A stretch of DNA of 37,880 bases, from assembly GCA_023251095.1 (NCBI GenBank), contig JAHEZL010000003.1, positions 210,706-248,585 of the forward strand, read 5' to 3'. Each line of letters begins with the position of its first letter. The stretch's first letter is position 1. Of this stretch, positions 1-37,880 are shown in pieces. Position numbers and translations under genes: made by a program. This stretch comes from Flavobacteriales bacterium (GTDB lineage Bacteria; Bacteroidota; Bacteroidia; Flavobacteriales_C; GCA-002722245). The notes beneath the pieces were generated by a model that did no database searches, was not told where the DNA came from, and worked only from the letters and a program-made list of their open reading frames with translations.

Positions 1-1
1 G

Positions 2-1390
2 AAGAGCGATCCTGAGCCGGATTCTATCAAAGAGGTAGAATTGAAAACCTGGAAATTATTGCGCGACAATGGGGTGAAAGGCCGACGAACAGGTTTGGGT
101 TTTACAGCCTTGGCTGATGCTGTAGCAGCTTTGGGTTGGAAATTCGATAGCGCTGAATCTCTTTCTTTTATTGAAAAAATGATGAAAGTGAAATGCCGCG
201 CCGAGTTTGATTCTTCTATTGATATGGCGATTGAGCGCGGAGCATTTTATGGCTTCAATCGCGCTACGGAAAACACTTCTGATTTTGTAAAAATGATGCA
301 GAAAGAATTTCCTGATGTGTACAATCGGATGATGAAATACGGGCGACGCAATGTATCCATCAGTACTGTTGCGCCTACGGGAACCTTGAGTTTAATGGCG
401 CAATCGTCTTCAGGCATTGAACCTGTGTTTTCTTTGGAGTATACCCGCCGCCGAAAAAAATCTGCTAAAAGCGGTAAAACTGATTTTAAAGATGCGATGG
501 GTGATGAGTGGGAAGAGTTTGATGTTTTTCATCCTAAATTACAGCAGTGGATGGATGTTACCGGCAAAAATAAAATTGAGGAAAGTCCGTATTTTAAATC
601 CACAGCAAAAGACATCGACTGGAAAAAAAGAATTGAAATTCAGTCTGTAGTTCAAAAATATACCACGCATTCCATTAGTTCTACTATCAACTTATCAGAA
701 GATTCCACCACTAAAAAAGTAGGTGAAATTTATTTTGAGTCGTGGAAAAAAGGCTTGAAAGGAATTACCATTTACCGCGAAGGATCCCGCTCGGGAGTAT
801 TGCTGGATAAGGACGATAGAGTGCTCGATGATAAAAGTGAAATTGTAATTCATAAAGCGCCTGAGCGTCCGAATGCATTGAAAGCAAAAGTAGTCCGCTT
901 TAAAAATAACGATGAAGATTGGATCGCCGTGGTGGGTTTACTGGGCGATCGTCCCTATGAGATTTTTACGGGTAAACAGGATTCATTTGTGATTCCTGCA
1001 TACATCAACGAAGGTTTAGTGATCAAGAAAAAAGAAACTGCACAAAAAGCGACTTATGATTTTCAATACGTCAATAAATACAAAGTAAAAATTGATGTAA
1101 AAGCTTTATCACAATCCTTTAACAAGGAATTCTGGAATTATGCTAAACTTATTTCCGGTGTTCTGCGTCAGGGAATGCCGCTCGAAGATGTATTGCATTT
1201 GGTGGAGAATTTAAATCTCTACGATGAAAATATCAACACCTGGAAAAATGGTGTGAAGCGCGCGCTAAAACAATTTGTGGTGAATGGAACAACCATCATT
1301 AAACCTTGTGAAAACTGTGGTTACAGCAAAGGTTTGGTATATGAAGAAGGTTGTGAGAAATGCCCTAGTTGCGGATTTTCGAAGTGTTAG
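2..1390 (+). CDS. nrdJ: Adenosylcobalamin-dependent ribonucleotide reductase, C-terminal part
   Basis: Partial gene; the frame is open from base 2, so the start lies upstream of the window. Class II ribonucleotide reductases reduce ribonucleotides to deoxyribonucleotides using vitamin B12 and work with or without oxygen. The sequence shows the barrel segments RRTGLGFTALADAV, VAPTGT followed by SSSGIEPVF, and GITIYREGSRSGV. A TSCPD-type domain follows at about residues 280-410 of the visible part. The tail is a zinc-ribbon-like cysteine cluster (CENCG and CEKCPSCG with a terminal Cys, bases about 1306-1387), typical of long NrdJ proteins and probably used for re-reduction of the active site. 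The TTG at base 41 is internal, not a start. Family assignment is firm; cofactor use is inferred from the family. Confidence 0.93.
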   Translation, partial: KSDPEPDSIKEVELKTWKLLRDNGVKGRRTGLGFTALADAVAALGWKFDSAESLSFIEKMMKVKCRAEFDSSIDMAIERGAFYGFNRATENTSDFVKMMQKEFPDVYNRMMKYGRRNVSISTVAPTGTLSLMAQSSSGIEPVFSLEYTRRRKKSAKSGKTDFKDAMGDEWEEFDVFHPKLQQWMDVTGKNKIEESPYFKSTAKDIDWKKRIEIQSVVQKYTTHSISSTINLSEDSTTKKVGEIYFESWKKGLKGITIYREGSRSGVLLDKDDRVLDDKSEIVIHKAPERPNALKAKVVRFKNNDEDWIAVVGLLGDRPYEIFTGKQDSFVIPAYINEGLVIKKKETAQKATYDFQYVNKYKVKIDVKALSQSFNKEFWNYAKLISGVLRQGMPLEDVLHLVENLNLYDENINTWKNGVKRALKQFVVNGTTIIKPCENCGYSKGLVYEEGCEKCPSCGFSKC

Positions 1391-1413
1391 GTTAAGTTAG
1401 AGGTGTGCACGTC

Positions 1414-1456
1414 CCACTCCGTCATTGCGAAATTTTTGTACTCAAAAATGAAGCAA
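1414..1456 (+). repeat. Left copy of a perfect 43-bp inverted repeat
   Basis: The 43 bases beginning CCACTCCGTCATTGCGAAAT are repeated exactly, in inverted orientation, at 2154-2196. The unit is itself an imperfect palindrome (TTGC...GCAA ends with ATTTTTG/CAAAAAT inside), so it resembles a REP/MITE-type hairpin. The GTCATTGCGA core is reminiscent of short repeats scattered through many Bacteroidota genomes (from memory). Confidence 0.9.
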
Positions 1457-1474
1457 ACTCATTAATTTAGCTGC

Positions 1475-2146
1475 ATGGAAAATTCACTTAAATCAGAAAT
1501 AAGAAAATCATTTTTTGAAAAGCTTAATGAAACACTAGCTGGTTTTGGATTTAAATACAAGAAATCATTTGAACCACGATTCGTTAGAAAAACAGATTAC
1601 GGCTTTGATGCAATAGATTTTTTTCCTTTTATTAGATATGATGTTTTTAAAATAGAGTTTCAATTTAGTGTAAGGCATGATGCTATAACAAGTGTTGTAG
1701 ATAAATACAGAACTCCCCATCAGTTTAGGAAAAATACAAAACCCGATAAAGATTCCATTACAATGTGTTTCTCCTTGAAAGATGTTAAAGAAGGAGTTAA
1801 CTGGAATGAGTACATAATTTCTGAAATGAATGATTTTGAAAAATTACTGGTTAAGGTTATTGATGATATTAAGAAATTCGGATTTTCATTTTTTGAGAAG
1901 TATTCTGATTTAAAGGAAGTGAACAATTTTTATAATGGAGATCCTGAAAATCCTTTGCTGAAAAGAATGTGGTTGGTGGCAAGAGCTTATTTCGCATTGG
2001 TTTTAGCTAAGCACCTTGAGGATAAAGAACTGAATACTAAAATAGAACATTACCGAAAACTTTTTGAAACCACGAATGACAGCACTATAAAGACATTCAA
2101 ACACATTGATTGCTTTGAAGAGTTGGTGCAGAATGAAATGAATTAA
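1475..2146 (+). CDS. Hypothetical protein in an inverted-repeat-bounded segment
   Basis: 223 residues, soluble, with no signal peptide or membrane segment. It is rich in Lys, Phe, Asp and Glu. The N-terminal half has alternating beta-type stretches and aromatic residues (DAIDFFPFIRYDVFKIEFQF); the C-terminal half looks helical. It vaguely recalls DUF4304-like proteins of toxin/immunity neighbourhoods, but I cannot assign a family. The gene is much more AT-rich than its neighbours: two sampled 60-base lines (1501-1560, 1621-1680) hold 15 and 14 G+C, against 22 and 28 in two lines of nrdJ. It sits between the two copies of a perfect 43-bp inverted repeat, 18 bases after the left copy and 7 before the right. 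The ATG at 1475 has no clear ribosome binding site. It is probably acquired DNA; the function is unknown. Confidence 0.75.
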   Translation: MENSLKSEIRKSFFEKLNETLAGFGFKYKKSFEPRFVRKTDYGFDAIDFFPFIRYDVFKIEFQFSVRHDAITSVVDKYRTPHQFRKNTKPDKDSITMCFSLKDVKEGVNWNEYIISEMNDFEKLLVKVIDDIKKFGFSFFEKYSDLKEVNNFYNGDPENPLLKRMWLVARAYFALVLAKHLEDKELNTKIEHYRKLFETTNDSTIKTFKHIDCFEELVQNEMN

Positions 2147-2153
2147 GAGGAGG

Positions 2154-2196
2154 TTGCTTCATTTTTGAGTACAAAAATTTCGCAATGACGGAGTGG
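2154..2196 (-). repeat. Right copy of the perfect 43-bp inverted repeat
   Basis: Exact reverse complement of 1414-1456. Outside the 43 bases the flanks diverge at once on both sides. I see no obvious target-site duplication. Confidence 0.9.
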
Positions 2197-2232
2197 AGTG
2201 GAAATGTAAATGGATTTGTTGTGCTGAATTAT

Positions 2233-3279
2233 CTAAGCAAAATCCCCCGGATCCAACTCACTAAACTTTTTCTTCCCTTTTAAAAAGTATTGCTTCACAA
2301 TGCTACGCTTGTATATCCGCGGAAGATCTTTGTTTTTAATGGTACGTTGAATGTGTCGGCGTTTTTTTAGTGTTTTTGGTAGCGTAATATAAAACCTCAT
2401 GTGCGCCCGAAACACAGCGTAAAATTGTATAGGATCTTTTTCAGTGAGGAATTTAAAAGCCGCAACTCCATCTAAAATCATTTTATACAACAAATTCGGG
2501 AAAAGATTTTTAGTTGGTAAATTTTTCACCAACATAATGAGGTTGTTCCTGAAATTTAAATAGGGTTTCAGCGGATTGTGCTTTGGTAGTGTGCCTCCGC
2601 CGATATGATAAATTTTGGAATGTGGAGTGTACATGATTTTATAGCCGAGATTTTTTATTCTCCAGCACAAATCAATTTCTTCCTGGTGGGCAAAAAAATC
2701 TTCATCGAGTCCGCCTGCTTCCCAGTATATTTCCGATCGTACCATCATTGCTGCACCGGTGGCCCAAAATATTTCTTCAATGTTGTCGTATTGTCCGTGG
2801 TCTTCTTCGAGGTCGGAAAATAACCGTCCTCTGCAAAAAGGAAATCCCATATAATCAATAAATCCGCCGGCAGCACCTGCATATTCAAACTGCGTTTTTT
2901 TGTCGTACCACAAAATTTTTGGCTGACAAACGGCAAAAGATTTATCGCTTTCCATCAACTCATAAAGTGGTTCAATCCATCCCGGAGCAACTTCAATATC
3001 CGAGTTGAGTAAAATGTAATAAGGTGTTTTTATTTGCTGTAAGGCTAAATTGTATCCTCTCGCAAAGCCTTCATTTCCGGGGTTTATGATGATTTCAATT
3101 TCCGGATAGTTGGCTTTCATGAAAGCTACCGAATCATCGGACGATTGATTGTCGGCAACAACGATATTCGCATACGAAGGCAAAGAAGATTTTAATGCCG
3201 GAAGAAATCTTTCCAGATATTTTTTCCCATTCCAGTTAAGAATGACAATGGCAATTTTTATTTCGTTTACGGTAGGCAT
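2233..3279 (-). CDS. Family 2 glycosyltransferase (rhamnosyltransferase-like)
   Basis: 348 residues, cytoplasmic and possibly membrane-associated. The GT-A fold is clear: an opening strand with NWNG (residues 15-18), VVADNQSSDDS (Asp43), then the metal-binding DXD-type motif NSD (92-94). An acceptor-side segment GAAMMVRSEIYWEAGGLDEDFF is followed by EEIDLCWR, the helix carrying the probable catalytic base. This is the WbbL-like subgroup that adds sugars to lipid-linked surface polysaccharide; donor and acceptor cannot be read from sequence. The basic C-terminal 80 residues probably face the membrane. It lies 48 bases downstream of the large T9SS protein on the same strand, so co-transcription is possible, although only one glycosyltransferase is present. 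Confidence 0.85.
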   Translation of the reverse strand: MPTVNEIKIAIVILNWNGKKYLERFLPALKSSLPSYANIVVADNQSSDDSVAFMKANYPEIEIIINPGNEGFARGYNLALQQIKTPYYILLNSDIEVAPGWIEPLYELMESDKSFAVCQPKILWYDKKTQFEYAGAAGGFIDYMGFPFCRGRLFSDLEEDHGQYDNIEEIFWATGAAMMVRSEIYWEAGGLDEDFFAHQEEIDLCWRIKNLGYKIMYTPHSKIYHIGGGTLPKHNPLKPYLNFRNNLIMLVKNLPTKNLFPNLLYKMILDGVAAFKFLTEKDPIQFYAVFRAHMRFYITLPKTLKKRRHIQRTIKNKDLPRIYKRSIVKQYFLKGKKKFSELDPGDFA

Positions 3280-3327
3280 TAGTGGTAAAGATAATAGAAA
3301 GAGTTAAAGGGAAGAAAAATTTAATAT

Positions 3328-6300
3328 CTATCGGATCAACGAAACCCTTCCTATTTCTTCACGCCATATTTCTTTGTGATGGCGGCGGTATCGCACTTTC
3401 CACACATATACATCCATTTGTACAGGATTGTTTTTGTAGGTGCCGTTCCAGCCTTGGTTGATGTCGTAACTGGTGAAAAGCAATTCGCCCCAGCGGTCAT
3501 AAATTTCAAGTTCAAATTCTTCCACGCTGATGCTTCGGAAATAAAACACATCATTGGTATTGTCGCCGTTAGGCGTGAAAGCATTGGGTACATAAACCTT
3601 ACGGATCACATAAACATTCACCGAATCTTTGAAATAACAACCTTTGTCGTCGTACAATGTGTATTGATAAGTGATGTCTCTTTCGGGAAGAGTAACCAGA
3701 GGAGAAGCACAATCTGTACAGGAAAGATAAGTGCTTGGCGACCAAACAACTTTGTCTTCAAAATTTGAATTTATTTTTAAATCCTCGCCATATTCTAAAA
3801 CATAAGCTCCGTTAAATCCGGTGAAAGGTTTTTCGGCCAGACTCACCGTGGTAAAAAGAGAATCAACGCAACCATCGGTATTGGTGATGATGACTTTGTA
3901 AGTGGTTTTTTGCTGCGGGAAGGCTGATGGATTGGCAATGCTGTCATTGTTGAGCGATGCTGACGGCGACCATAAATATTTCGCTGCACCTTTTGCCAGC
4001 AAAGGGATGGAATCGTCTCTGCAAATAGTGGTGTCGGATGAAATGGTTCCCTGTGCTTTTGAAATCGTTACCAGATAAGGAACAGTATCTTTTCCGCACA
4101 TGTTGCTGATGATGGATTTGTAGAGCGTTGTAGCTTGTGGAGTAGCGATCGGGTTTTTAATTTGCGCATTGTTTAAGGTTCCCGAAGGCGTCCACTGGTA
4201 AGAATAATTTCCGTTTACTCCGGGATCAAGCACCAACGATTTTCCAATACAAATTAATGAATCGGGTTGAATATTAAACGCAGGAACAGGAATAACTTTC
4301 AGGAAAACAGAATCGTTGATGTTGCATCCGTCAGGTGATTTAAAAGCAACATAAACTGTTTGTGATTGATTCAGTGTTACCTGTGTGGAACCGGAACCGG
4401 CAGAGGAAAAAGACTGTGAAGGTGTCCATTGAAAAGCAGATCCAGGTGAAGCGGAAACAGTGTGTGCCACTCCCGGACAAACAGAGTCCGTCGGACTTAT
4501 CGTGTGGTTTAAAGAAAATAATGAAATGGTTAGTTCCGCCGAATCTTTGTTGCAAAAACTATTTCCGTTCACAGTGTAAGTGGTATTGGCCAAGGGTGTT
4601 GCAATCACTGATGTTCCTGCAGATTGATTTAAAGTGGCTGCGGGTTTCCACTGGTAAATTGTTGCGCCGCTGGCGGTGAGTGTGACGCTTCCTCCCGGAC
4701 AAACAGAGTCGTTGGGAGATACTTTTAAATCTACTTGCGGTACTACGCGCAAACTCATGTAAGTGGTGTCAACGGGCGGACAACCTCCGGGATCCAGCGC
4801 CAGCAAGGTGATGGTGTATAAGCCCGTGTCAGGGTATGTGTACGTTGGTGAAAAATCTGTACTCTTATCGCCGTTGCCAAAATCCCATTCAAAAGATTTT
4901 CCGCCGTTGCTTTGGTTGTTAAAAGTAATGGGTTCGTTTTTACACGCTAGTGTATCCACTGTTGCAGCGATGTAAGCAGTGAGTTTTGATACATCAAATT
5001 TGATGACGGCTAAATTACAATTGGTGGATTGATTCACATTCGACCATGCGCCTGAAGTAGTGGGAAAATCCGATTTTCCGCCGCAACCGCCACATACGGC
5101 TTGGTATACATTTCCTTTTTTATCGAAGCGACTCGTGCCTCCATCCACATGTTCCAGGGTGGTAGCGCCGCCAAAATAAGTTCCGTATTTTAAACTTCCT
5201 GCATCCTGAGAAAATACTGCTAAATAAAAATCACTGCCGTCGGTGCTGCTTTGAAAAGCATCAGAAGTAACAGGCATTCCATTGGTGCTTCCCTGAATAT
5301 TGTTTTGAAAAAGATTAATAATTCCTCCCCACGCGGATATGTAAATGTCTTCGCAGTTATTGACTAAAAAAGCCGAGGGGATTAAATCGATATTATTGGA
5401 ACCCGATCCTATAACAGTTGAAAATACTGTGGTGGTAAGCGTACTGTTTAATTTGTGAATGAACTGATGGCTACCGGGATTGGAATAAGTTCCGGCAGGA
5501 AAAACGGGATATGCTCCTGCACTCTGACCGAAAACAAAAACGTTGTTGTTTTTATCCAGCTGAACGAAATACGACTGATCATACAACGCAGTTCCAATGT
5601 AAGTGGAAGCTTTTAAAGTTTGTCCGTTGGCCGATAAATGAGCAATAAAACCATCAATTCCGCCCTGTGCGCTTGTATGTAAAACTCCTGCTGTAGTAGG
5701 GAAGTTAGCACTTTTCGTTCCGCCGGTGATGTATAAGTCGGAAGAACTGTCGAACTGCACCGAGTAAATCGCATCATCTCCGCTTCCTCCGATATAAGAG
5801 CTCCAGAGCAAAGAAGAAAGATCGTTGTTTAACTTCATGATGATGCCATCGTGACTTCCTCCGGCGAAAGCATTCTGAAAACCTGAAACTATAGGGAAGT
5901 TAGCTGAGCTGGTAGTGGTGGCAACGTAGGAATTGCCGAGACTGTCGACTATAATTTCACCTCTGAAAATATCACCGTAGTTGTAATATAATTTTGAAAC
6001 ATTGTATTCGTCGTTTAATCCGTCGTTGGAAGTTCCGCCAATTAAAGTAGAGCCGATGAGGGCACTTCCGGAGGCATTGAGTTTAGTGACAAAAATATCA
6101 GTGCCGATGGAATAAGTTAAAACCTGATCAGTGGTGACGGATGTTCCTCCGTTGAATGTTTTGTCGTAAGCAGTGGCCGTTGTAGGGAAGTTAGCCGAAC
6201 TGGTACTTCCGAAAATCAGCAATTCATTTTTGTTTGAAACTACTAAACTGTGTGGAGATTCAATGTCATTTCCGCCGATGTAAGTAGAGTAAATCAGTGA

Positions 6301-7221
6301 TCCGCCTGTTGAAGAATATTTGGTGACGGATAAATCCACATTGCCCGAAAACGAAGTGCTGTATGCGCCAATAGTGGTAGGGTAGCCGGTGCCGAACACA
6401 ATTCCGGCATCGTACAGTTTTCCGCTGTCGTCGTAAGTTGCAGTGTAGCCCCAGTTGTCGGAAGTGGAACCCGAGAACGACGCAAACAATACCACAGGAT
6501 CAATGATTAAAGGAAGAGCACTGTTGTAAGCGCCTGTTTTTATAGAGAAAAATCCGTTTTCGTTTTTGATGTATTGAGATGAAATAACTGTATTGTTTTG
6601 ATAGGAGCGGGGAGCTTCTTCAATAATATCCCCCACAGCTGAACTTAAAAAAATGTTGTTCTCCTTTATTTCAGCAGAAAGACCTTTGTGTTGAAATTGT
6701 ATCTGCGCAGGATTGGCGGTGGGTTGTACAATGAAATCGTATTCTAAATGGCCGTTTTTTTCATAGTATCTCAAATCAATTCCGGGATAAATATTGTGTA
6801 AATACACTTCCGCGAAAACAGCAGCATTTGTTGCCCATTTAAAAGGATCGTTGCCAATGAAATAATTCACGTAATCTTTGTACATGTATTTTCCTTCGGC
6901 TTTGGTAATGCACGAATAATTAAATTCAATTTTAAAGGAATGTGCTTTCAGTTCCTGACTGCCCGGACGGTGGTGGTGAATGTTTTCGTAAATCTGATGA
7001 AAGGCTTGCGGATCATAAATATTGAAAGTCATTCCGTTGTTTTCAATGAACAACATTCCTGAGCTGATGCGTGCGCCAAAAAGAACCTGTTTGGGCCACT
7101 GACCTTTGTTTTGAATAAATCGGGCAGAGGTTTTTGTTGTTTGAGGGGAATGCGCAAAGGCTGATGCAGCAATAGCTACAGCGATGAAGACTAAAAAAAT
7201 ATGTTTAAGTCCTGACAACAT
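3328..7221 (-). CDS. Giant secreted protein with SBBP propeller, PKD and T9SS type B sorting domain
   Basis: 1297 residues. An N-terminal signal peptide (about 1-23, ending AFAH) is followed by a Bacteroidota N-terminal domain (about 30-245; begins ARFIQNKGQWP). A run of SBBP-type beta-propeller repeats follows (about 250-740; motifs such as YIGGSGDD and ANFPTT recur). Then come a PKD domain (about 760-815, WDFGNGD) and several Ig-like segments with SVCPG or TICRDD openings. The last 90 residues (about 1208-1297, VPNAFTPNGDNTNDVF, then YDRWGELLF and WNG) are the gliding-motility-associated C-terminal domain, which marks T9SS type B cargo. The protein should be exported by Sec, cross the outer membrane by T9SS and act on the surface or outside the cell, probably in adhesion. 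No enzymatic domain is seen. The ATG at 7221 directly precedes a good signal peptide. Confidence 0.93.
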   Translation of the reverse strand: MLSGLKHIFLVFIAVAIAASAFAHSPQTTKTSARFIQNKGQWPKQVLFGARISSGMLFIENNGMTFNIYDPQAFHQIYENIHHHRPGSQELKAHSFKIEFNYSCITKAEGKYMYKDYVNYFIGNDPFKWATNAAVFAEVYLHNIYPGIDLRYYEKNGHLEYDFIVQPTANPAQIQFQHKGLSAEIKENNIFLSSAVGDIIEEAPRSYQNNTVISSQYIKNENGFFSIKTGAYNSALPLIIDPVVLFASFSGSTSDNWGYTATYDDSGKLYDAGIVFGTGYPTTIGAYSTSFSGNVDLSVTKYSSTGGSLIYSTYIGGNDIESPHSLVVSNKNELLIFGSTSSANFPTTATAYDKTFNGGTSVTTDQVLTYSIGTDIFVTKLNASGSALIGSTLIGGTSNDGLNDEYNVSKLYYNYGDIFRGEIIVDSLGNSYVATTTSSANFPIVSGFQNAFAGGSHDGIIMKLNNDLSSLLWSSYIGGSGDDAIYSVQFDSSSDLYITGGTKSANFPTTAGVLHTSAQGGIDGFIAHLSANGQTLKASTYIGTALYDQSYFVQLDKNNNVFVFGQSAGAYPVFPAGTYSNPGSHQFIHKLNSTLTTTVFSTVIGSGSNNIDLIPSAFLVNNCEDIYISAWGGIINLFQNNIQGSTNGMPVTSDAFQSSTDGSDFYLAVFSQDAGSLKYGTYFGGATTLEHVDGGTSRFDKKGNVYQAVCGGCGGKSDFPTTSGAWSNVNQSTNCNLAVIKFDVSKLTAYIAATVDTLACKNEPITFNNQSNGGKSFEWDFGNGDKSTDFSPTYTYPDTGLYTITLLALDPGGCPPVDTTYMSLRVVPQVDLKVSPNDSVCPGGSVTLTASGATIYQWKPAATLNQSAGTSVIATPLANTTYTVNGNSFCNKDSAELTISLFSLNHTISPTDSVCPGVAHTVSASPGSAFQWTPSQSFSSAGSGSTQVTLNQSQTVYVAFKSPDGCNINDSVFLKVIPVPAFNIQPDSLICIGKSLVLDPGVNGNYSYQWTPSGTLNNAQIKNPIATPQATTLYKSIISNMCGKDTVPYLVTISKAQGTISSDTTICRDDSIPLLAKGAAKYLWSPSASLNNDSIANPSAFPQQKTTYKVIITNTDGCVDSLFTTVSLAEKPFTGFNGAYVLEYGEDLKINSNFEDKVVWSPSTYLSCTDCASPLVTLPERDITYQYTLYDDKGCYFKDSVNVYVIRKVYVPNAFTPNGDNTNDVFYFRSISVEEFELEIYDRWGELLFTSYDINQGWNGTYKNNPVQMDVYVWKVRYRRHHKEIWREEIGRVSLIR

Positions 7222-7316
7222 GAAACGGCGAAAACTTTTCCCTTATGTGCTTTAACATTTGAAGATAGTAAATGTTACACAAATTTCCTCCTCAAATTGT
7301 TGATAGTCAGGGAAGT

Positions 7317-7850
7317 TTATGGTCGCAACAATTCAAGTACTTCCACCAAACTGCTGAGTAGTTTCATTTTGTTTTCATCGCCGCCATTTTCAAGGCATTC
7401 GTTGATGGTAGAAATGCATTCCACTATTTCTTCGTCGTTCACTTCACCTTCCATGTTTTCAACAACGGTGAGTACTTCCAGAGTAGTTATGTAGTTTTCC
7501 TTGCAGGCCAGATCAACCAAAAAAGTAAGGTATTCTTCTGAAGGAATAGAAGATTGCCACAAGGCAGAAACTAAAATATCGCGGTGACCGGCAGAGCTTT
7601 CTTTTTTCAAATAATCAACAATGACTTCACCGGCTTTGGAAGCTTTTAGCTCAAACAAAATCGACTTCGCTTCCTGGTAAACCAGGTCGTCATCGGTTTG
7701 CAATAGCACTTCAATAATACCCGGCAGTACATGGATGGTTCCTCTTTGTTTAGCGTCTTGCAGCGCCTTTAGTACGAGTCCGTTATTTTTAGCTTTCAGA
7801 TTTTGCAGGATATTCTGCAAAAATTTATTTTCTTTTTTTTCTTCGCTCAT
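7317..7850 (-). CDS. Helical-repeat (HEAT-like) cytoplasmic protein
   Basis: 177 residues, acidic, with no signal peptide. The sequence is almost entirely predicted helix in paired blocks (NGLVLKALQDAKQRGTIH, VLPGIIEVLLQ, EAKSILFELKASKAGEVIVDYL, DILVSALWQSSI), which looks like HEAT/armadillo repeats. It starts with a charged MSEEKKENK tail. Such small HEAT proteins usually mediate protein contacts; no catalytic motif is visible. It is transcribed divergently from the OsmC gene with only 26 bases between the two start codons, so the two promoters must overlap the opposite gene or each other. The precise role is unknown. Confidence 0.7.
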   Translation of the reverse strand: MSEEKKENKFLQNILQNLKAKNNGLVLKALQDAKQRGTIHVLPGIIEVLLQTDDDLVYQEAKSILFELKASKAGEVIVDYLKKESSAGHRDILVSALWQSSIPSEEYLTFLVDLACKENYITTLEVLTVVENMEGEVNDEEIVECISTINECLENGGDENKMKLLSSLVEVLELLRP

Positions 7851-7876
7851 GGCGCAAAAATAGTGATATTTGAAAT

Positions 7877-8305
7877 GTGAAAATAAAATTAATAAAACAG
7901 TCGGAACCTTTTCACTTTGAAGCTTTCAATGACGAAGGTCAATCGGTTCACATGGATGCTTCGCCTGAGATAGGCGGAACAAACAAGGGCGTGCGCCCAA
8001 TGCAAATGATTATCATGGGTTTGGGAGGTTGTAGCGGAATTGATGTTTGCAACATTTTGAAAAAACAGCGACAAGAGTTCAGCAGCTTCACCATTGAGCT
8101 GGAAGCCAGAAGAAGAAGCGAACCTGAACCTAAAATATTTGAGCACATCACTCTGAAATTTATTTTTGAAGGTGGAGTGGATCCTATAAAAGCGAGAAAG
8201 GCTGTGGATTTGTCGATAGAGAAATATTGTTCTGTATCGGAAATTTTGCGACAATCGGCCGAGATAGAATATCAGGTTATAGTTAACAATGAAATTGTAC
8301 AATAA
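7877..8305 (+). CDS. OsmC/Ohr-family peroxide-reductase-like protein
   Basis: 142 residues, the family's usual length. OsmC/Ohr proteins reduce organic hydroperoxides with a reactive cysteine pair. Here the pair is Cys52 (GLGGCSGIDVCNILKKQR) and Cys118 (EKYCSVSE), 66 residues apart as in classical OsmC; a further Cys58 is present. The start is GTG at 7877: a stop codon lies in frame at 7871 and no in-frame ATG fits the N-terminus. The stop overlaps the ATG of the next gene by one base (TAATG), so translation with metZ is coupled. The pairing with a sulfur-assimilation enzyme suggests a role in thiol or sulfide redox balance, which is inference. Confidence 0.85.
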   Translation: MKIKLIKQSEPFHFEAFNDEGQSVHMDASPEIGGTNKGVRPMQMIIMGLGGCSGIDVCNILKKQRQEFSSFTIELEARRRSEPEPKIFEHITLKFIFEGGVDPIKARKAVDLSIEKYCSVSEILRQSAEIEYQVIVNNEIVQ

Positions 8306-9486
8306 TGTCACTAGAAGATAAAAAAGACGAAACCAAAGCGATCAGGATACAGGCGGAGCGCTCTCAAAACAGAGAACACAGCGTGCCTTTGTATTTAACC
8401 TCCAGCTTTATTTACGATGACGCCGAGCAGATGCGTGCCGCTTTTGCCGACGAGATCGATATCAATATTTATACAAGATTTTCCAATCCGAATGCCGATG
8501 AGTTTGTTGCTAAGATGTGTGCTTTGGAGCACGCTGAAGCAGGATTTCCAACGGCTTCGGGAATGGCGGCGATATTTGCCAGCTTTTCGGCTTTACTGAA
8601 AACAGGCGATGATATTTTGGTGTGCCGATCTATCTTTGGCGCTACGCATACTTTGCTGAGTAAGGTAATGCCGCGTTTTGGCATTACGCATACTTTGGTA
8701 GAATTGAAAGATGCTGCCAACTGGGAAAAGTACATCAAGCCCAATACTAAAATGTTGTTTGTTGAAACGCCTACCAATCCGGGAGTGGATATTTTAGATT
8801 TGGAGTGGTTAGGCAAATTCGCTAAAAAACATAAGCTGTTGTTGAATGTCGACAACTGTTTTGCAACACCTGCCTTACAAAAACCAATTGATTTTGGTGC
8901 CGATATCGTTGTGCACAGCGCCACTAAGTATCTAGATGGTCAGGGCCGCGTTTTGGGCGGAATTGTATTGGGTAAAAAAGAACTCATTAAAGAGGTGTAT
9001 TCTTTTTGCCGAAGCACCGGACCGTCAATTTCTCCTTTCAATGCATGGGTATTGTCGAAAAGTTTAGAGACCTTGTCTATCCGCATGGAACGCCATTCCG
9101 AAAACGCATTGAAGATTGCTGAGTTTTTGGAAACTCACGCCGAGGCTGAAAAAGTGAGATATCCTTTCCTGCCTTCTCATCCGCAATATGCGATTGCAAA
9201 AAAACAAATGAGAATGGGTGGAGGAATTGTGTCTTTTAATATTAAAGGCGGACTGGAACGCGGAAAAAGATTTTTGGATGCATTGGATTTGTGTTCAATG
9301 ACCGCCAATTTGGGCGATTCAAGAACTATCATTTCTCATCCTGCATCTACCACTCACGGAAAAATGACTCCGGAGGACCAATTGCTGGCTGGTGTTGAAC
9401 CGGGCATGATTCGTATTTCAACGGGATTGGAAAATGTAATTGATATCATTGCAGATATAACTCAGGCTTTGGAGAAATCGAAATAA
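8305..9486 (+). CDS. metZ: O-succinylhomoserine sulfhydrylase (trans-sulfuration PLP enzyme)
   Basis: 393 residues of the Cys/Met-metabolism PLP family. It would convert an activated homoserine ester plus sulfide to homocysteine, the direct route to methionine. Seen: TRFSNPNADEFVAKMCALEHAE (cofactor and substrate contacts), ASGMAAI (phosphate-binding turn), VETPTNPG, and the Schiff-base lysine K208 in HSATKYLDGQGRVLGG. The VETPTNPG and LDGQGRVLGG forms fit MetZ better than MetB or MetC, but separating O-succinyl- from O-acetylhomoserine or from cystathionine enzymes needs a tree. It overlaps the OsmC gene by one base and is followed 18 bases later by a secreted cupredoxin gene. Confidence 0.85.
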   Translation: MSLEDKKDETKAIRIQAERSQNREHSVPLYLTSSFIYDDAEQMRAAFADEIDINIYTRFSNPNADEFVAKMCALEHAEAGFPTASGMAAIFASFSALLKTGDDILVCRSIFGATHTLLSKVMPRFGITHTLVELKDAANWEKYIKPNTKMLFVETPTNPGVDILDLEWLGKFAKKHKLLLNVDNCFATPALQKPIDFGADIVVHSATKYLDGQGRVLGGIVLGKKELIKEVYSFCRSTGPSISPFNAWVLSKSLETLSIRMERHSENALKIAEFLETHAEAEKVRYPFLPSHPQYAIAKKQMRMGGGIVSFNIKGGLERGKRFLDALDLCSMTANLGDSRTIISHPASTTHGKMTPEDQLLAGVEPGMIRISTGLENVIDIIADITQALEKSK

Positions 9487-9504
9487 AAAGTTAAAATTGA
9501 ACAT

Positions 9505-10098
9505 ATGAAAATAAAAATTACTCTAATCCTTTTGTCCATAAGTATTGCAGCGTTTTGTAAAACGTGGACAGTGGTAAACATAGGAACTACATTTAGTCCG
9601 AGCACCTTAAATATTACCGAAGGAGATTCAGTTCTTTTTGTTTTGGCGAGTCCACATGAAGCAAGAGAAGTGAGTCAGTCAACCTGGAATTCCAATGGCA
9701 GTACAGCTTTGTCCAACGGATTTCAAACGCCAACAACAGGTGGTTTGGTTTTGCCGGCAAAGCTTGCTGTAGGTACACATTATTATGTATGTACACCTCA
9801 CGCAGGTTCAGGAATGAAGGGTCAAATTACTGTTCAGTCGGGAGTAGGCGTCAATGAAAATTCTGCTTCAAATGTTTCCGTTTATCCGAATCCGGTGAGC
9901 GATTTAATGACGGTGAAAACAAATAGAAATATGATCGGTTCATCTTACTTTATGTATGATTTAACTGGCCGACAAGTATTGACCGGAAAATTGGTAAATG
10001 AAATTACAGGTGTTGATCTTTCTCAGTTAAAAGATGGCGTTTACTTTTTACAGATGGGAACTGAAGCAAAACAAACTTTCAAAGTGATTAAGCAATAG
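9505..10098 (+). CDS. Secreted cupredoxin (plastocyanin-like) with T9SS type A sorting domain
   Basis: 197 residues. A signal peptide (about 1-18) precedes one cupredoxin domain (about 20-113). All four type-1 copper ligands are visible: His51 (ASPHEAR), then Cys96, His99 and Met104 in the C-x2-H-x4-M arrangement (YVCTPHAGSGMKG). The C-terminal 75 residues (VYPNPVSDLMTV, DLTGRQV, LKDGVYFL) are a T9SS type A sorting domain. The protein should therefore be a blue-copper electron carrier or copper binder delivered to the cell surface. It follows metZ by 18 bases in the same direction. The fold and ligands are clear; the redox partner is unknown. Confidence 0.88.
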   Translation: MKIKITLILLSISIAAFCKTWTVVNIGTTFSPSTLNITEGDSVLFVLASPHEAREVSQSTWNSNGSTALSNGFQTPTTGGLVLPAKLAVGTHYYVCTPHAGSGMKGQITVQSGVGVNENSASNVSVYPNPVSDLMTVKTNRNMIGSSYFMYDLTGRQVLTGKLVNEITGVDLSQLKDGVYFLQMGTEAKQTFKVIKQ

Positions 10099-10108
10099 TC
10101 AGGTTTTG

Positions 10109-10903
10109 ATGAAGTATTGTCTTTTTTTATTTATAGTTTTCTTGAGCTTTACTTCAGTGGCTCAATCTGCTTCTAAAGCAGATTCTTCAAAGAATGTATT
10201 TGTTTTCATGCAGGATTTACTTACCAATCCTGAAAATATTGCTATAACCAAAGATCCTGAAATAGATTCAATAGTTCGTAAAGTTAGTGGGGCTCTTGCT
10301 TCTGTTGCTAAATGCAAAGTTGAATACGGTTATTTTGTCAATTTCAATATATCTAAAAAAGTCAATGGCTTAGAGATAAAGTTATTTGATTTTGAGGATA
10401 AAGACAGTGTTGAAATAGCAGAATTGTCTAGCAATTCGGTCCTATGGATTTTCACGAAATTATCTCAAAATCAAAAAACAGATTCAATCTTTAAAACCTT
10501 TAAACTTGAAATAAGTCAATTCAATCGTAGGTTTACAATGGAAGTGCCTAAAAAAGATTACGAAGTTCTGATACAAAGAATGAGATATTGTGAATTTTTC
10601 TTGAAGACTTTTGAGGAATTAGAATATCAGGAATGTTATCATATGATGGCGGACACAGTGAAAAAGAGTATGACAGATACAGTATTTGTAAAATATTGTA
10701 AGTCTCTTGCCAAAGAGTTAGGATCTTTTAAAAATAAGGGCTTCCATCATTTTTTAATAGCTAATGACGATCGATTGCAAACGGATATTGAATTGTTGTA
10801 TTTCGAAATAGAATCTGACAAAAGAAAAGGCTTGTTGCTTTTTTCTTTTAAAGCAAATGATCAGAGTAGTGGAATTGTAAATTTTTTAATGGAAAAAGGC
10901 TGA
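10109..10903 (+). CDS. Exported protein of unknown function (possibly DUF4019-like)
   Basis: 264 residues. A signal peptide MKYCLFLFIVFLSFTSVAQ is clear; there is no lipobox. ATG at 10109 is preferred over the TTG three bases earlier because the signal peptide begins normally there. The middle is beta-rich (KKVNGLEIKLFDFEDKDSVEI). The C-terminal half (CEFFLKTFEELEYQECYHMMADTVK onward) resembles the helical start of DUF4019-type domains; this is a weak impression. Visibly AT-rich: the line 10321-10380 has 15 G+C in 60. It begins 11 bases after the cupredoxin stop and may be co-transcribed. I do not recognise a function. Confidence 0.65.
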   Translation: MKYCLFLFIVFLSFTSVAQSASKADSSKNVFVFMQDLLTNPENIAITKDPEIDSIVRKVSGALASVAKCKVEYGYFVNFNISKKVNGLEIKLFDFEDKDSVEIAELSSNSVLWIFTKLSQNQKTDSIFKTFKLEISQFNRRFTMEVPKKDYEVLIQRMRYCEFFLKTFEELEYQECYHMMADTVKKSMTDTVFVKYCKSLAKELGSFKNKGFHHFLIANDDRLQTDIELLYFEIESDKRKGLLLFSFKANDQSSGIVNFLMEKG

Positions 10904-10941
10904 TTTCTTTTTCCATTGTTTAAAAACAATAAGCGCCAATC

Positions 10942-10973
10942 TTTAAACATCAAAACCTAATTTACTATCTTCG
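10942..10973 (+). promoter_or_regulatory. Possible Bacteroidota-type promoter for the serine-pathway fusion gene
   Basis: TATCTTCG at 10966-10973 differs from the TAnnTTTG -7 consensus at one base. A TTTA at 10942-10945 lies 20 bases upstream, where the -33 TTTG is expected. The distance to the ATG at 10989 is reasonable. The -33 match is imperfect. Confidence 0.3.
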
Positions 10974-10988
10974 CCCCTCATTTTACTT

Positions 10989-12878
10989 ATGCCTGAAAAT
11001 TGCAAATACGTATTTGATTTCGACAGCACACTCACACAGGTGGAAGCCTTGGATGTGCTTGCGGAAATCTCTCTCAAAAATAATCCGAAACAGGCCGAAA
11101 TCATTAACCAGATCAAACACATCACCGATTTGGGAATTGACGGTACTATTTCTTTTACCGACGGACTGGAACAAAGACTGGCGCTGCTGAAAGCCAAAGA
11201 AGAACATCTTCCTTTGCTCATCAAACGCCTGAAAAAAGAGATTTCAAAATCCATTGCCCGCAATAAAAAGTTTTTCACTGAAAACGCGAAAAATATTTAT
11301 GTGATTTCTGCGGGTTTCAAAGAGTTTATTGTTCCTATTGTTAAAGATTATCACATTCCTGCCGAACGTGTTTTTGCCAATACTTTCGAATTTGAAAAAG
11401 GAAATATTGTTGGTTTCGACAGGAAGAATCCTCTGTCACAACACAACGGTAAAATTGAGTGTCTCAAAAACATGAATCTGAAAGGCACCGTTTTCATGAT
11501 AGGTGATGGCTATAGCGATTACGTTACGCGTAAAGCCGGTATTGCTACTAAGTTTTTTGCCTATACCGAAAATGTGAGTCGCAAAAACATCCTTGATGTT
11601 GCCGACCATATTACTCCCAGCTTCGAAGAATTTTTATACCTAAATAAATTACCCATGGCGATTTCTTATCCTAAAAACAGAATTAAAGTATTGTTGCTGG
11701 AAAACATCCACCCCAATGCGTTTAACATCTTTACAGAAGAAGGCTATACTGTTGAAACCATGAAAGGTGCTTTGGATGAAGCTGAATTGTGTAAAAAAAT
11801 TAAGGATGTGCATATCCTGGGCATCCGTTCCAAAACTAATGTAACTGCAAAGGTACTGGAGCATGCCAATAAATTAATGTCGGTAGGTGCTTTTTGCATT
11901 GGAACCAAACAAATTGATTTGGAAGCCTGCAAGGAAAAAGGAGTAGTGGCTTTCAACGCTCCGTTCAGTAACACGCGTTCAGTAGTGGAGTTGGCGCTGG
12001 GAGAAATCATTATGCTGATGCGTCGTGTGTTTGAACGCAGCACCGAATTACATTCCGGCAAATGGAATAAAACTGCAGCTGGTAGCTATGAAATAAGAAA
12101 CAAAACTTTGGGCATTGTAGGCTATGGGAATATCGGGTCTCAACTTTCAGTTGTGGCTGAAGCCTTAGGAATGAAAGTGGTTTTTTATGATGCTGTAGAA
12201 AAACTGGCTTTAGGAAATGCCCAAAAATGCAATACATTAAATGAACTCTTGAAAAAATCAGATGTTGTTTCTTTACACATCGACGATAGTTCAGAAAATA
12301 AAAATTTCTTTGGCGACAAAGAATTCAAAGCGATGAAGGAAGGCGCTGCTTTTGTTAACCTGAGCAGAGGTTTTGTAGTGGACATCGCAGCACTTGTAAA
12401 ACATTTGAAAAGCGGAAAAATTTCGGGAGCAGGTGTGGATGTATTTCCAAAGGAACCTAAAAACAACGATGAAGCTTTTATCTCTGAATTGATTGGATTG
12501 CCAAATGTGATATTGACTCCACATGTGGGTGGAAGCACTCAGGAGGCTCAGGTGAATATTGCTGAATTTGTTCCTCAACGCATTATTGATTACGTAAACA
12601 AAGGGATTACTTATAAGAGCGTTAATTTCCCCAACATCCGTTTGCAGGAGCAAGGAAGTTCTCATCGCTTTTTGCATGTACATGAAAATGTGCCGGGTAT
12701 CATGGCAAAGGTGAATGGGATTTTGTCTAAACAAGGATTGAACATCGTTGGTCAGTATTTGAAAACCGATGAGAAAATCGGCTACCTGATTACCGACGTG
12801 AATAAAAACTACAAGAAAGAATTAATTGAAGAGTTGAAAAATATCAAGCACACTATTAAGTTCAGGGTGCTTTATTAA
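10989..12878 (+). CDS. Phosphoserine phosphatase / D-3-phosphoglycerate dehydrogenase fusion
   Basis: 629 residues containing two steps of serine synthesis. Residues 1-220 are a SerB-like HAD phosphatase: nucleophile motif DFDST (Asp10, Asp12), small Ser motif VISAGF, and the acidic motif GDGYSD (Asp173, Asp177). Residues about 225-545 are a SerA-type dehydrogenase: NAD-binding GYGNIG near residue 378, substrate Arg460 in NLSRGF, and catalytic His512 in TPHVGGSTQ. Residues about 556-629 form an ACT domain (HVHENVPGIMAKVN), the usual serine sensor. The first and last steps of the phosphorylated pathway are thus fused; the middle step (SerC aminotransferase) is absent and not next door. There is no frameshift or stop at the junction (around residue 220, MAISYPKNRIKVLLLE), so this looks like a genuine fusion. 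Feedback by serine is inferred from the ACT domain. Confidence 0.9.
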   Translation: MPENCKYVFDFDSTLTQVEALDVLAEISLKNNPKQAEIINQIKHITDLGIDGTISFTDGLEQRLALLKAKEEHLPLLIKRLKKEISKSIARNKKFFTENAKNIYVISAGFKEFIVPIVKDYHIPAERVFANTFEFEKGNIVGFDRKNPLSQHNGKIECLKNMNLKGTVFMIGDGYSDYVTRKAGIATKFFAYTENVSRKNILDVADHITPSFEEFLYLNKLPMAISYPKNRIKVLLLENIHPNAFNIFTEEGYTVETMKGALDEAELCKKIKDVHILGIRSKTNVTAKVLEHANKLMSVGAFCIGTKQIDLEACKEKGVVAFNAPFSNTRSVVELALGEIIMLMRRVFERSTELHSGKWNKTAAGSYEIRNKTLGIVGYGNIGSQLSVVAEALGMKVVFYDAVEKLALGNAQKCNTLNELLKKSDVVSLHIDDSSENKNFFGDKEFKAMKEGAAFVNLSRGFVVDIAALVKHLKSGKISGAGVDVFPKEPKNNDEAFISELIGLPNVILTPHVGGSTQEAQVNIAEFVPQRIIDYVNKGITYKSVNFPNIRLQEQGSSHRFLHVHENVPGIMAKVNGILSKQGLNIVGQYLKTDEKIGYLITDVNKNYKKELIEELKNIKHTIKFRVLY

Positions 12879-12910
12879 AAATTATAAGTGTGTGATTAAA
12901 TCACCAGTTT

Positions 12911-12939
12911 TTTGCTGGCATCATTTTTACCTATATTTA
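12911..12939 (+). promoter_or_regulatory. Probable promoter of the small lipoprotein gene
   Basis: TTTG at 12911-12914 and TATATTTA at 12932-12939 (seven of eight bases fit TAnnTTTG, with the two n positions free), 17 bases apart. The ATG follows at 12963. Confidence 0.4.
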
Positions 12940-12962
12940 TTTAAACCTTTAAAATTAATACA

Positions 12963-13346
12963 ATGAAAAAAATCTTATTCACGCTCACCTTAGTTATTGC
13001 TGCTGCCGTAATGATGACATCATGTTCAAAAGAGTATACGCTTAATGCTGATCTGAACGGTTCATGGAATATGACCACCCTAAATGAAGCAACGGTTTCC
13101 AATTATGGGTTATTTACGTTTGTAAAATCAAGTGAGACTAAAGGGAATGTCACAATGATATACACTTGGGGGAACTTTTCTGTTACTCATACAGGAACTT
13201 ATGTGTTAACTTCAGATACTAAGATTACAGTAACTCCTGATGATGGAAGTGATGTTATGATATATACTGTTATTTCACATTCCAGCAAAGATTTGAAAAT
13301 CAAGCAGGAATCTAACGGAGATGTAATGGTTTTTGCAAAAAAATAA
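12963..13346 (+). CDS. Small lipocalin-like lipoprotein
   Basis: 127 residues. A lipoprotein signal ends MTSC with the acylated Cys21, followed by SKEY. The mature part is beta-rich and begins LNGSWNMTT, the opening pattern of lipocalin-like Bacteroidota lipoproteins, then continues with alternating strands (HTGTYVLTSDTKITVTPDDG). It is probably anchored in the envelope; no ligand can be deduced. A single-gene unit: its own promoter-like sequence lies upstream and a strong hairpin terminator starts 16 bases after the stop. Confidence 0.75.
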   Translation: MKKILFTLTLVIAAAVMMTSCSKEYTLNADLNGSWNMTTLNEATVSNYGLFTFVKSSETKGNVTMIYTWGNFSVTHTGTYVLTSDTKITVTPDDGSDVMIYTVISHSSKDLKIKQESNGDVMVFAKK

Positions 13347-13362
13347 TTGATATTCCATCAAT

Positions 13363-13397
13363 AAAAAAAGCCTCTGTCGTTTGACAGAGGCTTTTTT
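13363..13397. terminator. Bidirectional intrinsic terminator
   Basis: Perfect stem AAAAAAGCCTCTGTC / GACAGAGGCTTTTTT with loop GTTT. The A-tract before and T-tract after the stem let it act on both strands, ending the lipoprotein gene (plus) and the MORN gene (minus). Confidence 0.9.
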
Positions 13398-13416
13398 ATA
13401 TAGAATGATTTATTCT

Positions 13417-13917
13417 CTATTTCACGAAATTATTGTCTTTCCATTTACCTTTGTAAACCAATCCTGTTGCATATTTCATGGTTCCTTTGCCGTCCACTAA
13501 ATTATTTTTGAATTCTCCTTCGTAATAATCACCGGCAGCCCATTTCATTTTGCCTTTTCCTTGTTGTTTGTCGTCTTTCCATTGTCCGTCGTAAATATCT
13601 CCCGTGTGCCAGGTCATTTTTCCGGTTCCGGTTCTTTTGTTTACTTTCCAGTCGCCTGAGTAAACATCACCATTTGCCCAACGCATTGTTCCGAAACCAT
13701 GTTGTTTGGTGTCTTTCCATTCTCCGTCATATCTTTCTCCGGTGATCCAGATCATGGTGCCATAACCGTTGATCACGCCATTAAGGTAGCCACGGCCGAT
13801 AAACATACTTCCGTCGGCATAACGAACAGTATCAGAAGTGATTTGAGCAACTGAATTGCTTGAACTCAACAAGAACAAAACAATTGCGAGTAAAGATGTT
13901 TTTAAAAGTGCTTTCAT
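13417..13917 (-). CDS. Exported MORN-repeat protein
   Basis: 166 residues. A signal peptide (about 1-24, ending SVAQ) is followed by five to six MORN repeats of 23 residues (YDGEWKDTKQHGFGTMRWANGD, then YSGDWK, YDGQWK, YEGEFK, YKGKWK) filling the rest. MORN repeats form elongated beta-sheets and often bind membranes or proteins. No other domain is present. It starts 16 bases after the dapD stop and is last in the minus-strand run ending at the bidirectional terminator. Function beyond envelope localisation cannot be read. Confidence 0.82.
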   Translation of the reverse strand: MKALLKTSLLAIVLFLLSSSNSVAQITSDTVRYADGSMFIGRGYLNGVINGYGTMIWITGERYDGEWKDTKQHGFGTMRWANGDVYSGDWKVNKRTGTGKMTWHTGDIYDGQWKDDKQQGKGKMKWAAGDYYEGEFKNNLVDGKGTMKYATGLVYKGKWKDNNFVK

Positions 13918-13933
13918 AAAATTGGTTTTATAA

Positions 13934-15097
13934 TTAATCGTTCTGATGCAAACTGCTATTCAATTCAATGGTTTTGGGATTCGGACGGCAAATTAGTTTT
14001 CCTGATTGCGTATCCTGAATAAAAAGCAAATTGTTTTTTCCGCTGAGTTCGCTTGCTTTCACAATATTCTCACCTTCTTTTACCACTTCACCTTTCATAT
14101 TTATAGGTTCAAACTTTGCATTCAGCAACCATACTTTTGATCCTGCAGTAACATAAACTCCTGCAGCTATGGTACAACCAAAGCCCAGGGAAATTCCTGT
14201 TCCTGAATTTGCTCCCAGCAATGATTTTTCACCGATGGAGATCACCGATTTATTTCCTCCCGACAAAGTTCCCATGATAGAAGCACCGCCGCCTACATCA
14301 GAATCTTTTTCCACTACCACACCTGCAGAGATTCTTCCTTCTACCATAGAAGTTCCTTTTGTACCTGCGTTAAAGTTGATATAACCGGAAGGCATAACAG
14401 TTGTTCCTTCTCCTAAATACGCTCCTAAACGAACCTGAGCACCTGATGCAATACGCACTCCCGAAGGAATATGGTAATTCACCATGTAAGGAAATTTATC
14501 TACGTGAGACACTATCATAGGAGAATGCGAACCGTAGTGACGAATGGCTTGCATAGTAGTATCTTCAGGCAACATCGGGCCTTTACTTGTCCACGCCACA
14601 TTGTTCAGTTTTCCAAACAAACCGTCGAGGTTTAAAGAATGTGGTTGTGCTTTTCTGGTAGATAAGCAATGCAATTTAAAATAAGCTTCTTCAGCACTTT
14701 CTACTGCTTGTGATTTATCAAAAAGAAAGAAAACAATAATGTCGATATCGGCATAACCGTTTGAGGTAGTGTAATTATCGATCAATGCCGTGATGGTTTC
14801 TATATTCGGATGTTGTCCCAGTTCATCGTGAAATGCGGCAAAGCGCGAATAAGCTTCACTTAAATTTTCAAGAGTAGTGGTGTAAAAATTATTTTTAAAA
14901 TCGTGCACCTTTAAAATGTCGATGAGCACTGCAGCTGTTCCGAAAGATTCATTGAAATTAATTACGGGAAAAGAAACGTCTAAAGTTTTGTTATTTTTTC
15001 TGCGTCGTATTCCAAGGGCAAAAGCAGTTGGTTTTGTGTATCCGGGGCGACTTTCAACGGAGGCAATATATTCTTTGTAATCTATTAATGTTTGCAT
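13934..15097 (-). CDS. dapD: Tetrahydrodipicolinate N-succinyltransferase, actinobacterial type
   Basis: 387 residues, far longer than the roughly 270-residue enterobacterial DapD. It would transfer succinyl from succinyl-CoA to tetrahydrodipicolinate in lysine/diaminopimelate synthesis. The C-terminal half is a left-handed beta-helix (RIASGAQVRLGAYLGEGTTVM; SMVEGRISAGVVV; DVGGGASIMGTLSGGN; LLGANSGTGISLGFGC). The MVEGRISAGVVV and SLLGANSG blocks match the form I know from actinobacterial DapD (M. tuberculosis type). The N-terminal half is an alpha/beta domain (about 1-190). It lies between outer-membrane genes and the MORN gene, all on the same strand with short spacers. Enzyme class is fairly certain; lineage needs a tree. 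Confidence 0.82.
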   Translation of the reverse strand: MQTLIDYKEYIASVESRPGYTKPTAFALGIRRRKNNKTLDVSFPVINFNESFGTAAVLIDILKVHDFKNNFYTTTLENLSEAYSRFAAFHDELGQHPNIETITALIDNYTTSNGYADIDIIVFFLFDKSQAVESAEEAYFKLHCLSTRKAQPHSLNLDGLFGKLNNVAWTSKGPMLPEDTTMQAIRHYGSHSPMIVSHVDKFPYMVNYHIPSGVRIASGAQVRLGAYLGEGTTVMPSGYINFNAGTKGTSMVEGRISAGVVVEKDSDVGGGASIMGTLSGGNKSVISIGEKSLLGANSGTGISLGFGCTIAAGVYVTAGSKVWLLNAKFEPINMKGEVVKEGENIVKASELSGKNNLLFIQDTQSGKLICRPNPKTIELNSSLHQND

Positions 15098-15151
15098 CTA
15101 AATAAAATTGAGTCGCGAAATTAAGGCTTCTTTGTGGAAAATAAAAGGACA

Positions 15152-15889
15152 TTAATCCCAAAGCAAAAGGAAGCCCGCTTTAAGATTAACACTGATGAAA
15201 TTCATTTCCACATCCGTGGCTAAAAAAATATTGGTGGTATAACTCGATTCCACTTCAATATTCCACCATCTTTGTTCATAGCCTATGCTGATAAAAGGTG
15301 CTACCGGAAAAAGATCTCTTGGTACACCATAATACTGATTAAAAAGCTGTTCACTGGTGGTAGTACCTGTTTCTTTACCATTTGATATGGTGGATCTTTT
15401 GATTTTAATTATGTCTTTGACGTTGTACATCATCACTGCGCCGATACCTAAAGTAACACCACTCGAGTTTTTGTATTTCAATCCCAGATAAAAATCCCAG
15501 TAATTGGCAATCATCTGAAATTGATATTGAGCGATCAATCCGGTGCTATCCGACATTTTAAAACTTTCGGTGAATCCTCTCGGTGTATAAAATAAGCCCG
15601 TGAAAATCATTATTTTGTCGTTAAACGGAATTCCGTATTTCACTCCGAAAGTAGCGGTGGTGGTAGGTAATATGGAAGAAGAGACATTGTATTTCAATCC
15701 GCTAAGCTCAGTTTGATAAGTTTGCATGAATTTATTATGCTGATAAAAACTGGCACCGGTAATAAAACTTGACGAAACTCCGAGATTAAAAGAAAAAAAG
15801 TTAGTGGCAGTTTCTTTGTCGCGTGCATAAGAGGAAGTACAAAAAATGCACAAAACAATCAGGCTGATATGTTGTATTTTCATTTTCAT
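15152..15889 (-). CDS. Outer-membrane beta-barrel protein (porin-like)
   Basis: 245 residues. A signal peptide (about 1-22, ending SSYA) is followed by alternating amphipathic strands with many Tyr, Phe and Gly (KIMIFTGLFYTPRGFTESF, WDFYLGLKYKNSSGVTLGIG), ending in a strand AGFLLLWD. This is the pattern of small Bacteroidota OMP_b-brl (PorT/OmpW-like) barrels. Its start overlaps the stop of the preceding barrel gene by four bases (ATGA), so the pair is translationally coupled. No plug or enzymatic motif is seen. Confidence 0.72.
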   Translation of the reverse strand: MKMKIQHISLIVLCIFCTSSYARDKETATNFFSFNLGVSSSFITGASFYQHNKFMQTYQTELSGLKYNVSSSILPTTTATFGVKYGIPFNDKIMIFTGLFYTPRGFTESFKMSDSTGLIAQYQFQMIANYWDFYLGLKYKNSSGVTLGIGAVMMYNVKDIIKIKRSTISNGKETGTTTSEQLFNQYYGVPRDLFPVAPFISIGYEQRWWNIEVESSYTTNIFLATDVEMNFISVNLKAGFLLLWD

Positions 15890-17406
15890 CTTCTGGAACT
15901 GTTGCCTGATTTGAATCCGTATTTATTTAAATAAAGTATCACTGAGGCCTGAAAATAGATGTTGCTTATGTTAAGTTCCGGTAATTTATAGGGCATCATA
16001 TTCGAACTGTACATCGCCTTTAAGGCTATAGCCATCCTGTTGTCGATGTCATAGCTGGTTCCTATATAAGCTCCCCACAATAAATTTCTTGGTTCTTTTC
16101 CGAAATAAGTAAGTACTCTTTTCATTCCCGATAAATCCTGAATGTCTACAGGCGCACCTATATATCCTTGTGGAGAGTATGTGAATTCATAAATCTGATC
16201 TTTCATTGAAACAGAAACTCCTCCTCCTGCAAATATTTTGAGGCGGTTGATCGGACTGAAAATAAACTCCAGAGGAAAATCCAGATAGCTGAATCTGAAA
16301 GTACTTTGAATGGTTAAAGGAGCTTTGGTGCTGTCTTTATAATTGTATTGATCGCTCACCTGAAATCCGCGTTGTGAAAATCCCGGTGTAAAACCAATAG
16401 AGAAAATAGGGTTGATACGGGCTTCAATATATAAACCTATAGAGAATCCGGGTATGCCGCTGATGGAAGAAGTGTAGTTTTTTACTTTTGAGGTATCTAC
16501 TTCAGGATGTCCGTAAAGCGTGAACAATTCTTTTGTTGTTCCGTTGTTTAGCGGAACGGTATATAAACCTCCGTATTGAATGCCCAGATTGTAGCGTTTT
16601 AAATGCTGACGGGAAAATTCTTTACACGATAATATTAAAGCTGATTTTCCTGCGGAGTTTCCTTTAATGAGCCATCCCAGAGTTGCTTCAACACCCAAAG
16701 AAGTAAAAAAACTTTGCACAGGAGCGTAAGCAAAATGATTGATGAGGGTGGTTCGGTAAAATGAATTGATTTCGAAATACATGGACTGATCGAATTCTTT
16801 ACGAAGTCCTATGCCTAAATTGGCGGTTAATCCTAAGTTCCTTTCAACTCTTGCATTTTCATAATAGTTGTAGTATAGTAATTCCTGAGAGGCGTATCCA
16901 ACACCAACACCGGCAGAGAATATGGGGAAAAACCTTGATTTTTTATCGTCGAAATTTGGTTTTAAACGGAAGGTAAAAGGCACTTCTACTACATTGTATT
17001 GAACAAGGTAGTTGTTTTTGTATTGAAGTTTGGAAAATATATGGGCGAGTAAACTATCACTTAAATTATTGGGAGTTACGCTTACTCCTCCTGTGTAATA
17101 GCTGAGTCCTGTTTCAAAATATAAATAAGGATTGATGCTGTAGCCGAATTTAATTCCGTAGTGTTCATTCCATGTATTGATGTCGTTGAGTTTTCTTAGT
17201 TTAATGTATTCGGCATCACTCATGCCTATGTGCAAATTACTGTCGATGGATTGATGCGGATCATCATACAATTGCAATGAATTATAATCTCTGGAATATT
17301 GTGCGCCGAAATAATAAGTAATCTGTTTGCCGTATGCGCTTTGAGAAATACCGCGTTGCGATATTAAAATAAGAAAAAAGAAAAGTGCAATAGCGTAGTA
17401 TCTCAT
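15886..17406 (-). CDS. Large outer-membrane beta-barrel protein, probably two barrel units
   Basis: 506 residues. A signal peptide (about 1-21, ending GISQ) leads into repeated amphipathic strands: YGIKFGYSINPYLYFETGLSYYTGG, FPIFSAGVGVGYASQELLYY, and later ARINPIFSIGFTPGFSQRGF and LKIFAGGGVSVS. The two halves (about 22-240 and 265-500) look like successive PorT-type barrel domains. The gene follows xth by 32 bases and overlaps the next barrel gene by four. The role (channel, assembly or envelope structure) is unknown. Confidence 0.72.
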   Translation of the reverse strand: MRYYAIALFFFLILISQRGISQSAYGKQITYYFGAQYSRDYNSLQLYDDPHQSIDSNLHIGMSDAEYIKLRKLNDINTWNEHYGIKFGYSINPYLYFETGLSYYTGGVSVTPNNLSDSLLAHIFSKLQYKNNYLVQYNVVEVPFTFRLKPNFDDKKSRFFPIFSAGVGVGYASQELLYYNYYENARVERNLGLTANLGIGLRKEFDQSMYFEINSFYRTTLINHFAYAPVQSFFTSLGVEATLGWLIKGNSAGKSALILSCKEFSRQHLKRYNLGIQYGGLYTVPLNNGTTKELFTLYGHPEVDTSKVKNYTSSISGIPGFSIGLYIEARINPIFSIGFTPGFSQRGFQVSDQYNYKDSTKAPLTIQSTFRFSYLDFPLEFIFSPINRLKIFAGGGVSVSMKDQIYEFTYSPQGYIGAPVDIQDLSGMKRVLTYFGKEPRNLLWGAYIGTSYDIDNRMAIALKAMYSSNMMPYKLPELNISNIYFQASVILYLNKYGFKSGNSSRR

Positions 17407-17438
17407 TTTTATAGTATGCGATTTTTACGACACATTAT

Positions 17439-18206
17439 TTAAAATGGTTTTAAATCGATTCCAACCGGACAATGATCGGAACCCATAATATCGGGACGAA
17501 TGAAAGAGTCTTTTACTTTAGGCAATAAGGCGTTGCTCACCAGAAAATAATCAATTCTCCAGCCCACGTTCTTGGCTCTGGCTCCTGCGCGGTAGCTCCA
17601 CCAGCTGTATTCAATTTTTTCGGGATAGAAATGACGGTAGCTGTCAACCAGTCCTGCTGAATGATAGTTGTCCATTCCGTCAATTTCTATTTGAGTATAT
17701 CCTGCCGATTTATTGTAATTCGGTTTGGGGTGAGTAAGGTCGATGGCTTTGTGCGCAACGTTCATGTCGCCACAAACGATTATAGGTTTTTTACTCTCCA
17801 GTTTTTTTAAATAAGCTAAAAAATCTTTGTCCCATTGCTGGCGATAAGGCAATCTTTCCAATTCGCTTTTTGAGTTGGGAACATATACTGTTATCAGATA
17901 AAAATTTGGATATTCGGCAGCAATCACCCGTCCTTCCTTGTCGTGCTCGGCAATGCCCATATCGTTTACAACAGCCAATGGTTTTTCTTTAGTGAGAATA
18001 GCCGTACTTGAATAACCTTTTTTTTCTGCTGAATTGGTATAAATATGATAACCGGGAATATGAGATAAAGCCTCACGTACCTGATCGTCCTGTGCTTTTG
18101 TTTCCTGCAGGCAAAGCATGTCGCAATTTAAATCTTGAATGATTTCAGCAAAGCCTTTTCCTGCGATGGCACGAATACCGTTGACGTTGAAGGAGATGAT
18201 GCGCAT
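17439..18206 (-). CDS. xth: Exodeoxyribonuclease III
   Basis: 255 residues, the full family length. This is an AP endonuclease / 3'-5' exonuclease in base-excision repair. Seen: N7 in SFNVNGIRA, the metal-binding Glu35 in LQETKAQ, Asp147 and Asn149 in GDMNVAH, YSWWSYRAGARAKNVGWRIDYFLVS, and the C-terminal catalytic SDHCPVGID. All active-site positions are intact. The ATG at 18206 gives the canonical MRIISFN beginning. Envelope genes lie downstream on the same strand at short spacing. Confidence 0.96.
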   Translation of the reverse strand: MRIISFNVNGIRAIAGKGFAEIIQDLNCDMLCLQETKAQDDQVREALSHIPGYHIYTNSAEKKGYSSTAILTKEKPLAVVNDMGIAEHDKEGRVIAAEYPNFYLITVYVPNSKSELERLPYRQQWDKDFLAYLKKLESKKPIIVCGDMNVAHKAIDLTHPKPNYNKSAGYTQIEIDGMDNYHSAGLVDSYRHFYPEKIEYSWWSYRAGARAKNVGWRIDYFLVSNALLPKVKDSFIRPDIMGSDHCPVGIDLKPF

Positions 18207-18263
18207 GGTAGTTATGTTTAGAAATCTAAGATAAAATTCTTCTTTGAAAGAACCAGAATAGTT

Positions 18264-18434
18264 TTAATGTATAAATCCTGAGAGAAAATAAAGGAATACA
18301 AATCCCAGAATGACCATAATGAAAAATCCCGCAATTAATCCGAAAATTAACAGGAGGATCAATACTTTTTTAACTCCCTCTGTATCTTGTAAAAGAGTTT
18401 TTAATTGTTGGTATTTCGATTTTAAAAAAGCCAT
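18264..18434 (-). CDS. Small single-pass membrane protein (56 residues)
   Basis: A short frame in the 316-base gap between xth and the T9SS protein. The product starts MAFLKSKYQQLKTLLQDTEG, a charged amphipathic segment. A strongly hydrophobic span (about 24-52, VLILLLIFGLIAGFFIMVIL onward) follows and the tail is short, ending FIH. This charged-then-hydrophobic design is what a real small membrane protein looks like. An AAGG stretch lies about 15 bases upstream of the ATG. It precedes xth on the same strand, 57 bases apart. No family is recognised. Confidence 0.55.
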   Translation of the reverse strand: MAFLKSKYQQLKTLLQDTEGVKKVLILLLIFGLIAGFFIMVILGFVFLYFLSGFIH

Positions 18435-18473
18435 TTGTCTTACTAATATCCTTATTCAATCTTAATGAACAAA

Positions 18474-18504
18474 AAAAAAGAGCCGGACAAGCCGACTCTT
18501 TTTT
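18474..18504 (-). terminator. Intrinsic terminator of the T9SS type A gene
   Basis: Stem AAAAAAGAG / CTCTTTTTT with an inner CGG / CCG pairing separated by one mismatch, loop ACAAG. On the minus strand the stem is followed by a run of nine T. It sits 19 bases after the stop of the 922-residue gene. Confidence 0.75.
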
Positions 18505-18522
18505 AAATAGAATGAACATTAA

Positions 18523-21291
18523 TTATTCAACCACAAACATACTTACATGATCTTTATCACCACCGGTGAATTTGATGATGTAGGTACCCTGAGCTTTATT
18601 TTCCATCGATACCTGGTAAAGAGTTTTGGATGCCTCTATGGAGATATCTTCCACTACTTCTCCAAGCAGATTCATAATCACTGCGTGGCCGCTGTATCCG
18701 TCGGTTGTGAAGTTTAACATGCCTTCTGTAGGATTTGGATAAACCATGAATTGCGGATCTTCCAAAACTTCAACGGCGTCTGCTTTTTTCTGAGAAGTAC
18801 AAATAGAAGTTGGTGTGTAATATCCGTAAGATGTACATCCTGCCGGACTGGTATAATAACAGAAAACTGTTTTACCAATCGGTCTTACTACAGATGTACC
18901 TGTTCCTATTTCAACACCATCCACTTTCCAACTGATAGTATAACCAGCATTGTTTGTTACACTTAAATTCACACAAGTATTGGTTCCGCTGGTTCCCGAG
19001 CAGGTAACATTTGGTTTAGGTACAGCAGCATTCAATGTGATTAATTTAGTTACCATTGGAGACGCACCGCAAGCATTGAGTCCCTGACAACGAAGGGTAA
19101 ACTGTGTTTCTGCGGGGTTACCGGGAATGCTCAGTCTGCAACTGGTTGAACCATTTACCGGGAAATTTACTCCGATATCGGCACCATCTTGAATGTTCCA
19201 TGTGTAATCAGCTCCCGCTACAGCCGGAGATACGCTAAATGAATTGCCGCTTGTTCCGGCACAAAGTGGAGATGGACCAGTAATTACAAAAGAAACTACA
19301 TCATTAACTGTAATTACTTTAGTAACTTTTGTCGGACAAATACCATTAGTTACTGTATAGGAAATAGTTGTAGTACCTGCAGAAATACCTTTAACAACTC
19401 CCGTTTGTTTTACAGTAGCTATTGCTGTGTTAGAGCTGCTCCAAACACCACCTGTTGTAATAGATTCCAGTTCGATGATTTGATCTTTACAAACAGCATC
19501 TTTTCCTGTAATTGCAGCTACAACAGGAGTTTGCGTAACGTTTACGGTCACCGCAGTTCTTACAGTTTGACCGCAAGCATTAGAGGAAGAAACATAATAA
19601 GTGAAAGTTCCTGCATTTAAAGCCGCAGTAGTGTAAGTTGTTCCTGTTGCTAAAGCAGTACCGCCTGTAGCAACATTGAACCACGAATAAGTATTGCCGG
19701 CAGTAATTGGTGCTACTGTTAAAGTTGCGCCATTGCCCGAGCATATTGAAGCTGTAGAAATAGTGGGAGCTACTGGAAGAGGATTAATGGTTACGGTTAC
19801 CGCAGTTCTTGCAGTTTGACCGCAAGAATTGGAAGAAGAAACATAATACGTAGTTCCTGCATTTAAAGTCGGAGTAGTGTAGCTTGTTCCTGTTGCTAAC
19901 GCAGTTCCGCCTGTAGCAACATTGAACCATGAATAGGTGTTGCCGGCAGTAATTGGCGACACAGTTAAAGTGGCAGTATTGCCAGGGCATATTGAAGTTG
20001 CAGCAACAACAGGCTTTACTGGAAGAGGATTAACGGTTATGGTCACTGCAGTTCTTGCTGTTTGACCACAAGAATTAGAGGAAGAAACATAATAAGTAGC
20101 TCCTGCAGTTAAAACCGGAGTTGTATAGGTTGTACCTGTAGCTAAAGCAGTACCACCGTTAGCAACATTGAACCATGAATAGGTATTGCCGGCGGTAATT
20201 GGCGACACAGTTAAAGTGGCAGTATTTCCTGAACATATTGTAGTTGCAGCAACAATTGGAGCAACAGGATTTGGATTTACTGTAACGGTAACAGCGGTTC
20301 TTTTACTTTCTTTACCACAATTCTCACTATAAGAAACATAGTAAGTTGTAGTGGCAGTTAAAGCAGGAGTCACAAAAGTTGCGCCTGTAAATACGGGAAC
20401 AACATCGTTAATATTTTTATACCATGTGAAAATCGGGTTCGCAACTTTAGTTGTAGCAGCTGTTAAGCTTGCTGTATTTCCAGCGCAAATTGTCACCGGA
20501 TTTGCAACTGGTGCATCGAAGGTATTTAAATTGCACCCATTATAAATTCTGAAATTATCAAATTTCCCTGTTAAATTTCTGGCAGAAGAAGAAGAAGTTT
20601 GCACACCGGTATGTAAGGTGTTTAAGCCTGTAAGTATTGCAGGAATTGTAACACAAGTTGAATCAATACCAACGTTAGTTGTTCCGTTTGTGCAAACAAG
20701 TTTTCCTGTAGTTGCCGATGTTCGCTCAAAGCGAATAATAAAATTCCCAATGGCTGCAGCCGGAATATTAATTGTTTTGGCAGAACCCTGCACTTGATTG
20801 TTCGCGCCAAGTTTTGTCCACACTACAATGGAAGTTCCCGATTGCGTAATATCTCCATTATTGGAAAGGATATAAATGGCAATAGAATTTTGATTGGTAT
20901 TTGCATAAACACAATTTTGAGCTGCTGTTTGATCAGGACACACTCCTGATTGTATTGGATCAAGATTTCCACTGGAAAAAGCCATTGGAATGTGCCCCGG
21001 ACTACTGCCTGCAGTTAATGAAACGGTACATTCGGCTGCAAATTTTACGTCGTTGATTGCGCCAACATTTACGAATCCTCTGCATTCGCGTGCGCCGGCC
21101 ACAGCATTGAGTTGAATACCATTTGTATTGGTAATGGTGCCCCCAAAAGCACCATTCGGATCATTAAGCGTAAATGCGCTTGCACCCGCTCCGGAAAAGG
21201 AGGAAGTAGGAGCACAATTTTGCCCAAACATTACGTTGCCCCATAAAGACAGGCCAACAATACTCATTAAGATTTTTTTCATTTTTTTCAT
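18523..21291 (-). CDS. Secreted Ig-repeat protein with T9SS type A sorting domain
   Basis: 922 residues. A signal peptide (about 1-23, ending MFGQ; MKKILM three codons in is an alternative start) is followed by a lectin/laminin-G-like N-terminal domain (about 24-255, including FDNFRIYNGC). Then come four Ig-like repeats of 82-83 residues (about 258-583), of which the last three are near identical (NTYSWFNVA, TALATGT and CGQT recur). A bacterial Ig-2 domain (about 595-660, WSSSNTAIATV), a PKD-like domain (about 665-755) and a Cys-rich segment follow. Residues about 848-922 (VYPNPTEGMLNF, LGEVVEDI, QGTYIIKF) are the T9SS type A sorting signal. The protein should be exported and attached or released at the surface, probably for adhesion or polysaccharide binding. 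No catalytic motif is seen. Confidence 0.88.
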   Translation of the reverse strand: MKKMKKILMSIVGLSLWGNVMFGQNCAPTSSFSGAGASAFTLNDPNGAFGGTITNTNGIQLNAVAGARECRGFVNVGAINDVKFAAECTVSLTAGSSPGHIPMAFSSGNLDPIQSGVCPDQTAAQNCVYANTNQNSIAIYILSNNGDITQSGTSIVVWTKLGANNQVQGSAKTINIPAAAIGNFIIRFERTSATTGKLVCTNGTTNVGIDSTCVTIPAILTGLNTLHTGVQTSSSSARNLTGKFDNFRIYNGCNLNTFDAPVANPVTICAGNTASLTAATTKVANPIFTWYKNINDVVPVFTGATFVTPALTATTTYYVSYSENCGKESKRTAVTVTVNPNPVAPIVAATTICSGNTATLTVSPITAGNTYSWFNVANGGTALATGTTYTTPVLTAGATYYVSSSNSCGQTARTAVTITVNPLPVKPVVAATSICPGNTATLTVSPITAGNTYSWFNVATGGTALATGTSYTTPTLNAGTTYYVSSSNSCGQTARTAVTVTINPLPVAPTISTASICSGNGATLTVAPITAGNTYSWFNVATGGTALATGTTYTTAALNAGTFTYYVSSSNACGQTVRTAVTVNVTQTPVVAAITGKDAVCKDQIIELESITTGGVWSSSNTAIATVKQTGVVKGISAGTTTISYTVTNGICPTKVTKVITVNDVVSFVITGPSPLCAGTSGNSFSVSPAVAGADYTWNIQDGADIGVNFPVNGSTSCRLSIPGNPAETQFTLRCQGLNACGASPMVTKLITLNAAVPKPNVTCSGTSGTNTCVNLSVTNNAGYTISWKVDGVEIGTGTSVVRPIGKTVFCYYTSPAGCTSYGYYTPTSICTSQKKADAVEVLEDPQFMVYPNPTEGMLNFTTDGYSGHAVIMNLLGEVVEDISIEASKTLYQVSMENKAQGTYIIKFTGGDKDHVSMFVVE
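19553..20360 (-). repeat. Tandem coding repeats of 246-249 bp
   Basis: The block around GCAGTTCT recurs at 19553, 19802, 20048 and, more diverged, 20294, giving periods of 249, 246 and 246 bases. The units encode the Ig-like repeats of the surrounding gene and differ by few substitutions in the three left copies. Confidence 0.85.
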
Positions 21292-21488
21292 TTTTAGATT
21301 AGGAAAGTAAATTTCAATTAGGTTGCAAGGCGCAATTTTATGTCTTTTAATCCCAAAAAAAAGACAGTATTTATTTAACGGTGTACGCCACTGATTTAAC
21401 GGTATATTGAAACTTCGCTACATAAATTTGTGGCACATAGCAAAATTGGATTTCCTTTTCTTAATTTTACGACCCTTAAAAAAATGCA

Positions 21489-23426
21489 ATGATTAAAATT
21501 ACTTTGCCCGATGGTTCGGTTCGTGAATATCCTCAAGCGCTAAGCGTGATGGATGTTGCGAAAAGCATTTCAGAAGGATTGGCCAGAAATTGTCTTTCCG
21601 CTGTTGTGAATGGAGAAGTGTGGGATATGTCCCGCATGATCACTAAAGATTCAACTGTAAAACTGAATACCTGGAACGATACGGAAGGCAAAGCAACACT
21701 ATGGCATTCCTCAGCGCATTTATTGGCTGAGGCTGTGGAAGTTTTGTATCCGGGAACTAAATTCGGCATTGGTCCGGCCATTGAAAACGGATTTTATTAC
21801 GACATTGATTTAGGAGGAAAAACTATCTCCGATACAGATTTTAAAGCCATCGAAGATAAAATGCTGGAGCTCGCGCGTTTGAAAAATGAATACAAACGTA
21901 CCGAAGTTTCTAAAAAAGATGCCATTGCTTATTTCACTGAAAAAGGTGATGAATATAAATTAGAATTGCTGGAAGGTTTACCTGATGGTGAAATTACTTT
22001 TTACCAACAGGGAAATTTTACCGATTTGTGTCGCGGACCACATATTCCCGATACTTCATTTATCAAAGCTGCTAAAGTGATGAGCGTTGCCGGTGCTTAC
22101 TGGCGCGGCGACGAAAAACGCAAGCAGTTAACCCGTTTGTATGCCATTACTTTTCCTAAACAGAAAGAATTGACGGATTATCTTACTATGCTCGAAGAAG
22201 CGAAAAAACGCGATCATCGTAAGCTGGGTAAAGAAATGGAGTTGTTTACTTTCTCGCAAAAAGTGGGACAAGGTTTACCGTTGTGGTTGCCTAAAGGCGC
22301 TGATTTGCGCGACCGACTCACTAACTTCCTGAAAAAAGCGCAAGCACAGGCAGGTTATTTAGGAGTGATCACTCCTCACATTGGTAATATTGAATTGTAC
22401 AAAACTTCCGGTCACTACGAAAAATACGGTAAGGATTCTTTCCAGCCGATTCAAACGCCGCAAGAGGGAGAACAATTTTTCCTCAAACCGATGAATTGCC
22501 CTCACCACTGTGAGATTTATAAAAGTAAACCGCGCTCCTATAAAGATATGCCGGTTCGTTTTGCTGAGTTTGGTACTGTATACCGTTATGAGCAAAGTGG
22601 TGAATTGCACGGATTAACAAGGGTTCGTGGATTTACTCAGGATGATGCGCATATTTTCTGTCGTCAGGATCAATTGAATGAAGAGTTTGAAAAAGTGATC
22701 GATCTGGTTCAATATGTCTTTAAAGTTTTTGGATTCAATGAATATACCGCTCAGATTTCTTTGAGAGATCAGGAAGACAGATCTAAATATATCGGTACCA
22801 ATGAAAATTGGGAAGCTGCTGAAAATGCGATTATAGAATCTTCTGCTAAAAAAGGCTTGAAAACCGTTACTGAATATGGCGAAGCTGCATTCTACGGTCC
22901 GAAACTGGATTTCATGGTGAAAGATGTAATCGGACGTAAATGGCAATTAGGAACCATTCAGGTAGATTACAATTTGCCAGAGCGTTTTGAGTTGGAATAT
23001 GTTGGAAGCGATGACAAGCGCCATCGTCCGGTGATGATTCACCGTGCACCTTTCGGTTCACTGGAAAGATTCATTGCTATCTTAATTGAACACTGCGCCG
23101 GAAATTTCCCTTTGTGGTTAACTCCTGAACAAGTGGCAATTCTCCCATTAAGTGAAAAATACAATACTGATTCTCAAAACCTTTTAAGTTTGCTAAATAA
23201 TTCCGATATTCGCGGATTCGTTGACGATCGTAATGAAACAATGGGCAAGAAAATCAGGGATGCCGAAATGCAGAAAATCCCATACATGATTGTGCTGGGA
23301 GAAAAAGAAATTGCGGAAGGCGTTGTGGCAGTAAGGAAACACGGAGGGGAAGATTTAGGGAAGATGAAAGTTGAAGAATTTGCGAACTTATTAAAAGAAG
23401 AAATAAATAAAGCGTTAGAATATTAA
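21489..23426 (+). CDS. thrS: Threonyl-tRNA synthetase
   Basis: 645 residues, full length. It charges tRNA-Thr. Order: TGS domain (1-61), editing domain with [10 protein letters not shown] (HxxxH site), then the class II catalytic core. The zinc ligands Cys337 ([10 protein letters not shown]), His388 (DDAHIF) and His518 (IHRAPFGS) are all present. The anticodon-binding domain starts near 545. Its stop codon abuts the ATG of infC with no spacer. The 197-base divergent gap upstream (21292-21488) shows no clear promoter match. Confidence 0.97.
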
Positions 23427-24035
23427 ATGGCAAAAGTAGGCGGACCAGGTTTTAACAATACCTATAACAGACCAAGCGGTGGTGCTGGCGGAGGTGGGAA
23501 CTTCCCTAGAAGAGGTGGACGATTCATTAAAAAGAATCCTCACCGAATCAACGAAGAAATTACCGGACGTGAGTTAAGAGTAGTAGGTGAAGGCATTGAA
23601 TCGGCAGTAATGTCGGTGAGAGATGCTATTGAGTTGGCAAAAACCATGGAGCTGGATCTGGTGGAAATTTCACCGAGTGCCGAACCGCCGGTTTGTAAAA
23701 TAACAGATTACAAGAAGTTCCTATACCAACAAAAGAAGAAACAAAAGGAGATCAAGAAAAAAACGCAAAACGTTATTATCAAAGAGATCCGTTTCGGACC
23801 GAATACCGATGAGCACGATTTTAACTTCAAGTTGAAACACGCAATCGGTTTCTTGCAGGATGGTGCTAAAGTGAAAGCTTATGTGTTCTTTAAAGGAAGA
23901 GCCATCATCTATAAAGAAAGAGGAGAGATTTTGTTGTTGAAATTTGTTCAGGAGTTGGAAGAGTGGGGTAAAGTAGAAAGCATGCCTCAGCTGGAAGGGA
24001 AGAAAATGATAGTGATGATTACTCCTAAAAAGTAA
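23427..24035 (+). CDS. infC: Translation initiation factor IF-3
   Basis: 202 residues. It binds the 30S subunit and controls start-codon fidelity. An N-terminal Gly/Arg-rich extension (1-38) precedes the N domain ([16 protein letters not shown]... [20 protein letters not shown]), a lysine-rich linker, and the C domain ([17 protein letters not shown] through [13 protein letters not shown]). The ATG at 23427 starts immediately after the thrS TAA. An in-frame ATT at 23526 (codon 34), with AGAGGTGGA 7-15 bases upstream, would begin the protein near the conserved RIN; infC of E. coli starts at AUU. I keep the ATG because the whole frame is open and such extensions occur in Bacteroidota. Confidence 0.95.
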
Positions 24036-24044
24036 TATATAAAT

Positions 24045-24072
24045 GTAGAGACGCAAGATTTTGCGTCTTTAC
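24045..24072. repeat. 28-base palindromic repeat GTAGAGACGCAA type
   Basis: GTAGAGACGCAAGA followed by TTTTGCGTCTTTAC: the halves pair except for two positions, one of which is a G:U wobble in RNA. I recall similar GTAGAGACGCAAAAT palindromes as dispersed repeats in Bacteroidota and cyanobacteria. It occupies nearly half of the 59-base infC-rpmI spacer, where it would form a stem in the operon mRNA. Confidence 0.8.
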
Positions 24073-24094
24073 CGAATTTTTTAAATTAAGTGTT

Positions 24095-24295
24095 ATGCCA
24101 AAAATGAAAGTAAAATCCAGTGCTAAGAAGAGATTCTCTATCACAGGAACAGGAAAGATCAAAAGAAAACATGCTTACAAAAGTCACATCCTGACTAAGA
24201 AAGCTAAAAAAAGAAAAAGAAACTTGACGCATTCTGCACTGGTTAGTCCTGGTGACGAAGGAAACATCAAGTTGATTTTAACCATTGGAAAATAG
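24095..24295 (+). CDS. rpmI: 50S ribosomal protein L35
   Basis: 66 residues, highly basic, opening [20 protein letters not shown] and containing [14 protein letters not shown], the standard L35 sequence. It is the third gene of thrS-infC-rpmI-rplT. Confidence 0.97.
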
Positions 24296-24324
24296 TTTCC
24301 AGGTTCATTGTTTAACCCGATTGC

Positions 24325-24352
24325 TCAGCTTATAAAGTCCGAAAGGCGCTGA
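24325..24352 (+). promoter_or_regulatory. Possible stem in the rpmI-rplT spacer
   Basis: TCAGC (24325-24329) can pair with GCTGA (24348-24352) around AAGTCCGAAAGG within the 76-base spacer upstream of rplT. L20 autoregulates through leader structures in other bacteria. Whether this short stem has that role is a guess. Confidence 0.2.
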
Positions 24353-24371
24353 CCGTCAAAAAACTAGAATT

Positions 24372-24719
24372 ATGCCTAGATCAACAAACTCCGTAGCGAG
24401 TAAAGCAAGAAAGAAAAAAGTCCTCAAGTACGCGAAAGGGTACTTTGGCAGAAGAAAAAACGTTTGGACCGTTGCGAAAAACGCAGTGGAAAAAGGTATG
24501 TTATATGCATATTCCGGCCGTAAACAAAAGAAAAGAAGTTTCAGATCAATCTGGATTCAACGTATCAATGCAGGTGTTCGTGAGCATGGAATGTCATATT
24601 CTGAATTCATGGGTAAATTCAATGCAAAAGGATTGGAATTGAACAGAAAATCATTAGCTGATTTAGCTGCTCACCATCCTGAAGCTTTTAAAGCAGTAGT
24701 TGATTCATTGAAGAATTAA
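24372..24719 (+). CDS. rplT: 50S ribosomal protein L20
   Basis: 115 residues, normal length. Conserved beginning [19 protein letters not shown], then [36 protein letters not shown] and the helical C-terminus [12 protein letters not shown]20 is needed for 50S assembly and often represses its own operon. It is last in the translation operon; a strong terminator starts 16 bases downstream. Confidence 0.97.
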
Positions 24720-24735
24720 GAATACTCTTCGAGAT

Positions 24736-24768
24736 AAAAAAAGCCACGATGAAAATCGTGGCTTTTTT
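24736..24768 (+). terminator. Intrinsic terminator of the translation operon
   Basis: Perfect stem AAAAAAGCCACGAT / ATCGTGGCTTTTTT with GAAA tetraloop, followed by the T-tract. Confidence 0.92.
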
Positions 24769-24783
24769 GTTTACACTCATCTA

Positions 24784-24798
24784 CGTCATTGCGAAATT
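24784..24798 (+). repeat. Truncated third copy of the 1414-1456 repeat
   Basis: CGTCATTGCGAAATT is identical to 15 bases of the 43-bp unit, then the match stops where the next inverted repeat begins. Confidence 0.55.
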
Positions 24799-24882
24799 GT
24801 CTGAACCTTGATTCACTTGATGGAAGGATTAAAGGATCTGATCAAGATCATCTTTTAATCAGGTGAATTAAGGTTCAGACAA
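24797..24882. repeat. 86-bp inverted repeat (TTGTCTGAACCTT type)
   Basis: The left arm starts TTGTCTGAACCTTGATTCAC and the right arm, read in reverse complement, TTGTCTGAACCTTAATTCAC. The arms continue pairing imperfectly to a central AGATCATC region. It recalls dispersed noncoding GTCTGAACC hairpins of Bacteroidota genomes (from memory). It lies between two terminators of convergent operons, and no coding frame covers it. Confidence 0.85.
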
Positions 24883-24915
24883 AAAAATCCCCTGCCTTTC
24901 AGCAGAGGATTTTCC
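24881..24915 (-). terminator. Intrinsic terminator of the purB-YceI operon
   Basis: Read on the minus strand: GGAAAATCCTCTGC, a short loop, then GCAGGGGATTTTTTT, a stem with one mismatch and a T-run. It sits 17 bases after the YceI stop. Confidence 0.8.
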
Positions 24916-24932
24916 TTTTCAATATTTCTTTC

Positions 24933-25589
24933 TTATTTCTTCGTCGCTGTTAAAGAAACTTCCAGTTCCATCAGGTCGCTAATGATGTTTTCTTTTGCAA
25001 CACTAGCCACGGTTGCAGCATTGTAAGTTACTCCCCATTTCGTTCTGTCAACAGAGAATTTTTTAGATTGTACAATCATGTCAACTTTCCCCATCATTTT
25101 CATGCTGTATGGAAAAGTAACAGAATTGGTTTTGTTCTTAATTGTAAGATCTCCGGTTACTGTTGAATCCGTAGCAGAAACGATCACAAAATGAGCAGTT
25201 GGGAAAGAATCAACAACGAAAAAATCTTTCGATTTCAAGTGGTCAACTAATTTTGCTTTGCTTTTTTCGTCTTTTAAATCCAGGTTGACGATAGCTGTCA
25301 TATCAACAACAATATCGCCATTAATTAATTTGCCTTCCGAAAGACCTATCCATCCTTCTTTTATTCTGATAAAACCGTTATGGCTTTTACCTACTGCTTT
25401 AGCGCCGGTCCATTTAACTTCGCTGGCTTCGGTTTCAACTTTAAAAGTATCTACTATAATTTGAGGGGCAACTTCCTTAGGAATGGTATCAGTTACAGGA
25501 GTGGTTACTACTTCGGGAGCTTGTTCTCCGCCGCAGGAAGCTAAGGTAAGTCCGCAGGCCAGAGTAAATAAAGTAATTTTTGTTTTCAT
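24933..25589 (-). CDS. YceI-family lipoprotein
   Basis: 218 residues. Lipoprotein signal with lipobox LASC (Cys19), a Pro/Thr/Val-rich linker (20-50), then a YceI domain (about 52-215): VKWTGAKAVGKSHNGFI, DHLKSKDFFVVDSFPTAHFV and the end pattern ISDLMELEVSL. YceI domains are lipocalin-like barrels that bind isoprenoid lipids. The location would be the outer or inner membrane, facing the periplasm. It follows purB by 28 bases and ends at its own terminator. Confidence 0.9.
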   Translation of the reverse strand: MKTKITLFTLACGLTLASCGGEQAPEVVTTPVTDTIPKEVAPQIIVDTFKVETEASEVKWTGAKAVGKSHNGFIRIKEGWIGLSEGKLINGDIVVDMTAIVNLDLKDEKSKAKLVDHLKSKDFFVVDSFPTAHFVIVSATDSTVTGDLTIKNKTNSVTFPYSMKMMGKVDMIVQSKKFSVDRTKWGVTYNAATVASVAKENIISDLMELEVSLTATKK

Positions 25590-25617
25590 ATAAAGTAATT
25601 TTCAAATTCTAATGTAA

Positions 25618-26979
25618 TTATTTTAATTCATTTGCATTGTATCCTACATAATTATGCGGACTGATTTTTTTCAGCTGAGTTTTTAATTCTTCCGAAATAT
25701 TTAAAGTATCAACGAACGCTGCAATAGAGGCCTGTGTTGTTTTTTCATTTTTGCGGGTGAGGCCTTTCAATGCTTCGTAAGGTTTGGGATATCCTTCTTT
25801 TCTTAAAACAGTTTGAATGGCTTCTGCAATCACCGCCCAGTTTTCTTCTAAATCGGATTTTATTTTGTCTTCATTGATGATCAGTTTGTTCAATCCTTTT
25901 AGAGTGGAAGCGAATGCGATCAAGGTGTGAGCGAAGGGAACACCTATGTTGCGCAAAACAGTACTGTCGGTTAAGTCGCGCTGAAGGCGTGAAACAGGAA
26001 GTTTTGCCGCCATGAACTCAAATCCGCTGTTGGCAATACCAAGGTTTCCTTCGGAGTTTTCAAAATCGATAGGATTTACTTTGTGCGGCATAGCCGAAGA
26101 ACCTACTTCACCTTCTTTCAATTGTTGTTTGAAATAATCGGTGGAAATGTAAGTCCAAAGGTCCCTGTCTAAATCAATAAAGATGGTATTGATTCTTTTT
26201 AAAGCATCAAATAAAGCAGCGATATTGTCGTAATGCTCAATTTGAGTGGTGGTTTGAGAACGATTGAGACCTAAAATATTGTTTACAAAATTATTGGAGA
26301 AATCAATCCAGTTGATTTCGGGAAAGGCAATTTTATGGGCGTTGAAATTTCCCGTGGCTCCCCCGAATTTTGCACTGAAGGGAACATTTTTCAATTGTTT
26401 TATTTGCGCTTCAATTCTTTCAACATAAACATAAATTTCTTTTCCAAGCAAGGTAGGAGAGGCAGCCTGTCCGTGGGTCCTGGCCAATAAGGTGATGTTC
26501 TTCCATGCCTTTGCCTGTTCTTTTAATTTCTTTACATTCTCTTCCAGTAAAGGAAAGTAAGAAGCATTCAACGCATCTCTTAAAGTAAGCGGAATGGCGG
26601 TGTTGTTGATGTCCTGAGAAGTCAATCCGAAATGAATGAATTCTTTGTATTCGGCCAGGCCTAATCCGTCAAATTCACCTTTGATAAAATATTCAACCGC
26701 CTTAACATCATGGTTGGTAGTTTTTTCTATTTCCTTAATGGCTTGTGCATCTTCAATAGAAAAGGAAGTATATATCTTTTTTAATTCGGGATAAACTTTT
26801 TTATTCACCTTTTGAAGCTGAGGCAGAGGGATTTCGCAAAGTGCAATGAAGTATTCAATTTCTACCAGAACGCGGTATCTGATTAAGGCATATTCAGAGA
26901 AATAGTCGGCAAGTTCATTGGTGATTCTTCTGTATCTTCCGTCGACAGGGGATATTGCGGTCAATTGTGATAATTCCAT
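25618..26979 (-). CDS. purB: Adenylosuccinate lyase
   Basis: 453 residues. It cleaves SAICAR and adenylosuccinate, two steps of purine synthesis. The N-terminus ELSQLTAISPVDGRYR, TTNHDVKAVEYFI (substrate His), HFGLTSQDINNTA and TLLARTHGQAASPT are typical. The fumarase-superfamily signature SSAMPHKVNPIDFEN (about residues 294-308) with the mobile catalytic Ser is intact. It is first in a two-gene unit with the YceI lipoprotein. Confidence 0.96.
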   Translation of the reverse strand: MELSQLTAISPVDGRYRRITNELADYFSEYALIRYRVLVEIEYFIALCEIPLPQLQKVNKKVYPELKKIYTSFSIEDAQAIKEIEKTTNHDVKAVEYFIKGEFDGLGLAEYKEFIHFGLTSQDINNTAIPLTLRDALNASYFPLLEENVKKLKEQAKAWKNITLLARTHGQAASPTLLGKEIYVYVERIEAQIKQLKNVPFSAKFGGATGNFNAHKIAFPEINWIDFSNNFVNNILGLNRSQTTTQIEHYDNIAALFDALKRINTIFIDLDRDLWTYISTDYFKQQLKEGEVGSSAMPHKVNPIDFENSEGNLGIANSGFEFMAAKLPVSRLQRDLTDSTVLRNIGVPFAHTLIAFASTLKGLNKLIINEDKIKSDLEENWAVIAEAIQTVLRKEGYPKPYEALKGLTRKNEKTTQASIAAFVDTLNISEELKTQLKKISPHNYVGYNANELK

Positions 26980-27087
26980 GTAATTGTGATTAGGGATTAA
27001 AGGTAATAAGAAAACAATATTTTTTGCGGGATAAATGCAATTGTTGTGATTTTAATTATCTTACAGCTTTAACTTTCAGGACAATTG

Positions 27088-27119
27088 TTGACATAAAGTC
27101 GCGAATTTTTATATTTTTG
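27088..27119 (+). promoter_or_regulatory. Bacteroidota promoter upstream of the OmpA-like lipoprotein
   Basis: TATTTTTG at 27112-27119 matches TAnnTTTG exactly; TTG at 27088-27090 lies 21 bases upstream in the -33 position. The ATG is at 27145. Confidence 0.55.
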
Positions 27120-27144
27120 TTTTCCGCACTTAAAATAAATAGGC

Positions 27145-29157
27145 ATGCAAAAAAGGTACTTAATTAAAGGAATTGCTATTGTTTTTACGGTTGTTTTAAC
27201 TTCTTGCGCCACTTACTGGAAGGGAACGTACTCCCTTAACGAGAAGTTGGTTTTGCGTAAAGCACAGGTAAGTGAAAATGATGAAGATTATTCTTCTGCA
27301 CTTGATTTTTACACTGCAGTGTACAATGAGCACAAAGAGGATGGCTTCCTGAACTATAAAATGGGTGAATGCTATTTGTTGCAGGGAGATGTGAAAAAAG
27401 CATTGACTTATTTAGAAGTTGCGGAAGCTAAAAATTCAGGATTAGAGCCTATGTTCTCTTTCCGTTACGGACAAGCTTTGCAAAAAAGCGGGTCTTACAA
27501 AAAGGCTGCGGAGGTTTACGACAGATTTAAAAAGGCTGCTAAAGCCGGCGATATAAAATACACCAATGTTGATTTGTACATCAATCAGGTTGCTTTTGCT
27601 TCCAAGGCAATTGAAAGTCCTGTAAATGCGGCAATATACAATCTCGGAGATTCTATCAATAGCACTTATTCAGATGGTTTGCCAAATGTTACTGCCGACG
27701 GTAAAACTCTTGTTTTCACTTCGGCTCGTCCGGAGGGAAAAGGTGGAAGTGCCGTAACAGACGGTGCTTATTTCCAGGATATTTATTCTTCGACATGGAA
27801 TGACAAAACAAAAAAATGGTCGAAAGCAACAATGCTCCCTGATTCTATCAACACTACCGGACATGATGCCAACACCAGTATTTCTCCTGACGGAACTTCT
27901 ATTTTCTTGTACAGAAATATTCAGGAAGCAAATTATCACACTGGATCAGGTGACTTGTATGTTTCAGCCAAAATAAACAACAATAAATGGGGTGCTGCCA
28001 AACAGGTTCCTTTTATGAATACCGATTATTTTGAAGCAGGAGCTTGCGTTTCAGCTGATGGTAAAAAAGTATTTTTCATCAGTGAAAGAAATGATGTGTT
28101 AAATAAAAATTATGGCAACACGGATATTTTTATGATGGAGTTGAAAGACAGCGTTTGGTCAAAACCATTTAACATCGGCGCTGTTGTAAATACTTCTGAA
28201 GATGAAATCGGATTGTACATTCATCCCGACAGCAAAACTTTGTTTTTTGCATCTAACGGTCACGATGAAAATATGGGCGGTTATGATATCTTCAAAACTG
28301 TTTATGAAAATGGTGTTTGGTCGAAACCGGTTAACCTGGGTTATCCTATCAATACCTTCAGAGATGAGCGTCACTTTGTGATGTCGGCTGATGGCAGCAA
28401 AGCTTATTATACTACTCAACAGGATCCTGCACGCAAGGATTTGGATATTTATCAGGTTAATTTAACCAATTACAATGTGATCACGGGAGAAAACAAAAGT
28501 GTTGTTTTGCTGAAAGGAACCGTGATGGATGCTTCTGCAGGAAAACCTTTGGCTTCTGAAGTTTTCATCAGAAATGTTGACAGTACCAATGTAACGAGAA
28601 TCAATACTTCTGATAAAGGAGTTTTTCAATACAATTTACTGGCCGGACAGAAATATGTAGTTGAAGCCGCTATTAAAGGATTTAAACCTTATTTATCCGA
28701 AATTCAGGCTCCTGTTGCAGAAAAGGAAATGGCTTTTGTCGTTTCTCTGGAAAGCGACGGATCACAAGTGAAAAACACTGTAGCTCAGGTTGAAGCTCCT
28801 GCCAATAAAGAGGTTTTTGAAGTAGAGCATCTTATTTTCACGGAAAGTATGGACTCTTTGAAATTCGGTCCGAAATCCAGAAAGATCATGGAGAAGGATC
28901 TTAATAAACTGAGAAAAGAAGGCTATCTGAAAATCAAGATTACCGGTCATTATTTTGGAGACGGCAACTCAAAAGCATGTATGGAGCAATCTAAAAAGCT
29001 GGCCGACTATGTGAGATTTTACTTTGTGTCTCATGGAGTTCCCTTCGACAGAATTTTAGTGGTAGCCGCAGGAAATACACAAGCGTTGACGAAAGATGTT
29101 AAAAGCAAAAAAGGAAAAGCTGAAAACACCCGTATCGACGTGCTGTTGGAATACTAA
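27145..29157 (+). CDS. TPR / PD40 propeller / CRD / OmpA lipoprotein, PorE-like
   Basis: 670 residues. Lipoprotein signal with LTSC (Cys21); TPR-type helices (about 45-130, YSSALDFYTAVYNEHKEDG); a PD40/WD40-like beta-propeller (about 165-440, with LVFTSARPEGKGG, SADGKKVFFISERND and LFFASNGHDENMGGYDIF); a carboxypeptidase-regulatory-like domain (about 452-535); an OmpA C-terminal-like domain (about 560-670). This order is that of the T9SS accessory lipoprotein PorE, but Bacteroidota carry several paralogues with the same plan. The OmpA domain is degenerate: the expected NxxLSxxR helix reads KACMEQSKKLADYV. It likely bridges the outer membrane and peptidoglycan. holA follows 11 bases downstream. 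Confidence 0.82.
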   Translation: MQKRYLIKGIAIVFTVVLTSCATYWKGTYSLNEKLVLRKAQVSENDEDYSSALDFYTAVYNEHKEDGFLNYKMGECYLLQGDVKKALTYLEVAEAKNSGLEPMFSFRYGQALQKSGSYKKAAEVYDRFKKAAKAGDIKYTNVDLYINQVAFASKAIESPVNAAIYNLGDSINSTYSDGLPNVTADGKTLVFTSARPEGKGGSAVTDGAYFQDIYSSTWNDKTKKWSKATMLPDSINTTGHDANTSISPDGTSIFLYRNIQEANYHTGSGDLYVSAKINNNKWGAAKQVPFMNTDYFEAGACVSADGKKVFFISERNDVLNKNYGNTDIFMMELKDSVWSKPFNIGAVVNTSEDEIGLYIHPDSKTLFFASNGHDENMGGYDIFKTVYENGVWSKPVNLGYPINTFRDERHFVMSADGSKAYYTTQQDPARKDLDIYQVNLTNYNVITGENKSVVLLKGTVMDASAGKPLASEVFIRNVDSTNVTRINTSDKGVFQYNLLAGQKYVVEAAIKGFKPYLSEIQAPVAEKEMAFVVSLESDGSQVKNTVAQVEAPANKEVFEVEHLIFTESMDSLKFGPKSRKIMEKDLNKLRKEGYLKIKITGHYFGDGNSKACMEQSKKLADYVRFYFVSHGVPFDRILVVAAGNTQALTKDVKSKKGKAENTRIDVLLEY

Positions 29158-29168
29158 GATCTTTTACT

Positions 29169-30167
29169 GTGTCGATTGAAAACATCATCCGTGATATAAA
29201 AAAAAAGGAAGTAAAACCCATTTACTTTCTCTCGGGTGAAGAGGCTTATTACATTGATTATATTTCTGATTTCATTGAAGAAAACCTGATTCCCGAAGAG
29301 GACAGGGCTTTCAATCAATCTGTGTTTTACGGTAAAGACGTTGATTTGCAAAATGTGATCAATCTCGCGAAACAGTTTCCTATGATGGGCGAGCGGCAGT
29401 TAATTATCGTTCGTGAGGCTCAGGATATCAAAAATTTCGATTCCCTAGAATTGTATTTAAAACAACCCCAAGCTTCAACAGTTTTGGTGTTTTGCTACAA
29501 AGGAAAATCTTTGGATAAACGAAAAGCACTTCCCAAAACCATTGATAAAATGGGGGTTTTGTTTGAATCGAAAAAACTGTACGACAATCAGGTTCCCGAC
29601 TGGATCGTAAAATATGTCGAAGGAAAAAATTTCAAAATCTCTCCGAAAGCGTCTGTTTTATTGAGCGAATTTTTAGGAAATGAATTATCCAAAATCACCA
29701 ACGAAGTAGATAAGTTATGCATTCTTCTTCCTGCCGGATCAATGATTTCTCCGGAGGTAATTGAAAAGAATGTGGGCATCAGCAAGGATTACAATATTTT
29801 TGAATTGAATAATGCCTTAGGCAGCAGAGATTTTGAAAAGGTGATGCGCATTATTCATTACTTCGCAGCGAATCCGAAAAGCAATCCGATGGTGGTGGTG
29901 CTATCTACTTTACATGGTTATTTTTTGAAAGTGATGACCTATCATTTTTCTCCAGATAAAAATCCGGATACACTTGCTACTACTATGAAAGTGAGCAAAT
30001 TCTTTATCAAGGATTATCAGCTGGCTGCAAAAAATTATCCGCCGAAAAAAATCAGTCAGATTTTTGAATTGCTGAATGAATATGACTTGAAATCCAAGGG
30101 AGTGAACAATCCAAGTACCTCTGAAGGAGAGCTTTTAAAAGAGCTGGTGTATAAGATGATGCGCTAA
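29169..30167 (+). CDS. holA: DNA polymerase III subunit delta
   Basis: 332 residues. The delta subunit opens the sliding clamp as part of the clamp loader. Seen: KKKEVKPIYFLSGEEAYYIDYI (N-terminal delta motif), FPMMGERQLIIVREAQ, LSEFLGNELSKITNEVDKL and the collar domain YNIFELNNALGSRDFEKVMRII through LLKELVYKMM. The start is GTG at 29169. Length and motif order are normal. It is 11 bases from the lipoprotein stop and probably co-transcribed, although functionally unrelated. Confidence 0.92.
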   Translation: MSIENIIRDIKKKEVKPIYFLSGEEAYYIDYISDFIEENLIPEEDRAFNQSVFYGKDVDLQNVINLAKQFPMMGERQLIIVREAQDIKNFDSLELYLKQPQASTVLVFCYKGKSLDKRKALPKTIDKMGVLFESKKLYDNQVPDWIVKYVEGKNFKISPKASVLLSEFLGNELSKITNEVDKLCILLPAGSMISPEVIEKNVGISKDYNIFELNNALGSRDFEKVMRIIHYFAANPKSNPMVVVLSTLHGYFLKVMTYHFSPDKNPDTLATTMKVSKFFIKDYQLAAKNYPPKKISQIFELLNEYDLKSKGVNNPSTSEGELLKELVYKMMR

Positions 30168-30210
30168 AAACAATACCTTTTTCAAAAATTAATTTGCATT
30201 CACAAAACAA

Positions 30211-30229
30211 TAGTGTTAAATTGACACTA
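30211..30229. promoter_or_regulatory. Short inverted repeat next to a start codon
   Basis: TAGTGT and ACACTA are perfect reverse complements separated by TAAATTG, ending two bases before the ATG at 30232. A TTTG lies at 30193-30196. It could be an operator or a translation-blocking stem; the arms are short enough to be chance. Confidence 0.25.
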
Positions 30230-30231
30230 AT

Positions 30232-31638
30232 ATGAAATATCTTCTACTTGTTTTAAGTGTATTTGTTTTGCAAAATTCTTATGCGCAAGACAGTGTTAGT
30301 CATACGAAAAAAATATATCTCAATTTCACTGTTCTGGATATACCTTATCTCACTGCTGCTGCTGCAACAGTTAGTGCAAATGGAAATCCGCAATTTGGCG
30401 ACTATTTTAAAATGTACGCCAATCCCAGTATGAGTCAATCGCTGGCTCTTTCAAACGATTTATTTACGGCCACACATTATGGAATCCGACAGCTTTTCAG
30501 AAAAAAGAAAACCTGGCAAAAAAATCTTTTGTCCAATCTTATCTGTGCGCCGATTTATTTGTTGTATGACTACTCACCTTTTGGAGATGGCTGGCTGCAT
30601 GAAGAATACCACCGTTCAATGATGACTCTTCATCATTTGAATAGTTTCAACGACATGAATACTTTTCCTTTCGGAAAAGAACTGGTATCGGTTAATTCAG
30701 TGCAAGATGCGCAATTGGCGGGGATGAAGGCAAGCTCTAATCCCGATTTTGTTAGAATGATGTGCGCCGGTATTGAAGGGCAATACCATCAGATTCATCA
30801 GTTGCAGAGAGAGAATTTTTATTATCATCAGCATCTTCCGAATTTTGTTTTGTATTGGATGTCGACAATGAATTCCATTTTTTATGTGAATATCTGTTCT
30901 GATACTTCGTTTGTTAATTCCGAGATCAATTATGTCATGCAGAACGAAGGTTCTAATGTGAAAATAAGAGATTTTACCGGTTTGGATTTCAATGCCTGGG
31001 CTTATGATTTATTCCGGCCGGATGAAGTTTATGCCAATCGCGGCATACATCCGTCGGGTGTTGGAATTAAGCGATATATCCGCGCTTCTGATATGACTGC
31101 TGAAGAATTGGCTTATCTCGCTAAGCAGGGAAGTTTACAATATCTCAATTTGCTTTCACCCGCAATGTTTGGCTTTTCTACAATTAAATTGAAGACTACT
31201 GAAAAGGGTAGTTATTACGGGAACTTTGCTGTTCGGCATTTACTGACTTCTTTCGGTACCGATATTTCCACCAACATCATGTATCAGTCGCCCACAAGAA
31301 ATTACTTTTTTGCTTATCACCATTATCAGAATTATACTACTGCTTTGCCCGGTATTGAAATGGAAATCATAGATGAACCCATTAAAATAAAAGGAAAAAC
31401 AATTTTATTGTCGCCAAAAGTAATGCTGTGGCTTCAACCCAAAGATCAGCTTTTTAAAACTGCTCAGTCGGAATTTGGAGGATTGATTGGCGTGAGTGCG
31501 AATTACCCTTTGTCGAAAAGAATTTATCTGAACATCGGCATCAGCGGGAAAACAAACGGTTGGGTGATGGGCAATATGTATCTGAAGTCGAATTTCTCTG
31601 CTATTGCCGGATTGCGAATCAATATCGCTGCTAAATAG
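30232..31638 (+). CDS. Exported protein of unknown family with an HExxH motif
   Basis: 468 residues. A signal peptide (about 1-19, ending SYAQ) is followed by a largely helical first half and a beta-rich, barrel-like second half ending in GLRINIAAK. The sequence WLHEEYHRSMMTLHHLN contains HExxH (His123, Glu124, His127), the zinc-binding core of many metallopeptidases. A possible third ligand, Glu182 or a nearby His (GIEGQYHQIHQ), follows about 55 residues later. A hydrophobic stretch (LICAPIYLLYDYSPFG) precedes the motif. The C-terminal half (about 330-468) has amphipathic strands such as YYGNFAVRHLLTSFGTDISTNIMY, suggesting an outer-membrane location. I do not recognise the family, and a peptidase role is unproven. 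Confidence 0.7.
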   Translation: MKYLLLVLSVFVLQNSYAQDSVSHTKKIYLNFTVLDIPYLTAAAATVSANGNPQFGDYFKMYANPSMSQSLALSNDLFTATHYGIRQLFRKKKTWQKNLLSNLICAPIYLLYDYSPFGDGWLHEEYHRSMMTLHHLNSFNDMNTFPFGKELVSVNSVQDAQLAGMKASSNPDFVRMMCAGIEGQYHQIHQLQRENFYYHQHLPNFVLYWMSTMNSIFYVNICSDTSFVNSEINYVMQNEGSNVKIRDFTGLDFNAWAYDLFRPDEVYANRGIHPSGVGIKRYIRASDMTAEELAYLAKQGSLQYLNLLSPAMFGFSTIKLKTTEKGSYYGNFAVRHLLTSFGTDISTNIMYQSPTRNYFFAYHHYQNYTTALPGIEMEIIDEPIKIKGKTILLSPKVMLWLQPKDQLFKTAQSEFGGLIGVSANYPLSKRIYLNIGISGKTNGWVMGNMYLKSNFSAIAGLRINIAAK

Positions 31639-31701
31639 TGCTGAAAAAATTCTCGTTTTGCTTTTCACTTTTTTTATCATCGTTTATTTTTCAACTTCTT
31701 C

Positions 31702-31731
31702 TTTAATAAACAACGAATATTCGTAGCTTTG
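31702..31731 (+). promoter_or_regulatory. Promoter of the pyrG-yidC operon
   Basis: TAGCTTTG at 31724-31731 is an exact TAnnTTTG -7 element; a TTTA at 31702-31705 stands 18 bases upstream. Transcription would start about 8-10 bases before the ATG at 31747, leaving a very short leader. Confidence 0.55.
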
Positions 31732-31746
31732 CACTCGGCAAAATAA

Positions 31747-33383
<1,637 letters not shown>

Positions 33384-33384
<1 letters not shown>

Positions 33385-35312
33385 TGGATAAAAATTCGAT
33401 AATAGGTTTCCTATTAATAGGTTTAATACTCGTAGGTTTTTCGGTTTATACTGCCAATAGCAACGATGATAAAGAGGTGCCTAAAACAGAAGCAGCTGAG
33501 CAAAAACCAACTTCAACCACCAACGCAATACAAACCACCACCACCACTACAGCTCTGCCTGCGGATACCAGCTCCGGCTCGGTTGCTGATTCAATTAGAA
33601 AAGCTATTGTTAACGAAGGCTTGAAAAAAGACTTTGGATTGTTTTACAAATCAGCGAAAAAAGAAAGTGCTAAAGATATTGTGGTTGAAAACGAGAAAAT
33701 GAAAATCACTTTCTCTGCAAAAGGTGGATATATCTCTAAAGTGGAGTTGAAGAACTATTATACTTTCGAAGATAGAATTACTAAAAAACACGATTTAAAT
33801 CTTTTCATTCAGGATTCTTCTTACTACCAGATTAATTTCAATCATGTTGGCAAGAAAATGAATACCAGAGATTTTTATTTTGTGCCTTCCTCAGAGAGTT
33901 TTTCTGTAAAAGGAGATGCCAGTAAAGTCATTTCATTTAAACTGGCCACATCTGAAGATCCTAATAAATACATTGAATTGCAGTACGTGATTCCGGGCAA
34001 TGATTACAAAATCGGATTCAATGTGAATATTGCAGGATTGGAAAGAGATATCGCAGGAACCGAGAAGGGACTTACTTTCGAATGGGAACAATTTACGCCT
34101 AAACAGGAAAAAATTATTTCTGAAGAAAGAAAAGTGGCTACCATGTTTTATTACAACACTGATGAGGAAGAGGATGATTACATCAGTGAAGCTGCCAGTG
34201 ATGAAACAGAAACTCTTGATTTCAATGTGAAATGGGTTTCTTTAAAACAGCAGTTTTTTTCTTCTTTTATTATTTCCGAAAAAGATGTTTTTAAAGGAGG
34301 TAAAGTATCTGCTTATTTTCATGAAGAAGACACTACTTATGTAAAGAGATTACATACTGAGTTACCTATTCCGATGGCTACTGCCGGATTAACCAGTAAT
34401 AATTATTCCCTGTATTTCGGTCCGAATGAATTTGAATTACTGAAAGACTACGAGGGCGATCTTCATTTGGAAGATGAAGTGAATTTGGGTTGGGGTATTT
34501 TCGGATGGGTGAATGAATATTTCATGTTGCCTATCGTTGATTTGTTTGGCAGTTGGGGCGTTGCTGCGGGATTGATTATCATCCTCCTTACGCTGGTAAT
34601 TAAAATGATCTTATTTCCAATCACCTATAAGAATTATCTTTCTTCTGCTAAGATGAGAGTGATTAAGCCGGAGCTGGAAAAATTGAATGCAGCCAATAAA
34701 GATGCTGATCCTTTGAAAAAACAGCAGGCTACAATGGAGCTGTATAAAAAAACAGGTGTTAATCCTATGGCGGGTTGTATTCCTGCTTTATTGCAAATGC
34801 CTATTTTATATGCCTTATTCCGTTTGTTTCCAACCTTAATGGAATTGCGTCAGCAGCCTTTCTTATGGGCCGAAGATTTATCGGCTTATGATTCTATTTA
34901 TGATTTCCCGGGTGATTTTGAAATTTGGGCTTATGGAAATCACATCAGTTTGTTTACCATTTTAATGGCGGTTTCGCTTTTCTTTTATACCCGTTTCACG
35001 CAACAGATGTCGCCAAGTGCGAGTGCAACCGGTGGAGGTGAGATGCAGCAGGCCATTCAAAAGCAAATGAAGGTCATGATGAACCTCATGCCTGTCTTAA
35101 TGTTGTTTTTCTTTAACAATGTGGCTTCGGGCTTAACTTTCTATTATTTCCTGGCCAACGTGATTACTATCGGACAAACATTAATCATCAAAAAATACTT
35201 TGTGAATGAGGAAGCTATTCTGGCCAAAATAGAGGAGCACAAGAAAAAACCTGTTACAAAATCCCGCTTCCAGAAAAAATTGGAAGAGTTGCAGAACCAG
35301 TCTAAAAGATGA
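33384..35312 (+). CDS. yidC: Membrane protein insertase YidC
   Basis: 642 residues. It inserts and folds inner-membrane proteins with or without SecYEG. An N-terminal membrane anchor (about 5-22), a Thr/Ala-rich linker, a large periplasmic domain (about 75-360) and a C-terminal Oxa1 core with membrane segments near 390-415, 455-480, 515-535 and 565-605 are visible. Lys407 (TLVIKMILFPITYK) stands where E. coli YidC has its groove Arg366, which I recall as usual for Bacteroidota. The basic tail ends KSRFQKKLEELQNQSKR, a likely ribosome contact. The one-base overlap with pyrG implies translational coupling. Confidence 0.96.
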
Positions 35313-35345
35313 TAAATATTTTTATCTTGGAGTAAAATCTGTTAC

Positions 35346-35924
35346 ATGACTAAAATTGTAAAAGACGCTCCAAGACTGATAGATGAAGCTTTTGAGAAGG
35401 CTCCCGATTTTGCAAAACCCATCATATACAAATTACGTGAAATAGTTCATTCTACTTGTCCTGAAATAAAAGAGGACTGGAAATGGGGGCCTAACTTCAA
35501 TTACCATGGAATGGTTTGCGGTATCTGGTATTTTAAAAAACACGCCTCTATTACTTTCTTTAACGGTGCGGATATTCATGATAAATACAGGATGTTTACC
35601 GACGGCATGGCCAATGAGCACAACCGAAACATCAAATACACTTCCGCAGATCAGATCAGAACAAAAGAATTGAAGGAATATATTAAACAAGCTTGTGCGA
35701 ATAACAAAAAGGGAATAAAACCTTTGGCTAAAAAAGCAGAACGCACAGTAGAACTTCCCGATTATCTCAAGAAAATATTTAAACAACATCCTAAAGCAGC
35801 TAAGGTTTTTGATGCGCTTACCTTTACGGAAAGAAAAGAATATGTAGTGTCTATTGCAGTTGCAAAAAAAGAAGAGACACGCGAAAGAAGAATTTTAAAA
35901 ATGCTTGAAAAACTGGAGAAATAA
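35346..35924 (+). CDS. DUF1801 / YdeI-type (OmdA) protein
   Basis: 192 residues, cytoplasmic. Residues about 1-110 form a DUF1801 domain (FAKPIIYKLREIVHSTCPEIKEDWKWGPNFNYHG; ITFFNGADIHD). Residues about 120-190 form the OmdA/YdeI helical domain (LPDYLKKIFKQHPKAAKVFDALTFTERKEYV... RERRILKMLEKL). Proteins of this type have been linked to bacteriocin protection in Salmonella, but the molecular function is unclear. It lies 33 bases after yidC. The next gene starts two bases after its stop. Confidence 0.85.
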   Translation: MTKIVKDAPRLIDEAFEKAPDFAKPIIYKLREIVHSTCPEIKEDWKWGPNFNYHGMVCGIWYFKKHASITFFNGADIHDKYRMFTDGMANEHNRNIKYTSADQIRTKELKEYIKQACANNKKGIKPLAKKAERTVELPDYLKKIFKQHPKAAKVFDALTFTERKEYVVSIAVAKKEETRERRILKMLEKLEK

Positions 35925-35925
35925 T

Positions 35926-36678
35926 ATGGAAGGAAAAGTAAATACGTCAATAGAGCAGGGAATAGGGAAAATAGTTTTTTCTCATCCTAAAAGTAATTCT
36001 CTTCCCTCTGTATTATTGGGTGAGTTGGCAAAAGCCATTACTAATCTTGCTTCTGATACAAACGTTAAAGTAATATTGCTCACTTCTGAAGGAGATAAAA
36101 CATTTTGTGCAGGCGCTTCCTTTGATGAATTGCTTTCTATTAATAGTAAAGAAGCAGGTAAAGCTTTCTTCTCCGGCTTTGCAAAAGTAATATTGGCGAT
36201 GAAGGCTTGTCCGAAATTTGTCATCACAAAAGTACAGGGCAAGGCCATTGGCGGTGGCGTGGGGATAGCAGCGGCTTCCGATTATAGTTTTGCTTTACAA
36301 TCCGCTTCAATAAAATTAAGTGAGTTAAGTATTGGAATCGGTCCCTTTGTAATCGGCCCGGCAGTAGAAAGAAAAATAGGTGTTGCGGCTTTTTCTGTTT
36401 TGAGTATCCGTTCTACGCAATGGCAAAGCGCTCAATGGGCTTTCGATAAAGGATTGTATTCTTCTATATATGAAAGTGAAGAGAAATTAGAGGAAGAATT
36501 ATCAGTATTATTAAAGAATTTGTCTTCTTCTTCCTCTGAAGCAACAAAGAAAATTAAAGAGATGTTGTGGGAGGGAACCAATCATTGGACAGCTTTATTG
36601 CCTGAACGTGCTGCTATCAGTGGTGAATTGGTGTTGTCTGATCAAACAAAACAAATACTTTCTCAATTCAAAAAATAA
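35926..36678 (+). CDS. Crotonase-family (enoyl-CoA hydratase/isomerase-like) protein
   Basis: 250 residues from the ATG at 35926, chosen because GGAG lies eight bases upstream; an earlier in-frame ATG at 35905 would overlap the preceding gene. Crotonase features: CAGASFDELL (CoA and oxyanion region), GKAIGGGVGIAAASDYSFA (second oxyanion NH), and IKLSELSIGIGPFVIGP. Of the two catalytic glutamates of classical hydratase, Glu133 is present, but the first position, 20 residues earlier, is Gly113. A simple hydratase reaction is therefore doubtful; isomerase, hydrolase or another CoA chemistry is possible. The substrate is unknown. Confidence 0.85.
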   Translation: MEGKVNTSIEQGIGKIVFSHPKSNSLPSVLLGELAKAITNLASDTNVKVILLTSEGDKTFCAGASFDELLSINSKEAGKAFFSGFAKVILAMKACPKFVITKVQGKAIGGGVGIAAASDYSFALQSASIKLSELSIGIGPFVIGPAVERKIGVAAFSVLSIRSTQWQSAQWAFDKGLYSSIYESEEKLEEELSVLLKNLSSSSSEATKKIKEMLWEGTNHWTALLPERAAISGELVLSDQTKQILSQFKK

Positions 36679-36777
36679 AATTTATTAAGATGAAATCCCC
36701 AAGCACCTAGGCACATAAATGCTGCTGAAGATAACATGGGGATACCATATGACCATTAAAAAATAAATTATTTGCAT

Positions 36778-37476
36778 ATGAATGTTGTTGTAACGGGTGC
36801 CAGTAGCGGGATTGGATATGAGATTGTAAAGGAATTAGTAAGGCAAAAAGTTGCTCTTATATATGTCATCAGCAGAAATCAGGAAAAATTAAATCATCTA
36901 AAAGAAGAATGTAAAAGCATTGGTTCTACTGAAATCATAGTATTATCAATGGATTTAAGTGAAATAGATGCAGATAGATTAAAAACTGTCATAGGATCTC
37001 ATACAATTGACATATTAATTAATAATGCAGGCAGTCTGGTCAATGCTCCTTTTCAGGAAATTACTTCACAACAACTGGAAGAAGTATATAAAACCAATGT
37101 TTTCGCACCTTTTCTACTTTCTCAGGCATTAATTCCCAATCTCCGACAATCAAAAATCGCTCATATAGTTAATATAGGAAGCATCGGTGGAGTGCAGGGA
37201 TCTTCTAAATTCCCCGGATTATCGGCCTATAGCTCGAGTAAAGCGGCACTTTCCGGATTAACCGAATGTTTAGCAGAAGAATTGAAAGAATATAATATTA
37301 AAGTAAATTGTCTTGCGCTTGGCGCGGTAAATACGGAAATGCTGGCGAATGCCTTCCCCGGATATGTGGCAAATATTAATCCTGAAGAGATGGCAAAATA
37401 TATTGTTCATTTTGCCATAAATGACCATAAATACATCAATGGGAAGATTCTGTCCATATCTTCTACCACTCCGTGA
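36778..37476 (+). CDS. Short-chain dehydrogenase/reductase
   Basis: 232 residues from the ATG at 36778; the TTG six bases upstream would add only Met-His before the family's MNVVVTGASSGIG beginning. Classical SDR: NAD(P)-binding TGASSGIG (residues 6-13), NNAG, and the catalytic Ser135 (VNIGSIGG), Tyr151 and Lys155 (SAYSSSKAALSG). Acidic or basic residues after strand 2 (ISRNQEKL) suggest NADP(H). The substrate cannot be predicted. It is 99 bases downstream of the crotonase gene and may form a lipid or CoA-related pair with it. Confidence 0.9.
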   Translation: MNVVVTGASSGIGYEIVKELVRQKVALIYVISRNQEKLNHLKEECKSIGSTEIIVLSMDLSEIDADRLKTVIGSHTIDILINNAGSLVNAPFQEITSQQLEEVYKTNVFAPFLLSQALIPNLRQSKIAHIVNIGSIGGVQGSSKFPGLSAYSSSKAALSGLTECLAEELKEYNIKVNCLALGAVNTEMLANAFPGYVANINPEEMAKYIVHFAINDHKYINGKILSISSTTP

Positions 37477-37666
37477 AAAAATTTTCCCACTCAAAATCAG
37501 TTGATTAGAACTTTTATTGAAAATTATTTTTCTAATTATTTTGAAAATGAAAACAATGGACTACATTTGCCCTCCCGATTAAAACAGGGGTTGTTCTTTA
37601 AAGGTGCTGGGACAGATAAAACTGAAAGACTTGTGAAAAATATTTTTAGTTTTTTTTCGAAAATAT
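37477..37666. other. Noncoding stretch before the rRNA-type promoter
   Basis: AT-rich DNA after the SDR stop, with no convincing gene, terminator or repeat. A 60-codon frame from TTG at 37501 is judged spurious. Confidence 0.5.
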
Positions 37667-37696
37667 TTGCAAGTAAGAAATAAGTAGTTATCTTTG
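37667..37696 (+). promoter_or_regulatory. Strong Bacteroidota promoter, probably of an rRNA operon
   Basis: TTG at 37667-37669 (in ATTTGC) and TATCTTTG at 37689-37696, an exact TAnnTTTG, 19 bases apart. The region upstream is A/T-tract rich (TTTTTAGTTTTTTTTCG), like an UP-type element. The long untranslated leader that follows supports a stable-RNA promoter. Confidence 0.7.
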
Positions 37697-37704
37697 TCGC
37701 CCCA

Positions 37705-37880
37705 TTGAAGGGAAAACGTTCTTAAAAACACTGAATCTATCAGGCTGAATAAGCCAAACACATATAGATAAAGTTCTTTGAAATATTGAAGGAATAATGA
37801 AACATATACCCGAGTTGAGTATTTATATTCAACGATGAGTAATAATCTACTAGACAAAATTAAATAGATTATATCTACAA
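37705..37880 (+). ncRNA. Probable 5' leader of a 16S-23S-5S rRNA operon
   Basis: No coding frame of quality. AAAGTTCTTTGAAATATTG (about 37770-37788) is the boxA-like element I know from Bacteroidota pre-16S leaders. Two hairpins follow: GTTGAGTA / TATTCAAC (37814-37833) and ATAATCTA / TAGATTAT (37842-37872). The end, ATATCTACAA, resembles the bases just before mature 16S rRNA, so the 16S gene should start within a few bases past the window. No rRNA sequence itself is included. Confidence 0.65.

Follow-up and report, generated by a model that had tools for sequence, protein, structure and literature searches.

A candidate protein family joining a conserved HExxH motif to a predicted outer-membrane barrel

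The gene, its setting and its relatives

The window analyzed here, a 37,880-nucleotide stretch of a Flavobacteriales genome, contains an open reading frame (ORF) whose product had been described, from the sequence alone, as an exported protein with an HExxH motif, possibly located in the outer membrane. The locus thus raises the question of whether a metalloenzyme is built into the outer membrane, and of what kind. The ORF starts with an ATG codon according to the ORF listing, and its main features are given below, where conservation refers to A2, a 50-row alignment of the family.

30232..31638, + strand: whole coding sequence, 468 amino acids, stop included (ORF call; homologues near full-length)
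30232..30285, + strand: putative signal peptide, residues 1-18 (...NSYA|Q; hydrophobic N terminus, cleavage site inferred by eye)
30310..30342, + strand: predicted first barrel strand, residues 27-37, with D36 invariant in A2 (model, conservation)
30346..31182, + strand: predicted inserted helical domain, residues 39-317 (model; folds alone with a pLDDT of 95.9)
30592..30615, + strand: W121-L-H-E-E-Y-H-R128, with proposed metal ligands H123 and H127 and proposed general base E124 (conservation in A2)
30706..30708, + strand: D159, invariant in A2, within helix 159-168 (conservation, model)
30772..30777, + strand: I181-E182, E182 being the proposed third metal ligand (Glu in 48/50 rows, His in 2/50; conservation in A2)
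30967..31074, + strand: R246-D-F-T-G-L-D252...W256...Y267...H273-P-S-G-V-G-I-K-R281, the densest conserved block of the helical domain (A2)
31183..31629, + strand: predicted remaining barrel strands, residues 318-466 (conservation, model, strand alternation)
within 31183..31629, + strand: barrel motifs on the domain side, TSFG (339-342), QP (402-403) and K440-x-x-G443-W444 (A2, model)

The HEEYH sequence occupies residues 123 to 127, inside a predicted helix (119-132) that comes after a helix of hydrophobic sequence (94-112), in agreement with the original prediction of a helix-like stretch behind a hydrophobic segment. By chance, HExxH is expected 0.013 times per protein of this composition. 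The His/Glu-rich segment that had been noticed about 55 residues further on corresponds to GIEGQYHQIHQLQRENFYYHQH, which holds E182, 55 residues past H127. A hydrophobic N terminus is present in 48 of the 50 members, whose starts were partly chosen on that ground.

The target is flanked by ORFs that we take to be holA-like (29169-30167) and pyrG-like (31747-33384), the latter followed by a presumably yidC-like ORF. Of four other genomes of the genus, three have the holA-like gene directly next to the pyrG-like gene, with 94 to 123 bases in between, and no match to the target was found in any of these four congeners. The fourth has an unrelated 340-residue ORF in that interval (L089:269-1291; compare window 30168-31746), in which a possible von Willebrand A-like stretch, DLCFLIDKTGSM, was noticed by eye. 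Since the gap is filled differently or empty in the congeners, the target is an accessory gene at a permissive spot, either gained in the lineage of the window or lost elsewhere. A neighboring ORF of the window (27145-29157, 670 residues) presumably contains TPR-like, PD40-like and OmpA-like parts and resembles what we take to be Bacteroidota envelope anchor proteins. When 499 ORFs of the family's loci were clustered, no neighbor cluster was found in more than seven loci apart from the family itself, which leaves no shared neighbor to point to a substrate; this is a weak result because many loci are short.

Judging from sequence comparisons, the target belongs to a real, unnamed, and sparsely scattered bacterial protein family. 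The single target sequence retrieved no relative in the first genome scan. A first relative, at the 38% identity level, was then identified in 1 of 100 relative genomes besides that of the window, one further genome of the window's phylum carries a relative at 33%, and two Spirosoma plasmids carry relatives at 44%. A five-row alignment (A1), which includes the two Spirosoma proteins and those of G017 and G362 (apparently the same contigs as L023 and L047), was used to probe the species-genome collection and yielded 112 candidate stretches; relatives are encoded in 52 of them. These loci bear ten phylum labels, i.e., Bacteroidota, Spirochaetota, Gemmatimonadota, Fibrobacterota, Acidobacteriota, Pseudomonadota, Nitrospirota (Troglogloeales), Ignavibacteriota, Poribacteria, and Schekmanbacteria, with one locus (L044) labeled only as “bacterium”; as most sources are metagenome-assembled genomes (MAGs), a few of these labels may be binning errors. 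The labeled phyla have two membranes, and single-membrane phyla are absent among the labels, which fits an outer-membrane protein. In the phylogenetic tree, spirochaetes L009, L012, L013, and L057 group with the Bacteroidales locus L008 (support 100/98), away from spirochaetes L030 and L037, a grouping that points to exchange between phyla provided that the MAGs are correctly binned.

The family is rare. Within the phylum of the window, 2 of 395 genomes carry it, counting that of the window; it was also found in 5 of 120 genomes of the phylum of L013, the seed included, and in 1 of 121 genomes of the phylum of L016, namely, the seed itself, a second match there belonging to the second branch described below. 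Weak profile matches (E ≤ 1) occurred in 12 of the 395 genomes and comprise two members (G000 and G362) and one protein of the second branch (G253). The other nine genomes were taken as noise, and two of them (L064 and L067) were inspected through their ORF listing.

Conserved residues, a second branch, and copies without the histidines

A2 leaves out a gene broken over two frames (L048), a gene at a contig end (L053), L056, which was dropped for a contig end and for missing both histidines, and the second copy of L012. An HExxH that varies among homologues, the outcome that would speak against the original prediction, was not encountered in this alignment: W121, H123, E124, E125, and H127 are present in 50 of 50 rows and R128 in 49, while position 182, also singled out beforehand, is Glu in 48 rows and His in 2, both from Telluribacter. 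The complete set of invariant residues is D36, W121, H123, E124, E125, H127, D159, G180, Y218, R246, D247, G250, D252, W256, Y267, G276, G278, R281, N306, G342, P403, K440, G443, and W444, and H273 is His in 44 of 50 rows. The Telluribacter sequences (L050 and L051), which sit on a long tree branch, have Phe in place of H273 in addition to His in place of E182.

One of the two patterns used to recruit members contained HEE, so the conservation of the motif could be a selection effect. In the 28 loci whose ORF does not contain this pattern, HEExH was present in the same ORF in 26 and in another frame in L048, and L056 had none. Taking all 52 loci together, 51 encode HEExH (50 within the ORF and L048 in its second frame), the exception being L056. 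Moreover, four homologues found by profile alone (L080 to L083) all contain HEExH and E182. Not all of the columns that are invariant or nearly so in A2 are universal, since R128 is replaced by Lys in L082, and D36 and N306 by Glu and Ser, respectively, in L083. Asp, Glu, or His occupies at least 45 of the 50 rows at D36, H123, E124, E125, H127, D159, E182, D247, D252, and D259, and among these columns the only pairs spaced i/i+3 or i/i+4 are those inside HEExH, which favors a single metal site. Beyond this motif, A2 has no conserved E/DxxH pair, and the sequences give no sign of a classical second ExxH metal half-site.

A more distant group carries HExxGH. The protein of G253 (404 residues, profile E value of 4.4e-4) contains QHEVFGHG, GGVEAE, and the barrel motifs LTPFG, QP, and KTKGF, and relatives of it are present in two further genomes of the 395 and in one from the phylum of L016. 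Together, L060, L071, L072, and L078 make up another family without a name, whose members combine HExxGHG with a PYGxGxG stretch and the barrel motifs TPFG, QP, and KxxGF. Pfam gave nothing meaningful for the three members scanned (L060, L071, and L072), plasmids contained no match to this group, and a scan of 150 genomes for it was also empty, a result to which the tool itself attaches no weight. Aligned with hhalign, A2 and three of its members matched over 233 columns with an E value of 2.4e-9 for that single comparison; the matched columns include E182 and the barrel and exclude HExxGH. Three of the four members, all but L071, have a Glu 50 residues beyond the second His of HExxGH, compared to a distance of 53 to 60 residues between H127 and E182 in the main family. 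The TPFG, QP, and KxxGF motifs are present in all four, and the RDFxGxDF block is missing. The group therefore looks like a distant second branch of the main family, in which the equivalence of HEExH and HExxGH is a positional argument only because MAFFT placed the two motifs out of register. A shift in spacing of this kind is supported by peptidase family M49, which tolerates the same change: HEISH stands in place of the usual HEXXGH in Caldithrix abyssi (PMC5805324, in part), and HELMH is reported in Corallococcus (PMC9820243, in part).

Two natural copies have lost the histidines. In L056, which comes from the same MAG as the intact L039, YEEYQ replaces HEEYH; this copy retains E182 and TSFG but no longer has G180, and the contig ends before the remainder. 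We also noted a tandem pair in L012, a Treponema MAG, where the first copy (768-2228) reads EREYT at the HEEYH position and precedes an intact one (2246-3646). The upstream copy ends 14 bases before the intact copy, keeps E182, TSFG, QP, and KxxGW, and has lost Y218, R246, and G250. H123 and H127 are missing together in both cases, as expected if they serve one purpose, such as metal binding. By sequence, the L012 tandem may be a pseudoenzyme-enzyme pair, and the co-occurrence of histidine-less and intact copies in L012 and in the L039/L056 MAG resembles such pairs.

Predicted structure and library searches

An AlphaFold model built with A2 reached a mean pLDDT of 94.5 and a pTM of 0.91. It consists of a strand (27-37), helices from residue 39 to 313, including 119-132 with HEExH and 170-197 with E182, and strands from residue 318 to 466. 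H123, E124, and H127 lie in helices of this confident model and not in a loop, whose exposure away from any pocket would have been at odds with the original prediction. The barrel-like character proposed for the C-terminal half is upheld, as 318-466 is predicted to form consecutive beta strands with alternation between inward and outward residues. By our count, the barrel has about 10 strands when the short strand 382-386 is joined to 389-403. In all 11 strand segments, one alternating face is the more hydrophobic, as in membrane barrels, by 1.7 to 4.3 units family-wide on a Kyte-Doolittle scale adjusted for aromatic and some small residues, in an uncontrolled comparison. The features expected of an outer-membrane barrel, i.e., a signal peptide and amphipathic strands closing into a barrel, are thus present in the prediction, in line with the proposed export and location. 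The helical domain is predicted to be inserted after strand 1 of this amphipathic barrel of about 10 strands.

To compare the two ends of the barrel, strand 1 was taken as running toward the helical domain. The half of each strand on the domain side is the better conserved in 10 of 10 strands, with margins of 0.06 to 0.24 in mean top-residue frequency in an uncontrolled comparison where some differences are small (0.40 versus 0.34). Four short turns on the domain side each have a single length (2, 4, 9, and 13 residues) in 50 of 50 rows, while the four turns on the far side comprise 0 to 4 residues and vary little in length, one of them being constant too. Ordinary porins vary mainly in their outer loops. 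The highly conserved TSFG, QP, and KxxGW motifs are also located at the domain end of the barrel and, together with the conservation and the constant turns found there, suggest that the barrel mouth and the helical domain form one composite active site. In the model, the N terminus, the C terminus, and the shorter turns are at the end opposite the helical domain. Since outer-membrane barrels usually have their termini on the periplasmic side, the far end would be periplasmic, and we infer that the helical domain faces outside the cell.

Searches of family libraries gave no name to the target, which matched nothing in Pfam, NCBIfam, or PHROGs; PADLOC likewise returned nothing for the target and L060. 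Across the 50 members, no Pfam or NCBIfam family was matched by more than two of them, even at E ≤ 1. Scattered weak matches involved 12 Pfam families (DUF3575 in two members, best E value of 0.029; the rest in one member each, best 0.014) and 11 NCBIfam families in one member each (best 0.0027, TIGR02497), and were taken as chance. Searches of the PDB by sequence gave three matches for the target alone (E values of 0.44 to 1) and three for the A1 profile (0.14 to 1.3), and the best match of the second-branch profile had an E value of 1.1. The A2 and A3 profiles matched only phage T5 pb4 (0.003 to 0.005) over about 70 residues, which we judged to be chance; the aligned part does not contain HExxH. 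No match to the target was found in the phage records.

Among solved structures, Foldseek found no match to the whole model at E ≤ 0.001 (best 1.5e-3), and the top rows listed were mostly porins and other outer-membrane barrels along with some photosystem chains. The best Z score was 8.2 (PorB; root mean square deviation [rmsd] of 5.3, 209 residues aligned), values rated as middling by the tool, and the barrel seems to resemble porins only in architecture. For the helical domain alone, the best Foldseek E value in the PDB was 0.52 and the best Z score was 4.7 (rmsd of 5.4, 148 residues aligned); the list of matches is mixed, with no single family, which is not proof of a new fold. The sole metallopeptidase in its Foldseek list, M1 aminopeptidase 4wz9_A, had an E value of 3.4 and was taken as chance. 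No convincing match to known metallopeptidases was obtained by family model, PDB sequence, or fold. In the viral structure library, nothing reached E ≤ 0.001, and outer-membrane-type barrels and maturation proteins of single-stranded RNA phages were among the matches. Finally, none of the titles and abstracts retrieved from open-licence papers describes a family that joins an HExxH metalloenzyme or gluzincin with an outer-membrane barrel, a silence that is a weak indication limited to such papers. The original statement that no family with this combination is known holds for the family and structure libraries searched, and the target remains the candidate new family that had been proposed.

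Proposed function and its place among known enzymes

Our preferred reading, in which we see an about equal chance of being right or wrong, is that the target is a metallohydrolase, and most likely a peptidase, integral to the outer membrane, with a surface-facing metal site made of H123, H127, and E182. The signal peptide would direct the protein to the periplasm, from where the C-terminal half would insert in the outer membrane as a barrel of about 10 strands, with the all-helical domain of about 280 residues after strand 1 capping one of its ends. H123 and H127 from one helix and E182 from another would hold a metal ion, probably zinc, and E124 would activate water, as in gluzincin peptidases. 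The TSFG, QP loop, and KxxGW loop of the barrel mouth may complete the active site together with the RDFxGxDF...W block, and the same elements may choose a substrate at the outer leaflet or cell surface. We consider the family, the conservation of the motif, and the predicted architecture to be strongly supported, metal and catalysis moderately, and the substrate assignment weakly; metal, hydrolysis, orientation, and substrate are all matters that we infer. In the model, HExxH lies on a helix, as in gluzincins (clan MA). No metallopeptidase was prominent in the fold searches with the helical domain, an absence that still leaves room for the fold of this clan.

We favor a peptidase solely on the grounds that the combination of HExxH and a downstream Glu is chiefly a signature of peptidases. 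The location beside the membrane would suit a lipid or lipopolysaccharide (LPS) hydrolase almost equally, and the same scaffold and metal site could belong to a metal-dependent hydrolase that modifies outer-leaflet lipids or lipid A, analogous in location to PagL, LpxR, or OMPLA, a possibility to be taken seriously even if we think it rather unlikely. Conserved positions are concentrated toward the end of the barrel that faces the helical domain, lipids are frequent substrates of known barrel enzymes of the outer membrane, and OMPLA is among the barrel matches (Z score of 6.5, rmsd of 4.8, 151 residues aligned), though as one of many barrels. The peptidase signature speaks against such a substrate, as does the large helical domain, which is unlike the small barrel enzymes acting on lipids.

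The chemistry itself could also be different. E124xxH127 within HEExH could be read as a diiron element, i.e., as half of a two-metal site completed by E182, E125, D159, D247, or D252 in a redox or oxygenase-type enzyme. E125, D159, D247, and D252 are conserved as strictly as the proposed ligands (50/50), have no role in the mechanism proposed above, and bring the number of acidic invariants above what a mono-zinc peptidase needs. We nonetheless find this very improbable: A2 holds no second conserved E/DxxH pair, the second branch does without the RDFxGxDF block, and the upstream copy of L012 does without R246 and G250. Somewhat less improbable, yet still unlikely in our opinion, is a nonenzymatic barrel for binding or transport at the surface, with a metal in a structural role, to which the porin-like architecture of the barrel half and the existence of natural histidine-less copies would correspond. 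However, a structural site does not need the invariant E124 (50/50), and the histidine-less copies share a locus (L012) or a MAG (L039/L056) with an intact copy, as pseudoenzymes do. A surface-facing metallohydrolase, most likely a peptidase, remains the reading that we prefer.

Several known systems share part of this design. The omptins (OmpT and Pla) correspond to what is predicted for the target, a 10-strand outer-membrane barrel protease; their active site is on the cell surface and uses Asp and His on the barrel itself, with no inserted helical domain, and the target has no Pfam match to the omptin family. For Pla, the 10-strand barrel is described in PMC3724046 (in part). The gluzincins of family M49 (dipeptidyl peptidase III) have HExxH or HExxGH with a Glu ligand tens of residues further on (PMC5805324, in part). 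They are two-domain enzymes without a barrel, whereas the target has a predicted one, and neither Pfam, NCBIfam, PDB profile, nor fold searches linked the target to M49. Likewise, BepA (M48) and other envelope HExxH proteases, reported to be zinc metallopeptidases acting on outer-membrane biogenesis, differ from the predicted barrel of the target in that BepA is periplasmic and not a barrel protein. The KdgM/NanC and PorB-type porins share the barrel architecture of the target (Z scores of 7.4 to 8.2 over 140 to 209 residues, rmsd of 4.1 to 5.3), but at about 10% identity or less, and Z scores this low may reflect a common arrangement only. These porins are channels without a catalytic domain. 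Conversely, OMPLA, PagL, PagP, and LpxR are enzymes built on outer-membrane barrels, without an HExxH metal site and without a large helical domain.

To our knowledge, few enzymes reside within the outer membrane, all of them small barrels that rely on serine, aspartate, or calcium. The neat absence of the target from close relatives means that its function should be testable by the removal of one gene in a carrier. In its boldest form, which we put forward tentatively and hold to be somewhat short of an even bet, the proposal is that the family would represent the first metallopeptidase class integral to the bacterial outer membrane, in which a catalytic domain of a new, all-helical fold is placed between the first two strands of a 10-strand barrel and shares the active site with the barrel mouth, with HEExH and HExxGH branches and with some genomes carrying active copies next to inactive ones. 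A barrel with a metal-dependent catalytic domain, if true, would be a new design, found under ten phylum labels.
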